Part shown: positions 1 through 64,000 of the stretch, piece after piece
Position numbering within the stretch: position 1 is the stretch's first letter
Layout of the letters: each line of letters starts with the position of its first letter
Assembly: GCF_014203645.1 (NCBI RefSeq)
Contig: NZ_JACHJL010000005.1
Span: 1-64,000 of the forward strand
Direction of reading: 5' to 3'
Origin: Streptomyces zagrosensis
GTDB taxonomy: Bacteria > Actinomycetota > Actinomycetes > Streptomycetales > Streptomycetaceae
Length of the DNA stretch: 64,000 nt
Program-made: the position numbers and the translations under genes
Notes under the pieces: model-generated
What the model saw: only the letters and a program-made list of their open reading frames with translations
The model's database searches: none
Told to the model about the DNA's origin: nothing

Positions 1-120
1 GTGGGAGACGGGGTGTCAACAAATTTGGCGTTGACTTTTGGCACGCTGTTGAGTTCTCAAGGAACGGACGCTTCCTTCGGTCCCGTTTCACCGGGCCCTC
101 CGGGCGCTTCCCTTCGGTGT
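1..120 (-). promoter_or_regulatory. Leader of a minus-strand rRNA operon (16S gene off the left edge)
   Basis: Read on the minus strand, this stretch carries the block typical of the leader just upstream of 16S rRNA in Streptomyces: a CTTGAGAACTCAACAGCG element (about 43-60), then a run ending in TTGTTGACACC near position 20. The element is boxA/processing-like, and the preceding GC-rich palindromic stretch (about 78-112) is typical of these leaders. The 16S gene itself should begin a short distance to the left and is not in the window. Recognition is by memory of the leader sequence, not by a search. Confidence 0.7.
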
Positions 121-326
121 TTCACACTCTATCAGGCTATTTCCCGCTCTCCGACCGCCGTATTTCGCAGCCACTTGTAGCGCGCGAAATTGCAATTCAG
201 AGAATTGAACAAGATCTGATAGATGCCGCCTCCGAACGACACGCGGTTATCCGCGGTCCGTGTTCGTGGGCAGGGGTACGACAGTACAGCGCACACCCAC
301 ACGAGGCAAATCGATTCGGATTGGCT
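121..326 (-). promoter_or_regulatory. Likely rRNA operon promoter region
   Basis: This AT-richer stretch lies between the hairpin at 327-363 and the rRNA leader and holds no gene. On the minus strand a TAGAGT hexamer (126-131) could be a -10 box, but no good TTGACA lies 17-18 bases before it, so individual promoters cannot be assigned. rRNA operons of Streptomyces usually have several tandem promoters in such a region; that is family knowledge, not something shown here. Confidence 0.4.
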
Positions 327-363
327 CCGGGGGTGGTCGTCGCCGCACGACGACCACCCCCGG
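327..363. terminator. Perfect 16-bp hairpin, likely terminator
   Basis: The arms 327-342 and 348-363 are perfect reverse complements (16 bp, very GC-rich) around a 5-base loop. The hairpin sits four bases past the stop codon of the minus-strand gene ending at 367 and upstream of the rRNA operon. It probably ends that transcript and insulates the rRNA promoters. There is no T-run, as is usual in Streptomyces. Confidence 0.8.
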
Positions 364-366
364 TGA

Positions 367-1446
367 TCAGCGGGGTTCGTCTTCCGGGTGGGGAAGTGTC
401 AGCCCGGCCCGATAGTCAACGCCGGACTCGGGAGCGAGTGGCTCGCCGGTGTCCGGGTCGGTGCAGTAGGCGTCGAAGACCTCGGCCTCGGTCAAGGGGC
501 GTAGCCAGTGGTCGCGAAGCGCCCAGCCTCGCACGGTGTCGCGTTGGTCCTCCGCCGTCGTACGCAGGACGACGCCACCGGGTCTATTGGTGGCTAGGCC
601 GGCAGCCAGCACAGTGCAGAAGACTTCTCTATCGGCTCTATCGACTTTCGCGGCGGCCGAGGTCTCCGTTGGTGTGCTGCCGGACTCTGCCCGGAAATGC
701 AGCACGGCAATGAGCGAGGCTCCCTCGGCCGGGACGCTGCACACCAGGTGATGGCTGCCCGCACCCGCCGCGCGCAGCAGGGCCTGAACCGCGTGGTCCG
801 CGCGGTCCAGCGCGGCGGAGGCGACGTCCTCGCCGCAGTCTGCGCACTCCCCCAATCCGACAAGCGCATCCGTGGCGCAGAGGTGCGTCGCGTGGTGTTC
901 TTCCGCGTCGATCAACTGCGGGATGAGCTGGCTGAGCGGCTGGCCCTCGTATGGCAGGGCCGGGCCCGTCGCCGCCGCCTCGGCCGCGTAGCGCGCGCGG
1001 CTGATGGGCTGGTCGGGGTCGAGTCTGGCCTCGGCGCAGAACGCGCCGTAGACGATGGGTACGAAGAGGACGACGGTGGTGTGCCTGCCCTGCACGGCGC
1101 GGGCCCTGAGCAGACCCTCTGCCTGGCGCAGATAGGTGGGGTGGTCGGCGAAGGGGAATGAGGCATACCGCTGCATTGCAGCGAAGTCCGCCTCGTCGGC
1201 GAGGACGGCGATCACGCTGGGCGATTCGCGGCGCAGCGCCGCACGGATGGCTCGGCGCCCACCGCGGGCTGTTCTGCGCCGGGTGGTCCCGCCGGTTGCG
1301 CGCGGGCCACCTCGCGCGATGTGCTCACTGGGGCCGCGGGTGTCGCCACGCCCGGCCGGCTGCGGTCGCGGTCCCGCCGGCGATCGGCCATCGGGTCTGT
1401 GCTGTGCGTCGCCGGTGTGCCGACGGTCGCGCGGTGTGTGTGCCAT
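367..1446 (-). CDS. Conserved hypothetical protein next to the rRNA operon
   Basis: The product is about 359 residues. I do not recognise a family. The first 60 or so residues are Arg/Pro-rich and look disordered. The rest is a folded-looking region with aromatic and acidic patches, such as EEHHATHLCATDALVGLGEC and four Cys residues in the middle. There is no signal peptide or clear membrane segment. The ATG at 1446 follows an AGGGGGA ribosome site; a GTG at 1479 is in frame but its Shine-Dalgarno would touch the start codon, so the shorter form is preferred. The gene ends right at the hairpin at 327-363. Coding sense is supported by length and by the codon pattern expected of a high-GC genome; function is unknown. 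Confidence 0.7.
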   Translation of the reverse strand: MAHTPRDRRHTGDAQHRPDGRSPAGPRPQPAGRGDTRGPSEHIARGGPRATGGTTRRRTARGGRRAIRAALRRESPSVIAVLADEADFAAMQRYASFPFADHPTYLRQAEGLLRARAVQGRHTTVVLFVPIVYGAFCAEARLDPDQPISRARYAAEAAATGPALPYEGQPLSQLIPQLIDAEEHHATHLCATDALVGLGECADCGEDVASAALDRADHAVQALLRAAGAGSHHLVCSVPAEGASLIAVLHFRAESGSTPTETSAAAKVDRADREVFCTVLAAGLATNRPGGVVLRTTAEDQRDTVRGWALRDHWLRPLTEAEVFDAYCTDPDTGEPLAPESGVDYRAGLTLPHPEDEPR

Positions 1447-1534
1447 GGCTCCCCCTGAGCGCTGTCGATCAATGTTCACTCACCGTAACCGGGGGGTCTG
1501 ACAATGCCGTCGCTCGACCGTCGGCCTGCGGCTT

Positions 1535-3550
1535 TCAGGCGCCGGTGGGGCGTTCTCGGGCCAGCCGCTCGTAGAAGTGGAGCAGTTCGATGTTGTCCAC
1601 CGAGCCGGGGTTGACTGCCTTGTCGAGGGCCACGCCCTGGAGAAGCCGTTTGACGGGGACCTCGATGCGCTTGCCGGTCAGGGTGTGGGGGACGGCCGGG
1701 ATCTCGATGACCTCGTCGGGGACGTGGCGAGGTGAGAGCTGGGCGCGGATGGTCGTCTTGATCTTGTTGCGAAGTGTGTCGTCAAGCGTGGCGCCGGGGG
1801 CCAGGTGGACGAAGAGGGGCATCCAGTAGCCCCCGTCTGGTTCTTCTACGCCGATGACCAGCGATTCGCGGATCTCGGGGAGCCGTTCCACCGCCTCGTA
1901 GATGTCGGCGGAGCCCATGCGGACGCCCTGCCGGTTGAGGGTGGAGTCGGAGCGGCCGTGGATGACGACGCTGCCGCGCGAGGTGCGCGTGATCCAGTCG
2001 CCGTGCCGCCAGGCTCCGGGGAACATGTCGAAATAGCTGTCGTGATAGCGGCTTCCGTCCGGGTCGTTCCAGAAGTGGACGGGCATGGACGGCATGGGGC
2101 TGGCGATGACGAGCTCGCCAACCTCGTCGATCAGTGGCTTGCCCTGCGGGTCCCACGCCTGGAGGTCCGTGCCGAGGCCGGGCGCCTGGATCTCCCCGAT
2201 GTAGACGGGAAGGGTGGCGACGGCGCCGGCGAAGCAGCTGCACACGTCGGTGCCACCGCTGACCGAGGCGATCCACATGTCGTCGGCGACCTCGTCGTGC
2301 AGCCAGCGGAAGCCGTCAGGCGGTAGCGGCGAGCCGGTGGTGGCGACGCATTTGACGCGGGAGAGGTCGAAGTCGCGCCCCGGGTGCACCTCGGCCTTGC
2401 GGCAGGCCATGACGTAGGCGGCGGAGGTCCCGTAGACAGTGGCGCCGGTCTGTTCGGCGACGCGCCATTGGGCGCCGGTGTCCGGGTAGCCAGGGCTGCC
2501 GTCGTAGAGCACGACGGTGACGCCCACGAGGAGGCCGGAGATCAGGAAGTTCCACATCATCCAGCCGGTGGAGGTGTACCAGAAGAAACGGTCCCCCGGG
2601 CCCAGGTCGTTGTGCAGGCCGAGCTGCTTGAGGTGCTCTACGAGGATGCCGCCCTGGGACTGGACGATGGCCTTGGGCAGCCCCGTCGTACCCGAGGAGT
2701 AGAGCACCCACAGCGGGTGGTCGAAGGGGACCGGCTCGAAGACCGGCTCGGTGGCGGCGGCGACAAGATCGTCCCAGAGCAGCGTGCCCGCCGGGGCGGG
2801 GGTGCCCAGTAGGGGGATATGGACGACAGCGCGCAGCGATGGCAGGTCGCGGCGCAGCTCGGCGACGGTCTCCGTGCGGTCGTGTTCCTTTCCTCCGTAG
2901 CGGTAGCCGTCGACGGTGAACAGGACGACCGGTTCGACCTGCTGGAAGCGGTCGAGGACGCTGCGGGCGCCGAAGTCGGGGGCGCAGGAGGTCCAGACGG
3001 CGCCAACGGCGGCGGTGGCCAGGAGGGCGATGGCCGCGTGCGGAATGTTGGACACATAGCCGCTGACCCGGTCGCCGGGGCGTACGCCGAGGCGGCGCAG
3101 TTCGGCGGCGAGCGAGCCCACCTGCTGGCGTAGCTCCGACCAGCTGATGGGGCTCGGTTCGTGGGTCTCATCGACGTACAAGAGTGCGGGCTCGTCGGCT
3201 CGGGCCGGGTCCTCTGCCGCGCGTAGTGCGTGCTCCGCATAGTTGAGGGTGGCGCCGGGGAACCAGCGCGCGCCGGGCATGGCGCTGTCGGCGAGCACGG
3301 TCTCGTACGGGGTGGTGAAGCGCACCTCGAACCACTCGGCTACCGCCTGCCAGAACTGCGGAAGCCGCTCCACTGACCAGCGGTGCAGGGCGGCGTAACT
3401 GGCGGCTGGGTCGTTGGGCGTCGCGGCGGGCGCCCCGTGGTGCTCGGCCGCCCACTTGTGGAAGCGGCTGACGTGCGCCTGCGCGATGCGGTCCTGGCTG
3501 GGCCGCCACAGGGGTTCCGGATGGGCTGCTGACGGCGGTGCTGTGGTCAT
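1535..3550 (-). CDS. aacS: Acetoacetyl-CoA synthetase (acetoacetate-CoA ligase)
   Basis: A 671-residue member of the ANL adenylating superfamily. It activates acetoacetate with ATP and CoA to acetoacetyl-CoA in the cytoplasm, for ketone body or PHB-related use. The N-terminal WAAEHHG...FWQAVAEWFEV region is the acetyl-CoA synthetase N domain. The AMP-binding P-loop YSSGTTGLPKAI lies near residue 283. The core contains TGSPLPPDGFRWL and SGGTDVCSCF, and the C-terminal LTGKRIEVPVKRLL contains the catalytic/acetylatable Lys near 626. Length and motif spacing match acetoacetate-CoA ligases (about 650 residues) rather than acetyl-CoA synthetase. It is a single gene, and the closest minus-strand neighbour downstream starts about 90 bases away. 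Confidence 0.93.
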   Translation of the reverse strand: MTTAPPSAAHPEPLWRPSQDRIAQAHVSRFHKWAAEHHGAPAATPNDPAASYAALHRWSVERLPQFWQAVAEWFEVRFTTPYETVLADSAMPGARWFPGATLNYAEHALRAAEDPARADEPALLYVDETHEPSPISWSELRQQVGSLAAELRRLGVRPGDRVSGYVSNIPHAAIALLATAAVGAVWTSCAPDFGARSVLDRFQQVEPVVLFTVDGYRYGGKEHDRTETVAELRRDLPSLRAVVHIPLLGTPAPAGTLLWDDLVAAATEPVFEPVPFDHPLWVLYSSGTTGLPKAIVQSQGGILVEHLKQLGLHNDLGPGDRFFWYTSTGWMMWNFLISGLLVGVTVVLYDGSPGYPDTGAQWRVAEQTGATVYGTSAAYVMACRKAEVHPGRDFDLSRVKCVATTGSPLPPDGFRWLHDEVADDMWIASVSGGTDVCSCFAGAVATLPVYIGEIQAPGLGTDLQAWDPQGKPLIDEVGELVIASPMPSMPVHFWNDPDGSRYHDSYFDMFPGAWRHGDWITRTSRGSVVIHGRSDSTLNRQGVRMGSADIYEAVERLPEIRESLVIGVEEPDGGYWMPLFVHLAPGATLDDTLRNKIKTTIRAQLSPRHVPDEVIEIPAVPHTLTGKRIEVPVKRLLQGVALDKAVNPGSVDNIELLHFYERLARERPTGA

Positions 3551-4138
3551 CTCGGCTCCCGGACTCGGCGCGTGGTGTGCGTCCGCTCGCGTACGGGCAC
3601 GGGCCCCGATGAGTGCCGGGGCGCGCGGGCATGACGCGGCTCAGCAGGACCATGCCATGTGATCGACATCCGCACCAGGGTGACCTCCCGGTTCCGGCAT
3701 GAGCCGAAGGTCTCATTCCGCTCCCGGGTCGGGTCGGCAGGTGTACCCGGCCCAGCTGCCACTTTCTGGCTGACCGGCCCTGCATGTGGCATCTGCCGCC
3801 ACGGCAGCCACGTACCGGAAGGGCCCCGTCGGTTTCCGGTACGGCCGGCGGCTCTCAGGGGTCTCGGGAAGGCTGCTCGGGGGTCTCGGGAAGGCTGCTC
3901 GGGGGCCGGCCAACGGCTGGCAGCGCCCGGGCCGAAGTCCGGTCGAATCTCGTCGCTGCGCGGCGGGGCTGTTTCGCGGGTGGTGGCTCACGGCCGGCGG
4001 ACAGTGGCTGGTGGGCGCTGTCGGCGCGGGTGGGGAAGGGCCAGGTGAGGCCGTAGGTCACAGTTGAGGGGTGGGCTGGGGTGACAGTGGGTGAACTACA
4101 GCTGAACGGAGCATCTGGCCGGTCCTGTCAATGGCAGG
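3551..4138. other. Intergenic stretch with a hairpin and a tandem repeat
   Basis: No convincing gene lies between the divergent aacS and the GH31 gene. The stretch should hold both promoters, but I cannot assign them. A 10-bp-arm hairpin (arms 3811-3820 and 3834-3843) and a tandem 22-bp repeat (3859-3902) are visible. Confidence 0.5.
3859..3902. repeat. Tandem 22-bp direct repeat (2 copies)
   Basis: Two identical 22-base copies (3859-3880 and 3881-3902), each carrying GGTCTCGGGAAGGCTGCTC, lie in the gap before the GH31 gene. No function is evident; slippage duplication is the simplest origin. Confidence 0.85.
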
Positions 4139-6523
4139 GTGATCAGCATGGATGCGCGTGACCTGGTGCGGTCAGTGAAAGTGATCGGTTCGGCGCGGGG
4201 AATTCGGACGATCAGAGCCGCCTGGCGGCGGCATCGCACGGACGCGGCCGGGTTGCCGCGGCCGGGTGCCGAGCGAGCCCGGGTACCAGGTCTGGCCGAG
4301 GAGGCTGAGCCGCAGCCGGGTGGCGGCGTGGTGCGGTTTGCGCGCTCGTCACTGCGGGTGCGAGTGGCGGTGGGCGGCGCGGTGTTCTGCGGCTGGGACG
4401 GGGCCGGGCCCGAGCCGTCGTACGCGCTGGCCGGGTCGTGCCCCGAGGCCGATCCGCGGGCCACCCTCGAACCCGATACGGAGGGCGGCTGGCGCGTGGT
4501 GTCCGAGCGGGTGACGGTGACCGTGTCCCGACAGGGGGCGGTTGCGGTGCGCACGCCGGGCGGCGTGGTCCTGCGCCGTGATCTACCACCGCGTTGGTGG
4601 GAGCCGGCCGCGGCGGATGAGGCACAGGTGACACCGCCACGCTGGACACAGCGGTCCGAAGTGGCCGCGGACGCCCGGTACTTCGGCCTGGGCGGCCGGG
4701 CCGCTGGCCCTCGGCTACGGGACGGCGCGTACCGACTGTGGAACACCGACCCGGGGGGCGCCTTCGGGCCGGACGACGACCCGCTGTACCTGACCATGCC
4801 GGTGCAGCTGGTGGTGGCCGACGCGGGCACTCACCTGATGTTTCACGACAACACGTGGGACGGCGTGGTGACGCTGCGGGAGGGAGTGGAGGGCGCGGGC
4901 TCGGGGCACGATCGTCCCGGCGGTTGCCAGGTGCGGATGGCGGGCGGGCCGCTGCGCTACTGGGTGATCGCGGGCACTCCAGCGCGGGTGCTACAGAGTT
5001 GGGCACAGTTGACTGGTGCGCCCGCGCTGCCGCCGCGCTGGGCTCTTGGCTACCACCACGCCCGGTGGGGTTTCGGCACCGAAGACGAGGTGCGCCGGGT
5101 GGCCGCGGGCTATGTGGAGCGTGGGCTTCCGCTGTCGGCGCTGCACCTGGACATCGACCACTACGACGGCCACCGAGTGTTCACGGTGGACCGTGCGCGC
5201 TTCCCCGACCTGCCGAAACTTGCGTCCGACCTCGCTGATGACGGGGTACGGCTGGTGTCGATCATCGACCCTGGGGTGAAGGCCGAGCCGGGTAACCCGG
5301 TTTACGACAGCGGGGTCGAGGCGGACGCGTTCGTACGGGACGCGCGCGGGCGCGAGGTACGCGGCGAGGTATGGCCGGGCGAGACGGCCTTCCCCGACTT
5401 CACTGACCCGCAGGCGCGCAAGTGGTGGGCCGGGCTGTACGTGGAGCGGCTTGAGCAGGGCTTCGCCGGTGTGTGGCACGACATGAACGAGCCGGTGTCC
5501 TTTGCCGCGTTCGGCGACCCCACCTTGCCGCTGTCGGCACGGCATGCGCTGGAGGGGCGGGGCGGTGACCACCGTGAGGCGCACAACGTGTACGGCCTCA
5601 CCATGGCCCGCGCCGGGTACGAGGGCTTGTGCGAACTGCGGCCCGAGCAGCGCCCGTTCCTGTTCTCACGCTCCGGCTGGGTCGGGATGCAGCGTTACGG
5701 GGGGACCTGGTCGGGCGATGTGACGACCGACTGGCCTGGGGTGCGGGCGTCGCTGGCACTGGTCCTTGGGCTAGGGCTGTGCGGGGTGCCGTACTCGGGG
5801 CCCGACGTCGGCGGCTTCACCGGCGCGCCGTCTGCGGAGCTATATCTGCGCTGGCTCCAACTCGCCGCGTACCTCCCGTTGTTCCGCACCCACGCGGCGA
5901 TCACGGCGGGTCGGCGCGAGCCATGGGAGTTCGGGCCCGAGGTGCTGGAGCATGCGACGGCTGCGCTGCGCGAACGACAGCGACTGCTGCCGTACTTCCT
6001 CACCCTCGCGCATCTCGCGCAGCGTACCGGCGCCCCGTATGTGCGCCCCATGTGGTGGCGCTGGCCCCAGGACCGGGCGTTGCGGGACTGCGAAGACGCG
6101 TTCTTGCTCGGGGACTCCCTCCTTGTGGCGCCGATTTTTGACCCTGGCGTACGGCGGCGCATGGTGCGACTGCCACGCGGACGCTGGTACGACGCGGCGA
6201 CCGGGCGGGCCCATGACGGGCCGGGGCAGGCCATGTTGGAGGCCCCGCTGTCGCGGGTGCCCGTACTGGTGCGGGCGGGGTCGGTGTTGCCAGTGGCGGA
6301 TGAGCAGGGCGAGACGGAGCTTGAGGTGTGGGCTCCGATCGCCGGGCGCACCGGGGGCGGGGTGCTGATCACCGACACGGGTGATGGCTGGGAGGAGCCC
6401 ACGGTGATGCACTTTACGACGCGGCTGCGGGGTAACCGGGTGGTCGTGGAGCGCGAGGGGCCAGAAGACATCAAGTACGTCATGCGGGTCCGTGGGGACG
6501 CGGTTGGCCTGGCGACCCCCTGA
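4139..6523 (+). CDS. Glycoside hydrolase family 31 alpha-glucosidase
   Basis: This 794-residue enzyme should release terminal alpha-linked glucose (or xylose) from oligosaccharides with retention of configuration. The GH31 nucleophile motif WHDMNEP is plain (Asp near residue 448), followed by the acid/base region SGDVTTDW (Asp near 527). The upstream LDIDHYDG and WALGYHHARWG motifs complete a typical (beta/alpha)8 domain, with an N-terminal beta-sandwich from about 40 to 300. No signal peptide is seen, so it is probably cytoplasmic. The GTG at 4139 is used here; an in-frame ATG at 4148 is a close alternative. The exact substrate cannot be read from the sequence. Confidence 0.92.
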   Translation: MISMDARDLVRSVKVIGSARGIRTIRAAWRRHRTDAAGLPRPGAERARVPGLAEEAEPQPGGGVVRFARSSLRVRVAVGGAVFCGWDGAGPEPSYALAGSCPEADPRATLEPDTEGGWRVVSERVTVTVSRQGAVAVRTPGGVVLRRDLPPRWWEPAAADEAQVTPPRWTQRSEVAADARYFGLGGRAAGPRLRDGAYRLWNTDPGGAFGPDDDPLYLTMPVQLVVADAGTHLMFHDNTWDGVVTLREGVEGAGSGHDRPGGCQVRMAGGPLRYWVIAGTPARVLQSWAQLTGAPALPPRWALGYHHARWGFGTEDEVRRVAAGYVERGLPLSALHLDIDHYDGHRVFTVDRARFPDLPKLASDLADDGVRLVSIIDPGVKAEPGNPVYDSGVEADAFVRDARGREVRGEVWPGETAFPDFTDPQARKWWAGLYVERLEQGFAGVWHDMNEPVSFAAFGDPTLPLSARHALEGRGGDHREAHNVYGLTMARAGYEGLCELRPEQRPFLFSRSGWVGMQRYGGTWSGDVTTDWPGVRASLALVLGLGLCGVPYSGPDVGGFTGAPSAELYLRWLQLAAYLPLFRTHAAITAGRREPWEFGPEVLEHATAALRERQRLLPYFLTLAHLAQRTGAPYVRPMWWRWPQDRALRDCEDAFLLGDSLLVAPIFDPGVRRRMVRLPRGRWYDAATGRAHDGPGQAMLEAPLSRVPVLVRAGSVLPVADEQGETELEVWAPIAGRTGGGVLITDTGDGWEEPTVMHFTTRLRGNRVVVEREGPEDIKYVMRVRGDAVGLATP

Positions 6524-6582
6524 GCGCGGCATGGCGACCAGCGCATCGTGCTCCATCAGGCACGGCCAAGTAAGCGCCCGTT

Positions 6583-6618
6583 GATGTGTCACCGGGGTGT
6601 GATGTGTCACCGGGGTGC
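6583..6618. repeat. Tandem 18-bp repeat covering a stop codon
   Basis: Two copies of GATGTGTCACCGGGGTG plus one variable base (6583-6600 and 6601-6618). The second copy contains the TGA stop (minus strand, 6607-6609) and last codons of the VanX-like gene, so the duplication reaches into its 3' end. Confidence 0.85.
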
Positions 6619-7416
6619 GGTGAGCGACCTTCTCGACACCGGGAAGTCGAAGTAGGTGTCAGGGAATGGCTCCGGCTTGTACGTGTAGTGCCACCACTCT
6701 TCGGGGAGGTTGGCGAACCCCGCCTGCTCCAGGGTGTTCTTCAGCAGGAGCCGGTGGTCGCGCTGCTCGCCCACTATGCGGGGGTCCAGCGTGTGCGACA
6801 GGGTGTCGAAGCAGTCGAACCCCGTTCCGGTGTCCACCGAGTTGTCCGGGAAACGCTCGCCCTTGGGGGCGTAACAGGGCACCAGTGGCTCACCGGGAAC
6901 GTAGGGGCGGGTGGGCTTGGCGGGCAGCTTGACGATGGTCACATCGACCGTCGAGCCGCGGCTGTGGCCGGACTTCTCGGCGATGTACCCGTCCTCGAAC
7001 AGCCGCGACTTGGCGACGCGCGGATAGAACTCCGCCTGCATGCGCTGGTTGTTGAGGTCCTTGGCCCAGCGTACGAAGTGATCGACCGCGCGCTGCGGCC
7101 GGTAGCAGTCGTACACCTTGAGCGAATAGCCTCTCCGCAGCAGCGTGCGCTGTGCCCGGTGCAGGGCCTTCGCCGCTGGTGCGGTGAGGATGCACACGGG
7201 CTGCCGGTAGCCGTCGATGGATTGGCCTACGAAGTTATGCGGCGTGAAGTACCGCATTTCCTGGATGATCGTGGGGGCGACATCCCGCAGCGCCACGAAC
7301 CCCTTGGGCGCCTGCGGTGCGGGCGACGCCTGGACCGGCCGGGGCGCGGCGGCAAGGGCGGACAGGGCGGCGGTACACGCGGCGAGCGTGCGCAAAGCAG
7401 CACTGAAGCGAAACAT
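6607..7416 (-). CDS. Secreted VanX-type D-alanyl-D-alanine dipeptidase (M15D)
   Basis: The product is about 269 residues. It should hydrolyse D-Ala-D-Ala or a related D,D-dipeptide at the cell surface. The zinc site SGHSRGSTVDVT (His near residue 150, Asp near 157) and the later EEWWHYT (catalytic Glu and zinc His, near 239-242) match the M15D pattern. CYRPQRAVDHF is the conserved region before the metal site. A hydrophobic signal peptide (about residues 5-25, ending near VQAS) follows the ATG at 7416, which has an AGGGAG just upstream; an upstream in-frame start at 7488 would bury the signal peptide. No vanH or vanA lies next to it, so a wall-turnover role is more likely than classical glycopeptide resistance. 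Confidence 0.85.
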   Translation of the reverse strand: MFRFSAALRTLAACTAALSALAAAPRPVQASPAPQAPKGFVALRDVAPTIIQEMRYFTPHNFVGQSIDGYRQPVCILTAPAAKALHRAQRTLLRRGYSLKVYDCYRPQRAVDHFVRWAKDLNNQRMQAEFYPRVAKSRLFEDGYIAEKSGHSRGSTVDVTIVKLPAKPTRPYVPGEPLVPCYAPKGERFPDNSVDTGTGFDCFDTLSHTLDPRIVGEQRDHRLLLKNTLEQAGFANLPEEWWHYTYKPEPFPDTYFDFPVSRRSLTAPR

Positions 7417-8209
7417 GCTCCCTGGGTCTACCAGCTCTGCCGCCGCCGAGGGTAGGGCCTCGCGCACTTCCGACAGCCCCACTGCCATCCGTCACACCCG
7501 CCCACCGCATCGCGACCGAACCGCAGTTGCAGGCGCCGGCGCATCGCGGCTGGAACGCGGCTGACCGGCCGGACGGAGCCACCCCCGTGGACTCCGTCCA
7601 GCCGGTCTCGTTGGTGTGGACGCGGAGGGCCCATCGTTGGTTGCGTCCTCTACGGTGCGGGGACGGATGACCAGACGTTCGCTTCGCATGACGAATTCTG
7701 GCCTTACCAGGTCGCGTTGCATTGGTGCACCACAACACGGTGGGGGCACCTGACGGGGACGCACACCGACCTGGCCATTGGGGTGCGTAAGGGCGCACGG
7801 GTGGGCGGCAGGGAGCGTGACCATCGGCCGGGCGCGCGGGACGGGCGAGCGCCGCACGCTGACCGCCGGAAGGTGCCTGATGTGCAGGTGGTGCGCGGCG
7901 AGCGGGTTGGCGACACCGGTGCGGTCCACAACCTTGACGCTCCATCAGGGCAGGTGAACACTTCCGGTTGTCAGCCGGCGTCGCTCTACGCGGGTAGCTC
8001 CGGCCGCACGTCGGTGGGGCTCTCGCATGCCGTCGGTGGCCCGGTGCGCACCGGGTCGTCGCTTCTCGCGGGCGGGTGCCGACGCCGGGGCACGCTCGTC
8101 ACGGACCCGGGCAATCGCCGGGCGCGCCTCTTCGGCACCGTGACCATGAGCGGTTAACCCTGCACGGAGGGCCGGGGCCGATGCCCCGGTGGAGGGCTGA
8201 GGAGCCGCA
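7417..8209. other. Gene-poor stretch of about 790 bases
   Basis: No complete gene is convincing here. On the minus strand, near 7639-7690, MRSERLVIRPRTVEDAT resembles the first strand of a GNAT acetyltransferase, but nothing GNAT-like follows; it may be a remnant or chance. The last 250 bases must include the glpF promoter and any GylR-type operator, but no site can be named with confidence. Confidence 0.4.
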
Positions 8210-8941
8210 ATGAACTATTCCCATGGCGATATCTTCGTCGGCGAGGTCATTGGTACCGCAATCCTGATTCTGTTCGGCGCCGGAGTGTGCGCCGCCGTCA
8301 CGCTCAAACGCTCCAAAGCCATGTCCGCCGGATGGTTGGCCATCGCCTTCGGTTGGGGATTCGGCGTCATGGCCGGTGCGTACACCGCAGGTCCGCTCTC
8401 CGGCGGGCATCTCAATCCGGCGGTGACGGTCGGGATCGCGGTGGATACCGGCGAGTGGGGGGAGGTGTCGCTGTACATCGGTGGCCAACTCGTCGGCGCT
8501 CTGATCGGCGCGGGCCTGACCTATCTGGCGTACTACGCACAGTTCGCCGCCAACTCCGACAAGAAGAGTGCCCAGCCGACGCTGGGGATCTTTGCCACCA
8601 TTCCGGAGGTCAGGCATCCGGTCGCCAATCTGCTCACCGAGATCATCGCGACGATCGGCCTGGTGCTGCCGCTGCTCGCCTTCGGGCTCGACGAGGGGAT
8701 CGGCACCTCGGGGACCAAGACGCTGCTCGTCTCCTTCCTCGTGGTCGGCATCGGCCTCTCGCTCGGCGGACCCACCGGGTACGCCATCAACCCGGCCCGC
8801 GACCTCGCGCCTCGGGTGGCGCACGCGTTGCTGCCCATCCCGAACAAGGGCACGTCAGACTGGAGCTACGCATGGGTCCCGGTGGCGGGCCCGCTGATCG
8901 GCGCGGTGCTCTCCGGCCTCATCTTCAACGCAGCCTTTTGA
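8210..8941 (+). CDS. glpF: Glycerol uptake facilitator (MIP/aquaglyceroporin)
   Basis: A 243-residue inner-membrane channel that lets glycerol diffuse into the cell. Six hydrophobic segments are visible, as are the two NPA half-helix motifs of the family, HLNPAVT near residue 69 and AINPARD near residue 194; the Asp after the second NPAR is typical of glycerol-conducting members. The ATG follows GAGGAGCCGCA. The gene is 13 bases before glpK, and the two form an operon: glycerol entering through the channel is trapped by phosphorylation. In S. coelicolor the equivalent operon is preceded by gylR and followed by glpD; neither is seen here. Confidence 0.95.
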
Positions 8942-8954
8942 ATCAGGAGACGTC

Positions 8955-10493
8955 ATGACGAACGGGACGACCCGTACGGAGCGCCATGTCGCCGCGATCG
9001 ACCAAGGCACGACGTCGAGCCGCTGCATCATCTTTGACCACGGCGGTGCGATCGTCGCCGCCGACCAGCGAGAGCACCAGCAGATCTTCCCCAAGCCGGG
9101 CTGGGTGGAGCACGACGCCATGGAGTTGTGGACCACCACCCAGGCGGTGGTGGCGGGAGCGCTGGCCAAGGCGGGGCTGCGGGCCGATCAGCTCAGCGCG
9201 CTGGGCATCACCAACCAACGCGAGACGACGGTGCTGTGGGACCGCGCCACCGGGAAGCCGGTGCACCACGCGATCGTCTGGCAGGACACCCGTACCGCCG
9301 CGCTGTGTGCCGACCTCGGCGGCGCCGACGGCCAGGACCGCTTCCGCGAGATCACTGGGCTGCCGCTGGCCAGCTACTTCTCCGGGCCGAAGGCCGCCTG
9401 GTTGCTGGAGCACGTGCCGGGGCTGCGGCGCCGCGCCGAGCGGGGCGAGATCGCGTTCGGCACCATCGACTCCTGGCTGATCTGGAATCTGACCGGCGGC
9501 ATCGACGGTGGCGTACACGTCACCGACGTCACCAACGCCGGACGGACCCTGCTGATGAACCTCGACACGCTCCAGTGGGACCCGTCGATCCTGTCCGCGA
9601 TGGGCATCCCCGAGGCCATGCTCCCGGAGATTCGGCCATCCGCCGAGGTGTACGGGACGGCCGTGGGCCAGCTTGCCGGGGTGCCGGTCGCCTCGGCGCT
9701 CGGCGACCAGCAGGCAGCCGTGTTCGGGCAGACCTGCTACGGCGTGGGCGAGGCCAAGAACACCTATGGCACCGGCAGCTTCCTGCTGTTGAACACCGGC
9801 GAGCGGCCGGTCCCGTCCAAGAACGGGCTGCTGACCACCATGGGCTACCAACTCGGCGGCGAACGCCCGGTGTACTGCCTGGAGGGTTCGATCGCGATCA
9901 CCGGCGCACTGGTCCAGTGGTTCCGCGATCAGCTCGGCATCATCCGCGACGCCGCCGAGATCGAGCCGCTGGCCGCGAGCGTGGACGACAACGGCGGGGC
10001 GTACATCGTCCCGGCCTTCTCCGGCCTGTACGCCCCGTACTGGCGCGCCGACGCGCGGGGCGTGATCACCGGGCTCACCCGCTACGTCACCAAGGCCCAC
10101 CTGGCGCGCGCCGTTCTTGAGGCGACGAGTTGGCAGACCCGCGAGGTCGTCGATGCGATGTACGAGGACTCCGGGGTGCGGATCACCTCGCTGAAGGTGG
10201 ACGGCGGCATGACCGCCAACGGGCTGCTGATGCAGCACCAGGCGGACGTTCTGGGTGTGCCCGTGATCCGTCCGGTGGTCGCCGAGACCACCTGTTTGGG
10301 CGCCGCGTACGCTGCGGGGCTCGCCACCGGCGTCTGGCAGGACCTGGACGAGCTGCGCGCGCATTGGAAGCGGGACAGCGAGTGGACCCCGCGGATGCCG
10401 GTGGAGGAGCGGGAGCGGGAGTACGCCAACTGGCATAAGGCGGTGGAACGCAGCTTGGGCTGGACGGATGACCGTGTGGCCACGGGCGGGTAG
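8955..10493 (+). CDS. glpK: Glycerol kinase
   Basis: This 512-residue FGGY-family kinase makes sn-glycerol 3-phosphate from glycerol and ATP in the cytoplasm. The N-terminal [15 protein letters not shown] phosphate-binding motif, the ITNQRETT and IVWQDTRT substrate region, and the C-terminal [14 protein letters not shown] adenosine motif are all intact. Length equals the family norm. A ribosome site (AATCAGGAGACGTC) lies in the 13-base gap after glpF, and the stop is followed by the bidirectional hairpin at 10546-10580. Regulation is probably by glycerol induction through a regulator encoded elsewhere. Confidence 0.97.
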
Positions 10494-10545
10494 GGATGGC
10501 GTACGGCGCGGGCCGGCGCACGCCGTGCCGGCGCCGCCACAGGCG

Positions 10546-10580
10546 GCGGCCCGTACCCCAGACGGTGGGGTACGGGCCGC
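10546..10580. terminator. Bidirectional hairpin terminator between glpK and cvnD
   Basis: Arms 10546-10560 and 10566-10580 are perfect 15-bp reverse complements around the loop GACGG. The hairpin lies between the convergent ends of glpK (+) and the conservon (-), so it probably terminates both transcripts. Confidence 0.85.
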
Positions 10581-10600
10581 GCTGTGCTGCTGCGGTCCGG

Positions 10601-11209
10601 TCAGCCGCCGGCCGCCTGCCGCTGCTCGGCGGCGATCTTCATGGCGTGCTCGACAACCGAGATCAGCACTGTCTTGGTTGACTCGCGTTGGCGCACGTCA
10701 CACAGCATGACGGGCACATCGGGGTCGAGATCGAGTGCGTCGCGCACGGTCTCCTCGGGGAACCTGGTCGCCCCGTCGAAGCAGTTCACCGCCACGGTGA
10801 AGGCGATGCCACGCCGCTCGAAGTAGTCCACTGCGGCGAAGCAGTCCTCAAGTCGCCGGGTGTCGGCGAGCACGACGGCGCCGAGCGCACCCGTTGCCAG
10901 CTCGTCCCACAGGAACCAAAATCGGTCCTGTCCTGGCGTGCCGAACAGATAGAGCACCAGGTCCTCGCGGAGCGTGATGCGCCCGAAGTCCATGGCTACG
11001 GTGGTGGTTGTCTTGGCCTCCACTCCCCCTATGTCATCTACTGGACGGCCAACTTCGCTGAGCAGTTCCTCGGTGCGCAGCGGTTTGATTTCGCTCACCG
11101 CGCCCACCAGGGTCGTCTTGCCGGCGCCAAAACCGCCCGCCACCAAGATCTTCAGCGTGACCGGGTCAACAACACTGGAACGGCCGCGGTCAGAGTGCCC
11201 GAAGACCAT
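10601..11209 (-). CDS. cvnD: Conservon Ras-like GTPase (CvnD type)
   Basis: A 202-residue small GTPase, the last gene of a conservon. The P-loop GGFGAGKTT (about residues 25-33), the G3-like FGTPGQDRF and the G4-like VAVNCFD (Asn-Cys where classical GTPases have Asn-Lys) are visible. CvnD proteins work with CvnA, B and C in a membrane-associated switch compared to eukaryotic G-protein coupled systems. The ATG at 11209 lies inside the end of cvnC (20-base overlap), so translation is probably coupled. Which of the many streptomycete conservons this is cannot be told from sequence alone. Confidence 0.92.
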   Translation of the reverse strand: MVFGHSDRGRSSVVDPVTLKILVAGGFGAGKTTLVGAVSEIKPLRTEELLSEVGRPVDDIGGVEAKTTTTVAMDFGRITLREDLVLYLFGTPGQDRFWFLWDELATGALGAVVLADTRRLEDCFAAVDYFERRGIAFTVAVNCFDGATRFPEETVRDALDLDPDVPVMLCDVRQRESTKTVLISVVEHAMKIAAEQRQAAGG

Positions 11210-11585
11210 TGATCACCTCGCGCAGAATCCACTCATCCGGCAGTTCTGCCGGAGGTACGGGCCGGGACACGCGGACGAGCGCCGCGTGCAGCAGGTCGCC
11301 GATGAGTACACGGACCACCCCGACCGGTAGGTCGAGTTCGGCCGCTAACTCAGCGACGGACTGCGGGGTCTCCCGGCTCAGCTCGACGATGTCGAGATGC
11401 TCCGGAGAGAGGGTCTGATCGGCTACCGACCGACTTTTCAAGGTGTCGGCGATAACGACCGCTATCAGGTCGAGCTTTTCTTCGGTCAGGCTGCGGGTTC
11501 GACCTCGGGTCATGGCGTAGGGCCGGACCACCGGTCCCGCCGCGTCGTCGAACCAGCGGGCTGTGTCTTCCCCGTCTCCGCTCAT
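11190..11585 (-). CDS. cvnC: Conservon DUF742 protein (CvnC type)
   Basis: This 131-residue DUF742 protein has a winged-helix-like C-terminal half: MTRGRTRS near residue 25, then LSPEHLDIVELSRETPQSVA and LDLPVGVVRVLIGDLL. CvnC proteins have no known enzymatic activity and may mediate contacts within the conservon complex. It starts 9 bases after cvnB and overlaps cvnD. The characteristic RPYAMTRGRT motif, seen in most DUF742 members, is intact. Confidence 0.92.
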   Translation of the reverse strand: MSGDGEDTARWFDDAAGPVVRPYAMTRGRTRSLTEEKLDLIAVVIADTLKSRSVADQTLSPEHLDIVELSRETPQSVAELAAELDLPVGVVRVLIGDLLHAALVRVSRPVPPAELPDEWILREVINGLRAL

Positions 11586-11594
11586 GTCACCCCA

Positions 11595-12011
11595 TCACCC
11601 ACTGGACCGCGGAGCGGTGCCGAGGTGGGTGCCGACCCGCTTGACCAGCAGTGTCATTTCGTACGCCACCTGGCCGACATCGGAGTCGGCATCGGCGAGC
11701 ACGGCCAGACAGCTACCGTCACCGGCTGCGGTCACGAACAGGAACGCGTCATCCAGCTCCACGATGGTCTGCCGGACCCGGCCGACCTCGAAGTGCCGGC
11801 CAACGCCCTTGGCGAGGCTGTGGAATCCGGAGGCGACAGCCGCCAGATGCTCGCCGTCCTCCCGCGTCAAGTCCCGTGACGCACCGGTCGGCAATCCATC
11901 GCCGGACAGCACGAGTGCCTTACGGATGCTTCCCACCCGCTCGACCAACTCATCGAGCAGCCAGCTCAGCTCGCTCGATGGCCTCGGCGCGGCGTTGAAT
12001 GGTGCGGTCAT
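11595..12011 (-). CDS. cvnB: Conservon roadblock/LC7 protein (CvnB type)
   Basis: A 138-residue roadblock/LC7 domain protein, the family that pairs with Ras-like GTPases as scaffold or GTPase-activating partner. The core LSWLLDELVERVGSIRKALVLSGDGL and the closing DVGQVAYEMTLLVKRVG are typical. The ATG at 12009-12011 overlaps the cvnA stop (ATGA) and has an AGGGGGA ribosome site six bases before it; a start 18 bases upstream is possible but less well placed. The tight overlap supports a single cvnA-B-C-D transcript. Confidence 0.92.
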   Translation of the reverse strand: MTAPFNAAPRPSSELSWLLDELVERVGSIRKALVLSGDGLPTGASRDLTREDGEHLAAVASGFHSLAKGVGRHFEVGRVRQTIVELDDAFLFVTAAGDGSCLAVLADADSDVGQVAYEMTLLVKRVGTHLGTAPRSSG

Positions 12012-14665
12012 CGACCGTCCCCCTCCCATGTCGTTCCTGGTGCTGTGCCCGCCGGGCCATTGGAGTCGGCGGAGGTGGTGTGCTGCTGCCGGCCGCGCTG
12101 CCAGCCGCGCTGGAGCGAGGCCATCTTGGCCCGCGCCATCTCGGCATCGCGCTGGGTATCCGACTCGTCCGGCTGCGGTTCCGGCTCCGCCTGGGGGGCG
12201 GGTTCTTTTTTGAGCTGCGGGGCGAGGCTGGCTTGCCTCACCCGGCGTGGAAGACCGCCGGCAGCGGTCGGCGGGGCAATCCTGGGCGCCGGCTGCACGG
12301 GGCGCTGCACCGTGAGCGTCGGGTCCGGGTCGGGCACCGGCTCGACGGATCGAGTCGGCTGACCTGTGCCTTGCCGCGCGTCGCGGCCCGATCGCGGGTT
12401 CTCCACCGGGCGTCCATGGTCCGACACCAGGACGGGGTGCCTGCGGCGGGGCAACACCAACGGCTCCTCCGAGTGCGGCTGGCCGTCAGCGGCCTGCTGG
12501 TGCTCGGATGCGGGCGTGCCGTCCTGCGTGGGGTGCGGCGCGCCGCGGCCGCGGAACCAACCGCCTTCCACGTCGTCGGGCTCTTCGTCGTCGAACGGGG
12601 TGATCGCTGCCTCCAGTTCGACCGGTCCGTCCAGCGGGTCGTTCTCCAAGGCGCGGGCGTGCTTGCCCTTGCGCCCGCCTGCTCCCTGACCGATGGCGGC
12701 CAGGCCGGTCTCGGAGGGGCGCAGCTTACGGGTGTCCTCGCCGGACGGCTCGTTGCCCTGCTCGCCCTCGCCCTCGGAGAGCAGCGTGGCGGGGATGAGT
12801 ACGACCGCGGTGGTGCCGCCGTACGGGGAGGGCTGTAGTGAGACCCGCACGCCCTGCCGCTGGGCGAGGCGGCTGACGACGAACAGGCCCAGCCGGTCGG
12901 TGTCGGACAGTTCGAAGTCGCGGGTTTCCGCGAGCCGGAGGTTCGCCTCAAGCAGCGCGTCGGGTGCCATGCCCAGGCCCCGGTCGTGGATCTCCAGGGT
13001 GAAGCCGTTGGAGACTCGTTCGCCATGCACCTGTACGGCGGTGTGCGGCGGTGAGAAGACGGCCGCGTTCTCCAGGAGTTCCGCGATGAGGTGCGTGAGG
13101 TCGGCGACTGCTGGGCCGTTCACCGCGAGGCGCGGGAGTCGGCGTACCTCTATTCGCTCGTAGTCCTCGACCTCGGCGACCGCCGCGCGCACCACGTCCA
13201 TCAACTGGATCGGCTTGCGCCACTGCCGGGAGGGTGCCGCGCCGGAGAGGATGACCAGGCCTTCGGCGTGCCGCCGCATGCGGGTGGTCATGTGGTCCAG
13301 GCGGAAGAGGTCGGCGAGCTCGTCGGTGTCCTCGGTGCGCCGCTCCATGGCGTCGAGCAAGGTGAGCTGGCGGTGCAGCAGAACCTGGTGGCGGCGGGCG
13401 AGGTTGACGAACACCTCGGAGACGCCGCGCCGCATGTCGGCCTGCTTGACCGCGGCTTCGACGGCCGCGCGCTGGAGGGTGTTGAGGGCCTGGCCCACCT
13501 GCCCCATCTCGTCGCCGCCGTATTCCAGACGTGGCGACTCGGCTTCCACGTCCACCTGCTCACCGGCGGCCAGCCTGCGCATGACGCTGGGCAGGCGCAC
13601 GCCGGATACCTCGTGGGCGTCCTTACGGAGCCGCTGGAGGTCGCGGATGAGGGTGCGGCCGATGCGGATGGAGACGAACAGCGAGGCGAGCAGGGCGAGG
13701 AAGCCGAGCACACCGGCGCCGCCGGCGCGGAGCATGACCCGCATCGCCTCGGGGCGCACGGCGTCGTCCTCGTAGCGGTCGGTGTACTCCTTGCCGAGGC
13801 GGTTGTAGTCATCTAGCGAGGGGTTGACCGCCGCTTCCCAACGCTTGCGGTCCACGACCTCAAGGGTGCGGGCGGGGCCCGCGTTCTGGATGGCGTTCTC
13901 GGCGTTGTACAGCGCCTCGGGGGCGGCTGACGTACGCCGATAGTCCTGGATGATCTTTTGTTCCTTGACCGGCAGCACCGGGAGGTTCGTGGCGTAGATC
14001 AGGTCGCGCTCGGCGCGTAGGTCCGCCATCTTGCGCAGGTCGCGCCAGTTGATCTTCTTCGCCGTGACGCCAGCGGCGTACAGGGCGTCTTCACGAGCCA
14101 GCGCCTCACGTGCACGGATCATCGCGACAATGGCGCGGCCGTGCTTGTCGATGTCGGCGTTGGGCACGGTGTGTAGGGCGTAACGGAAGTTGTATACGCC
14201 GTCCACCAGGAAGTTGTACTTCTCGAACGCGCTGTCCCGGGTGATGGAGTTGTTCTCCACCTTGCCGCGTAGCTCGCCTAGGCCCTTGGTGCTGTCGAGG
14301 AACGTGGCCAGTTGATTCTCCGAGTCGGAGTTCATGCTGTCCCGCGTGTCCTCGCTGCTCGCATTGTCGCGCAGCTTGTCCAGGACCGTGTCCGTGTCGT
14401 GCTGCCGCTCGCGCAACTGGGCGAGGGCGCTGGAATTGCGATCTGCGAGATAGACGAGCGTCTGCCGACGCTCCTTCTGGATAGCCTGCACCGCGTCTTC
14501 TGCCGGCGCACCGACCTTGTCGATGACATCGGCCGCGTCCATCAGCTGGATGGCCTCACGACTGGTGATCACTGTAGCGAAGGCCCAGATTGCCGTCAGT
14601 GAGACGAGCGGCACCAGCAACAGCGCCACGATCTTCCGGCGGATCGACTTACCGCGAAAGCGCAT
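12008..14665 (-). CDS. cvnA: Conservon sensor histidine-kinase-like protein with NIT domain (CvnA type)
   Basis: An 885-residue membrane protein heading the conservon. Segment 1 (about 12-32) and segment 2 (about 312-335) flank an extracytoplasmic nitrate/nitrite-sensing (NIT) type helical domain. A HAMP-like linker and a coiled region follow (AVEAAVKQADMRRGVSEVF), then a HATPase with N-box ELLENAA near 528 and G-box DRGLGM. No clear phospho-acceptor H-box with the usual neighbours is apparent, as is normal in CvnA proteins. The last 240 residues are Pro/Glu/Arg-rich and probably disordered. A short GC hairpin (14683-14698) lies just upstream of the start. Confidence 0.92.
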   Translation of the reverse strand: MRFRGKSIRRKIVALLLVPLVSLTAIWAFATVITSREAIQLMDAADVIDKVGAPAEDAVQAIQKERRQTLVYLADRNSSALAQLRERQHDTDTVLDKLRDNASSEDTRDSMNSDSENQLATFLDSTKGLGELRGKVENNSITRDSAFEKYNFLVDGVYNFRYALHTVPNADIDKHGRAIVAMIRAREALAREDALYAAGVTAKKINWRDLRKMADLRAERDLIYATNLPVLPVKEQKIIQDYRRTSAAPEALYNAENAIQNAGPARTLEVVDRKRWEAAVNPSLDDYNRLGKEYTDRYEDDAVRPEAMRVMLRAGGAGVLGFLALLASLFVSIRIGRTLIRDLQRLRKDAHEVSGVRLPSVMRRLAAGEQVDVEAESPRLEYGGDEMGQVGQALNTLQRAAVEAAVKQADMRRGVSEVFVNLARRHQVLLHRQLTLLDAMERRTEDTDELADLFRLDHMTTRMRRHAEGLVILSGAAPSRQWRKPIQLMDVVRAAVAEVEDYERIEVRRLPRLAVNGPAVADLTHLIAELLENAAVFSPPHTAVQVHGERVSNGFTLEIHDRGLGMAPDALLEANLRLAETRDFELSDTDRLGLFVVSRLAQRQGVRVSLQPSPYGGTTAVVLIPATLLSEGEGEQGNEPSGEDTRKLRPSETGLAAIGQGAGGRKGKHARALENDPLDGPVELEAAITPFDDEEPDDVEGGWFRGRGAPHPTQDGTPASEHQQAADGQPHSEEPLVLPRRRHPVLVSDHGRPVENPRSGRDARQGTGQPTRSVEPVPDPDPTLTVQRPVQPAPRIAPPTAAGGLPRRVRQASLAPQLKKEPAPQAEPEPQPDESDTQRDAEMARAKMASLQRGWQRGRQQHTTSADSNGPAGTAPGTTWEGDGR

Positions 14666-15020
14666 GGCCTCCCTAACGTCAACCCCGCGGAGGCGGGGGA
14701 TGTTCCGACAACAAGCGGCGCGAGCCTACTACTGCCGCGTGACCAACTCGAAGACGAGTCCAGCCGCTGACGAGACATCAGGTGCGCCCTTGATCACGGG
14801 TTGTCCGCTGTTGCCCCGACTTTTCAGCTAGCACCGTGGCGACCGCGCTCCCACGAATGACAGAACTCTGCCAGTCTTCCGTGGCTGGAAACGCACTCGC
14901 TCTAGGGAACCTTCGTTCATCGTCATACGTGATCCAAGGGGGGCCTGGGCGGAATACGGGCCGTTGTCCCTCTTTTCGGAGCACGTGATCCGGGCAGCCA
15001 TGGGGAGGGGGGAGAGGTTG
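14666..15020. other. Divergent promoter region between cvnA and a small membrane gene
   Basis: About 355 bases without a gene. A 6-bp-arm hairpin (14683-14698) lies in the likely leader of cvnA. No clear -35/-10 pair was recognised on either strand. Confidence 0.4.
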
Positions 15021-15380
15021 ATGGAAAAGAATCGCGACATACCGCAAGAACGGCCTCAGTCCTTGTGGGCGGAGGAGCTCGCGCGCCGCCCTCGGTTGCC
15101 CGACCCGGTGCGTACGGCGGCCGTTCGCGCCGTCATCATCATCGCGTTCACGCTGGTCCAGGCGATGATGGCGGTCCTGTGCACCTTCGCTGAATCATGG
15201 TTCGCCTTCCCCATGGTGCTCAGCTCCATAGCGAGTACCGTGGTGGCTACTTGGGGAGTGCTCGACGTCTGGGTGACCCGTCAGGTGTGGAAGCAGCGCA
15301 ATGGTGTGATCTCAGTGCCGAGCAGTTCCGCGCGCGAGTTGCGCCGGCTGCGGCGGTCCGAGCGACTGTCGGGCGTGTGA
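15021..15380 (+). CDS. Small membrane protein divergent from the conservon
   Basis: The product is about 119 residues. Two adjacent hydrophobic stretches (about residues 38-60 and 64-85; VRAVIIIAFTLVQAMMAVL, then FPMVLSSIASTVVATWGVLD) suggest a two-pass membrane protein with cytoplasmic basic ends. The ATG at 15021 follows a strong GGGGGGAGAGG ribosome site; an upstream start at 14964 is in frame but has no such site. I do not recognise a named family. Its place opposite cvnA could reflect shared signalling but nothing in the sequence proves it. Confidence 0.7.
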   Translation: MEKNRDIPQERPQSLWAEELARRPRLPDPVRTAAVRAVIIIAFTLVQAMMAVLCTFAESWFAFPMVLSSIASTVVATWGVLDVWVTRQVWKQRNGVISVPSSSARELRRLRRSERLSGV

Positions 15381-15840
15381 GCCCTTTCCTTCTCGCACTG
15401 TTCATTCTTCCGTTCCGCTTCGTCGGGCGCTGTGGCGAGCCACTGGGGAACGTCCGGCCTGGTCAGGTCCGCGTTATACGGGGGCGTGGCACGTGGCGGT
15501 GCGGCAGACCCAGTGCGGGCGAGCAGGCACGCGAAGGTCTGCGAGTTCGCCGCAGAGCGCAGGACCCGCCTCATGAGCGCCAGGCCGCTCGGGCCCGGGC
15601 ACGGGCCTGGGCGGGGGCCGGACCCGCGCGAGCGCCACGGCCCGCGGGGCGGGCGATACGGCGGCCGAGGCACACGGGGGCGCGCTCGGACCGCCTCGAT
15701 TCTTACGTGCCCCTACTTCACGACCGTCCCGCCCTTCAAACGGCCTTTTATCAGCCACATGACGCGGTTCCCGGGAGGCGGGTTCCCGTTGCATCGTTTT
15801 CCGACGAACTGCCCGTGATCGCCGTATAGCGGCGGGGGGT
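15381..15840. other. Intergenic stretch between convergent genes
   Basis: About 460 bases separate the small membrane gene (+) from the end of the SMC-like gene (-). Open frames here have biased Arg/Gly/Pro composition with no recognisable domain. In particular, no JetD/MksG-type nuclease gene follows the SMC gene, which is where one would be expected in a Wadjet-like operon. Confidence 0.55.
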
Positions 15841-18800
15841 TCACAGCGGCCTTTGCGGGGCGGCGGGTGCGGCGTTGGCCGCACCGCCTGACGTAGCCGG
15901 AGCCGGCTTCTGCGGACCGGCTGGGAGGGGTTCGGGGGCCTCTGGTTCGGGACGGCGGAACATGCGGGTTGCGGTGATCTCGCCGTGTACCTGCTCCGCG
16001 CCGGCGTCCACTGCGGGCAGACCGGGGCGCAGATGTTCCTCGACGCTGATGTACTTCAGCCCGGCCCGCAGGTCGGCGTCGTTGCGCAACCGAATGACCA
16101 ACGGGAACTCGGCGAGGGCCGTGGTGTCGAACAGACCTGTCGTGTAGAGGAGCTGCACACCGAGCGCGTCGGCGACTGCCCGCTGAAGTTCGAGGAGGTA
16201 GGTGGCGTTGGCGCGGCCGATGGGGTTGTCGAGGAACAGCGTGCCCGCGTGCCGGTGCTTGTCGCGGCCCCGGTCATTGCTGCGTAGCGCCGCCATCGTG
16301 CAGTACAGCGCGATGGCGGCGGTGAGCAACTGGCCGCCGGAGAACACATCGCCCATCTGCCCGACCGGCACCCGCTCGGCCCGCAAGACCGCGTCGGGCT
16401 TGAGGATCTCCACGGCCACGCCGCGCGGCTGGAGCGCCGCGTGCACGCCCCGCAGCAGCAGCGACATGCCGTCTCTGCGCAGGTCGGAGTTTTTGCGTAC
16501 GGCCGCGCGCGTGGCCTCGTCGATGACCTCGCCGAGCTGCTCACTGAGCGCAGCCTGATCGGGGTCGTCGAAGCGGATGCGCAGGAATTCCTGCCCCGAC
16601 CACTCCCCCAGGCCCTCCGGCAGCCGGGACAGCCGCTGAGCGGAACGCAGCGTCGCCAGGCAGGAGTCCACCAGCCCACGCAGCCGGTCGATGATGCTGT
16701 CCCGGTTGCGCTCAAGCTGTTCCAGCTCGTCGGTCAGTACCCGCAGCCGGGGCGCGAACGCCTCGGCCCAAGCCGCCGCGTGCTCCGGCAGCGCAGCCGC
16801 GGGTAGCTCCCTGATCTGCTGCCGGGCAGGAGTGCGCACCTGTTCGTAGCGGGTGGCGTTGGCATGCCGTACGAGGATGTCACTCGCCTCACGGACCGCC
16901 GCGTCGGCCGCCGACAGGTCGCCTGCGCAGCCGCGCAGCGAGCGGCGGGCCTCGGCTGCGGTCTGCCGGGCCTGCTCGAAGGTCCCTGGGAACGGCTCGG
17001 GCTCGGCGGTCTCCTCATCGACGCCACCGCGCGAATGCTCGCCGTCCTCGGCCGTGGAGCCTCGGATGAGGTCGCGCAGCAAGGCTCCGGTCTCCTCGAA
17101 GCCGCCTGCCGCGTCCTCCGCGGCCCGGTGGGCACGCAGCAACTCGGCGTGTGCCGTGCGGGCGCTTTCCAACGCATCCGTATGGGCGCTCAGTTCGCTC
17201 GTGGCGGTGCGCAACAGCTCCTTCGCTTGCTCGGCGTCGGCAGGAACGAGTCCCTCGGGCAGTTCGGTGTGTACGTCCCCGTCAGCCGGCGCGTGTCGCT
17301 CGGCCTCGCCGCGCAGCCTGCCGAGGTGTTCGCTGGCCGCCGATGCGCGGGACTCCAACATCTGCACCAGCGCTTCGGCGCGCGCGGCAGCCGCCTGGCG
17401 GGAGGGCCCATCGGCGCCGTCGGTGCCTTCAAGGAGCTGGGCGGCGCGGGTGCGGACCTTGTTGGTGAGACGCTCCAGGGCAGCGAGCCCGGCGCTCTCC
17501 TCGCTTTCCGCGCGAGCCTGTTCGGCACGCAGGTCAGCGCCCACGCCGACCTTCTCGTAGAGCTGTGACGCGGCCCGGTACGCCTCGCGCAGCGCGGGCA
17601 GCGATGCGGTGGGCTCAGCACTGCGCCGCGTACCGTCGGGGTCGTTGCCGGGATCGGACTCGCCCGCGCCCGGGGCCGAGTCGGCGTCCTTGGCCGCGGC
17701 GGCGGCGGTGGGGTCGTCGGCCCCAGCGATCTCCGCGCGCTCGGCGCGTAGGGCACGGGCCGTGCGGTGCGCGTCGTCGGCGGCGCGCTGGGCCGCACGC
17801 CGGTCCTCGTCGGCTGCGCGCGCCCGGTCCACGCAGGCGGCGGCCCGCTCGTCGGCCTCGGCTGCCTCGGCTGCCTCGGCTGCCAGTTCACGCAGCCTGG
17901 ACTGCCAGTTCGCGCGTTCACGCAACCGAAAGGCGAGCCCGGCCAGCGCGTCGGCGACACGGCGGGCGCGCTGCGCCGCCTCCTGCCGCTCGTCGCGTAC
18001 CCGGGCTGCCTCGGTGGCCAGCTCGTCGGCCTCGGCGCGCGCGGCGTGCGCCTGCGCGAGTTCTCGGCGCGCGGTCTCGGCCACCTCTTGCGCCGCGGTC
18101 ATCGCCGCGGCGAGTTCGGCGAGGCGGCCGGGAGGGCAGCCGGTGCGCCACGAGGAGAGCCGGGCGGCCAAGGCCCGGTCGCCGGACAGTCGGGCGGCCA
18201 GCGTTCTGATGTCCTCGTCGCGAGCGATGGCGCGGGCTCGACGTGTCTGCCGTTCGTCGTCGGCTGCCCGTTCGTCGTGCATCGCGGGGTTAGGCGGTAC
18301 GAGGAAGACGCTGCTGTCCTGCGCGCCCGGCCCGGGAGTGGGCGCGAGCAAGGCGGCGGCCGTGCCCACGGCGACGGCCGAGCGGGGCAGCAGCGAGGCC
18401 GATGCGAGCACATCGCGGGCGCGCGCGTGCGTGGCAGGGTCGGTGATGATGACGCCGTCCACCAGTTCGGGGCGCGCGGCGAGTACGGCGGAGTGGTCTG
18501 CGGGATCGACTGCCTGCGCGAGGTAACGCCAGCCGGGAAGCGCGGGGACGCCGTGTTCGCCGAGGTACTCGACGGCGGCGAGCACATCGGGGCCGGGTGG
18601 CAGCAGGCCGCCGTCGCCCAGGGCGCCCAGGATGCGCGCATCGTCGGCGGCGGCCGTCCGCAGCTCGAAGAGCTGGCGCTCGGCGGTGGCGACGCTGTCG
18701 TCGAGGAGTTCGCGCAGCGCGTCGGCGTTGCGGTCGAGTTCCACGGCGCTGAGCGGGGCGCTGTCGCGCGCGTGCGGTGCGCCATGGGCCTGGTCGCCGG

Positions 18801-21141
18801 TCCGGGCGGACCCGGCGGGCCGCGCGGCTGCGGTGGTGCTCGCGTCGAGGCCGGCACCGGCGTCGGTGGGCGCTCCGTTGGCGACGTCTTGTGCATGGGC
18901 CGATTCGGGTGTCCCGGGCGAGGCCGGGGCTGTGTCTGCTGGTGCGTCGGCGGCTGTGGGCGGCGCGGGCTCGGCTGGCTCGGCTGGCTTGGTTGACTTA
19001 GCGGGCTCGACGCGGTGGGGCGCTCTCGCGTCGGGGATGCGGGCTGTGGCGGACATGCCGTGCGCCGACGCAGCCGATGCGTCGTGCGTGCCCCGGGCGG
19101 TGGCCGCGCGCTGGACGTCCTGCTTGGGCTCGGGAGCCGATGCGGGGGCGGAGGCCGCGTCCGAGCCCGGTGCGGCGGCCGGTGTGCCGGGCTCGCCCGT
19201 CCCGGCGTTGTCGGCCGCTGCTGCGGTGGTGCCGCGGCCGGTTCGCGGGGCCGGCACGGTGGTTGTCGTCGTCTGGGGCAGACCGAGCAGTTCCACCAGG
19301 CGTTGCTCGGAGCCGAGCGACTCGGCGGCGCGGCGCTCCACGTCGTAGCTCGACTGGGCGGCGCGGGCGGCGTCCGCGGCGCGGGCCGCCGCGAGTTCGG
19401 CACGGCTGTGCTCCACGCTCGCCTCGCGCGCGCGGTCGGCGGTCGAAGTGGCGCTCTCGCGGGCGCTCTCCCACTGGGCCGCGACGGCCTTCTCGGCGTC
19501 GCTCGCGGTGAGCGCGGCGCGCGCCGGGTCGGCGTCGGGGGCGGAGTCGTCGAGCCAGCCGGCCCGTACCGCTTCGGCTGTCTCCTGCTCGACCTCGACC
19601 AGCCGCTGGCGCAGGTGCTCCGCCTCGCTACGGGCCCGCTGGGCCGCGGTCGCGGCCCCGGTGGCGTCCCGGTGCGCTGCTTCGCCCGTCTCCTGGAGCG
19701 CGGCCGACCGCTCTTCTTCCTCGGCCGCGACGCGCTCCCCCGTCTGGGCGGCGGCGTGCAGGGCCCGTACGAGGTCGGTGGCGGCCTTGGCGCGGGCGGC
19801 GAGCGCCGGCGCCGCGTCCCGTTCTGCCTCGCGGATCGCGGCGGCTACGCGCACCGAGCGGTCGGCGGCGGCGCGGTGCCGCAGGACGGTCTCCGCGGCC
19901 TGCCAGGCGGCGTGCAGCGTCCTGGCATCGGCCAGCTCTCGCCGCTGGGCCGCGGCGCCCTTCTCGGCCGCGGCCAGGGCCAACGAGGCGTGCCGGTAGG
20001 CGAGTTCCGAGGCGACCAGGGAGCTGCGACCGCGCTGGCGTTCGGCCTCGGTGACCGCGTGTGCGGCGGCGGTGACCTGCTGGGCGAGGTCGGCGGCGCG
20101 CTCGCGCTCGCTCGTGCCGCGGGCCATGAGCCGGTGGGCGAGGCCGCGCGTGCGCCGCTCGGCCCCGGCGTGGACGTCGCGGGCCCGCGCGCGGTCTTCG
20201 GCCGCCTCGCTGATCCGGGTCAGCAGGTCGAGCGAGCCGGCCGTGAAGTCCCGTTCCGCCGTCAGTTCGGCGCGCCGGCCCAGCTTGTGCGCGAAGCCGT
20301 GGACTAGGTCGGCCAGGCCATCGGTGTCTCGGGTGTCGGTGACGGCACGCAGCAGCAGGTCGGTGAAGTCGGAATCGTTCTTCACCGCGAACAGACCGGC
20401 GGCCTCGCCCTCGTCGGCGTTCATCTCGCGCTGGTAGCGGAAGAGTTCGGGGTCAAGGCCAAGGTCGCCGAGGTGTTCGTTCCAGCGCTCGTGGATCTCT
20501 TCCCAGGTCACTTCGAGATGCGGATAGACCTTGGTTGCTTCGGTGATGGCGTCGCGGAAGCCCTTCATGGTGCGGCGGCGGCCCCTGGCGCCGGAGCCGC
20601 CGGCGGTCTCGGGCCTGACGAGGCCCTCCACCAGGGGCCGCATCGCGGTGGACTCGGCGACCGGCAGCGAGTCCAGGCTGAGACCCGGTCCTGGTCGGAA
20701 GGAGTACCACGCCTCCGCGAACTTGCGTGGGTCGCCCGACACTTGGCGCCCTCGCCACTCGCTGACCTTGCCGACCACCACCGTTTCGCCGGTGACCGTG
20801 TGCTGCCATTCCAAGGCGACATGGCCGCAGTCGTCGGCCAGCAGGAACTTGCGCAGCACTCCGGAGCTGGCGCCGCCCAGGGTGTTGCGGTGTCCTGGCA
20901 ACATCACGGAGAAGATCAACTTCAGCAGGACGGACTTGCCGCCGCCGTTTTCCAAGAAGAGCACGCCCGCGGGCGCCGGGCGGCGGGGCGGTCCGACCGG
21001 GTCCTCCTGGAAGAACTCCGCCTGGGCAGGCGCGGGGCTTGGCACCGGCTCGCCGACTCCGCGCAGGTCGAGCATGGTGTCGGCGTAGCGCGCACCGGCT
21101 GGCCCGATGGAGTAGAGGCGGACCCGGGACAGCTCGTACAT
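15841..21141 (-). CDS. Giant SMC-like ATPase (JetC/MksB/MukB-like)
   Basis: This 1766-residue protein has the split ABC-ATPase layout of SMC/Rad50/MukB proteins. The N-terminal P-loop is FLENGGGKSVLL (Lys near residue 69). Very long Ala/Glu/Arg coiled coils run about 290-620 and 980-1560. The signature VFSGGQLL lies near 1600 and the Walker B LFLDNP near 1635-1640. The residue after the Walker B Asp is Asn (codon 16225-16227) where a catalytic Glu is normal. Residues about 625-795 are low-complexity Ala/Pro/Thr, next to a folded hinge-like block (about 810-950). It is the last of three genes (kleisin-like, MukE/JetB-like, SMC-like), in JetABC order. A DNA-loop-extruding or DNA-organising complex is inferred. 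It could be a defence system core or a housekeeping condensin. No nuclease gene is adjacent. Confidence 0.75.
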   Translation of the reverse strand: MYELSRVRLYSIGPAGARYADTMLDLRGVGEPVPSPAPAQAEFFQEDPVGPPRRPAPAGVLFLENGGGKSVLLKLIFSVMLPGHRNTLGGASSGVLRKFLLADDCGHVALEWQHTVTGETVVVGKVSEWRGRQVSGDPRKFAEAWYSFRPGPGLSLDSLPVAESTAMRPLVEGLVRPETAGGSGARGRRRTMKGFRDAITEATKVYPHLEVTWEEIHERWNEHLGDLGLDPELFRYQREMNADEGEAAGLFAVKNDSDFTDLLLRAVTDTRDTDGLADLVHGFAHKLGRRAELTAERDFTAGSLDLLTRISEAAEDRARARDVHAGAERRTRGLAHRLMARGTSERERAADLAQQVTAAAHAVTEAERQRGRSSLVASELAYRHASLALAAAEKGAAAQRRELADARTLHAAWQAAETVLRHRAAADRSVRVAAAIREAERDAAPALAARAKAATDLVRALHAAAQTGERVAAEEEERSAALQETGEAAHRDATGAATAAQRARSEAEHLRQRLVEVEQETAEAVRAGWLDDSAPDADPARAALTASDAEKAVAAQWESARESATSTADRAREASVEHSRAELAAARAADAARAAQSSYDVERRAAESLGSEQRLVELLGLPQTTTTTVPAPRTGRGTTAAAADNAGTGEPGTPAAAPGSDAASAPASAPEPKQDVQRAATARGTHDASAASAHGMSATARIPDARAPHRVEPAKSTKPAEPAEPAPPTAADAPADTAPASPGTPESAHAQDVANGAPTDAGAGLDASTTAAARPAGSARTGDQAHGAPHARDSAPLSAVELDRNADALRELLDDSVATAERQLFELRTAAADDARILGALGDGGLLPPGPDVLAAVEYLGEHGVPALPGWRYLAQAVDPADHSAVLAARPELVDGVIITDPATHARARDVLASASLLPRSAVAVGTAAALLAPTPGPGAQDSSVFLVPPNPAMHDERAADDERQTRRARAIARDEDIRTLAARLSGDRALAARLSSWRTGCPPGRLAELAAAMTAAQEVAETARRELAQAHAARAEADELATEAARVRDERQEAAQRARRVADALAGLAFRLRERANWQSRLRELAAEAAEAAEADERAAACVDRARAADEDRRAAQRAADDAHRTARALRAERAEIAGADDPTAAAAAKDADSAPGAGESDPGNDPDGTRRSAEPTASLPALREAYRAASQLYEKVGVGADLRAEQARAESEESAGLAALERLTNKVRTRAAQLLEGTDGADGPSRQAAAARAEALVQMLESRASAASEHLGRLRGEAERHAPADGDVHTELPEGLVPADAEQAKELLRTATSELSAHTDALESARTAHAELLRAHRAAEDAAGGFEETGALLRDLIRGSTAEDGEHSRGGVDEETAEPEPFPGTFEQARQTAAEARRSLRGCAGDLSAADAAVREASDILVRHANATRYEQVRTPARQQIRELPAAALPEHAAAWAEAFAPRLRVLTDELEQLERNRDSIIDRLRGLVDSCLATLRSAQRLSRLPEGLGEWSGQEFLRIRFDDPDQAALSEQLGEVIDEATRAAVRKNSDLRRDGMSLLLRGVHAALQPRGVAVEILKPDAVLRAERVPVGQMGDVFSGGQLLTAAIALYCTMAALRSNDRGRDKHRHAGTLFLDNPIGRANATYLLELQRAVADALGVQLLYTTGLFDTTALAEFPLVIRLRNDADLRAGLKYISVEEHLRPGLPAVDAGAEQVHGEITATRMFRRPEPEAPEPLPAGPQKPAPATSGGAANAAPAAPQRPL

Positions 21142-21370
21142 GGCGGACTCTCGTGGTGTGGTGGGCGGAACAGTGGTGGAATGCGGCGCTGTTGGGGGCG
21201 TTGTCGGCGGCAGCGGTACGGCGCACCGGCGCGGGCGGGCCGCGCGTCCGTCAGCGGCGCCCGGATGCGGGCGGCACGGCGGGATGTGCCGTCAGCGGCA
21301 TCCGTCCAGCGGCACCCGTCAGGGCGGATTGCAGGGGCCGCCGGCCAGGGCCGGTTGCCGAGCTGGCCGG

Positions 21371-22336
21371 TCAGGACGGGCCGCGTTGATCGGCGTAGAA
21401 CGGCAGGCCCGCGTCGGCGACCAGGTCGAGGTCATGGTTCTCCAAAGGTGGCAGCAGGGTGGCGTTCCCGTCTCCTACAGGGACAACGCCCAGCTCCAGT
21501 AGTTCGGTCATGGCCGCGCTGCCCGCCATGTCGCGGACCTGGAGTTGGTAGCGGGCCGTGGTGCGGTACGCGCCGCCGGCGTCGTCGCCGGTGCGCTGGA
21601 GGAACCCGGAGTCAACGAGGAAGGCGACGGCCTTGCCGACGATGCCGGTGGTGGAGCCGGCGAGCCGTCTCGCGTCCTTGGTGGCGCCGGTGGCGCTGCG
21701 TCTGGCGTACACCCGCCAGGCCGCCTCCAGGCCGGGGGCGTCGGTGGCCGGATCGGTGTTCTCGCCTGCTTCCGCGGCCCGTTCCTCCAGGCGGCGGCAT
21801 GCCTGGCGGACAAACCCGTCGATGCCGTTGACGGTGACACGGCCGATGTAGCCGTCGTCGGACAGGTCTTCCGGGCGCGGGAAGGCCATCGCGGCGACGG
21901 CGAGGTGGGCGAGCCCGTGCAGAAATCGGTCGGCCGAATCGGGCGCGGCACGCTTGGCGTAGTCGCCCATGCGCACGGCGAACACCGAGTCCTCGGCGGC
22001 GGTCACTGCCATGCCCGCGCGAGTGGACACCTCCAGGACGACGAGCCCGAGCCCGGCGGCGATGGCGTCGGTGAGGCGGGCGAAGGCGGGGTCATCGCGG
22101 TGGCGGCGCAGCAGTTCGCCGTACTCGATGTCGCGTGCGGGCAGCAGCTTGGGCTGGAGTCCGAAGGAGACCAGCCGTGCGGCGTCGGCCGCGTCGGCGG
22201 GTGTGACACCAGCGTTGGCGTGCGCGACGGTTCCGTGCGGCTGGCTGCTGCCGGCTGTGCTTCGGCCGGGGTCATCCGCCTCGGACGCGAGGTCTCGCTC
22301 CGGCTGCGCGCCGTCGTCGGTGCGGTACTCGGTCAC
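21371..22336 (-). CDS. MukE/MksE/JetB-like winged-helix partner of the SMC
   Basis: A 321-residue protein placed between the kleisin-like and SMC-like genes. The first 55 residues are Asp/Ala/Thr-rich and probably disordered. The remainder is mixed alpha/beta with a likely winged-helix near the C terminus (GIVGKAVAFLVDSGFLQR, then AYRTTARYQLQVRDM), a pattern expected of the KITE-type subunits that dock on kleisins. Assignment rests on gene order, size and this pattern, not on a clear sequence motif. The GTG at 22334-22336 has GAGGAG nine bases upstream. The gene lies about 235 bases after the kleisin-like gene and 229 bases before the SMC gene, which are wide gaps for an operon. Confidence 0.6.
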   Translation of the reverse strand: MTEYRTDDGAQPERDLASEADDPGRSTAGSSQPHGTVAHANAGVTPADAADAARLVSFGLQPKLLPARDIEYGELLRRHRDDPAFARLTDAIAAGLGLVVLEVSTRAGMAVTAAEDSVFAVRMGDYAKRAAPDSADRFLHGLAHLAVAAMAFPRPEDLSDDGYIGRVTVNGIDGFVRQACRRLEERAAEAGENTDPATDAPGLEAAWRVYARRSATGATKDARRLAGSTTGIVGKAVAFLVDSGFLQRTGDDAGGAYRTTARYQLQVRDMAGSAAMTELLELGVVPVGDGNATLLPPLENHDLDLVADAGLPFYADQRGPS

Positions 22337-22571
22337 GGTTGGTGCTCCTCGAAGTGAACGGGGTCCGCCGGTGAGGCGGGGTCAGCGCGGCGCCGCAAGC
22401 CCATGGGGTGTGGCCCCTCCGCAGCGTGCCAACACGACGCGCGATGCGCGGGGCGCCCATGGCTCAAGAAACTCAAGGGGTGCGGGGCGGCGCCGTGCCG
22501 AATCGGCGGCGTGGATATCCGGCGCAGCGGGTGGCCGCCGTGCGGCGGCGCACGGCGCAGCTCGATGCGCA

Positions 22572-24104
22572 TCACACCCCCTCCGTACGGCCGGCGGCCA
22601 TGCCCACCGCATCCAGGAGGGCGGTGCCGACGATGAGGTCGGCGCCACCGAACTCCTCGTCGTCGAGCTCCGTGCCGTCGTCCACGGCGAAGAGAAGGCG
22701 CTCTTCGCCCTGCCGGTAGGCCGTGCCGACCGGCGGGCTCGCCGCGTGTACGGCGAGCAGGGCGACCAGGTAGGGCAGCGCCGGGTCGCGGCGACGGGCC
22801 TCGGCGAGCAGCCCGGATAGCCGCCGCGGCGCGTCGGGCGGCAGTTCGAGGAGGTCCATGGCCGAGGCGAGTTGCTCCTCGCTGAAGCGGTTGTCGTCCG
22901 GCGTGGCGATGAGGTCGGGCTCGGGCATCTCGGCGCCCAGGTGCTCCCGTTCGAGCGGCGGCGTCAACAGCAGGTCCACCAGGTCCCCGACCCGCACGGC
23001 GGTGGGTGTGCGCAGTCCGGTGCCGCGGGCGAAGAACGCGTCGGTGACGCGGATGGCGCGCTCCACGGGCAGCGGCAGCAGCGGCGCGATGAGTTGGCCG
23101 TAGAGGTCGATGCCGGCGTGGGCGGTGGGCGGTGCGAACGCCTGTCGGTCCTGTTCCGCGCGGAACATCGGTCCCGCGTCGAGGAGTCGGGACTGCAACT
23201 GTGTGTGGCGCCGGATGCAGTCCTTGACGATGTCCACCAGCTCGGCGGCCTGCCGCTTGTGGTCGGGGCCGCGCTGGTCAACCGCCTCGTCTCGGGCCTT
23301 GCGAATGTTCGTCAAGATCGCGTTCTCATGGCGGTACCGGTCGGCGATGTGGTCGAGCGCCTCGGCGATCATGTCGGGGACGGCACGCAGCCAATCAACG
23401 GCCCGCACGTTACGCCGGGTGGCCTCCAGGGTCTTACGCAGCGCCTCCGCGTACTGCACGGTGCGGTAGCGGGCTTGTTCGGCGGCGAGTTGCGCGTCCG
23501 CGAGCCGGCCGCGGCTGATCAGCACCTCCAGCTTGACCTCGGCGGCGATCTGCGCGCTGGTGACATCCGTATCGAGGGCGCCGACCAGGACGTTCACCGC
23601 CTCGTCGGTGGTGCGCAGATAGACCGTGCCGCCCGGCCCGGGGACTTCCTCGATGAGCTTGAAGTCGTAGTCCCTGCGCACATAGGCGCCGTCCTGGCCG
23701 AACGTGCCGTACACCGCACGGAAGCCGCGATCCACGCTACCCACGTTGATCAGGTTCTCCAGGACCCAGCGCGCCACCCGCTCGTGCTCGGCAGCGGGCC
23801 GCGTGGGGGTCTGGGCTGCGACCCTGGGCAGCAACCTGGCCACTATCTGCTCATGGTCGGCGCCGGTGTCGAAGTCCATGGTCAGCGTGACCAGATCGAT
23901 GGCGGCGAGCGCCACCTCCGCCATCGCGTATCCGCTGTACTCCCCCGCCAGGTTGGCCTTGCGCACATCGAGGTCGTGCAGCGGCGCGGTGCAGGCGAGC
24001 GCGCGCAGCCGCCGGGCCAGGCCCTCATCGGCGGCCGGGCCCGGGGCTGGCCTCGATGGGCCACTGAGCTGGGGCGTAGCAGCCCCCGGGGGTGGAGAAG
24101 TCAC
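22572..24104 (-). CDS. Kleisin-like protein (MukF/MksF/JetA-like)
   Basis: The product is about 510 residues, largely helical. It has an N-terminal helical bundle, a block containing RRDYDFKLIEE and VYLRTTDEAVNVLVGALD, then long helices (residues about 200-290, Ala/Arg/Glu-rich) and a C-terminal region that could bind an ABC head. YLRTTDEAVN followed by DVTSAQIAAEVKLEVLISRG resembles the mid-region of MksF/JetA proteins. The start is taken as GTG at 24104, since an in-frame extension to 24608 would run through the pcp gene in another frame. It begins 56 bases after pcp ends, so readthrough from the pyroglutamate operon is possible. The role in an SMC complex is inferred. Confidence 0.62.
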   Translation of the reverse strand: MTSPPPGAATPQLSGPSRPAPGPAADEGLARRLRALACTAPLHDLDVRKANLAGEYSGYAMAEVALAAIDLVTLTMDFDTGADHEQIVARLLPRVAAQTPTRPAAEHERVARWVLENLINVGSVDRGFRAVYGTFGQDGAYVRRDYDFKLIEEVPGPGGTVYLRTTDEAVNVLVGALDTDVTSAQIAAEVKLEVLISRGRLADAQLAAEQARYRTVQYAEALRKTLEATRRNVRAVDWLRAVPDMIAEALDHIADRYRHENAILTNIRKARDEAVDQRGPDHKRQAAELVDIVKDCIRRHTQLQSRLLDAGPMFRAEQDRQAFAPPTAHAGIDLYGQLIAPLLPLPVERAIRVTDAFFARGTGLRTPTAVRVGDLVDLLLTPPLEREHLGAEMPEPDLIATPDDNRFSEEQLASAMDLLELPPDAPRRLSGLLAEARRRDPALPYLVALLAVHAASPPVGTAYRQGEERLLFAVDDGTELDDEEFGGADLIVGTALLDAVGMAAGRTEGV

Positions 24105-24160
24105 GTCGCACAGAGTAGGCGGTCGCACTGACAACGGACGAAACGGCACGGAGTGGCCGG

Positions 24161-24952
24161 TCAGTGGGTGGCGCCGCCCACAGCCCGTAGGTCCGGGGCG
24201 CCGACTACCGCCGTGGCCACGATCGCCCGCAGGGCCGCGGCGCCGCTGGCGGCCGGCAGCGCGGGGGCGGCGCGGTCGAGCACCTGCTCGGGCGCGTACG
24301 GGACGTGGACGAACCCGCCACGCAGGGTGGGGCGTTCGGTGGCGATGAGGTGCATGAGCCCGTAGAAGACGTGATTGCAGACGAAGGTGCCGGCGGTCTG
24401 CGACACGCTGGCCGGCACCCCGGCCTCGCGCGCGGCAGCCACACACGCCTTGACGGGCAGCGCGGCGAAGTAGCCGGCGGGGCCACCGGGGATGACGGGC
24501 TCGTCGATCGGCTGGGCGCCCGCGTTGTCTGGAATGCGCGCATCGTCCACGTTGATTGCCAGGCGTTCGACGGTGATATCCGTACGGCCGCCCGCCTGCC
24601 CTACGCACAGCACCACATCGGGGTCGGCCGCCTCGACGGCCGCGTGGAGCGCGTCCAGCGCGGCGCCGAAGACACAGGGGAGTTCGGCCGTGTGGAACTC
24701 CACGCCGGCCAGCGGCTCCTTAACGGCGAGTTGCACCGCCGTCCAGGAGGGATTGACCGGTTCACCACCGAATGGCTCGAACCCCGTCAGCAGCACCCTC
24801 CGTGGCCAGGCCGCGCCCTCTCCTACTGCCGACAGATCAGCGATACCCGTACCCGTACGAGCGATGTCGATGGGCGTCACGGTGCCGTTGCTCGCAGCGG
24901 GCGGGACGAGGCCGAGCGGTGCGGGGTGCGGCTCGTTCGCGGAAGGGGTCAT
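24161..24952 (-). CDS. pcp: Pyroglutamyl-peptidase I
   Basis: This cytoplasmic cysteine peptidase (family C15), about 263 residues, removes N-terminal pyroglutamate (5-oxoproline) from peptides. VLLTGFEPFGGEPVNPSW is the family signature. The catalytic Glu lies in DITVERLAIN (about 128), the Cys in GTFVCNHVFY (about 192) and the His in GGFVHVPYA (about 216). The first 50 residues are an extra low-complexity tail compared with the usual 210-residue enzyme. The ATG at 24952 is preferred over a GTG 15 bases upstream. Free 5-oxoproline produced here is the substrate of the PxpABC and OPLAH-type enzymes encoded nearby, which supports a joint pathway. Confidence 0.93.
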   Translation of the reverse strand: MTPSANEPHPAPLGLVPPAASNGTVTPIDIARTGTGIADLSAVGEGAAWPRRVLLTGFEPFGGEPVNPSWTAVQLAVKEPLAGVEFHTAELPCVFGAALDALHAAVEAADPDVVLCVGQAGGRTDITVERLAINVDDARIPDNAGAQPIDEPVIPGGPAGYFAALPVKACVAAAREAGVPASVSQTAGTFVCNHVFYGLMHLIATERPTLRGGFVHVPYAPEQVLDRAAPALPAASGAAALRAIVATAVVGAPDLRAVGGATH

Positions 24953-25084
24953 GGGGCGTTGCCTCACTCATCAGGGCTCAGCAGGACGGGGGCGCGATGA
25001 ACGCGCCGTGCTGCGGGTGGGGTGGGGGGCCTGGCAGGGGTGCGGGGGGGGCGCCCTGGTTTGGGGCGCGTACGGCTCTTTGCT

Positions 25085-25115
25085 ATGGGTGGGACGCTGG
25101 GGCTGTCCCACCCAT
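25085..25115. terminator. Hairpin between DUF979 gene and pcp
   Basis: Perfect 11-bp arms (25085-25095 and 25105-25115) around a 9-base loop lie in the 324-base gap between the end of the DUF979 gene and the start of pcp on the minus strand. It is a likely terminator or attenuator, so pcp may have its own promoter in the remaining gap. Confidence 0.7.
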
Positions 25116-25276
25116 CAGAGTGCCGACGCGATCAGGATGCCTGCGCGACGACGGTGCGAACGGTGCGATCAAGGCGACGGGGGCCGGCCGGGCACCGGGG
25201 CCACTGGGAAGCGCCGGCTGGTCGTCCGCGGTACGCCCGTGGAGCGCTGGCGGGGCGTCCGCGGAGCGCTGACAGG

Positions 25277-26245
25277 TCAAAACGCCACCACGGACATGAT
25301 CGCGATGTTGCATCCGAGCAGTATGACGGCGGTGGGCAGTTGGGCCTTGATCGGTCCGTACTGGTCTTTGAGCTCAAGCAGCGCGGCGGGCACGATGTTG
25401 AAGTTGGCGGCCATCGGCGTCACGAGGGTGCCGCAGAAGCCCGCCAGCATGCCGATGGCGAGGACCGCTGCTGCGTTGCCATCGGCCTGTTCGATGAGGA
25501 CCGGCCAGCCGACCGCCGCGGTCATCACGGGGAACGCGGCGAACGCGTTGCCCATGATCACGGTGAACAGGAACATGCCGATGCAGTACACGGCCACGGC
25601 CAGATAGAGGGAGTCCTCCGGCAGCGCCTTGGTGGTGAGTTCGCCGACCTCCTCGCCAACGCCCGAAACGGAGAAGATGGTGCCAAGGGTGGCGAGCATC
25701 TGCGGCAGCAGCATCGCCCAGCCCATTGCCTCCAACATCGAGCGCCCGGCGTGCACGGGGGTGGCGATCCGCTTCTCGCGCAGCATCACCATGCCCACGA
25801 CCAGCGCGGTGATGGCGCCGATACCCAGGCCCAGGATGGTTTCGCTGCCCTTTTGCAGCACGGGCTCGCCGCCGATGGACAGCTTCTTCACCCCGACTGC
25901 GCAGGCCATGGCGACCAGCGGGATGGTGAGGGCGGGCACAAAGAGCCGGTTGCCCAGGCGTGCGGCACTCGCCGCGCGCTCCGCGCCGGTGGTGGTGCGT
26001 ACGGTGCCCCGCCCGGTGAAGCCGAAGCCCGCGAGGGCGGCCATCGCCAGCACGGCGGCGCCCAGCGGCTCGGCCGGGGCACGGTGGTCCACAACCCAGG
26101 AGCTGTAGACGAAGCCCGCGCCGATCAGTCCCCAAAACGCTGCGGTGCCCAACCGCTTGGGGTTGCTGCGGTCGGTGACCATCTGCGCGGCCATCACGAG
26201 GAAGATGGCCCCGACCAGCCAGTAGAACCACTCGGCCTTGATCAC
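25277..26245 (-). CDS. DUF979 membrane protein (candidate pyroglutamate transporter subunit)
   Basis: A 322-residue integral membrane protein with about eight to ten hydrophobic segments, matching DUF979. It begins IKAEWFYWLVGAIFLVMAAQ, and family-like blocks are GVGEEVGELTTKALP and MGNAFAAFPVMTAAVG. The GTG start (26243-26245) shares a GTGA overlap with the stop of the DUF969 gene. DUF969 and DUF979 genes nearly always travel together and often sit beside pcp and pxp genes; transport of 5-oxoproline or pyroglutamyl peptides is inferred from that context and is unproven here. Confidence 0.85.
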   Translation of the reverse strand: MIKAEWFYWLVGAIFLVMAAQMVTDRSNPKRLGTAAFWGLIGAGFVYSSWVVDHRAPAEPLGAAVLAMAALAGFGFTGRGTVRTTTGAERAASAARLGNRLFVPALTIPLVAMACAVGVKKLSIGGEPVLQKGSETILGLGIGAITALVVGMVMLREKRIATPVHAGRSMLEAMGWAMLLPQMLATLGTIFSVSGVGEEVGELTTKALPEDSLYLAVAVYCIGMFLFTVIMGNAFAAFPVMTAAVGWPVLIEQADGNAAAVLAIGMLAGFCGTLVTPMAANFNIVPAALLELKDQYGPIKAQLPTAVILLGCNIAIMSVVAF

Positions 26246-26952
26246 TTGACGGCCTCCGTGGCGGTCGGCTGGGTGGCGTTGGCGGTGAGCAGTTCGCGTT
26301 CCAGTTGGCGATCCAGGCGCAGCAGCCGCCAACCGTGCACGACAAAGGCACAGATCGCGGTCGGGATCGCCCACAGCGCCAGGTGCAGGGGTTCCAAATG
26401 GGTGTCGTAGGTCGTGTTCACGAAGCCGGTGATCAACAGGATCGAACCGACCGCGAGGAAGACGTCCTCACCGAAGAACAGGCCCACGTTGTCGGCGCTC
26501 GCGGAGAAGGAACGCACCTTCTCGCGGGCCTTGTCGGTCAGCGGTCCGTGGGCGCGTTCGGCGGCGCCCTCGGCCATCGGCGCCACCAGCGGGCGCACCG
26601 TCTGCGCGGGTCCGCAGACGCTGACCAGGCCGAGCGCCGCGGTGACCTGTCGCAGCAGGAGGTACAGGGCGAGGAAGCGCCCCGTGGTGAGCTTGGTGAA
26701 CCGGGCGATCAGGCTGCGAGCCTGTTCCTGGAGGCCGTAGCGCTCCAGGAGGCCGATGACAGGCAGCGTGATGGCGAAGATCGTCACTGCCCGGCTTGAG
26801 GCGAAGCCGTCGCCGAAGGCGGCGAGCACCTCGCGCGGCGACAGGCCGCCGAGTAGGCCGGTAACGATGCCGGCCACCCCTACGACCAGCAGGGGGTTGC
26901 GTCGAGTGGCGAATCCGATCACCACCACGAGGACGCCAAGGAGAACGAGCAT
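26242..26952 (-). CDS. DUF969 membrane protein (partner of DUF979)
   Basis: A 236-residue membrane protein of DUF969. Segments near the N terminus (MLVLLGVLVVVIGFATRR, then LLVVGVAGIVTGLLGG) are followed by the conserved loop RQVTAALGLVSVCGPAQTVR and the motif SASADNVGLFFGEDVFLAVG. The ATG at 26952 has AAGGCGGA six bases upstream; an in-frame start at 27021 would add a polar leader and run into the operator-like site at 27011-27035. Stop and start overlap with the DUF979 gene implies a two-subunit transporter translated together. Confidence 0.87.
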   Translation of the reverse strand: MLVLLGVLVVVIGFATRRNPLLVVGVAGIVTGLLGGLSPREVLAAFGDGFASSRAVTIFAITLPVIGLLERYGLQEQARSLIARFTKLTTGRFLALYLLLRQVTAALGLVSVCGPAQTVRPLVAPMAEGAAERAHGPLTDKAREKVRSFSASADNVGLFFGEDVFLAVGSILLITGFVNTTYDTHLEPLHLALWAIPTAICAFVVHGWRLLRLDRQLERELLTANATQPTATEAVK

Positions 26953-27010
26953 GCGTCCGCCTTCCGCGTGGGACCCCACGGGGCGTGAGGAGAATGAACC
27001 GGAGGTTAGG

Positions 27011-27035
27011 CGATTGTTCAACGATCCGACAAGAG
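27011..27035. promoter_or_regulatory. Candidate GntR operator, copy 1 (before DUF969)
   Basis: This 25-base site has the form TTGT-N11-ACAA (TTGTTCAACGATCCGACAA inside it). Its reverse complement matches the site at 28215-28239 with one central mismatch. It lies about 60-85 bases before the DUF969 start, where a repressor of a FadR/FCD type would act. FCD regulators commonly bind TTGT/ACAA-flanked palindromes; that the adjacent GntR protein binds here is inference. Confidence 0.7.
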
Positions 27036-27290
27036 GGCGATACGAGTTTGCTGTCTGTGCTTATGCAGTCGCACTTCAGCCGCACCCCCGCCACGCCCCC
27101 GTACGCCCATCGCGCCCAGCCCGCGCAAGGGCTCCCACGCCTCCCGCGCGCCCCTTCGGCCCCACACCTGGCCCCGCCGTGATCCCCTTTGCGCACACCC
27201 GCCGCACACCCGCCGTCCGTACGCGCGCCCCGCTCGCCTGCGCAGCCGCACCGTTCGGACGCCCGGGACGATGCGGGCCTGCCGGCACCC

Positions 27291-28094
27291 TCAGCCGTCT
27301 GCCATCTGCTGCGCGTACGCCCCCGAGAGCTGGCTGCGCGAGTCCGCGAGATAGTCGGCGAGCAGGCTCTCCGCCGCTGCGCCGTGCCCGGCCTGCAAGG
27401 CCTCCACGATCTGCCTGTTGCGGGTCAGGTAGGGCGCATGGAAGCGGCGCGGGTCGGCCATCACATGAAAGACCAGTCGGAGTTCGGCGAGCACGCCCCG
27501 CATCAGGTCGTTCATCCGCGGGCTACCCGCTAGGGCGACAATGCCCTGGTGGAAGCGGATGTTCGCGGTGGCCAGGTTCTGCCAGGCCCGCCCCTGGGCG
27601 GCCTCCTCACCTGCGACGACGGCCGCCTCTATGGCCCGGATCGCCTCGTCGGCCTCAGCACCGTAGGGGGGCTCGCCGAGGCTGCGTACGGCCGCGCCCT
27701 CCACCAGCTCGCGCACCCGGTAGATGTCGCCGAGGTCCTCGACCGTCACCACGCGTACGAAGACTCCGCGATTGAGCTCATGCACGAGCAGACGTTCGCG
27801 GGTCAGCAGCCGGAACGCCTCTCTGAGGGTGTTGCGCGAGATGCCCAGGGCTCCTTTGATGCTGTCCTCGGACAGCCTCGTGCCCGGCGGGAAGAACCCC
27901 TCGGCGACCCGGTCGCGCAACACATCAGCCACGCGCTCCGCGGTACTGGTGCGCCCAAGGAGCAGCCGGTCGGTCTCCAGGCTGGACACATCGGCCATCG
28001 CCGCGAGCCGTTCGTCTGCCCCGTTCGTACCGTCCGCACCCTTCACAGCGTTCGCCCCGTGCACAGCGTTTGCAGCATCTGTAGCGTCTGCCAT
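27291..28094 (-). CDS. GntR family (FCD) transcriptional regulator of the pyroglutamate island
   Basis: A 267-residue FadR-type regulator. An Ala/Asn/Asp/Gly-rich low-complexity N-terminal tail (about 1-35) precedes the winged helix (VADVLRDRVAEGFFPPGTRL, then LGISRNTLREAFRLL). An FCD ligand-binding domain with helices such as YRVRELVEGAAVRSL, and His and Asp/Arg residues placed for metal or carboxylate binding, follows. A small carboxylate such as 5-oxoproline is a sensible ligand given the neighbours, but this is inferred. The ATG at 28094 has GGGAGAG seven bases upstream. It lies between the two operator-like sites and probably regulates itself, the DUF969 operon and pxpABC. Confidence 0.9.
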   Translation of the reverse strand: MADATDAANAVHGANAVKGADGTNGADERLAAMADVSSLETDRLLLGRTSTAERVADVLRDRVAEGFFPPGTRLSEDSIKGALGISRNTLREAFRLLTRERLLVHELNRGVFVRVVTVEDLGDIYRVRELVEGAAVRSLGEPPYGAEADEAIRAIEAAVVAGEEAAQGRAWQNLATANIRFHQGIVALAGSPRMNDLMRGVLAELRLVFHVMADPRRFHAPYLTRNRQIVEALQAGHGAAAESLLADYLADSRSQLSGAYAQQMADG

Positions 28095-28214
28095 GTTGCT
28101 CTCCCTCACCCCGTGCGGCCACCCGCGCCCCGGCCGTCTGTGATCTCTTCAGCACGCCGGTGTCGCGTTCGGCGCGACAGAAGTCAAGCCGAGAAGCGAA
28201 GGTGAAACAACATT

Positions 28215-28239
28215 CTCTTGTCGGATCGTTCAACAATCG
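28215..28239. promoter_or_regulatory. Candidate GntR operator, copy 2 (gntR/pxpA divergent gap)
   Basis: The site contains TTGTCGGATCGTTCAACAA, an imperfect palindrome flanked by TTGT and ACAA. It is the inverted near-perfect copy of 27011-27035 (24 of 25 bases). It lies 121 bases before gntR and about 245 before pxpA, in a position to control both divergent transcripts. Confidence 0.7.
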
Positions 28240-28483
28240 TCTACGTTGAGCTATGGCCGGTCGGCCCGACTGCACATCAGCGGAGAGTTCTACGGATACG
28301 GGTCGGGCGGTCCTGCGATTGTGCGACACCTCGCGCGCCGTACCGGGCCGCCGATGCGCCGACCACCGGCCGCTGGGCCCGCCGCGTAGCCCCGGCACTT
28401 CGGCAATGCGCACGCTCGACACCATTGACACGCCCAACACAACACCGCACGCCTGACCGGCCCGCATGCCTGAACGGACGGAC

Positions 28484-29263
28484 ATGACCGACGACGTGGA
28501 CAACCTGCCGATCGACCTCAACGCCGATCTCGGGGAAGGCTTCGGCCGCTGGCACCTGACGGACGATGACGCGCTCCTGTCCGTCGTCACCAGCGCCAAC
28601 GTGGCCTGCGGCTTTCATGCCGGTGATCCATCGACCATGCGGCGGGTATGCGAGCTCGCCGCCGAGCGCGGCGTGGTGATCGGCGCCCAGGTCTCCTACC
28701 GCGACCTGGCCGGCTTCGGGCGGCGCGCCATGGACGTACCGTCGCGTGAGTTGGCCGATGAGATCGCGTACCAGATCGGCGCTTTGGACGTGTTCGCCCG
28801 CGCCGCCGGCGTCCGGGTCGCCTACGTCAAGCCGCACGGCGCGCTGTACAACCGTTGCGTGCACGACGCGGAGCAGGCGGGCGCCGTGGTCGCGGGCGTG
28901 CGTTCGGCGAGTGACACTCCCTTGCCTGTGCTGGGCCTTCCCGACTCGCTTTTGCACGAGGCGGCCACGGCTGCCGGGTTGCCCACCGTCGCCGAGGCGT
29001 TCGCCGACCGTGCGTACACGGCGCATGGCACGCTGGTGCCGCGCGGAACCCCCGGTGCGGTCATCGACGATTCGGACACCGTGGTCAAGCGATCGCTGGC
29101 CATCGCCCGCGACCACGCCGTCACCTCCATCGATGGTGAGCGCGTCGAGGTCCGTGCACGCTCGCTGTGCCTGCACGGTGACACTCCGAGCGCCGCCGCA
29201 CTCGCCCGGCGGGTGCGGTCGGAACTGACGGGTGCCGGGGTCCGCTTCCAGGCGTTCGCATGA
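28484..29263 (+). CDS. pxpA: 5-oxoprolinase subunit PxpA (LamB/YcsF family)
   Basis: About 259 residues. PxpA, with PxpB and PxpC, hydrolyses 5-oxoproline to glutamate at the cost of ATP. The N-terminal DLNADLGEGFGRW and SANVACGFHAGDP, and later VKPHGALYN, are the diagnostic YcsF/LamB motifs; length matches the family. ATG 28484 is taken because the family starts within a few residues of the DLNADLGEG motif; ATG at 28466 is an alternative. The stop overlaps the pxpB start (ATGA), so the subunits are translated together. Confidence 0.93.
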   Translation: MTDDVDNLPIDLNADLGEGFGRWHLTDDDALLSVVTSANVACGFHAGDPSTMRRVCELAAERGVVIGAQVSYRDLAGFGRRAMDVPSRELADEIAYQIGALDVFARAAGVRVAYVKPHGALYNRCVHDAEQAGAVVAGVRSASDTPLPVLGLPDSLLHEAATAAGLPTVAEAFADRAYTAHGTLVPRGTPGAVIDDSDTVVKRSLAIARDHAVTSIDGERVEVRARSLCLHGDTPSAAALARRVRSELTGAGVRFQAFA

Positions 29264-30120
29264 CGGACCAGGCCATCACGACGCATGACCCGCGCCAACC
29301 AACAAGGCCAACAAACACAGCAGATACGGATGGTATGGAGGGGGCCGAAGGGGTGAACGAGGCCAACGAGGTCGCTCAAAGCGGCTCGTTCACCGTGCGC
29401 GGGCTACCGGTTGGCGATCACGCGCTGCTGCTTGAGGTCGGCTCCGACGAGGCGGTGGAGGCCCTACACGCCGAACTCCTGCGCCGGGTCGGCACTCCCG
29501 CCCTGCCCGCCGTACGCGAGATCGTGCCCGCGGCCCGCACCGTGCTACTCGACGGCCTCACCGACCCCGCACGCACCGCGGCCCGGCTCACCGAGTGGCA
29601 CATCCCGGCGCTGACGCGCGATCAGGGTGCGGCCGTGGAGATCCCGGTCCGCTACGACGGCCCGGACCTGCGTGACGTCGCCAAGCTGTGGGGCGTCACG
29701 CCTGATGAGGTGGTACGCATCCACTCCGGCACCGAGTTCCGTGTGGCCTTTTGTGGGTTCGCGCCGGGCTTCGGCTATCTGACCGGGTTGCCCGACCGCT
29801 ACCACGTACCGCGCCGCGCCACTCCCAGGACGAGGGTCCCGGTCGGCTCGCTGGCCCTCGCAGGGCCCTACACCGGCGTGTACCCGCGGTCATCGCCCGG
29901 CGGCTGGCAGCTCATCGGCACCTCAAATGCGGTGCTGTGGGACGCCGCCCGCGAGCCGGCAGCCCTCTTCGCACCGGGCACCCGCGTCCGCTTCGTCCCA
30001 CAGGAGGAACCCCTCACACCCGGGCAGGGCGGCGCGGCTGCCCACGCGGAAGGCACCCCGGTCACCGAGGGCCTCCCCCGGCAAAGCGCGCGCAGCGCTG
30101 CGAACGAGGTGGCCCGATGA
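29260..30120 (+). CDS. pxpB: 5-oxoprolinase subunit PxpB (KipI/CT_C_D domain)
   Basis: A 286-residue subunit of the prokaryotic 5-oxoprolinase. The first 45 residues are a Thr/Asn/Glu-rich tail unlike typical PxpB, followed by the carboxyltransferase C/D domain. The latter includes IPVRYDGPDLRDVA, FCGFAPGFGYLTGLP and GSLALAGPYTGVYPRSSPGG, the last being a signature of KipI-type proteins. Both ends overlap neighbours by ATGA. In Bacillus the homologue KipI inhibits KinA, but with PxpA adjacent the oxoprolinase role is favoured. Confidence 0.93.
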   Translation: MTDQAITTHDPRQPTRPTNTADTDGMEGAEGVNEANEVAQSGSFTVRGLPVGDHALLLEVGSDEAVEALHAELLRRVGTPALPAVREIVPAARTVLLDGLTDPARTAARLTEWHIPALTRDQGAAVEIPVRYDGPDLRDVAKLWGVTPDEVVRIHSGTEFRVAFCGFAPGFGYLTGLPDRYHVPRRATPRTRVPVGSLALAGPYTGVYPRSSPGGWQLIGTSNAVLWDAAREPAALFAPGTRVRFVPQEEPLTPGQGGAAAHAEGTPVTEGLPRQSARSAANEVAR

Positions 30121-31001
30121 CGGACAGCGCGCTCGTGGTGGTACGCGCCGGCGCACTGACCACCGTGCAAGACCTGGGTCGAGCCGGCCACGCGCACCTG
30201 GGCGTGCCGCGCTCCGGCGCGCTCGACGAGCCCGCACACCGGCTCGCCAACCGCCTGGTGGGCAACCCGGAAGACGCCGCGACGCTGGAGACGACGCTCA
30301 CCGGCTGTGCCGTGCGGGTACGCCGCGCCACCACGGCCGCGGTCACCGGCGCGCCCTGCCCGGTCACCGTCGACGGCCGGCCCGCCCCGTGGGGCGCGCC
30401 TATCCGGCTCCCGGCAGGGGCGGTCCTTGAGGCCGGTGCCGCTTCCCATGGGGTGCGCGGCTATCTGGCCTTCGGCGGCGGGATCGACGCCGATCGCGTA
30501 CTGGGCAGCCGCTCCACCGACGTGCTCTCCGGGCTCGGCCCCGATCCGCTGGCGGGCGGCGCCGTGCTGCGGCTCGGCACGCCCCACGGGCCTGCACCCT
30601 GCGTGGATACGGCGCCCGGTGCGGGCCCGGTGCGGGAGTTGGTGCTGCCCTTGGTGCTCGGTCCGCGCGATGACTGGTTCACGGCCCGCGCGCTGCACAC
30701 GCTCGGCCGCGGCGCGTACACCGTCTCGCCCGCGAGCAACAGGATCGGGCTACGCGTCGAAGGGCCGGCGCTGGAGCGGGCCCGGGAGGGTGAGCTGCCC
30801 AGCGAGGGCATGGTGCTGGGCGCGCTACAAGTCCCGCCCGATGGGCGCCCCGTACTCTTTTTGCACGACCACCCCACGACCGGCGGCTACCCCGTCATCG
30901 GCGTCGTGCCCGAACATCGTCTGGCCGCGGCGGCGCAGGCGGCGCCGGGCACGCCGCTGCGCTTCGTCCCACGGCCGGCACGCTCGCGCGCCGGCCGCTG
31001 A
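30117..31001 (+). CDS. pxpC: 5-oxoprolinase subunit PxpC (KipA/CT_A_B domain)
   Basis: A 294-residue carboxyltransferase A/B-domain subunit that forms the catalytic pair with PxpB. The signatures VVRAGALTTVQDLGR, GVPRSGALDEPAHRLAN and LHDHPTTGGYPVIGVV are intact. It starts inside the pxpB stop (ATGA) and ends the pxpABC operon; the next genes downstream are on the other strand or broken. Length is at the family norm. Confidence 0.94.
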   Translation: MTDSALVVVRAGALTTVQDLGRAGHAHLGVPRSGALDEPAHRLANRLVGNPEDAATLETTLTGCAVRVRRATTAAVTGAPCPVTVDGRPAPWGAPIRLPAGAVLEAGAASHGVRGYLAFGGGIDADRVLGSRSTDVLSGLGPDPLAGGAVLRLGTPHGPAPCVDTAPGAGPVRELVLPLVLGPRDDWFTARALHTLGRGAYTVSPASNRIGLRVEGPALERAREGELPSEGMVLGALQVPPDGRPVLFLHDHPTTGGYPVIGVVPEHRLAAAAQAAPGTPLRFVPRPARSRAGR

Positions 31002-31237
31002 GGCAGCACCGGTCTCACCCCGAGCGGGCCGCACGGAAGGTCCGGTGGAAGGCGCGTCAGGTGGCCGACGCAGGTCGGGCCAAGGGGCGATGCTCCGGGC
31101 AGAGCCGGGGCGCCGGCGGGCTTCGGCAACCAGCCGAGGTCACCGGTTACGGGTGGTACCGGCAGCGATGAGGACACCGGACAGCTCCTGGCGGGCTGCA
31201 CAGGCGGGCCCGACACGAGCCACGGGCCCCGGCGCGG

Positions 31238-31829
31238 TCAGCCCTGCGGCAGGCTCGCCGCCAACCCATCGAGCAGGAAGTCCACGCCGCGGGTGACGTG
31301 CGCGGTCCAGTCGCCCTGCGTCGGGAAACGGGCGGCGAGCGTAGGGTATCGGCCCTGGTGCTCGCTGAGGTGTCCGCAGACGGTGGAGCGCGCCCCCGCA
31401 TCGTCGCGTTGCCGCCAAACGGACTGCGAAGACACGGACCCGGACACGTAGAGGGTGACGGTCGAGGCCGCAGCCGTCAGGTCAACGCCGCTGAGCCAGG
31501 CCCCCACCAGCGCCGCGTACACGAATGCCGAGCACGCCAAGGCGTGCGGGCCCACCAGCGGTCGGCTGATCGCCAGTGGCGCGGCCCATGGGTGCGCAAG
31601 CAGGACCCGACGCGGCCCATGGGCGCGCGAGCAGGACCCGACGAAGCCGTCATGAGAGCGGCGACGTCCGGACGCCAGGATTCGCCGTGTGCGAATGGCA
31701 GCTGGAGCTCCGCGAACACCGCCTACACCGCGAGGTCCAACACATCGTCCTTGGTGGCCATGTGCCAGTACGGGCTGGTGGCATGGGCGCCTAGCCGGTC
31801 GGCGAGCTCACGCATGCCCAACTGCCCGG
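31238..31829 (-). pseudogene. Broken TetR family regulator
   Basis: Three pieces of one TetR protein are readable on the minus strand. The first has the recognition helix and start of helix 4 (MRELADRLG, SPYWHMATKDDVLDLAV) and runs into an in-frame TAG near 31729. The second resumes as FAELQLPFAHGESW. The third reads RVLLAHPWAAPLAISRPLVGPHALACSAF and continues to the C terminus at 31238 (GVDFLLDGLAASLPQG). A 31-bp tandem duplication (31581-31642) shifts the frame between pieces two and three. The first DNA-binding helix is also missing. It sits between pxpC and the OPLAH-type gene, and was perhaps once a local regulator. Confidence 0.8.
31581..31642. repeat. Tandem 31-bp duplication inside the tetR pseudogene
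   Basis: Copies 31581-31611 and 31612-31642 differ at two bases. Because 31 is not a multiple of three, the duplication changes frame and by itself would inactivate the gene. Confidence 0.9.
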
Positions 31830-31846
31830 CAAGGGCACCACTTTCC

Positions 31847-31882
31847 GGCGCCGCCTCCGAACCTGGCACCGCCTCCGAACCT
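31847..31882. repeat. Tandem 18-bp repeat at the 5' end of the tetR remnant
   Basis: Two copies (31847-31864 and 31865-31882) of GGCNCCGCCTCCGAACCT differing at one base lie where the first helix of the TetR domain should be encoded, and may have replaced it. Confidence 0.85.
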
Positions 31883-32243
31883 TTTTAAACACCTCTAAGG
31901 ATTTGTCGACAAGGAAACTCCGGGCAATGCTGAGTCGCGGATGGGGGACCGAGTCGCTGAGGCGGCTCGGTCCCCAGGGGGCATCCACAGGGAGGATGGA
32001 ACACCCCGAGCGAGGGCGTCAGGACCCCACGTGTGGTGCCGGGGCACCCACGGCGGCGGGCAACGACCCCACCACGCACCGGCCTTCGCCGCTCCCAGGC
32101 GGCGGGCCGAGGGGGCGAACCATCAACACCGATGGGCTCCGCGCTGAGTCTGCGCGGAGCCCACTCGGCTGCCTGCACCCACCCATCGGGCTCCGTGCCG
32201 GACCGCTCCAGCGCGCGGCCCGGCACGGCCGGGGGCGCACCGT
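31883..32243. other. Intergenic stretch with a TTGTCGACAA palindrome
   Basis: About 360 bases with no gene. A perfect 10-bp palindrome, TTGTCGACAA (31903-31912), just upstream of the tetR remnant may be its old operator. It shares the TTGTCG half with the GntR-type sites, but the spacing differs, so I do not call it a third copy. Confidence 0.45.
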
Positions 32244-35200
32244 TCAGCTCTTCGCCCTCCCAAAGCCCCCGCCACCCGGTGTGTGGACCACCAGCACATC
32301 GCCCGGCTGCGCCCGCACCACATCGCAGCCATGCAGCGTCTGCACCGAACCATCGGCGCGCTTCAGGAGGTTGGCACCGAGCGCGCCAGGCTCGCCGCCG
32401 GCCATGCCATAGGGGGGCACCCTGCGGTGGCCCGTGAGCAGCGCGATCGTCATCGGTTCGAGGCAGCGAATGCGCCGGGTCACTCCGCAGCCACCGTGCC
32501 AACGCCCGCGCCCGCCACTCCCCCGCCGCACCTCAAAGGCGTCCACCCGCACCGGGTATCGCCATTCGAGTACCTCGGGGTCGGTCAGGCGGGAGTTGGT
32601 CATATGGGTCTGTACGGCGTCGGCGCCGTCGAAGCCGTCTCCCGCGCCGGAGCCGCTGGCCACCGTCTCGTAAGCCTGCACGCGGTCGTTGCCGAAGGTG
32701 ACGTTGTTCATCGTCCCTGACCCCTCGGCCTGCACACCAAGCGCCGCGTACAGCGCACCGGTGATCGCCTGTGAGGTTTCCACATTGCCCGCGACGGTGG
32801 CCGCCGGATACCCCGGCGCCAACATCGAGCCTGGGGGAATACGCACGTCAAGGGGCGTGAGACAGCCGCTGTTGAGCGGAATGTCCTGGGCGATGAGGGT
32901 GCGGAAGACGTAGAGCACCGCCGCCATGACGACCGAACTGGGTGTGTTCGTGTTGTCGGACTGCTGTGGCGAGGTGCCGCGGAAGTCCAGGACGGCGCTG
33001 CGCGTGAGGTGGTCCACGCGCAGGGCGACCTGGATGACGGCGCCGCTGTCGGTCTCGTAGCGGTACGAGCCGTCGTTGAGGCCCGCGATGATGCCGCGTA
33101 CCGACTCCTCGGCGTTGTCCTGGACGTGCTGCATGTAGGCGTGGACGACATCGAGCCCGAACTGGTCGATCATGCGGCGCAGTTCCTGGATGCCCTTCTC
33201 GTTGGCGGCGATCTGCGCTCGTAGATCGGCGAGGTTGGTGTCCGGGGCGCGGGACGGGTAGCGGGCCGATGTGAGCAACTGGCGGGTCTCGCGCTCACGC
33301 AGCGCGCCCTCGCGCACCAGCAGCCAGTTGTCGAAGAGAACGCCCTTCTCCTCGACGTTGCGGCTGAAGGCGGGCATCGAACCGGGGGTGCTGCCACCGA
33401 TGTCGGCGTGGTGGCCGCGCGTGGCGACCACGAACAGCAGCCGCTCGCCCGCTGCGTCGAAGGTCCGTGCGCCGAAGGTCCGTGCATCGAAGACCGGTGT
33501 GACGACGGTGATATCGGGGAGATGGGTGCCACCGTGGTAAGGGTCGTTGATCGCGTAGACGTCGCCTGGCTGCATCGTGCCGGAGTTACGCCGCAGCACC
33601 TCCTTGATGGACTCGCCCATGGACCCCAGGTGCACCGGCATGTGCGGAGCGTTGGCGATCAGGTTGCCGTCGGTGTCGAAGAGGGCGCAGGAGAAGTCGA
33701 GCCGTTCCTTGATGTTGACCGAGTGTGCGGTGTTCTCCAGGCGCACCCCCATCTGCTCCGCGATGGCCATGAAAAGGCTGTTGAACACCTCAAGCAACAC
33801 CGGGTCGGCCTGAGTGCCAACGACGGCGGTGCGGGGCCGTGGGCGCACCCGAGTGAGGAGCAGATGCCCCCGCTCGCCTACGGCGGCTTGCCAGTCGGGC
33901 TCGACGACGGTGGTGGCGTCGTCCTCGGCGACGATGGCGGGGCCGGTAACCACATCGCCAAGGCGCAGCGCGTTCCGCTGGTGGAGCGGGGCCGTCCGCC
34001 ACCGGCCGCCGATGAACATTCGCACGGCATCGCGCGCCCCGGCCCGGTGCCGCGCCGCTATGCCGGCCTCTGCCGGGCCGCCGGGCGCCGGCGTGGTCAT
34101 GGTGTCTGTGGTGTCTGTGGTGCCCGCGGTCTCTGTGGTGCCCGCGGTGCCCACGGCCTCGACCGACACCGCCTCCGCGATGAGCGGCTTGTCCATGGTG
34201 AAGGCGTAGCGCGTGCGGTGCGCCCGGGCGAACTCCTCCGTCATCGCGCGGGCGTCGGCCAGCGGCACGGGGATGGTCGAGTCGGTTCCCGCGTACCGCA
34301 GATGCACGTGGGCCACGGTGGCGATGGACTCATCGGGGACCCCCTCAGTGGCGAGTTCCGCGCGGGTTCGCTGGGCCAACTGTTCGCTCGCCGCACGCAC
34401 GGTGGCCTGGCCTTCCTCGTCTGCGATGGCCACCTCGACGGCCATCTCTCGCATCGCGGTGACGTCGGCGACGCCGATGCCGTACGCGGAGAGCACGCCG
34501 GCCAGCGGGGGGACGATGACCGTGCCGATGCCGAGTTCGTCGGCGACGGCGCAGGCGTGTTGGCCGCCCGCGCCACCGAAGCTGGTCAGCGCATACCGGG
34601 TGGCGTCGTAGCCCCGCTGTACGGAGATCTTCTTGACTGCGGTCGCCATGTTGAGCACCGCGATGTCGAGGAAGCCGGCCGCGACCTCATCGGGGCCGCG
34701 CCGATCGCCGGTCGCTGCGGTGATCTCCTCGGCAAGTGCGGTAAACCCCTCGCGTACGGCCGCGGCGTCCAACGGCTGATCGGCGTGCGGGCCGAACACC
34801 GCGGGGAAGTGGGCGGGCTGCACGCGGCCGAGCATCACGTTGGCGTCAGTGACGGTCAAGGGGCCGCCGTGCCGGTAGCAGGCGGGCCCGGGGACGGCGC
34901 CGGCGGAGTCGGGCCCCACGCGGTAGCGCTGGCCGTCGAAGCGCAGTACCGATCCACCACCCGCGGCAACGGTGTGGATGTTCATCATCGGGGCGCGCAT
35001 CCGCACCCCGGCGACCTCGGTGCCGTAGACCCGCTCGAACTCGCCCGCGTAGTGCGACACATCGGTCGATGTGCCGCCCATATCGAAGCCGATGACGCGG
35101 TCATGCCCGGCCTCGGCGGCCGACCGTGCCATGCCCACCACGCCCCCGGCGGGCCCGGAGAGCACCGCGTCCTTGCCGCGGAAGTGCGCCGCTTCCCGCA

Positions 35201-35936
35201 ACCCACCGTTGGACTGCATGAACAACAGCCGGACGCCGCGCAGTTCCGCCGCCACCTCATCGACGTAGCGGCGCAGGATCGGCGAGAGATAGGCATCGAC
35301 CACCGTCGTGTCGCCGCGCGGCACCAGCTTCATCAGCGGGCTGACCTCGTGCGAACAGCTCACCTGGGTGAAGCCCACGCCCCGGGCGGCAGTGCCCACG
35401 GCCCGTTCATGCCGGGTGTGCCGGTAGCCATGGGTAAGGACGACGGCTGCGGAGCGCAGCCCGGCACGGTGTGCGGCGCGCAGTTCCTCGCGCACGGCAT
35501 CCAGATCCAATGGACGCACCACATCACCCCGGGCGCCCAGCCGCTCGGGGACCTCGATGACGCGTGCGTAGAGCGCCTCGGGCAGCACGATCCGGCGGTC
35601 GAAGATACGCGGCCGGTTTTGGTACGCGATGCGCAGCGCGTCCCTGAATCCCGCGGTGACGACGAGGACCGTGGGTTCGCCCGAGCGTTCAAGGAGGGCG
35701 TTGGTGGCGACGGTGGTGCCCATTTTGACGACGGCGATCCGCTCGGTAGGAATCGGATCGCCGGGGGCGAGGCCGAGCAGGAGCCGGATACCGGCGACGG
35801 CGGCGTCCTGCCGCCGGTCGGGGTGGTGCGACAGCAGCTTGCGGGTCACCACTCGGCCGTCCGGTCGAACGCCGACGACATCCGTGAAGGTGCCGCCCCG
35901 GTCGATCCAGAACTCCCAGCGTCCCGTCGTCGTCAC
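32244..35936 (-). CDS. Fused hydantoinase/5-oxoprolinase (HyuA-HyuB, OPLAH type)
   Basis: A 1230-residue fusion. HyuA (about 1-700) opens with [11 protein letters not shown] and contains the actin-fold [19 protein letters not shown]. HyuB (about 705-1230) starts at [26 protein letters not shown] and contains [20 protein letters not shown] and [17 protein letters not shown]. The fused order and size match eukaryote-type ATP-dependent 5-oxoprolinase, though hydantoin or caprolactam substrates are possible. GTG 35934-35936 is chosen because WEFWIDRGG starts the family, although the GGGAGG ribosome site lies directly against it. An Ala/Thr-rich linker (near 600-630) is repetitive ([16 protein letters not shown]). 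It gives the cell a second, unrelated route from 5-oxoproline to glutamate next to pxpABC. Confidence 0.9.
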
Positions 35937-36111
35937 CCTCCCATTGTCGCAGCGGGCCGCCGCTGGCGCTGGTGGCTGGTGCCGCTGCGGGCCATGCGGG
36001 GGATGGGGCAGAGCGGTGGGGCAGCAGCCCCCTGGCCGGTACGGGGCCGGGCGAGGCCAGGCGGCATGGCCCGTTCCCCGCCCGGCGGCAGCGCAACCGG
36101 CCGGTCCCCGC

Positions 36112-37464
36112 TCAGCCGGCCTGCGCCCAGCCCGCCCCCGCGCTGGCGTCGGGCGACGGCTCCGCCACACGGGGCCGGCTCAGCTCCTCGGCCAGCGGGG
36201 CCCCGTCACCCGGCGGCACCGGCTCCGCCGTGCGTAGGACCATGTCGTGCGGTGGCTTCGCTGCCTCGCCCTGGGCAGCCGCTATGGAGTGCGCCGGCTG
36301 GCTTGAGGCGGCATCGGCGTCGGCCGCCACGCGAGCCACCGGTGCCGCGTCGTGCGCGGCCAAGAACGCGGCGACCGCGCTGGGCCAGCCGAAACCTTCG
36401 GCACGCGCACGGGCCGCGGCACGGCGGGCCGGTTCGGGGCGGGCCAGCACCCGTTCGACGGCGTCCGCGAACGCCGGGCCATCGTCCTGGGCGGTCTCGC
36501 CCGCCGGGCCCACGATGGCGGGCAGCGCCGATGACGCACTGACCACCACGGGCGTGCCGCAGGCCAGCGCCTCAAGCGCGGCCAGACCAAACGTCTCAGC
36601 AGGTCCAGGGGCCAGCACCACATCAGCGCTGGCCTGCCACGCGGCCAACTCCGTGCGGCTGGCGACATGGCCAAGGAAGGTCACCGGCAGCCCCTCGGCG
36701 CGGGCACGTGCAGTGAGCCGGGGCCGCAGCGGTCCGTCCCCTGCGATCACGAGCTGGGCACCGATACCGCGCCGACGCAGTTCGGCGACCGTATCCAGGG
36801 CGCGCCCCGGCCGCTTCTCGGGCGACAGCCGTGAGCACATCACCACCAAGGTGGTCGCCCCGCTGACCTGTCCGGCCCGCAATGCGGCGCTGTACCAGGC
36901 GGGGTGACACCGTTCGAGGTCCACGCCAAGTGGGGCGCGTACGAGATTGGTCACGCCGAGCCGTAGAAACTCGCGCGCCGCCCACTCGGTGGTGCATACC
37001 ACCCGCGAATAGGCCAGCGCGGTGCGGCTGTTCAGCCGATCGGCGGCATAGCGAGCGGCGGCCGGCGGCACACCCCAGGTACGCAGCACGGCGTCGGCAC
37101 TCTCGTGGGAGACCATGACCGCGGGGACGCGGGCTTGTCTGGCCCACTCCCCCGTCCATCGCAGCGTGGTGCGGTCGGAGACCTCAAGCCGGTCCGGAGC
37201 GAGGCGTTCCAGCAGGCGGGCCACCGTACGACGGCCGGTCAGTACGCGATAGCCACCGGTGCCGGGGAGTTCGTGACCGGGGACGGTGATCACGCGCCCC
37301 TGTGCGGTGACGTCGTCGGACGACCGCTCGCCGGGGACGATCAGAACGGGTTCATGACCGGCGGCCCGGTACCCGGTCCCCAACTCGCGCAGCGCCGTGC
37401 GCAGCCCTCCCGAGGTCGGGGTGATGAAGTTGGCGAGCCGGACGATGCGCAGCGATCCACTCAT
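36112..37464 (-). CDS. GT4 family glycosyltransferase
   Basis: A 450-residue GT-B fold retaining glycosyltransferase. [24 protein letters not shown] is the N-terminal acceptor domain, and the C-terminal donor site is [14 protein letters not shown], then the E-x7-E block [21 protein letters not shown]. No membrane helix or signal is seen; it probably works at the inner face of the membrane on a GDP- or UDP-sugar. The last 70 residues are Ala/Pro/Glu-rich. Its ATG overlaps the stop of the upstream glycosyltransferase gene (ATGA), so the two are translated together and may act in sequence, for example on a mannosylated lipid. The acceptor is unknown. Confidence 0.9.
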
Positions 37465-38606
37465 GCCGCCCTGCCCTCCGTGACGCGTCCGGCCCGCTCG
37501 GCCAGTACCTCCGCGTAGTGGTCGAGCAGCAGATCGCCCACCACCTGCCAGGTGCGACCTTCCACGGCGGCACGGCCTGCCCGGCCCAGGTCCGCGCGCA
37601 GCCGCGGCGATTCGGCAAGCAGCGCGACCGCGTCGAGTACGGCGGTCGAGTCGCCGGGCGACACGAGCAGCCCGGTGCGTCCGTGCGCGATGAGGTCGAG
37701 GGGCCCTCCGACCGCGGGAGCGATCACCGGCACGCCGCTGGCCTGCGCCTCCTGCACGGTCTGGCAGAACGTCTCCTGCGGCCCGGTATGCGCGAACACA
37801 TCCAGCGAGGCGAAGATGCGAGCCAGCTCCTCCCCAGTACGACGGCCGAGGAACTGCGCCCCGGGGAGCGCCGAGCGCAGCCCGGAGGCGCTGGGCCCGT
37901 CACCGACGACGACCAGCTTGACGTCTGGCCGGGCGTTGACCGGGGCGAGCAGCTCCACGCACTTCTCGGGGGCGAGCCTGCCGACGTAGCCGACGATGAG
38001 TTCCCCGCCGGGTGCGAGGGTGCGGCGCAGCTCAAGGTCACGGGCCGCGGGGCGGAAGCGTTCGGTGTCCACGCCCCGTGGCCACAGCGCGACCCGGGGC
38101 ACCCCGTGCTCGGTGAGGTCCCGGGCGGCGGCGGTGGAGGGGGCAAGGGTCCGGTCGGCGGCGGCGTGCACGGCGCGGATGCGCCGCCAGGCGGTGCCCT
38201 CGCCGGTGCCCAGATAGGTGCGGGCGTAGCCGCCGATGTCGGTCTGGTAGACGGCGACGGCGGGGATGTGCAGCCGGGCGGCGGCGGCCATGCCTCGCAC
38301 GCCGAGGATGAAGGGGCTGGCCAGGTGGACGACGTCGGTGCGGTGTGCGGTGAGTGTGGCGGCGACTCGGCGGCTGGGCAGGGCGACGCGTACCTGCGGA
38401 TAGCCGGGCAGGGGCAGGGAGGGTACGCGGACGACGGGATAGGGGTGGGTCCCGTCGCTGTCGGCCGGACAGTCCTGCGCTCCGGCGGGGGCGAGGACGA
38501 GGGGATCGTGACCGCGTCGGGCGAGATGCTGGGCGGTCTGTAGGGCGCAGTGGGAGACGCCGTTGATGTCTGGCGGAAAGGATTCGGTGACGATGGCGAC
38601 ACGCAT
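37461..38606 (-). CDS. GT4 family glycosyltransferase (mannosyltransferase-like)
   Basis: About 381 residues. MRVAIVTESFPPDINGVSH at the start and VGYVGRLAPEKCVELL plus the PQETFCQTVQEAQASGVPVIAP donor block are typical of PimB/MgtA-like alpha-mannosyltransferases of actinomycetes. ATG 38606 is placed at the conserved MRVAIVTE; a longer in-frame reading to 38699 adds a sequence with no family likeness. It is the first gene of a two-gene unit with the next glycosyltransferase. Confidence 0.9.
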   Translation of the reverse strand: MRVAIVTESFPPDINGVSHCALQTAQHLARRGHDPLVLAPAGAQDCPADSDGTHPYPVVRVPSLPLPGYPQVRVALPSRRVAATLTAHRTDVVHLASPFILGVRGMAAAARLHIPAVAVYQTDIGGYARTYLGTGEGTAWRRIRAVHAAADRTLAPSTAAARDLTEHGVPRVALWPRGVDTERFRPAARDLELRRTLAPGGELIVGYVGRLAPEKCVELLAPVNARPDVKLVVVGDGPSASGLRSALPGAQFLGRRTGEELARIFASLDVFAHTGPQETFCQTVQEAQASGVPVIAPAVGGPLDLIAHGRTGLLVSPGDSTAVLDAVALLAESPRLRADLGRAGRAAVEGRTWQVVGDLLLDHYAEVLAERAGRVTEGRAA

Positions 38607-38954
38607 ACCGGTGTTGTCGGCGCACGGAACGTGACGCGGGCCACGTGGATCTTTCCGGCCAGGGAACGTCCCATGAGCGTTCGCCGCTGGTGAGGGCATG
38701 TTCTGCCCTGCCGGGCGGGTCTGTCCGGAAAACGCCCCGCCACAAGGCGGCCTCTTTGCGGGCCGCGGTCATGTGGCTGCCTGGCCCTCTGGCCGCCTGG
38801 CTGTCTGACTATCTGGCTATCTGCCCATCCCGGCGGCCACCCGTACCCCGCGCCTTCGCGCATGCGCCGCAGCCTTCGCACCACGTAAGCCCCTTCGGGC
38901 TGGGCTGGGCTGGGCTGGGCTAAGGGATCGAGCCCTCGCCCTGCGCGCGCCCGC
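38607..38954. other. Intergenic stretch with short repeats
   Basis: About 350 bases without a gene. The pentamer GGGCT is repeated four times at 38897-38916, and CTGGC recurs around 38770-38820. No promoter or hairpin was recognised with confidence. Confidence 0.45.
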
Positions 38955-40418
38955 TCACAAGGACGCCGTGTCCGGATCGATCCGGCTGCGTACGGCGGTT
39001 TGGACCTCGGCCTCCTCGGCCGGATCGGCGGCGAGGCTACGCAGCCGATCCACGACGCGGGAGTCGGCCGTGGCGGCGTGCCGGGCGGCGAGTTCGCGGG
39101 TGGATTCCTCGCAGTCCCACAAGCACTCCACCGCGAACCCGGCCGGGAACGACGGATCGGTCGCGGCCAGCGCGCGCGCTGACCTGCCGCGTAGCTGGGA
39201 GGACGACGTCTCGCGGTAGATGTGCCGTAGCACCGGCGCGGCGCAGGCGATGGTCAGCCGACCCGCCCCGTCCACGAGGTCCCAGAGCACGGGCGCATCG
39301 GGCCCCTCGGTGCGCACCACCCGGCGCAAGGTGCTGAGCACTGGCGTCGCGTCGTGCTGGCCACCCCTGCGGGCGAGCAGCGATGCGGCGGCGGAGCCGA
39401 GCCCGTCCTCGCGGTGGGCCCAGCTTCTGGCCCTGGCCAGCGAGGCATTGCTGCGCATGCGCTCGAAGGCGCCGATGGCGGCTTCCGCCACCAGGGCGGA
39501 GGGGGCCTCGGCTGCGGCCTCGATGAGCCTGAGCGCCTCGGGGGCGTGCTGTTCGGCGAGGTAGCGCAGGGCCGTGGCGCGCGCCGCATCGGGCCCCTCA
39601 GTGGCCGCGGCGATGATCGCGGGACGGTCCTCGGGTCCAGCGACTGCGGTCAGGCAGCGGGTAGCGGGCCCAAACCGATGCTGGGTGGGGTGCTGGTCGA
39701 GGCCCTGCTGCGCCCAGTCCAACACCTCTCGTACGCTCCAGCCCGGCCGCGGCCCGGTCGGCCGAAGCTGCCGCTGCCAGCGGTCGAAGCAGCCGTTCTC
39801 CAGGGCCGCGCGCACCCGGGCGGCGTTGCCCGGCTCCGAGTCGTCCTCGGCCCACAGCCGCCAGGGGCGTGGCTCGAACGCGTCGCGGGCCGTGGTCGCG
39901 AGCTGCGCCTCCCCCTCGGCTGTGTGGGGGAAGCGGGCGAGCACCAGACTGCTGAGGGCGCGCAGCCCGCTGTCGTCGTCTCGCAGCGCCAGTTCGTCGA
40001 GCGCCCACTGCCAGTTACCGCCCGTGGCGGCGTACCGACGCAGGAGGTGCAACGCGTCATCGCGACCGTATGAGGCGAGATGACCGAGGACGGCGAGGGT
40101 GAGCCCGGTGCGCTCCTCAGCGGTGTCGAGGAGGTCGTCGGGATGGAAGAGGTGTTGTTCGATCTCTTCAAGTCCGCCGTCGAGCTCCATGCAGAGCCGG
40201 GCGTAGTAAAGGGAGCGGTTCTCCACCTGCCAGTCACGGCGGGGGTCGCGCAACACGCACTGGTACAGCGCGGCAAGCGCCTCGGCCCGCGGCGCCGCAA
40301 GGGCATGCAGGGTCCCGTCGCCACGGCCTCGCTGGAGGAGGCCGAGCAGGGAGCCGCTGGGCGCTATGTCTGGATCGAACATGAGGTCAGCATCCGGGGC
40401 GGGGGGTTCGACTGGCAA
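38955..40418 (-). CDS. HEAT-repeat-like protein
   Basis: About 487 residues of repeated helix pairs rich in Ala, Leu, Arg and Glu, for example AAATEGPDAARATALRYLAEQ, LIEAAAEAPSALVAEAAIGAF and VLRHIYRETSSSQLRGRSARAL, each with the spacing of HEAT repeats. It is probably a binding scaffold without enzymatic activity. I favour the TTG at 40418 because GAAGGA lies seven bases before it; an ATG at 40382 has no ribosome site. A 10-bp tandem repeat (40442-40481) lies just upstream. The divergent neighbour is a PAS-PP2C phosphatase. Confidence 0.75.
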   Translation of the reverse strand: MPVEPPAPDADLMFDPDIAPSGSLLGLLQRGRGDGTLHALAAPRAEALAALYQCVLRDPRRDWQVENRSLYYARLCMELDGGLEEIEQHLFHPDDLLDTAEERTGLTLAVLGHLASYGRDDALHLLRRYAATGGNWQWALDELALRDDDSGLRALSSLVLARFPHTAEGEAQLATTARDAFEPRPWRLWAEDDSEPGNAARVRAALENGCFDRWQRQLRPTGPRPGWSVREVLDWAQQGLDQHPTQHRFGPATRCLTAVAGPEDRPAIIAAATEGPDAARATALRYLAEQHAPEALRLIEAAAEAPSALVAEAAIGAFERMRSNASLARARSWAHREDGLGSAAASLLARRGGQHDATPVLSTLRRVVRTEGPDAPVLWDLVDGAGRLTIACAAPVLRHIYRETSSSQLRGRSARALAATDPSFPAGFAVECLWDCEESTRELAARHAATADSRVVDRLRSLAADPAEEAEVQTAVRSRIDPDTASL

Positions 40419-40441
40419 CGGGATTTCCTTCGTCCGGCATT

Positions 40442-40481
40442 CTTGCCGATGCTTGCCGGCGCTTGCCGGTGTTCGCCGGTG
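40442..40481. repeat. Four 10-bp tandem repeats upstream of the HEAT gene
   Basis: CTTGCCGATG, CTTGCCGGCG, CTTGCCGGTG and TTCGCCGGTG follow one another without gaps, with a partial fifth copy (TTCGC). The 10-base period is close to one DNA turn, so the copies face the same side of the helix. They lie directly upstream of the HEAT gene start, in a divergent promoter gap. Confidence 0.85.
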
Positions 40482-40736
40482 TTCGCAGCCGGTATGCCCG
40501 ATGAACAGCAGCAGGCCCCGGCAAGGATGCCCATCCCGAGCGCCGCAGCCTACCTGGAAGAAAGGATTCCGCAGAGCTCGCACTCGGTCTCCACATGGAA
40601 GGCCGGTGGCATATGTCAGGAGCACCACCGTATCGGGTATTGCCAAACCTCTTACGGACCGTCGCAGCCTGTGCAACAGTCGTAACCGGCCCTTCCGTCT
40701 AACTGGTCGCGCCGCGCCTGTATCGGAGTACGTCCC

Positions 40737-42221
40737 ATGCCGTCCCCCCTCTTCGCGGACCGCCCAGCTCCGCAGCCGCCTGAGCGCGGCGCACGCAGCG
40801 CTCTCGACGCGCTGATCTCGCAAACCCGGAGACTGCGCGGCGGCGTTGACGCCGTACGGCGCGAGTCCGGCGTCGAGGACGAGCACAGTGAAGATCCGCA
40901 CGCTCGCTGGCAGCGCGTCCTGTGCGAGTTAGCCGTCCACCACCTCGATGACCTCGGCGAGCATCTGGGCCAACTCCGCGAGGGGCTGCCCGTCGATCCC
41001 GAGGAAGCGGCCCCGCCGCGGGAGCGGGTGCCGGCTGCGCCGCCGGAACCGGAGCGGCGCTCGCTGCTGAGCCGGGTCGGCAGCGCCGAGTGGAACCTGC
41101 TCACCGACGAGGTGACCTGGTCTGCCGAGTTGTACGAGATCTTCGGCAGGCGCCCGGCCGATGGCGGCCTTTCCTTGGACGAACTGCCTTCCTGGGTGCA
41201 CTGCGATGACCAGGCGACACTGACCGCGATGGTCACCGACTGCCTGGTGGACGGCAAGCCGATCAACGGCGAGTTTCGCATCGCGGGGCCGGGCGACCGC
41301 GAGCGCACGGTGCACATGGTGGGCGAGCCCGTGCTCGAAGCAGACGGCAGCACCGGTTCCATGTGGGCCGTGCTGCGCGATGTCAGCGAGCTGCGCCGCA
41401 GCCAGCAGGCGCTGCACGAAACTCGTGACTCCCTACAGCGCCAACGACACATCGCGCAAACCGAGCACCGGCTCGCGGTCGAGTTACAAGAAGCCGTACT
41501 GCCACCATGGCGCAGTTCCCTCCAGCTCCCGCACCCTGAGGGCAACACGGCACTTGATCTCGCCGCCCACTACCTCCCCTCCGCCATCAGCGCGTTGATC
41601 GGCGGCGACTGGTACGACGCGCTCCATCTGCCCGATGGGCGCACCTTGCTCAGCGTCGGCGACCTGACCGGCCATGGCGTGGCCGCCACCTCCGGCATGG
41701 CCACCATGCTCGGCGCACTGCGCGGCATGGCCGTCGCCGGGGTCGAGCCAGGCCCGCTGATGGGGTTCCTCAACCAGATGCTCGACGCCTCGGCCCAACC
41801 CGCACTCGGCAGCGCCGTATGCGGCCTCTACGACTCCCGTACGCGCACCCTCACTTGGTCTCAAGCAGGCCACCCCGCCCCGCTGATCTTCCGCGGCGGG
41901 ACGGGGTGGGCGTTGCGCCCCCCGGAGGGCGTGTTGCTCGGCGCCACCTCGGGCGCGACCTACACCCAGCGAACGGAGGTGCTGGAGCCGGGCGATGTGC
42001 TCGTGCTGCATACCGATGGACTCGCGCCGCGCAGCACACAAGCCAGTGTCGAGGCAGGAGCCGAGCGACTGCTGTCACTGGCTCCACGGTTCTCCGTGGC
42101 CCGCACCGCGCAGGAGTGCGTACGAACCATTGTCGAGGCGTTCGGCGACGAACAGCGCGAGGACGATGCGTGCGTCCTCATTGCACGGATCGGTTCCCAC
42201 CCCTCACCGGCCCACCGCTGA
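40737..42221 (+). CDS. PAS-domain PP2C/SpoIIE-type serine phosphatase
   Basis: A 494-residue soluble protein. A PAS domain (about 110-235; SAEWNLLTDEVTWSAELYEIF, then FRIAGPGDRERTVHM) is followed by a short coiled linker and a SpoIIE-like PP2C domain (about 270-490). The metal-site motifs IGGDWYDALHLPDG (near 289), VGDLTGHGVAAT, and the final EDDACVLIARI are visible. Such proteins typically dephosphorylate anti-sigma antagonists. No matching antagonist or kinase is adjacent. The PAS ligand is unknown. Confidence 0.9.
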   Translation: MPSPLFADRPAPQPPERGARSALDALISQTRRLRGGVDAVRRESGVEDEHSEDPHARWQRVLCELAVHHLDDLGEHLGQLREGLPVDPEEAAPPRERVPAAPPEPERRSLLSRVGSAEWNLLTDEVTWSAELYEIFGRRPADGGLSLDELPSWVHCDDQATLTAMVTDCLVDGKPINGEFRIAGPGDRERTVHMVGEPVLEADGSTGSMWAVLRDVSELRRSQQALHETRDSLQRQRHIAQTEHRLAVELQEAVLPPWRSSLQLPHPEGNTALDLAAHYLPSAISALIGGDWYDALHLPDGRTLLSVGDLTGHGVAATSGMATMLGALRGMAVAGVEPGPLMGFLNQMLDASAQPALGSAVCGLYDSRTRTLTWSQAGHPAPLIFRGGTGWALRPPEGVLLGATSGATYTQRTEVLEPGDVLVLHTDGLAPRSTQASVEAGAERLLSLAPRFSVARTAQECVRTIVEAFGDEQREDDACVLIARIGSHPSPAHR

Positions 42222-42372
42222 CCAGCGCAGTACCCACGGCGGTTGCTCGACGTACACCATGCCCGACGTACGCATGCGTAACGTACGGCCAGCACCTCAA
42301 CGGCCGTGTCTCCCATGCGTGCGCGCTGCCCCGGAGTCCGTTGCTTTGCAACATCAACAGCTTCGCAACACA

Positions 42373-42406
42373 ACCAGCTGTGCCAGGCAACCAGCTGTGC
42401 CAGGCA
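42373..42406. repeat. Tandem 17-bp repeat in an AT-richer gap
   Basis: ACCAGCTGTGCCAGGCA occurs twice in a row (42373-42389, 42390-42406) in the gap 42222-42479 between convergent genes. The surrounding 130 bases repeat GCAACA/CAACG-like words and are clearly lower in GC than the rest of the window. Confidence 0.85.
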
Positions 42407-42479
42407 AAAAACGTCGCACAGCAAACAGCGTTGCGACACAAACAACCCCACGACACAAGCGGCGCTGCTGGGCCGGCCG

Positions 42480-43961
42480 TCAGACCAGGGTGCTGTGGCC
42501 CTGTCCGCCGTTGCCGCCGTACTGCGGCATCACTTCCTGGATCTGTTCTCGTAGATCCTTGATGTCGGTACGGCTCGTGTACCGGCCGGTGAGTCGGTAC
42601 ATCTCACGCAACCGGTCCCAGGTGCGGTGCGACGAGGTCTCACCGATGGTGGCCAGGGCAAGTCGTGCGTAGTTGTCGCCCTGTTCCGGCTCGTCATCGA
42701 TGAAGCAGGCGGAGGCCAACGAGAGGTGGTCGAAGATCTGCGACCGCTCCCGGCCCTCGACCCGCAGCCGCAGCGCCTCCTTCGCATGGCGCTGGGCGGT
42801 CACCGCCGCCTTGGGGTCGTGCTCCGCGAGCGTGCGGTACGCCAACGCCTGCATGCCGTGCAGGTCGGCCTCGTCGAACATCTGCATCCAACTCGGCGGC
42901 GGCACATCGCCCTTATCCGATGCGAAAAGCTCCTCGGCCTCGCCCAGCGTGCGCCGCATGGCCTGCCCGCGGCCCATCGACGCCTGCGCCCATGCCTCGA
43001 TGGTGTGCAGCATGGCGCGGGTGCGCGGGAGGGCTTCTTCGCCCGAACCGGACGAGGCGAGCTTCATCAAGTCGAGCGCATCGCCCGGGCGGCCCAGATG
43101 CACCATCTGCCGGGCCGCACGGGACATCGCCTCGCCGGCCCGGGGGCGGTCGCCACCCTCGCGTGCGGCGTGCGCGGCGATCACGAAGTATTTCTGGGCG
43201 GTGGGTTCCAGGCCCACATCGTGTGACATCCACCCGGCGAGCACCGCCAGGTTCGCCGCCACCCCCCACAACCTGCGCTGGAGATGGGGCGGGTGGCGAT
43301 AGGCAAGCATGCCCCCCACCTCGTTGAGCTGGCCCACTACCGCTTTACGCTGCAACCCGCCGCCGCGGGACGCGTCCCAGGCCCGGAAGATGTCAACGGA
43401 GTTTTCCAGCGCTTCGATCTCGGCTGAGCCCACGGGGGCCGCCTCATAGCGATCGAAGCTGGCGTAGTCGGCGGCGAGTGGAGGGTCGAGACGGGGGGCG
43501 GTGGATGCCAGGGCGGGATCGGCGTGCAGCCAGTCGTACATGGCGCTGCTGAGCACGGAACCCGCGGCGAGCGCGGTTCCTGCACCCACCAGGCTGCGTC
43601 GGTTGAACATGAGGTCCATTCCCGTGAATTCGGTGAGGACCGCGGCCGTACGCCCGGGCGCCCAGGACAGAACGTCGTGAGCCTGCCCTTTCCCCACGCG
43701 TCCGTGGCGGCCGAATCCGAGGTCCTCGATGGTCACGACACGACCGAGTCGCTCGGTGAACAGGGCAGCCAACACCTTTGGCACGGGATCGCGTGGTGTC
43801 TCACCGGTCTCGATCCACCGCCGCACTCGCGAGGTGTCGGTCGCCAGTTGCGGATGGCCCAGGGCCCCCGCTTGCCGGTTCACGAGTCTCGCGAGTTCCC
43901 CCTTGGACCAGCCGGCAAGGCCGAACAGGTCCGCAAGACGGCTATTGGGTTCCCTCGTCAC
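42480..43961 (-). CDS. NsdA-like HTH/TPR regulator
   Basis: The product is about 493 residues. The N-terminal part (LFGLAGWSKGELARLVNRQA, then TDTSRVRRWIETGETPRDPVPKVLAALF) is a Cro-like helix-turn-helix. The rest is an Ala/Leu/Arg helical region that fits tetratricopeptide repeats. The arrangement matches the NsdA/NsdB family that represses differentiation and antibiotic production in Streptomyces, but the neighbours differ from those I recall for nsdA, so no symbol is given. GTG 43961 is placed at the conserved TREPNSRLADLFGLAGW; an ATG at 44063 would add an unlikely leader. A perfect 22-bp palindrome lies upstream at 44201-44222. Confidence 0.8.
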   Translation of the reverse strand: MTREPNSRLADLFGLAGWSKGELARLVNRQAGALGHPQLATDTSRVRRWIETGETPRDPVPKVLAALFTERLGRVVTIEDLGFGRHGRVGKGQAHDVLSWAPGRTAAVLTEFTGMDLMFNRRSLVGAGTALAAGSVLSSAMYDWLHADPALASTAPRLDPPLAADYASFDRYEAAPVGSAEIEALENSVDIFRAWDASRGGGLQRKAVVGQLNEVGGMLAYRHPPHLQRRLWGVAANLAVLAGWMSHDVGLEPTAQKYFVIAAHAAREGGDRPRAGEAMSRAARQMVHLGRPGDALDLMKLASSGSGEEALPRTRAMLHTIEAWAQASMGRGQAMRRTLGEAEELFASDKGDVPPPSWMQMFDEADLHGMQALAYRTLAEHDPKAAVTAQRHAKEALRLRVEGRERSQIFDHLSLASACFIDDEPEQGDNYARLALATIGETSSHRTWDRLREMYRLTGRYTSRTDIKDLREQIQEVMPQYGGNGGQGHSTLV

Positions 43962-44200
43962 GTCAAGCCCCCAGGTTCCTCGGCTGAGTTGACAGTAACG
44001 GCCGAGGTAGGGGGTAGCGAGCATTCGCCAGGGTTCGCCAGGGTCCGCCACATGGTGTGCCACCCGCGCGCGGGTGTCCGGTAGGAACGCGCCACCCTCC
44101 CCTGGCTTTCGAGTTCAGGTTACGCAAAGCATCCGCCAGTTCAGATCACCGTTATCGCACCTGGTGATGGCACGCAGTTCGGGACAACACAGCAGGTGAA

Positions 44201-44222
44201 GTGACAGCTCCGGAGCTGTCAC
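44201..44222. promoter_or_regulatory. Perfect 22-bp palindrome in a divergent promoter region
   Basis: GTGACAGCTCCGGAGCTGTCAC is self-complementary with no loop. It lies between the NsdA-like gene (minus, from 43961) and the phosphotransferase (plus, from 44434). A dimeric regulator site is the natural reading; as a terminator it would be badly placed. The regulator is unknown. Confidence 0.65.
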
Positions 44223-44433
44223 GGCCTACGGGGTTGTCACCGCAGCAGCCTGTTACCCAGCGCTGTCAGGCAGTGATGGGGCCCACACCCTGGGCCCCAC
44301 CCGGTACGAGCTTGCGGACCTTGCCCGAAACAGGGGACCCGGCCCGGCAGGCGGATCGCATTCCCCAGGGTGCGGCCACCTTCCGGGCCTGGGCGCACGC
44401 ACTTGCCGGCACACGAAGGGATCTGTTTCGCCC

Positions 44434-45543
44434 ATGTACACAGCATCGTCCCCCGTGTCCGCCCCTCTTCGGCCGCACCGTCCGCACGGCGGCGGTGCGC
44501 CCTATCTCGATCCCAGCCATGGCGGGCGGGCGCGGCGCGCTGAGGGCATCGTGCCCCAGCCGTTGAGCGGAAGGCTCGACTTGTCCGGCCCACAGGGGGC
44601 ACGGCTGCGTACGGCCATCGCGGCCGTGCACCGGGTGTGTCCCGAGTTCAACCCCGTTCAGGTGCTGCGTCGCGGCGGGCGCTCGGTGCTGCTGGTGGGC
44701 ACGACGGGGCGCAGCACGGCGGTCGCCAAGTGCCTCCTCGACCATTCGCCGGCGTGGGCGGAACGGTTCCGGCACGAAATAGCGGCATATCGGGCCTTCG
44801 TACGACACCGCCCGCCGGTGCGCGTACCTCGGCTCATCGCCGCCGACCCGGACAGCTGCACCCTGGTCATCGAGCGCATGCCGGGACGGGTGGCGACCTT
44901 TCACCGGCACTCGGCCGAGCCGCCGCCGCGCGCGGACCTGCGTAGCGCCCTCGCCGCCATCTACCGAGTCAACTCCTGGCGGCCACCGTCCGGCTTGTTC
45001 GACGCGCCCATCGACTACCCCGCGCGGCTCTCTCGCTATCACGAGCTGGGTCTGCTCACCGACCGGGACATGGGCGACCTACAAAAGCTCTTGCACGGCA
45101 TCGCGCAGGCCCAGGGGCGGCAGGGCCAGGGGCAGTTCTGTCATGGCGAGGCGGTGCTCTCGAACATTCTGTTCGCCCCGTCCGGGGCGGCGTTGATCGA
45201 CTGGGACCACGCGGGGTGGTACCTCCCCGGTTATGACCTGGCAACGCTGTGGGTGGTGGTCGGGTCCGACGCCGCGATGGCCAGGCGGCAGATCGCCCAG
45301 TTGGCGCAGAACGCGGGGTGCGATGCGCGGGACGCGTTCTTGGTGAACCTGATGCTCGTACTGACCCGGGAGATCCGGACGTACGAGACGGCCGTGCAGC
45401 GCACCATGCACGCCCCCACCCCGGCGGCCCCCGGCGAGCCGGGCGCGGGCGCGGGTGAACAGCAGCGGCTGCTGCTGCGACGGCTGCACGATGACTGCGG
45501 GCTGGCCCGGCGGGCTGTACGAGCCGCGGTCGGTACCCGCTGA
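44434..45543 (+). CDS. APH-fold phosphotransferase (substrate unknown)
   Basis: A 369-residue protein of the aminoglycoside phosphotransferase/choline kinase superfamily. The N-lobe has [18 protein letters not shown] (Lys as ATP anchor). The catalytic loop is [14 protein letters not shown] (near 236), where Glu replaces the usual Asp of HGD, and the metal site is [11 protein letters not shown] (near 254). The Glu at the catalytic base may lower activity or mark a pseudoenzyme. The first 45 residues are Pro/His/Arg-rich. Drug modification is only one option; a metabolite kinase is equally possible. Confidence 0.8.
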
Positions 45544-45584
45544 CCGGGTCGCCGGCACGGTCAGCGCACCTGTCACGGGATAGT

Positions 45585-45807
<223 letters not shown>

Positions 45808-46014
45808 ACGGCTCGGGCCCCTACCCAGTCACCCGCGACACGACCTATGAGGTGCGAACACCGCAGCGCGCTTGGCAAGTTGGAACTTTCGTGCGGACCT
45901 GATTGACGGGACGTCCGACAGCAGTTACCTCTAGGTGGGCTCAGCCCCGCACGCCCGATCGCACACGTGCGCCCCCAGCGCGCGCCTGCTACGGCTCAGC
46001 TTGAGGAGGCTGCA

Positions 46015-48021
46015 TTGCGAGGTTTCACCCGAGGACGATCGAGAACGCAAGGCCGCGCCGGCGGTAGGCGAAGGCCGTCACCGCGTACGGCAGGAGCCGT
46101 AGCGTCGATCGCCCTGCTGTTCCCACTGTTGTCATCAGCTCCGTCCGCCACCGCCGAGCAGCCGCACAGCAGCAGCCTGCGGCAGGCGTTCACGGACGCG
46201 TCGGAGCGCTACCGGGTGCCGCACAGCGTGCTGCTCGGTGTCTCGTACCTAGAATCCCGCTGGGACGGCCACCACGGTGCGCCCAGCGTGAGCGGCGGCT
46301 ACGGCCCCATGCACCTGACCGACGCGTCCACGGCCCTGGCCCAGGCACCGCATCACTCACACGGCGCGCAAGACCCTCGCGGTGACACCGCGCGAGCCCC
46401 CAAGCGGGTCACATCCGCGCCACCGAGGCAGCCGGCGCCCGATGACCTGCCGGCACGCCTGCGCACCCTGGAGCGTGCGCAGCGGCTCACCGGCATCCCG
46501 GCGCAGGATCTGCGCAAGAGCGCCACGGCCAATGTGTACGGCGGCGCGGCCCTGCTCGCCGCCGCGCAGAAACGTCTCGGCCTGCCGCTGAGCAAGGACC
46601 CGGCCCAGTGGTACGCGGCGGTCGCCGACTATGCGGGTGCCTCCGATGCGGCGACGGCCACGGTGTTCGCGGGCGAGGTGTACGAGGTGATCCGCTCGGG
46701 GGTCAGCCGTACCACCGACTCGGGCCAGCGGCTTCGAATCGACCCGCACCCGGGTCTGCGGCCCGCCACCGGGCAGGTGCGGCGGCTCAAGCTGCCCGCC
46801 GCTGACCGGGCGCCCGGCGTCGAGTGCCCGCGCGGCGTCGCCTGCGAGTCCATCCCCGCCCCGTACCAGGAACTCGCGGACGGTGACTACGGCAACCATG
46901 ACAAGGCCGACCGCCCGGCGTCCCAGCAGATCGACTACATCCTGGTGCATGACACCGAGGGGTACTGGGACACCGCGATCAAGCTGGTGCAGGACCCCGA
47001 GTACGTGTCGTGGCACTACACCCTGCGGGCCTCGGACGGCCATATCGCGCAGCATGTGCCGACCAAGGACGTCGGGTGGCACGCGGGCAACTGGTACGTC
47101 AACGCCAAGTCGGTGGGCCTGGAGCACGAGGGCTTCTTGACGGCGCCCGACGCCTGGTACACGGAGGCGATGTACCGCTCGTCGGCGCGGCTGGTGAGCT
47201 ACCTGGCACGCAGGTACGACATTCCGCTGGACCGGCAGCACATCCTGGGCCACGACAACATTCCCGGCACCGTCCCCTCAACGATCAAGGGCATGCACAC
47301 CGACCCCGGGCCGTACTGGGACTGGGCGCACTACTTCCAGCTGCTGGGCGCACCGCTCACCCGCACGGCGGGCCCGGGCGGTGGCCTGGTCACCATCCGG
47401 CCCGACTATGACCGGCACCAACCGGTCTACACCGGCTGCGACAAGCCGGATCAGGCGTGCCCACCGCACGGCTCGGGCGCGGTGCGGCTGCATACCGCGC
47501 CCCGCGCGGACGCTCCCCTGGTCCAGGACATCGGGTTGCGCCCGGATGGCTCGCCGTCCACAACCGGGGTCAACGACACCGGCGCCCGGGCCTCGACCGG
47601 GCAGCAGTACGCGGTGGCGGGACGGGCGAGCGGCTGGACGGCCATCTGGTACCTGGGGCAAAAGGCGTGGTTCCACAACCCTGCACAGCGACCCACTGCC
47701 GTGCCCGCCAGGGGCCTGGTGGTGACGCCGAGGCCCGGCGCAAGCGAGGTCCCGGTGTATGGCAGGGCGTATCCGGAGCCGGAGGCGTACCCGCAGGGCG
47801 TGCCCGTACAGGCCGTGTCGCCGCTGCCGTACACGCTGAAGCAAGGCCAGCGTTACGCGGTGGGGTTGCGCACCCGCGGGGAGTATCTGTGGGCCGCGAC
47901 CTTCGATCCAGCCGGCCACAAGGTGGTGCGCGGCAAGGACACGTACTACCAAATCCAGTTCGGGCACCGGGTGGCCTTCGTACGGGCGGCCGATGTGACG
48001 GTGCGGCCCACGGGCCGGTAG
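46015..48021 (+). CDS. Secreted N-acetylmuramoyl-L-alanine amidase (amidase_2) with SLT-like domain
   Basis: A 668-residue exported peptidoglycan hydrolase. A twin-Arg-free basic start and hydrophobic core (AGAVASIALLFPLLSSAPS) form a signal peptide. Next is an SLT-like helical domain with VSYLESRWDGHHG (Glu near 74). The zinc amidase_2/PGRP domain follows, with HDTEGYWD (His near 312), HYTLRASDGHIAQHV and MHTDPGPYWDW (His near 429). The C-terminal 200 residues look like beta repeats for wall binding. TTG at 46015 is chosen because GAGGAGG lies five bases before it; a GTG at 45967 has no such site. It cleaves the amide bond between muramic acid and the stem peptide. Confidence 0.9.
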   Translation: MRGFTRGRSRTQGRAGGRRRPSPRTAGAVASIALLFPLLSSAPSATAEQPHSSSLRQAFTDASERYRVPHSVLLGVSYLESRWDGHHGAPSVSGGYGPMHLTDASTALAQAPHHSHGAQDPRGDTARAPKRVTSAPPRQPAPDDLPARLRTLERAQRLTGIPAQDLRKSATANVYGGAALLAAAQKRLGLPLSKDPAQWYAAVADYAGASDAATATVFAGEVYEVIRSGVSRTTDSGQRLRIDPHPGLRPATGQVRRLKLPAADRAPGVECPRGVACESIPAPYQELADGDYGNHDKADRPASQQIDYILVHDTEGYWDTAIKLVQDPEYVSWHYTLRASDGHIAQHVPTKDVGWHAGNWYVNAKSVGLEHEGFLTAPDAWYTEAMYRSSARLVSYLARRYDIPLDRQHILGHDNIPGTVPSTIKGMHTDPGPYWDWAHYFQLLGAPLTRTAGPGGGLVTIRPDYDRHQPVYTGCDKPDQACPPHGSGAVRLHTAPRADAPLVQDIGLRPDGSPSTTGVNDTGARASTGQQYAVAGRASGWTAIWYLGQKAWFHNPAQRPTAVPARGLVVTPRPGASEVPVYGRAYPEPEAYPQGVPVQAVSPLPYTLKQGQRYAVGLRTRGEYLWAATFDPAGHKVVRGKDTYYQIQFGHRVAFVRAADVTVRPTGR

Positions 48022-48183
48022 CGCGACGACATCCCGCACCACGATCAGCGGCCACCACGGCTGGAGGACGACGAAAGGCCCCTGCCGCACCTACCGGGCG
48101 TCGGGGGCCTGCTCAGCGCTGGCGCGCCGCGCTGTCGCCGATCAGCGGTGCTGCGGGCGTGTGCCGTCGCGAAGGCGCCTGGC

Positions 48184-48681
48184 TCAGGTCTGTTGGAAAA
48201 GCTCTGCCGGCAGCGGCTTCAGCAGCCGATACAGGTCGTCGGTGATGGGCCGGTCCCAGCTTGCGATGGTGACCAGCACGCCGTCGTTGCGGTCAAATTG
48301 CACGCAGGAGACCCGGCTCTCGGAGAGCTTGATGCGCCGCACGATCAGCAGGTTGTCCTCGTGCATCACGGGGCTGTCCTCGGAGCTGACCGTCTCGACG
48401 GGTTCGTCGTGGCCGAGTGCGTCAAGGAGCTGCGTCACCTCGAACGGCACACCCTCCCCCACCTCGCGGACGGGCGAGCCCGCCGGCAGGTTCCCGATGA
48501 TCATCGCGGGCCCGCGCCCACCGAACAGGTCGTACCGCAAGAACACGCCCTGGCAGCTACCGTCCGGCGCGGGCAGCAGCCCGGCACCGAGGTCACCGGG
48601 CCAGTCTCCTGGGTCCATGGCGAGGACATCGAAGTCCGGACCTGTAGGCGTAGCGGCGCTGCGGCGGCGGAGAAACGACAT
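48184..48681 (-). CDS. Conserved hypothetical protein
   Basis: A 165-residue soluble protein without a recognised domain. It has a basic N terminus (SFLRRRSA) and a beta-rich body (YDLFGGRGPAMIIGNLPAGS, SRVSCVQFDRNDGVLVTIAS). The ATG at 48681 is at the point where coding likeness begins; a longer reading to 49116 shows no protein-like composition. It could be a small immunity or regulatory protein; nothing in the neighbourhood settles it. Confidence 0.6.
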   Translation of the reverse strand: MSFLRRRSAATPTGPDFDVLAMDPGDWPGDLGAGLLPAPDGSCQGVFLRYDLFGGRGPAMIIGNLPAGSPVREVGEGVPFEVTQLLDALGHDEPVETVSSEDSPVMHEDNLLIVRRIKLSESRVSCVQFDRNDGVLVTIASWDRPITDDLYRLLKPLPAELFQQT

Positions 48682-48947
48682 GCGCACATGGTACGTGCCC
48701 GCGGAGACGTCGCGCGGCGCATGGGGGAGCTGATGGGCTCGACCCGCTGGCCGGGGTTTTCCACCAGGCAGCGAAATCGCCGCCCGGATTTCACCACTCA
48801 TCATGAGGAAGGGCCGCGATGTGCATAGGGGGGTCGGGCCTGGCAAGGCGAGAGGGGCGGGACGGCGCGGGCGGCCTTGCCGAGATGTTCCGGCTTGGCC
48901 GTCCACGGTCCGACCTGAAGGCCGCCGGCAGGAAGGCGGCAGCCTGG

Positions 48948-49187
48948 TCAGGTGAGGTCGAACTCGCCATCTCTGGCGCCGAGTACGAAGGCGCGCCACT
49001 CGGCCGGGGTGAAGATCAGCGCAGGTCCTTCCGGGCTTCGGCCGTCGCGCATCGCGATGTAGCCCTCGACAAAGGCGATTTGCACATCGCCCGTCCCCTG
49101 GCTGCTCGACTGCCAATGCGCGGCGCTCAGGTCGAGTTGCGGCTTCTTACCGCCCGCCAGTGTCTGTTCAGTGGTGCTGTCGGCCAC
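48948..49187 (-). CDS. DUF397 protein
   Basis: A 79-residue DUF397 protein. The family core is HWQSSSQGTGDVQIAFVEG followed by RDGRSPEGPALIFTPAEWRAFV and EFDLT at the end, all present. DUF397 proteins in Streptomyces usually sit next to a Scr1-type XRE regulator and may act as its partner. Here the nearest such regulator is about 5 kb away (54405-55325), so this copy is an orphan. Confidence 0.92.
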   Translation of the reverse strand: MADSTTEQTLAGGKKPQLDLSAAHWQSSSQGTGDVQIAFVEGYIAMRDGRSPEGPALIFTPAEWRAFVLGARDGEFDLT

Positions 49188-49504
49188 GTCCGTGCTCCTC
49201 CCGGTTCGTCGTCCGGGGTCAGACTATCCATCGACCCCGGTCCGGAACAGGCCGCTACGGAAGATGCTCGGCCCGTGACCGGGGGAACGCGCGTACGCAC
49301 GTACGAGATGCGGAAGAGGGGCAGTGAGGCAGCGCTCAAACAGCGAGGCGGACGTGACATCGCCGGCCTGTGGGTGCTGCCCCGAGCCTGCCCCTTGTCT
49401 CCCGCGCCGGCGCTCCTTTTCCTGGCCGTGCGCCCCCTCGTGGCCCGTGCGTCCAGGCTGCTCCTGTCAAGGTTCGAGCCGGCGAGCAGGCGGCGTCCCG
49501 TGGG
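49188..49504. other. Intergenic stretch
   Basis: About 320 bases between the DUF397 gene and the end of the chorismate mutase gene. No gene, repeat or clear signal was seen. Confidence 0.45.
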
Positions 49505-50191
49505 CTATCGCCCGGCCGCTACCGGTGGCGCGCACACCGAACGCAGGCTGCGGGCCAGCGCCAGGGTGTGCACCGGGTCCAGCGCCTGTTCTTGGCGGGT
49601 GCGTACGCCCGCGGTCAGCAGCACCACATCGCACAGCGGCGCCGTGCGGGCGGGCTCAGAGGTGGCGATGGCGCGGACCAGGCCGCCGTTGACGCGGTTG
49701 ATCTCTGCGCGGACCGCGGCCAGGTCGGTGGGCTCGGTCGGGGCCTGTGACGGGTCGGCCTGCCACCGGCGGTGCAGGGCACGTTGGACGAGCTTGTTCG
49801 CCTCGATCTGGTCCCGGAAGATTCCCACCGTCGCCTTCGGGTCGGCGCCCACCTCGCGCGCCTGCCGCGCGACGGCCTTCAGCACCTGCCGTTCGCGCTC
49901 GGGGTCGTCGATCGGGCTTTCGGTACCCCACTTCGCCGCTGCGACCAGGTCCGCCGTCAGCAGTCGGCGCGCGGACAGCTCGGCCAGCGGGCGCAGTTGG
50001 GCCCCGTGGCCGTGCACGGGCACCACATGCCGCGCGGTGCCCGCGTCGTGGGCGGAGGCCACCGTGCCCGGCGCGCTCGCCGTTGGCTGCGCCGGGCCTG
50101 GCGCGGCCAACGCGCCGCTGGTCGCAGTGGCGAGCGCGATCGTGGCGAAGGCGGTGATCAGCATGCGGCGGCCGGAGTTCGTCAGACGCAA
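49505..50191 (-). CDS. Secreted chorismate mutase (AroQ-gamma type)
   Basis: A 228-residue protein with a signal peptide (hydrophobic stretch ITAFATIALATATSGALAAP). The helical AroQ domain follows (LAELSARRLLTADLVAAAK, then DPERERQVLKAVARQA and IFRDQIEANKLVQRALHRRW), as in the exported mutases of mycobacteria and some streptomycetes. It would convert chorismate to prephenate outside the membrane, an unexplained location for a biosynthetic step. TTG at 50191 has AAGGA four bases before it and is preferred to ATG at 50164. The kinase-TPR gene ends 67 bases upstream on the same strand. Confidence 0.85.
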   Translation of the reverse strand: MRLTNSGRRMLITAFATIALATATSGALAAPGPAQPTASAPGTVASAHDAGTARHVVPVHGHGAQLRPLAELSARRLLTADLVAAAKWGTESPIDDPERERQVLKAVARQAREVGADPKATVGIFRDQIEANKLVQRALHRRWQADPSQAPTEPTDLAAVRAEINRVNGGLVRAIATSEPARTAPLCDVVLLTAGVRTRQEQALDPVHTLALARSLRSVCAPPVAAGR

Positions 50192-50257
50192 GGCGTCCTT
50201 CGGGTGTCCTTTTCGTGGCAGTGATGGTGACGGCGGTAGCGATGGAGACACGGCGGG

Positions 50258-52576
50258 TCAGTCGTCGCGCGGGGTTTGGGCCCGGTGCAGGGCGGCGGCC
50301 TGGCGGTAGACGGCGACCGCCTCCTCGTTGCGGCCGAGCCGCTCCAGGCACTGCGCCTCGTCGTTGCGGCTGGCGAGGGTGTCGGGATGGTCATCGCCAA
50401 GGACCCGGGCCCGGGCGGTGGCGACCTGGTGATAGGCCGTCAACGCGTCCGGCCAGCGATCGAGCCATCCCAGGCACACCGCCACCTCGCGGCGGCTGAC
50501 CAGGGTGTCGGGGTGGTCGTGGCCCAGTACACGTTCCCGGACGGCGCATACGTCCCTGGCCTCGGCCAGCGCCTCTTCCCAGCGCCCGAGGCGGCCGAGG
50601 TTGACGCCCAGGCCGTGCCGGGCCCGCAGCGTCTCCGGGTCGGCGCCGCCGTGCACCCGCGTCCGGTCAGCGGCCAACTCCCGGTAGAGCGCCAGCGCCT
50701 CCTGGCTGCGACCGAGCCGGCCCAGGCTGATGCCCACCTCGTAACGGGACGCGAGGGTGTCAGGGTGGTCAGCGCCCAGCGCCTGTTCGCGTGCGGTGGC
50801 CACCTCGCGGTAGGTGCGCAAGGCCTCGTCCCAGCGGCCGAGTTGGCCGAGTGCGTACGCCACCTCGTACCGCGTGACGAGCGTGTCCGGGTGCAGTGCA
50901 CCGAGCACCCTGCCGCGGGCGGCGGCCACCTCGTACGCCATCCGGTACGACTCGTCCAAGCGGCCAAGGCGGCTGAGGTTGAAGGCCAGGTTGTGCCGGC
51001 AGCGCAGGGTGTCGGGGTGATCAGTGCCTATGACACGCTCCCGGATGGCCAGCACGGTGACGTAGACCTGGTGCGCCTCCAGGTGGCGGCCGAGTTGGCC
51101 CAGGACGTACGCGGTCTCTTGACGGGCGGCGAGGGTGTCGGGGTGATCCGGGCCGAGCACCCGTTCTCGGCCGCCGGCCACCTGGGCGTACTCACGCAGC
51201 GCGTCGGCCGGGCGGCCGAGCCGCCCCAGCGTGAAGGCGATCTCGTAGCGGGACGCGAGGGTGTCGGGATGGTCGGGGCCGAGCGCCTGCTCCCGCTCGG
51301 CGGCCACCGCGCGGTGCACCTCGCCCGCCTCCTCCCAGCGGCCGAGTCGGGCGAAGCTGAGGCCGGCATGGTGGCGAATGGCCAGCCGGTCGAGCAGCCC
51401 CGGCGACGGAGTGGGGCGCTTGGCTTCGACGCTGGGTGCCGCCTGTGGCGGGCTGGCCAGGGGGCCCGTCCAGGAGCCGGTGAGCCCGGCGGAGCGGTCC
51501 ACCGCCTCCAGGGGCAACGCACCGCTGCCCGTCGCCTTGGAGCCGGTGGTCATGTGCCGGGCCCAGCCCGGCAGCCGGGGCTGGCCGCCCGCGAGGGGGG
51601 CGCCCACGCCGGGTGACTGGCCTCCGTCGCCGCTCGCGGCCGGCGCGCCGATGCCGATTCCGGTGCCGTCCGGGGCAGCGTTGCGATCGGCTGCCTGGAG
51701 CGTGTGGGCTCCCGGCTCCCGTCCCCGCGTGATGCGCGAGGCGAGCGCGGCGGCATCGTCCGGGCGCTCCCCCGGGTCCTTGGCCAAGAGGTCGAGTACG
51801 ACGTCCGCGAAGGATGGAGGCAGCTCTGGGCGGTGGCTGCGCAGCGGCTCCGGCGGGGTGTCGCGGTGGCCGACCAGTACCGCCCACGCGTCCTCGTGGT
51901 CGAAGGGCGGGGCCCCGGTGGCCAGTTCGTAGAGCACGCACCCGAGTGAGTACAGGTCGCTGCGGTGGTCCACGACGCCGCCGGAGATCTGCTCGGGCGA
52001 CATGTAGTGCGGGGTACCCATGGCGACACCGGTTCCCGTGAGCCGGGATGTGAGGCCGATGTCGTCGCCGAGTCTGGCGATGCCGAAGTCGCAGATCTTC
52101 ACCGTGCCGTCGGTCAGCCGCATGATGTTGGCGGGCTTGAGGTCGCGGTGCACGACGCCCTGCCGGTGGGTGTAGGCCAACGCCGCGCTGACCTGTGCGG
52201 CGATCTCCACGGTGTCCGCCACGGGCAGCGGGTGCGGCTGGCTGTCATCGAGGAGTTGGCTCAGGTTGCGTCCTTCGAGCAGTTCCATCACGAGGTAGAG
52301 GATGCCGTCGTACTCGCCGAAGTCGTGCACCACGGTCACTCCGCGGTGCTGGAGCGAGGCGGCGACCTGTGCCTCGCGACGGAAACGTTCGCGCAGGACC
52401 CGCAGGTACGAGGCGTCGTGCTGGGGGCCTATCGGCTTGAGGCACTTGACGGCGACGAGACGGCCTAGGGATGCGTCACGGGCGCGCCACACCTCGCCCA
52501 TGCCCCCTCGCCCGATGATGTCGAGAAGCTGGTACCGGCCCTGGATCAGCCTGGTCTCCGCCATCGAATCCGCCAT
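50258..52576 (-). CDS. Ser/Thr protein kinase with C-terminal TPR array
   Basis: A 772-residue soluble protein. The Hanks-type kinase (residues 13-285) has IIGRGGMGEVWRA, the catalytic VAVKCLK, HRDLKPANIM (near 145) and DFGIARL. A Pro/Gly-rich linker (about 290-420) leads to TPR repeats of about 42 residues (units such as LARLGRWEEAGEVHRAVAAEREQALGPDHPDTLASRYE repeating about eight times) of the kinesin-light-chain type. There is no transmembrane helix or PASTA tail, so it probably senses or binds a cytoplasmic partner through the TPRs. A downstream neighbour on the same strand encodes a secreted mutase and is unlikely to be the target. Confidence 0.93.
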   Translation of the reverse strand: MADSMAETRLIQGRYQLLDIIGRGGMGEVWRARDASLGRLVAVKCLKPIGPQHDASYLRVLRERFRREAQVAASLQHRGVTVVHDFGEYDGILYLVMELLEGRNLSQLLDDSQPHPLPVADTVEIAAQVSAALAYTHRQGVVHRDLKPANIMRLTDGTVKICDFGIARLGDDIGLTSRLTGTGVAMGTPHYMSPEQISGGVVDHRSDLYSLGCVLYELATGAPPFDHEDAWAVLVGHRDTPPEPLRSHRPELPPSFADVVLDLLAKDPGERPDDAAALASRITRGREPGAHTLQAADRNAAPDGTGIGIGAPAASGDGGQSPGVGAPLAGGQPRLPGWARHMTTGSKATGSGALPLEAVDRSAGLTGSWTGPLASPPQAAPSVEAKRPTPSPGLLDRLAIRHHAGLSFARLGRWEEAGEVHRAVAAEREQALGPDHPDTLASRYEIAFTLGRLGRPADALREYAQVAGGRERVLGPDHPDTLAARQETAYVLGQLGRHLEAHQVYVTVLAIRERVIGTDHPDTLRCRHNLAFNLSRLGRLDESYRMAYEVAAARGRVLGALHPDTLVTRYEVAYALGQLGRWDEALRTYREVATAREQALGADHPDTLASRYEVGISLGRLGRSQEALALYRELAADRTRVHGGADPETLRARHGLGVNLGRLGRWEEALAEARDVCAVRERVLGHDHPDTLVSRREVAVCLGWLDRWPDALTAYHQVATARARVLGDDHPDTLASRNDEAQCLERLGRNEEAVAVYRQAAALHRAQTPRDD

Positions 52577-52777
52577 CGACTGCCGCCGCCCCCGTCGTGT
52601 CTCGCTGTGATCTCCCCAGCCCGTCCAGTATGGCCGCCGGGTCGAGCGGCATGAAGGCGAGGAAAGGACGGCGCGCTTCGGCGCTGGGCCCGTGCACGGG
52701 CCGGGCTTTCGGCGAGGCAGCGCGTATCGTCAGACCCAAAGCCGTGTCATACGGGCCAACGAGCGAATGGAGAAGCC

Positions 52778-52924
52778 ATGCCAGGCTTGGTGAGTCGCAT
52801 CAAGGCGTTTGCCCGCAGCCCCCAGGGGCGCAGGTTGGTGGCACAGGGTAGGAGCGCGGCGTCCGACCCCAGGAAGCGGTCACAGGCCATGCAACTCTTG
52901 CGCCGGCTACGGGGGCGGCGCTAA
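52778..52924 (+). CDS. Small basic conserved protein (48 aa)
   Basis: An ATG with a GGAGAAG ribosome site opens a 48-residue Arg/Lys-rich reading frame (PGLVSRIKAFARSPQGRR, then ASDPRKRSQAMQLLRRLRGRR). It resembles a small conserved streptomycete protein of the same length and ending. The role is unknown; a nucleic-acid or ribosome contact would suit the charge. It is shorter than most gene finders' cut-off. Confidence 0.7.
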   Translation: MPGLVSRIKAFARSPQGRRLVAQGRSAASDPRKRSQAMQLLRRLRGRR

Positions 52925-53217
52925 GGGCGGAGCGCAGCAGGCGCCAAGGAGGGGGCGGGCGCTGAAGCCGGGGCTCAGGGCGGACCCGGGGCTGGAAGGG
53001 TTGCCACCGGGCAGGCGCTGAGGCCGCTGGGACGGCGCGATGGGGTGGTGGAGTACCGCGGAACCTTCGCGTTCTCCACACACCCCTTCCGCATGGAGGG
53101 AACTCGCTGAGCCGCATCTCGCACCGGAACCGCTGAGCTGTGTTTTACGGTGCAATTGCCGAGCGGCGCCCGGCACCCGTGTGTGCGGCCTCGACGGCGC
53201 GGGGTCGGCCCTCATCT

Positions 53218-53451
53218 TCAGGCCGTCCTGGTACCGGCGATGGGGCCGGGCAGCGCAAGGGCTTCGACGCTCTCGGGGGCCGCGGCCCCCGCCATCAGCC
53301 CGGCCCCCTTCAACGTGTCCTCGACCTCGGACCATCCCCAGACCGCAAGGCCGATCAAGGCGCTGAGCACCAGCACCGCGATCACGCAGCCGTCGATCCA
53401 CTTCGAGCTCGCTGCGTCGGGGGGCCCGATATCGGTCGCGTCCGTTTCCAT
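53218..53451 (-). CDS. Small single-pass membrane protein
   Basis: The product is about 77 residues. An acidic N terminus (METDATD) precedes one hydrophobic segment (CVIAVLVLSALIGLAVWGW) and a polar tail. GGTGAG lies seven bases before the ATG. No family is recognised. A protein of this shape may be a small regulator or a leftover, so the call is tentative. Confidence 0.5.
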   Translation of the reverse strand: METDATDIGPPDAASSKWIDGCVIAVLVLSALIGLAVWGWSEVEDTLKGAGLMAGAAAPESVEALALPGPIAGTRTA

Positions 53452-53567
53452 GCAGCTCACCATAGCCAACGGCCGCCACCCGTCCATGAGTTGTCGTACT
53501 CAAGGTCGCTGAGTATCCGCTCACGGCAGAGCGAGCCTGGCGGGCAGCGTGCCCGCGCTCGGTGTTG

Positions 53568-54365
53568 TCACCCGATGCGGCCCCAGAGGCCGTACATGCA
53601 AGCCTCGCTCGGATCTGCGTCGCGGGAGTGGCCGCCGGGGTGCCATTGGTTGGTGGCCACGATGCCGGGAGGCAGCACGGTGACGCCGGCCTGATCCATG
53701 AGCGCGTGCAATTCGTCTCGGCTGCGCATATGGGAGGGGATACCGAATTTCTGGTACACGTCCTGCATCGTTTGGACCTTGGTGTGTGCGAAGTCGTACG
53801 TGCCATGCGAGAGGACGACCAGCGAACCGGGCGTCAAAGCCGCGGTGTACTCGGTGAGCAGGGCGGGGATGTCCACGTCGGTGATGTAAGGCACGACCGC
53901 GGCGAGGAGCACGGCGACCGGGCAGGTGAAGTCAATGGTCTCGCGAACGACAGAGGACTCCAGCACGAGTTGCGGGTCGCGAATGTCCGCGACCAGGTAG
54001 CCGAGGCTCCCCCGCCCGGCGCCGGCCCCGTGTTCCTCCAGGTGGGCCACGACCTCTGGGGAGTGGTCAACGTAGGCCACGTTGACCGTGTCCACGGCCT
54101 GGGCGACGTCGTGCACATTGCGCTCCATGGGCCGCCCCGCCCCGAGATCCAGGATCTGCGTGATGCCGTGCTGGCGCACGGCCGCCTCGGCCGCTGCCAG
54201 GACGAAGGCGCGGTTGTGTTGGGCGAGCAGACGTGCAGAGGGGACGGCGGTGAGTAGTGTCCGCGCCAGCTCCTGGTCACGCTCGTGGAGGTTCTTCGCG
54301 GAGGACTGGAGCACTCCGGCGTAGACGTTGGGGACCTGCATACCCGGCCGACGGTCATCGGTCAT
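53568..54365 (-). CDS. SAM-dependent methyltransferase (DUF574/Methyltransf_19)
   Basis: A 265-residue class I methyltransferase. The glycine loop ILDLGAGRPM (residues 71-80) and the acidic strand end AYVDHSPEVVAH are clear. DGVDIPALLTEYTAALTPGSLVVLSH-like features are typical of the DUF574 family, which is abundant in Streptomyces. The start ATG 54365 follows CGGAGG five bases upstream. It lies 39 bases after the XRE regulator gene on the same strand, a pairing seen often in this genus. Confidence 0.88.
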   Translation of the reverse strand: MTDDRRPGMQVPNVYAGVLQSSAKNLHERDQELARTLLTAVPSARLLAQHNRAFVLAAAEAAVRQHGITQILDLGAGRPMERNVHDVAQAVDTVNVAYVDHSPEVVAHLEEHGAGAGRGSLGYLVADIRDPQLVLESSVVRETIDFTCPVAVLLAAVVPYITDVDIPALLTEYTAALTPGSLVVLSHGTYDFAHTKVQTMQDVYQKFGIPSHMRSRDELHALMDQAGVTVLPPGIVATNQWHPGGHSRDADPSEACMYGLWGRIG

Positions 54366-54404
54366 GGGTTCCTCCGTAAGGGGTGGGTGTAAGTCAAGGG
54401 GCGG

Positions 54405-55325
54405 TTATTCGCGGTTCCAGTCATCACGCGAAGCCTTGAGTAGCGCGCGCGTCTCTGTCTTCGATGCGGCCATGCCCACGGTGCGGTCCCACAGTTCGGT
54501 GTAGTACGTGACGGTGCGCGGGTCGTCCACGAGCTCGCCGCGATCGCCGCGAGGGAACACCAGGGCGTCGGGCAAGACGTCCGGCCGTAGACGGTAATAC
54601 GTGTGGTCCCCGGCCAGTGCGGCAGGCGGTGGGTCCTGGGTGCTGCGGGCGAGTTGGATCGTCACGCCCGGTCGGGTGCTCAACTCGATCAGGTGGTCGA
54701 GCTGCGCCCGCATGACCGCGGGGCTGCCGACCGTCCAGCGCAACCCGGCCTCGGCGATCACCATCCACAGCCGGCCTTTGGTACGCGCCAGGACGGCCAG
54801 GCGGTCTGGAGTGAGGTCGTCCAGCAGGCGCGGCGCGCCGCGCAAGGGGCCGGCGGCCAGGGCGGCAGCGTAGTCCGCGGTGCGGAGCAGCACCGGCACC
54901 AGCGTGGCGTACTCCCGGATCTGTTCGGCCGCGCTTTCCAGGGCGAGCAGGTCAGCAACCCATCCGGAGGCCACGGGGTGGGTGTCCCACCAGTTGGCCT
55001 CCGTAGCCCGGTCCACCATCTCCAGCAGGTCGGCGATGGCCGCATCAGTGAGCTGCTCCAGTATCGGGCGTTGTGCAATGGCCGCCTGGTAGTGCTGCAA
55101 CAGGGTCTTGATCACGGGCAGTTTGGGCTTGCTGACCGCGCCTTCGATGCGGCGGACGGTCATCGTGGTCATGCGCAGCACTTGGGCGACCTCGTCGAGG
55201 GAGAGGTCCGCCGCTTCCCTGAGCCGTCGCATACGTGCGGCGATCACTCGGCGCAAGGCGGCCGGCGCGGGCCCGGCGCGGCGGGGCCCGGAGTCGGAGT
55301 CGGACGACGGCACGAGTCCTCCCAT
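54405..55325 (-). CDS. Scr1-family XRE regulator (DUF5753)
   Basis: A 306-residue regulator. The N-terminal helix-turn-helix (RRVIAARMRRLREAADLSLDEVA, then LRMTTMTVRRIEGAVSKPKL) is followed by a DUF5753 C-terminal domain (HPVASGWVADLLALESAAEQIREYATLVPVLLRT). Homologues control sporulation or antibiotic genes in Streptomyces. A 12-bp palindrome (55386-55397) in the divergent gap is a candidate site. It precedes the methyltransferase gene on the same strand, and they are likely one transcript. Confidence 0.9.
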   Translation of the reverse strand: MGGLVPSSDSDSGPRRAGPAPAALRRVIAARMRRLREAADLSLDEVAQVLRMTTMTVRRIEGAVSKPKLPVIKTLLQHYQAAIAQRPILEQLTDAAIADLLEMVDRATEANWWDTHPVASGWVADLLALESAAEQIREYATLVPVLLRTADYAAALAAGPLRGAPRLLDDLTPDRLAVLARTKGRLWMVIAEAGLRWTVGSPAVMRAQLDHLIELSTRPGVTIQLARSTQDPPPAALAGDHTYYRLRPDVLPDALVFPRGDRGELVDDPRTVTYYTELWDRTVGMAASKTETRALLKASRDDWNRE

Positions 55326-55385
55326 CTCTCGTGGGGAGCTGATCTGTGGATCATCGTAGTCACTCGTTCTTGAGTCTGGACAAAA

Positions 55386-55397
55386 TGTGAATTCACA
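55386..55397. promoter_or_regulatory. 12-bp palindrome in an AT-rich divergent promoter
   Basis: TGTGAATTCACA lies in an unusually AT-rich 70-base region between the XRE gene and the plus-strand gene starting at 55519. It is a plausible operator for the XRE regulator, but 12-bp palindromes can arise by chance. Confidence 0.45.
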
Positions 55398-55518
55398 AAA
55401 AGTTCTATTGCTAAATGCGTTTTTACATGTGACGGTGGAAGCTCACACCACCTTCGCGAGCCGTCCTGCGGGCCGACTACCGGTCCCCCGGCAGCGTGCC
55501 GCACCCCGGAGGAAACCC

Positions 55519-56022
55519 GTGCCGACTTCCTGGAGCTCCAGCCAGCTGCGCCTGCGGGCTTCAGCCGGCGGCGGCATCGGCGCAGCTTCCGGGGATCAAG
55601 AGCCCTTGGCGCTGCGTGACCAGGCCACGATCGACTGGGTCGAACGCACCTTGCCCGACAGCGATACGAAGGAGTGGCGGCGCGAGCACGCCGCCCCCCT
55701 GCCGGTCGGCGTGCACTGGGACGTCGCCGTCCTGCCGGCCGCACTGTGGGACGGCATCCAGGCGCGTCTTGCCGCCGCCGTGCGCAAGAGACCGGTCATC
55801 GCCGACACGATCCGCGAGGAGGTCTACCTCCCCGTCCCGGTGGGGACCGCGACGACCTCCGGCATCCGGATACTGCGCGCCGGAGCCTGGCTGCTGGTCC
55901 AGCACCCCCGGCATGGCGGCGCGCGGGCCCGGTGGCTGAGTTACCCGACCGCCGACTCCGTCTTGACGGACACCAGCGCCCTGGTCAACGCCATCCACGG
56001 CTACCGCGCGGTGCTGCCCTAG
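55519..56022 (+). CDS. Hypothetical protein
   Basis: A 167-residue protein. GTG 55519 has GGAGG seven bases upstream and is preferred to a GTG at 55387, which overlaps the palindrome. The sequence has a Ser/Gly/Ala-rich start and a mixed body (TIDWVERTLPDSDTKEWRREH, then PVPVGTATTSGIRILRAGAWL). I do not recognise a family. It is divergent from the XRE regulator and may be its target. Confidence 0.6.
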   Translation: MPTSWSSSQLRLRASAGGGIGAASGDQEPLALRDQATIDWVERTLPDSDTKEWRREHAAPLPVGVHWDVAVLPAALWDGIQARLAAAVRKRPVIADTIREEVYLPVPVGTATTSGIRILRAGAWLLVQHPRHGGARARWLSYPTADSVLTDTSALVNAIHGYRAVLP

Positions 56023-56063
56023 TCACGCATGACCGAGTTGGCCCCGCCCCACGCGGGACCGTC

Positions 56064-56570
56064 ATGCCCGCCACCACACGCCACTGGCCGGCTCCGCTGG
56101 CCAGACACGACCAGGAAGCATTCATGGACGTCTGCCGGGAAGGCAGTGCTGAAGTAGACGCGCGGTTGGCCATATCCATTGCCCCGGACCCGGGCGCCGG
56201 GGCCCCGCGCCTTGCGCGCCACCTGAAGGACGCGCTCACCCAGCGGCTGCCCCTCACCTACGTATGCCTGTATGTCGCGCACGCCCCAGCAGCTCGCCCC
56301 GAAGGCGACGTCAGCGCCTTCGGCTCCGACCCCGTGCCGACGTACCTCATGCACGTTCGCTGGTGCCCTCATCCAGACCTGCCCGGCCGCCCACAGATGA
56401 TGGCGACCGCTTGCTGTGCGGTGTGGCTGGTCACCGGCACCGCCGGGGGCCAGACACTGACCTGTTGGGTCCCCCACCAGGACACCTGGGAACGCTTACG
56501 GCGAACCGCCACGCTCGCGGACGGCCCGCCGTGCCGGGCCGCTGACGATGAACGGCCTCTCCTGGCGTGA
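56064..56570 (+). CDS. Hypothetical protein
   Basis: A 168-residue protein starting 41 bases after the previous gene. It begins PATTRHWPAPLARHDQEAFM and has a mid-region LKDALTQRLPLTYVCLYVAHA and Cys/Trp-rich end (LTCWVPHQDTWERLRR). No domain recognised. With the upstream gene it may form a small pair next to the XRE regulator. The 34-bp palindrome at 56669-56702, 100 bases after the stop, may end its transcript. Confidence 0.6.
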   Translation: MPATTRHWPAPLARHDQEAFMDVCREGSAEVDARLAISIAPDPGAGAPRLARHLKDALTQRLPLTYVCLYVAHAPAARPEGDVSAFGSDPVPTYLMHVRWCPHPDLPGRPQMMATACCAVWLVTGTAGGQTLTCWVPHQDTWERLRRTATLADGPPCRAADDERPLLA

Positions 56571-56668
56571 GGAAGAGTTGCGCACGCCGTGGTGTTGCGC
56601 CCTTCCTCACCGAGGCCAGCCCGGCAGCCGCCCGGCTCACGCGACAGTCTCGCTGGGATTCTGAACAG

Positions 56669-56702
56669 CGCGGTGGTGGCGGTGGCCACCGCCACCACCG
56701 CG
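56669..56702. terminator. Perfect 34-bp palindrome
   Basis: The arms 56669-56685 and 56686-56702 are perfect 17-bp reverse complements with no loop, GC-rich (CGGTGGTGGCGGTGG). It may act as a terminator for the gene ending at 56570. It also marks the left edge of the decayed siderophore region, so it could be a scar of rearrangement. Confidence 0.6.
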
Positions 56703-57100
56703 AGCCGACCTGGACGCCGCCCAACGCGCACGCGATCGGCGCGCTGAAGCCGGACCTGATCATTGACCAGTTCTACAAGGACAAGACCGCGCCGCAGAAG
56801 ACCATTACGCCGGTCGCCTACTACAACCCGTCCGACAGCGGCGCCCTTTGGTACGAGCAGCTCGACAAGATCGCCGAAGCCGCCAACCGGCGGGAAGCGC
56901 TCACCACCGCCGAGTCGCCAATGCCGCACCCGGCTGAAGCCGGTGCAGGAGAAGTACGCCCAGCAGATCTCCAAGTCAACCCGGGCCCCGTTCAGCGGTG
57001 GCCAAAACGGCGCCTGCTTCCTCTTCTTCCTCGACTCCCCGATGCTGACCGTGCTGCGCGACCTGGGCCTGACCATCGGGGCGAAAATCCGAAGCTGTAG
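56700..57100 (+). pseudogene. Fragment of an iron-siderophore substrate-binding protein
   Basis: In one frame, PNAHAIGALKPDLIIDQFY and ITPVAYYNPSDSGALWYEQL match the FhuD/FepB-like substrate-binding fold. The frame changes near 56920, and the next piece, LKPVQEKYAQQISKS and NGACFLFFLDSPMLTVLRDLGL, continues the same protein in another frame. The N-terminal signal/lipobox half and the C terminus are gone. It sits with other broken siderophore genes. Confidence 0.72.
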
Positions 57101-57399
57101 TCAACGGGCCACGGTAAGGCGGCGGTTGCTGCCGCCCCCAGGTCCGTACGAGTGCCTCAGCGCGCACCAGGCTGGCGACATTCGCGGGGCCCGTAGTGCC
57201 GCCACACGGCGGGCGAGCGCGCCCCGAGCCCTGCGGGGCAGCCGGGGCCGCAGACCTCGGGGGCCAGCCGGCTGTCAGTCAGCTGCGCCCAGGCATCGGC
57301 TACAGACAGCGTGCGCCAGACCTCCCCGCCTGGCGCACGCCGCTCATAGCTTAGTCATCGCGCAGTACCGGCGCGACGTGGCACCGTACCGGAAGGCCA

Positions 57400-57660
57400 A
57401 CCGGGATACGCCGGAAAGTGTCGTGAGCCGCTGTGCTTGCACCCGACGGCGAGCGGCGGGGTCGTGCTCAGCAACGCATCGGACAACGGCACCGACTTCG
57501 GGGCGAGCGTACGTTCCCGGGAACCGGCGGAGGCGTGGCGGGAGGCCTCGGTGCCCAGGATGGAGCGAATCCGGTTGACGAGCCGCATGGCCAGCAGCGA
57601 ATGCCCGCCCAGGGCGAAGAAGTCATCGTCGGTGGTGGCCTGCGGGGGCGCGGTGGCCTG
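57400..57660 (-). pseudogene. NRPS remnant with a carrier (PCP) domain
   Basis: On the minus strand, TTDDDFFALGGHSLLAMRLV contains the 4'-phosphopantetheine Ser motif LGGHSL of a peptidyl carrier domain. About 20 residues later the likeness fades. No adenylation or condensation core survives on either side, and the 300 bases to the left (57101-57400) show nothing clear. It is best read as a leftover of a large NRPS gene of the former siderophore cluster. Confidence 0.75.
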
Positions 57661-57993
57661 CCGGACGAAGCAATCGGCCAGCCCCTGCGGGGCCACGTGC
57701 TCCACGGGTCCGCTCAGCGCCCGCTGGTCGGCGGCCCCCGGCCGTACGGCGGCGACGAGAGTATGGGGACGGGCAGTGAACTGGTCGAGTACGCACGAGT
57801 TACGCGTCGATGGCCTCGGCTCGCTCCCGTGGGAGCAGTTCGGGTCAGTGGTCGATGGCCAAGCCGAGCCGGTTGGTGCCCGGCGCGCGACGAGGACCAG
57901 TGGACAGTGCGTCGCGTCATGCCCTTCAAGGCGATGCCGGCGCCCGCGAGGAAATGGCGTCTACCCAGGCCGCTGCGGGGCTTTGGCGGACGG
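57661..57993. other. Unassigned stretch inside the decayed siderophore region
   Basis: About 330 bases between the NRPS remnant and the mbtH gene. No domain is visible on either strand; probably further NRPS debris too worn to recognise. Confidence 0.4.
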
Positions 57994-58230
57994 TCATGAA
58001 GGGTCGTTGGCCATGCTCTTGATCAGGCTCTTGGGCCGTAGGTCGGTCCAGTTCTTCTCGATGTAATCCAGGCACGCCTGCCGGGTGTCCTCGGGATGGA
58101 CGGCAATCCACCCCTCGGGGACGTCCGCGAATGCCGGCCACAGTGAGTGCTGGCCGTCATCGTTGACGAGCACTAGGTACACGCCGTCCTCGTCCTCGAA
58201 CGGATTGGTCACAACAACCTCCCAAGACAT
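57994..58230 (-). CDS. MbtH family NRPS chaperone
   Basis: A 78-residue MbtH protein, complete. The signature runs [33 protein letters not shown] and then [14 protein letters not shown]; the Trp residues and Ser of the family are in place. MbtH proteins bind and activate NRPS adenylation domains. The ATG at 58230 follows GAGGGG. An iron-box-like site lies 28 bases upstream. Its NRPS partner appears lost in this region, so it either serves another NRPS or is now idle. Confidence 0.93.
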
Positions 58231-58257
58231 CGGGCCCCTCACACCCGGACCCGCTCA

Positions 58258-58276
58258 TTAGGTGAGCCTAGCCTTA
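58258..58276 (-). promoter_or_regulatory. Iron-box-like site (DmdR/IdeR type) before mbtH
   Basis: Read on the minus strand the 19-mer TAAGGCTAGGCTCACCTAA matches the IdeR/DmdR consensus TTAGGTTAGGCTAACCTAA at 16 of 19 positions. It lies just upstream of mbtH, so the gene is probably repressed by iron. Confidence 0.75.
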
Positions 58277-58325
58277 CTTTTTACTGAGCTTCAAGTGAGC
58301 AAGAGAGGGCTGATTCACGAACCGG

Positions 58326-58818
58326 TTAACCCCGGCCCTCGGCGATCAGGCCGCTCAGGCTGGCGCTGATCGCGGCCCCGACCAACGCGAGCCGCACCGG
58401 CGATGCACCACCGCGCCCGGAGGCGCCGAGGAGGTAGACGATGACCGTGGTCACCGCGGCGCCGACGAACGAGAACCAGACCAACGTGGGGTAACCGCTG
58501 ACGCCGACCACGCCGAGGCCGAAGACCACGGCGGCCGACGCCCGGCGTTGACGCGGAGCAGCCCCGGATCGGCCAGCGGGTTGCGGGTCAGCGACTGCTG
58601 ATCGCCCCGGTTGCGGCGAGCCCGGCGCCGGCAAGGAGCCCCACCATGGTGCGCGGCAGCCGTAACTCCCTGATCACCTCGGTGGTGTACGAGCAGTCGT
58701 TCGTCCACAGCGCCCGCCACACCTCGGGCAGCGAGGTGTCCTTGGTGCCGATCCAGGTGCTCAGCACGACCAGCACGGCGAGCACCCCCGCAAGGACCAG
58801 CAGTCCGCTACCGCGCAT
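58326..58818 (-). pseudogene. Truncated, frameshifted FecCD-type siderophore permease
   Basis: The start ATG 58818 opens a permease N terminus (VLAGVLAVLVVLSTWIGTKD, then RELRLPRTMVGLLAGAGLAATGAI). A single-base loss shifts the frame before QSLTRNPLADPGLL, and a second loss near 58540 shifts it again before FGLGVVGVSGYPTLVWFSF. The last piece stops at ISASLSGLIAEGRG with half of the usual 330 residues missing. The transporter is not functional. Confidence 0.85.
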
Positions 58819-59027
58819 CGCGGCGCGGCCCTTGCCCCCTCGGGTGCCACCGCTGCGCCGCCCGCGGCACGGAGCCGCGGGCGGTCAGCTTCCGCAGGCT
58901 GGCCGCAAGCCTCGCCGGGAGGCCCGCCGGGAGTTGCGTGCCCTGGCACCGAGGGCGGCGCGGCCACGGCGACCCGATGGCGGGCCGGGCCCGGCGGCCC
59001 GGTGGATGGTTGTGCCGCGACGCTGAC

Positions 59028-59984
59028 TCACCCGGCCTTTTCCGGATGGCCGCGCAGGTATCCGCCCATGGTGCGGAAGTAGTCGGTGGCCGCCAGCTCC
59101 GTACCGTCCTCGGTCCGCACCCGCTTCAGCAGCAATCCGCGGCTGCGGCCGTGCCGGGCGTCGGAGCCCGCGACGATCACTACGCCGTCGCCCTCCTTGA
59201 TGAAGATCCGCCCAGGCGTGCCGCCGTAGCAGCCTTGCGAGAGCCCGGCGGAGACGATCCGCAGCCGCTGCCCCCGGTGGTAGGTAAAGGCGTTGGGGTA
59301 CGGGTCGGACTGCGCCCGCACCAATCGCTCCAGGTCCTCCGCCGGCCAGGTCCAGTCGATGCGGCTGTCCTCAAGGGCCCGCTTATGGAAGAAGCTCGCC
59401 TTGGACGGGTCCTGCGGCGTCCACTCGGCCTTGCCCGAGTCGATCAGCTCAAGCGCCTCGGTGACGATCGGGGCGATGAGGTCCACGGTGGCGTGGAAGA
59501 GGTCGGTCGCGGTGTCGGTGGGGCCAACGGGCACCGAGCGCTGCAAGAGGACGTCCCCGGCGTCCAAGGTGGCGTCCATCCGGTGTGCGGTGACGCCGAC
59601 CTCTGGCTCAGCGTTGATGAGGGCCCAGATCAGCGGCGAGAAGCCGGCGTAGGCGGGCAGCAGCGAGTCATGCACGTTGAGGGTGCCGTGCCGCGGCACG
59701 TCGAAGATTTCCGGCGGTATCCAAGTGCGCCAGTTGTTGGCGACGATCAGATCGGGGGCTACCTCGGCGACGGTACGGGCCAGTTCGGCGTCGGGCCGAT
59801 TGGCCAACACCACCGGGACCCCGTGCTCCGCCGCCAGGTCGGCCACCGAGTCATCCCAGACCTTTTCGTACACATGGTCGCTCTTGGGGTGGGTCACCAC
59901 CAGGCACACCTCGTGTCCCGAATCCAGCAGCGCACGCAGGGTGCGGTGCCCCCAGGTTTGGTAGCCGAACATGGCGATCCGCAT
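59028..59984 (-). CDS. Formyltransferase, likely hydroxyornithine formyltransferase of a siderophore
   Basis: A 318-residue member of the methionyl-tRNA formyltransferase family. The catalytic Asn-His region HGTLNVHDSLLPAYAGFSP and the Asp in TLDAGDVLLQ are intact; the C-terminal half departs from Fmt. Next to a divergent ornithine N-hydroxylase and with an iron box in between, the likely substrate is N5-hydroxyornithine, as in coelichelin-type pathways. The usual Fmt has a GLP-rich tRNA-binding tail that is not apparent here. Intact frame. Confidence 0.88.
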   Translation of the reverse strand: MRIAMFGYQTWGHRTLRALLDSGHEVCLVVTHPKSDHVYEKVWDDSVADLAAEHGVPVVLANRPDAELARTVAEVAPDLIVANNWRTWIPPEIFDVPRHGTLNVHDSLLPAYAGFSPLIWALINAEPEVGVTAHRMDATLDAGDVLLQRSVPVGPTDTATDLFHATVDLIAPIVTEALELIDSGKAEWTPQDPSKASFFHKRALEDSRIDWTWPAEDLERLVRAQSDPYPNAFTYHRGQRLRIVSAGLSQGCYGGTPGRIFIKEGDGVVIVAGSDARHGRSRGLLLKRVRTEDGTELAATDYFRTMGGYLRGHPEKAG

Positions 59985-60066
59985 ACAGCAACTCCCTAGA
60001 GATCGGATGACGCTCCGTCATGCGCCGGCAAGGGCGATATGGGCGTGATCAACCCCACCACCATTG

Positions 60067-60085
60067 CAAGGCAAGGCTAACCTTA
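60067..60085. promoter_or_regulatory. Iron-box-like site between formyltransferase and hydroxylase genes
   Basis: CAAGGCAAGGCTAACCTTA matches the IdeR/DmdR consensus at 14 of 19 positions, with the central AGGCTAACCT intact. It overlaps TAGGAT (60088-60093), a possible -10 for the plus-strand gene. It could control both divergent genes by iron. Confidence 0.65.
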
Positions 60086-60120
60086 CCTAGGATTGCTCGG
60101 GCTAGGGAGGCGATGCTGCG

Positions 60121-61443
60121 TTGAAATATGTCAGCCGCAACACGGAAACCATCTATGACCTGCTAGGAATCGGCTTTGGGCCGTCCAACCTGGCGCTCGC
60201 CATCGCGATAGAGGAGCACAACACTCACGCCAGGACTGAGGATCGAATCCGAGCCCAATTCCTGGAGAAACAGGCTGCGTTCGGCTGGCACCGAGGGATG
60301 CTCATCGATGACGCGACCATGCAGGTGTCCTTCCCGAAGGACTTGGTCACCATGCGAGACCCCACGAGTGACTACAGCTTTCTGTACTACCTGAAGGAGC
60401 AGGGCCGCCTGGTCGACTTCCTCAATCAAAAGACCCTCTTCCCGCTGCGCATCGAGTTCCACGACTACTTCGAGTGGGCGGCCGGACGCCTGGCCCACCT
60501 GGTGGACTACTCCGCCGAGGTCGTCTCCGTGGTCCCCGTCACCGAGGACGGAGAGGTACGGTACTTCGACGTCACCAGTCGCGAGAGCGACGGCCTCCAG
60601 GTGCGACGAGCTCGGGACATATGCGTGGCGACCGGCATGAAACACCGGCTCCCCGCCGGAGCCGAACCCTCACAGCGGGTGCTGCACAACCGCGACCTGG
60701 TGCCTCGCGTCGCCGAGTTGGCGGGCCAAAACCTGCGCCGCGTCGTCGTGCTCGGCGCGGGCCAGTCCGCCGCTGAAACCGTGGCCTATGTGCACCGCGC
60801 CTTCCCCGAGGCCGAGGTCTGCGCCGTGTTCGCCAAATACGGATACACCCCGGCCGACGACAGCCCGTTCGCCAACCGGGTCTTTGACCCGGAGGCAGTG
60901 GACACCTACTACCAGGCCCCCACCGAGGTCAAGGAGTCCCTACTCGGCTACCACCGCAGCACCAACTACTCGGCGGTGGACATCGAGCTGATCGATGCGC
61001 TCTACCGCACCCAGTACCAAGAACGGGTGCAGGGCAAGGAACGGCTACGGATGCTCAACGTGTCCCGGCTGCGCTCCGTGGAAACCGACGCCGATGGGCT
61101 CCGCGTGACCGTGGAGTTCCTGCCCACCGGTGAGCAGCAGGTCCTGGAGGCCGATTTGCTCGTGTATGCAACGGGTTATCAACCTCCGGACCCGGGTCCG
61201 CTGCTCGGCGAGGCGAACGCACTGTGCCAGCGCGATGACCGCGGCGAGCTGCGCGTCAGCCGCGATCACCGGGTCTGCGTCACCGACCATGTCACTGCGG
61301 GCATCTATCTCCAAGGCGCCACTGAACACACACACGGCATCACCTCAACCCTGCTGTCCCACACGGCCGTTCGGGTGGGCGAGATACTCGACTCGGTCCT
61401 TTCTCGCCACCACAAACCGGAACCGGCAAGGCCGCGCGTCTAG
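60121..61443 (+). CDS. L-ornithine N5-monooxygenase (SidA/PvdA family)
   Basis: A 440-residue FAD- and NADPH-dependent hydroxylase. The FAD loop GIGFGPSN (residues 16-23), the NADPH loop VLGAGQSAAE (near 210) and the ATGY motif (near 350) are all intact. FAD- and substrate-site residues such as KDLVTMRDPTSDYSFLYYL match the ornithine subgroup, though lysine is possible. TTG 60121 has GGGAGG ten bases upstream. With the divergent formyltransferase it makes the formyl-hydroxyornithine building block of hydroxamate siderophores. With the local NRPS lost, the product may feed another pathway. Confidence 0.9.
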   Translation: MKYVSRNTETIYDLLGIGFGPSNLALAIAIEEHNTHARTEDRIRAQFLEKQAAFGWHRGMLIDDATMQVSFPKDLVTMRDPTSDYSFLYYLKEQGRLVDFLNQKTLFPLRIEFHDYFEWAAGRLAHLVDYSAEVVSVVPVTEDGEVRYFDVTSRESDGLQVRRARDICVATGMKHRLPAGAEPSQRVLHNRDLVPRVAELAGQNLRRVVVLGAGQSAAETVAYVHRAFPEAEVCAVFAKYGYTPADDSPFANRVFDPEAVDTYYQAPTEVKESLLGYHRSTNYSAVDIELIDALYRTQYQERVQGKERLRMLNVSRLRSVETDADGLRVTVEFLPTGEQQVLEADLLVYATGYQPPDPGPLLGEANALCQRDDRGELRVSRDHRVCVTDHVTAGIYLQGATEHTHGITSTLLSHTAVRVGEILDSVLSRHHKPEPARPRV

Positions 61444-61598
61444 CGGCGACACACCCCCTGGGAATCCGACCACGGACGCGGGGCTCATACGGGACGGCCC
61501 CAGGTCCGCAACGTGAACCCGTCCCGTGCACGACGGATGGCGGGTGCTGCGCACCGCTGTCGCCGTCCGTCATGCCTCACCATGATCGCCACGCGATA

Positions 61599-61643
61599 CG
61601 ACCCGCGAGTTCACGAAGCTGCCGCTGAGGAACTCGCGGGTCG
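61599..61643. terminator. Inverted repeat between hydroxylase and amidohydrolase genes
   Basis: Perfect 14-bp arms (61599-61612, 61630-61643; CGACCCGCGAGTTC) flank a 17-base loop. It lies 156 bases after the hydroxylase stop and 136 before the next start. Terminator or operator are both possible. Confidence 0.55.
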
Positions 61644-61778
61644 CGGCGTACGGTTTCGGCACCGGCCCAGGCGCCGTGAGGTGTCGGACACGGTCCCGGG
61701 CCCGGGACCCCTGGGCGAGCAAGCCCCGAGACCGAGCACGGACGAACACCAGCCGCCCTTCAACCGAAAGCGAGCACC

Positions 61779-63365
61779 ATGCTCGATCTCCGGCTGACCA
61801 ACGGCATCATCCACACCATGAACCCCGATCGCCCGTACGCCCATGCACTGGGCATCTGGCGCGGCCAGCTCGTCGGCGTAGACGAGGCGATTACCGGCCT
61901 CCCCGCTCACCACGAGGTGAACCTGGCCGGGGCCACTGTGCTGCCGGGCTTCATCGATGCGCACGTGCATCTCGCCTGGACCGGCCTCGCGGCCCGCGCC
62001 ACCAGCGTCGCGCCCTGCCGCGAGGTGGACGCCGTCCTCGCCGTCATCCACCAAGCCGCCCAGCGGGCGCGGCCCGCCGACTGGGTGGACGTCGCCGACT
62101 ACGACCAGCGCCCGCTGGGACGTGACCTCACCGCCGCCGAGTTGGACACCGCAGGCGGCGGCCGAAAGGTCCTGGTCGCCCATCGCTCGGGACATTCGTG
62201 CGTGGTGAGCACCGCCGTACTAGATCTGTTGCCGGCCGGCACACGGCATCGCCATGGCGTGCTGAGCGAGAGCGGCATGGCTGCGGTGCGCGCCGCCCGC
62301 ATGCCGTACTCCCTACGGGAGTTGACCGACGCCATCGAGACCGCCGCCCGCGGCTGCCTCACCGAGGGCATCACCGCAGCCGCCGAGGCTGGGATCGGCG
62401 GTGGCCTGATCGCCCACAGCGCCATCGAACTCGCCGCCTACCAACGGGCCCGCGACGCCCATCGACTGCCCCTGCGCATGCGGCTGATGGTCGCCGCCGA
62501 TCTGCTGCGCGAGGTGGCCGCCCACCCCGACGACGGGCTGCAACACGGCATCGATCTCGGGCTGCGTACCGGTCTTGGAGACGATTGGCTGGCCATCGGC
62601 GCGCTCAAGGTCTTCACCGACGGCGGCATGATGCCCCGCACCGCCGCGCTCAGTGCTCCGTACACCGGCCTCGATCACAGCGGTGAGCTCTTCGCCGACC
62701 CCGCAGAGCTGACCTCGACCATCGTGGCCGGACACCTCGCCGACTGGCAGCTCGCCATCCACGCCATCGGTGACCGGGCGGTGGACGTGGCCCTGGAAGC
62801 GCTGGCCACCGCCCAGCGGCTGCGACCGCGCCCGGACGCTCGCCATCGCATCGAACATGCGGGCCTGGTCCGCCCCGATCAGCTTCCGCGCTTCGCCCGC
62901 TGCGGCGCAACAGCCGTCATCCAACCCGCCTTCTTGTGGAGCTTCGGCGACGACTACGCGGCTTTGATGGGCCCCGGGCGCGCCGAGTGGCTCTACCGTG
63001 GCCGTGCCTTCCATGCCCACGGCATCCCCCTCGCCGGCAGCTCCGACCGTCCGGTGACCATCGGCGCACCGCTGCGGGCCATCCAGTTCATGGTGGAACG
63101 CCGCTCCCACTCCGGACAGGTGATCGGCGCTGGTGAGGCCATCACCGTCGATGAGGCGCTACGTGCCTACACCATCGGCGCCGCCCGCGCCTGCCGCTGG
63201 GAGAAGACTCTGGGCAGCATCGCCCCCGGCAAACACGCCGACTTGGTCGTCCTGGCCGACGACCCGTACCGGGTGCCCCCTGCCCGGATCGGCGGCATCG
63301 AGGTGGTGGCCACCTTCTGTGCGGGCGAGCCGGTGCACGGCGCGGCGGCCCTGGAGCTGGGCTAG
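61779..63365 (+). CDS. YtcJ-like amidohydrolase (amidohydrolase family 3)
   Basis: A 528-residue metal-dependent hydrolase. GFIDAHVHL (HxH near 62), ALKVFTDGGM, HAIGDRAVDVAL, RIEHAGLV and GSSDRPVT form the usual metal and active-site ladder, and SIAPGKHADLVVL closes the beta-sandwich domain. Family members deformylate N-substituted formamides or open amide rings; the substrate here is unknown. It starts 335 bases after the hydroxylase and is probably separate from the siderophore remnant. Confidence 0.9.
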   Translation: MLDLRLTNGIIHTMNPDRPYAHALGIWRGQLVGVDEAITGLPAHHEVNLAGATVLPGFIDAHVHLAWTGLAARATSVAPCREVDAVLAVIHQAAQRARPADWVDVADYDQRPLGRDLTAAELDTAGGGRKVLVAHRSGHSCVVSTAVLDLLPAGTRHRHGVLSESGMAAVRAARMPYSLRELTDAIETAARGCLTEGITAAAEAGIGGGLIAHSAIELAAYQRARDAHRLPLRMRLMVAADLLREVAAHPDDGLQHGIDLGLRTGLGDDWLAIGALKVFTDGGMMPRTAALSAPYTGLDHSGELFADPAELTSTIVAGHLADWQLAIHAIGDRAVDVALEALATAQRLRPRPDARHRIEHAGLVRPDQLPRFARCGATAVIQPAFLWSFGDDYAALMGPGRAEWLYRGRAFHAHGIPLAGSSDRPVTIGAPLRAIQFMVERRSHSGQVIGAGEAITVDEALRAYTIGAARACRWEKTLGSIAPGKHADLVVLADDPYRVPPARIGGIEVVATFCAGEPVHGAAALELG

Positions 63366-63385
63366 GCGAGTTAGTCCGGATGCTG

Positions 63386-63412
63386 GCTGGTGCGGCTGGT
63401 GCGGCTGGTGCA
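63386..63412. repeat. Three 9-bp tandem repeats after the amidohydrolase
   Basis: GCTGGTGCG, GCTGGTGCG and GCTGGTGCA follow directly, just 20 bases past the stop codon. Probably slippage. Confidence 0.8.
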
Positions 63413-63662
63413 GCTGAACGCTTCAGATGGCGGGTGAGTTCTTACGTTCGGTGAGTCGTGAGCTCAGTTGTTCTGCATGGTGAGGCGCCAAAATTCGCAC
63501 AGCTCAGCACACCGCAACGACGGCTCGTCGCATGGGCCCTTCGGCCCTCACTACCCGCCTGTTGCTCCCTCGGATGGGGGAGGTGGATACGTCCGGCGGG
63601 GGATGTCGCCGTGCGGGGTGACGCTGGACGCTGGGATTCCTGCTGGTGAGAGGGGAGTTCGG

Positions 63663-64000
63663 GTGGAACGATGGGATCGGATCGGGCGGAGCGCGGCATA
63701 CGGGGCGGCTCTGGCGCTGTTGCCGTATTTGCTGATCAAAGTGTCGTGGGTGGTCGGCTCGCTCATGGGAGTGCTGCCGGTCGGCAACGGGTTCGATATG
63801 GCGGAGTGGGTAGTGCTCAACACCGTCACGGTCGGTATGGCGGCAATCGGCATCTCGCTGGCGCTCGCCCTGGTGCGGCCGTGGGGCATGCGGATACCGG
63901 GGGCGCCGGTGGTGTTCTGCGCCTGGGTGGGGTCGGGATTCCTCGTCCCGGTACTGCCATTCGGTGTGCTGACAACGTTCTTGGAGTGGCACGGCGGCTC
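63663..64000 (+). CDS. Membrane protein, 3' end off the window (partial)
   Basis: A GTG at 63663 with AGGGGAG five bases before it opens a frame without stop to the edge of the window. The start reads ERWDRIGRSAAYGAALALL, then PYLLIKVSWVVGSLMG. Three or four hydrophobic segments follow (TVGMAAIGISLALALVR, then VVFCAWVGSGFLVPVLPFGVL). A family is not recognised. An in-frame GTG at 63618 is possible. It may be missed by tools that need a stop codon. Confidence 0.7.
   Translation, partial: MERWDRIGRSAAYGAALALLPYLLIKVSWVVGSLMGVLPVGNGFDMAEWVVLNTVTVGMAAIGISLALALVRPWGMRIPGAPVVFCAWVGSGFLVPVLPFGVLTTFLEWHGG

What the first reader, a model, noticed from the sequence alone, without database searches (positions are those of the whole stretch)
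15841..24104. SMC-kleisin-MukE-like trio in JetABC order without a JetD nuclease
Three consecutive minus-strand genes encode a kleisin-like protein, a small winged-helix-like protein and an SMC-like ATPase, the order of Wadjet JetABC and MksFEB. Wadjet defence needs the JetD/MksG topoisomerase-like nuclease, and none lies beside the SMC gene. Either the trio is a nuclease-free condensin variant used by the chromosome, or it teams with a nuclease elsewhere, or the defence function is lost. The gaps of about 230 bases between the genes are unusual for such an operon. This is the best candidate for a little-described system.
Basis: partly seen in the sequence, partly recalled or inferred. Interest (0 to 1): 0.78.

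Follow-up and report, generated by a model that had tools for sequence, protein, structure and literature searches.

The report
Nuclease-free Wadjet condensin universal in Streptomyces
Nearly every Streptomyces genome examined carries, besides its ordinary chromosome-folding machine, a second one descended from a bacterial anti-plasmid weapon that has lost its DNA-cutting part, so it probably now handles the cell's own DNA instead of destroying foreign DNA.

Summary
The trio is real: kleisin JetA (22572-24104), KITE/MukE-like JetB (21371-22336) and SMC-like JetC (15841-21141), all minus strand. It belongs to the Wadjet type III lineage: PADLOC JetA3 1e-186, JetC3 E=0; JetB by fold and by homology to JetBs of four-gene systems. 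No JetD lies beside it, and none was found in this genome.

This is no local accident. A JetA match occurs in 193 of 199 Streptomyces genomes, in all 17 Streptomycetaceae genera sampled and in 19 of 35 genomes of a second family. A JetD profile hits 0 of 106 trio loci but 14 of 14 held-out controls. Some of the same species carry a second, diverged type III copy; in all 22 contiguous four-gene loci JetD follows JetC on the same strand. JetA and JetC trees place the JetD-less copies together, within the JetD-bearing ones.

Best reading: one ancient loss of the nuclease, then conservation as an ATP-driven DNA-organising complex, parallel to P. aeruginosa MksBEF. The cellular role is inferred, not shown. 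My literature searches found no description of it.

The parts
22572..24104 (-). JetA3-like kleisin (510 aa): N-terminal winged helix, long helical middle, C-terminal winged helix
   Evidence: PADLOC JetA3 PDLC00567 1e-186; AlphaFold2 model pLDDT 77.2, pTM 0.51; MukF chains lead the structural second look, Z up to 14.4, though plain Foldseek gave nothing significant
21371..22336 (-). JetB3-like KITE/MukE-like protein (321 aa) with disordered N- and C-terminal tails
   Evidence: No PADLOC hit itself; model pLDDT 77.7, pTM 0.68; the 11 best Foldseek matches are all MukE or JetABC chains, E 4.4e-3 to 0.11; best Z 8.4 to E. coli Wadjet chain 8as8_C; sequence homology to JetB of four-gene systems
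15841..21141 (-). JetC3-like SMC ATPase (1766 aa)
   Evidence: PADLOC JetC3 PDLC00588 E=0, 1332 bits
20932..20952 (-). Walker A (ENGGGKS, residues 64-70 of JetC)
   Evidence: located; the surrounding 16-residue context is identical in 99 of 101 Streptomyces-type loci with a readable JetC start
16330..16344 (-). ABC signature (FSGGQ, residues 1600-1604 of JetC)
16216..16236 (-). Walker B (FLDNPIG, residues 1636-1642 of JetC; Asn where SMCs usually have Glu)
   Evidence: the same LDNP in most JetD-bearing relatives
18760..19275 (-). Ala/Pro/Thr-rich insert of JetC in the mid-protein (hinge) region, about residues 623-794; boundaries approximate
   Evidence: absent from all 8 JetD-bearing JetCs aligned (gap fraction 1.00 over residues 651-750) and from most trio JetCs; placed

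Best explanation
The trio is a nuclease-free descendant of a type III Wadjet (JetABCD) system. An ancestor shared by the Streptomycetaceae copies and those of a second actinobacterial family lost JetD once; the remaining SMC-kleisin-KITE complex was kept as a near-constant gene set. It most likely works as other JetABC/MukBEF complexes do: a JetC dimer bridged by JetA, with JetB on the kleisin, uses ATP binding and hydrolysis to extrude DNA loops. Without JetD the end state is compaction or positioning of DNA and not cleavage, so it is a second, condensin-like DNA organiser beside the canonical SMC. Shown here: identity, absence of JetD, distribution, single-clade origin, purifying selection, intact Walker A and signature motifs. 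Inferred: complex formation, loop extrusion, and that the host chromosome is the substrate.
For: PADLOC JetA3/JetC3; MukE/JetB fold for JetB and MukF-like fold for JetA. JetA match in 193 of 199 Streptomyces genomes (192 of 194 good-quality), 132 of 132 same-genus genomes of the order sample, 120 of 121 in the family and 17 of 17 genera (119 are close copies), 19 of 35 in a second family f18. No JetD in this genome. JetD profile: 0 of 106 trio loci, 14 of 14 held-out positive loci. 22 of 22 contiguous four-gene loci have JetD on the same strand right after JetC. Trees: the JetD-less copies are one side of a branch in JetA (97/95; 96/95 with a Polaromonas outgroup) and JetC heads (92/94). dN/dS below 1 in every pair; JetA 0.049-0.446, median 0.115, 12 trio pairs. 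Head regions 92-100% identical across ten Streptomycetaceae JetCs near Walker A and 97% near the signature and Walker B. The genome also has a canonical SMC. A published review calls P. [quoted passage not shown]
Against: No functional datum. Genome-wide counts searched JetA alone, not all three genes. Walker B has Asn in place of the usual catalytic Glu, though JetD-bearing relatives share it. No residue that is conserved in both groups but different between them was found in JetA or JetB, so no lost JetD contact could be shown. The trio is absent from the sister families of the same order (0 of 15 genomes with a close copy), from 16 of 35 f18 genomes, and is decayed in G494: it is not essential everywhere. 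In C. glutamicum the JetD-bearing MksBEFG does not organise the chromosome (PMC7083940, passages).
Confidence: 0.62

Rival explanations
1. The trio is still an immune device: it recognises and extrudes small circular replicons and silences, sequesters or destabilises them without cutting.
For: Its closest relatives are JetD-bearing type III systems and JetABC is the sensing part of Wadjet (PMC10586767, passages). SMC complexes without their own nuclease can restrict extrachromosomal DNA (same review).
Against: Near-constant presence, conserved neighbours and strong conservation are unlike the patchy JetD-bearing systems (14 of 199 genomes). No plasmid record holds a close copy: 5 of 72,556 records match JetA and all are under 60% identical.
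Confidence: 0.2
2. The trio works with a nuclease or topoisomerase that is not a JetD and is encoded elsewhere (a replaced effector).
For: Not excluded: only JetD families were searched for.
Against: No constant partner gene lies beside it: the next gene after JetC is on the opposite strand in 59 of 65 Streptomyces loci, and the 6 same-strand neighbours are not JetD; neighbours differ between the two families.
Confidence: 0.12
3. A JetD encoded elsewhere in the genome acts in trans.
For: 14 of 199 Streptomyces genomes do have a strong JetD3.
Against: This genome has none; 179 of the 193 genomes with JetA lack a strong hit, and 13 of the 14 with one have a second JetA, the 14th having JetB-JetC-JetD at a contig end.
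Confidence: 0.04
4. A decaying remnant of a Wadjet system.
For: The nuclease is gone; a few genomes show broken copies (G494, G545, G552).
Against: Purifying selection in every pair, intact motifs, persistence across 17 genera.
Confidence: 0.02

Closest known systems
Wadjet type III (JetA3-JetB3-JetC3-JetD3)
   Same: Gene order, JetA3 and JetC3 profile matches, direct sister clades
   Different: No JetD; near-constant chromosomal presence; tighter conservation (245 versus 90 JetA columns conserved at 90% or more; 22 trio and 11 JetD-bearing rows); longer JetC and JetB
MksBEF of Pseudomonas aeruginosa (without MksG)
   Same: SMC-kleisin-KITE without the nuclease; [quoted passage not shown]
   Different: The Streptomyces trio belongs to the type III lineage. 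That P. aeruginosa MksBEF belongs to another lineage is recalled, not tested
MksBEFG / EptABCD of Corynebacterium and Mycobacterium
   Same: Actinobacterial JetABCD; in C. glutamicum MksG contacts the kleisin MksF, and MksF and MksG bind DivIVA (PMC7083940, passages)
   Different: Four genes with nuclease; plasmid defence; no chromosome role in C. glutamicum
Smc-ScpAB
   Same: SMC-kleisin-KITE architecture; also present in this genome as SMC
   Different: Different sequence family: TIGR02168 (SMC_prok_B) marks another locus of this genome, and no row of that search lies at the trio

Membership tests
Wadjet type III | JetA3 kleisin | tested here: met
   PDLC00567 1e-186
Wadjet type III | JetB3 KITE protein | tested here: inconclusive
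   No PADLOC JetB3 hit, but the models match at most 4 of 37 JetBs of the lineage; fold and homology agree with JetB
Wadjet type III | JetC3 SMC ATPase with Walker A, signature, Walker B | tested here: met
   PDLC00588 E=0; motifs; Walker B is LDN, as in JetD-bearing relatives
Wadjet type III | JetD3 nuclease in the operon | tested here: not met
   0 of 106 trio loci, 14 of 14 held-out controls; none in this genome
Wadjet type III | Restriction of small circular plasmids | not testable with these tools
   needs experiment
MksBEF-type nuclease-free condensin | SMC, kleisin and KITE genes together, no MksG/JetD | tested here: met
MksBEF-type nuclease-free condensin | Sequence membership in the MksB/MksE/MksF families | not tested
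   No Mks profile was searched apart from PADLOC, Pfam and NCBIfam
MksBEF-type nuclease-free condensin | Acts on the chromosome | not testable with these tools
   needs Hi-C or ChIP

The most novel reading that the evidence does not exclude
Streptomyces and relatives possess a second, previously unrecognised chromosomal condensin, domesticated from an anti-plasmid Wadjet III system by a single loss of its nuclease. It may act at a place the canonical SMC does not cover, for example hyphal tips through a kleisin-DivIVA contact as in the C. glutamicum relative, in long multigenomic hyphae or during sporulation.
Probability: 0.45. Interest if true: 0.85.

Novelty: new variant of a known kind. Interest (0 to 1): 0.72.

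Why it matters
How immune SMC complexes turn into chromosome organisers is open; a review proposes it for MksBEF and MukBEF (PMC10586767, passages). Here the two states can be compared directly: a conserved nuclease-free clade and, in some of the same species, JetD-bearing sister systems. It also implies that chromosome biology in Streptomyces, studied so far with SMC as the condensin (PMC13121528, passages), may have overlooked a second complex, which would bear on interpreting smc mutants. It further warns defence-annotation pipelines that JetA3/JetC3 hits in this family are usually not complete Wadjet systems.

Tried and rejected
Pfam and NCBIfam give no meaningful match for any of the three proteins. 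Profiles of JetA and JetB against PDB sequences found no Muk or Jet chain; the JetC C-terminal head likewise found nothing relevant. Foldseek on the JetA model was not significant: the top two hits are designed helical proteins and a type II Wadjet chain is third. The kleisin call rests on PADLOC and on the structural second look, where MukF leads (Z 14.4 to 12.9) but CorA helices reach 13.0 and E. coli JetA only 9.6.

A second-family neighbour of JetD-like length just after JetC was suspected to be the nuclease; it is a convergent gene with no toprim-like motif by eye and, for the one scanned, no Pfam hit. Two same-strand genes after JetC in L153 and L156 are not JetD. A search for residues separating trio from JetD-bearing JetA/JetB gave none. 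TTA codons (bldA control): absent from the window's three genes, and in 0 of 78 JetA, 1 of 77 JetB, 0 of 66 JetC, so no sign of that regulation.

Linear chromosomes as the explanation: rejected as a general one if f18 is Frankiaceae with circular chromosomes, which is recalled (the contig length 7,497,934 of G038 is what I recall for Frankia alni ACN14a).

Literature searches for prior descriptions. They cover open-licence PMC papers only. DefenseFinder may count some of these loci as Wadjet; the paper on Actinobacteria was seen in passages only.
Full report
What is there. Window 15841-24104 holds three minus-strand genes. The first, 22572-24104, is a 510-aa protein that matches PADLOC JetA3 at 1e-186; the third, 15841-21141, is a 1766-aa SMC-like protein that matches JetC3 at E=0. 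Pfam and NCBIfam give no meaningful match. The middle protein (321 aa) has no profile match, but neither do most JetBs of verified four-gene systems (JetB3 models match at most 4 of 37). Its AlphaFold2 model (pLDDT 77.7, pTM 0.68) finds MukE and JetABC chains as its 11 best Foldseek matches (E 4.4e-3 to 0.11) and E. coli Wadjet chain 8as8_C as best aligned (Z 8.4, rmsd 5.5 over 174 residues). The JetA model (pLDDT 77.2, pTM 0.51) has two terminal winged-helix-like parts around a long helical middle. The structural second look puts MukF first (for example 3rpu_X Z 14.0, rmsd 2.8 over 150 residues), but helical CorA chains come close (13.0) and plain Foldseek was not significant. JetC carries Walker A (ENGGGKS), signature (FSGGQ) and a Walker B reading LDN.

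No nuclease. Downstream of JetC lie a convergent 119-aa gene and a kinase gene with NIT and HATPase domains; upstream lie a pyroglutamyl peptidase, DUF979 and DUF969 genes and a GntR regulator. The whole genome gives no hit for PF09983 (E up to 10), for PADLOC JetD3 PDLC00594 (E up to 1e-3) or for a profile of four JetD3 proteins (E up to 10; that search had no positive control of its own). The genome does have a canonical SMC at G000:C6:318990-322703.

Distribution. The counts in this paragraph are of JetA matches; the three-gene context was read only in fetched loci. Class sample: 43 of 296 genomes, 5 of 114 genera. Streptomyces: 193 of 199 genomes, 192 of 194 of good quality. The six misses are G344, G365, G371, G439, G455 and G483, three of them under 90% complete and the two good-quality ones, G365 and G439, in over 1000 contigs; one match, G409, is only 6.6e-68. 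The order sample adds 132 of 132 same-genus genomes, while 15 genomes of two other families in the order have no close copy; two of the 15 have a diverged match. Streptomycetaceae: 120 of 121 genomes and 17 of 17 genera; 119 have close copies (74% identity or more), G492's only match belongs to a JetD-bearing system (L168), and G546 has none. Family f18: 19 of 35 genomes, 4 of 7 genera. The genus is Streptomyces because the named loci are, and G325's match coordinates equal those of the S. buecherae locus L031. That f18 is Frankiaceae is recalled from a genome length only.

Context. In 65 named Streptomyces loci with a complete JetC end and DNA beyond, the next gene is on the opposite strand in 59; the six same-strand neighbours are cvnA 873 bases away or short unknown genes, not JetD. 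Neighbours are conserved within Streptomyces: a GntR gene, or peptidase/DUF979/DUF969, or other constant genes upstream, and often cvnA downstream. They differ in f18. A JetD profile built from half of the JetDs at hand gave no hit at E up to 10 in six-frame pieces of 106 trio loci (80 named, 15 f18, 10 other Streptomycetaceae, the window), against 14 of 14 held-out JetD loci at 1e-73 or better; 85 of the 105 loci other than the window hold at least 1.2 kb beyond JetC.

The JetD-bearing sisters. Fourteen of 199 Streptomyces genomes have a strong JetD3 hit (E below 1e-40); another 14 have weak hits (6.5e-10 to 7.9e-4) that I did not identify. Thirteen of the 14 strong ones have a second JetA match, and the remaining one (G477) has JetB-JetC-JetD at a contig end. 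I fetched such loci from Streptomyces, other Streptomycetaceae and f18: 22 are contiguous JetA-JetB-JetC-JetD, with JetD on the same strand in 22 of 22, mostly overlapping JetC by 4 bases. Partial ones are L133, L138, L144, L169 and L170. Four of their JetDs match PDLC00594 at 8.7e-84 to 4.4e-123. RefSeq independently names JetD as the gene after the trio in plasmids of Rhodococcus (L171) and Polaromonas (L173).

Origin. A JetA tree of 63 rows separates the 41 JetD-less copies from the 22 others by one branch, support 97/95 (one of the 22, L133, ends at a contig edge and its JetD is taken from another contig of the same genome). With plasmid systems added, Polaromonas as the far row and four long rows left out, support is 96/95; for JetC heads it is 92/94. 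Trees are midpoint-rooted with long outer branches. The JetD-less group nests among JetD-bearing ones, so one loss of JetD is the simplest history. Presence in f1 and f18 but not in f1's sister families means either losses or a transfer between the two.

Constraint. dN/dS is below 1 in every pair. JetA in 12 trio pairs: 0.049 to 0.446, median 0.115; in 5 JetD-bearing pairs: 0.128 to 0.210. JetA has 245 columns conserved at 90% in 22 trio rows against 90 in 11 JetD-bearing rows (row numbers differ). Trio JetCs tend to be longer (median 1564 in 73 Streptomycetaceae, 1649 in 9 f18, against 1494 in 22 with JetD). In the window JetC an insert rich in Ala, Pro and Thr near residues 623-794 explains much of the excess and is absent from the 8 JetD-bearing proteins aligned. 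In 36 hand-selected single-contig chromosomes the locus lies at a median 16% of chromosome length from the nearer end: 3 within 10%, 29 at 10-25%, 4 beyond.

Mechanism. JetABC of known Wadjets is the ATP-driven DNA sensor and JetD the cutter; JetD is activated only when the extruding complex meets itself on a small circle (PMC10586767, passages). Remove JetD and a loop extruder remains. The same review considers P. aeruginosa MksBEF to have arisen so and to organise the chromosome. I therefore infer a second condensin-like complex. Against this, C. glutamicum MksBEFG does not organise the chromosome (PMC7083940, passages), so non-nucleolytic action on plasmids stays a serious rival. The DivIVA contact of C. 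glutamicum MksF (same passages) suggests hyphal tips as a place to look; that is a lead only.

Novelty. Nine literature searches returned no paper that, in the listings and passages seen, describes this complex. A 2026 paper on SMC in Streptomyces has no occurrence of 'Wadjet' and its one 'MksB' is in a reference title. The kind is known (nuclease-free SMC complex derived from JetABCD); the type III origin, the near-constant presence in Streptomycetaceae and the co-resident JetD-bearing sisters are new as far as those searches go.

Noticed in passing
L135-L150 and window 16216-16236: Walker B of type III JetC reads LDNP, with Asn in place of the catalytic Glu usual in SMC proteins, in trio and most JetD-bearing copies alike; not found by the pattern in L151 and L173.
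   Followed up: partly
L143, L145, L146 (downstream of JetD); window 50258-52564: Three JetD-bearing type III systems have directly after JetD a gene related to the window's kinase-TPR protein; it may be an added regulatory gene of that subclade.
   Followed up: no
G380 and G438 (L149, L150): JetD3 hits occur near both ends of the same chromosome, suggesting that the four-gene system lies in the terminal inverted repeats.
   Followed up: no
L157 (G494): Decayed trio: JetB not found, JetC in two short pieces, JetA broken.
   Followed up: no
L170 (G152:C749): A JetD3 gene without JetA, JetB or JetC on its short contig.
   Followed up: no
G000:C22:7260-7394: A weak SMC-type N-terminal match (32 bits) inside a 1369-aa open frame, perhaps another SMC-like protein of this genome.
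   Followed up: no
L120, L128, L134, L119 (after JetC): In family f18 a convergent gene for a membrane-anchored protein of unknown family sits beside the trio repeatedly.
   Followed up: partly
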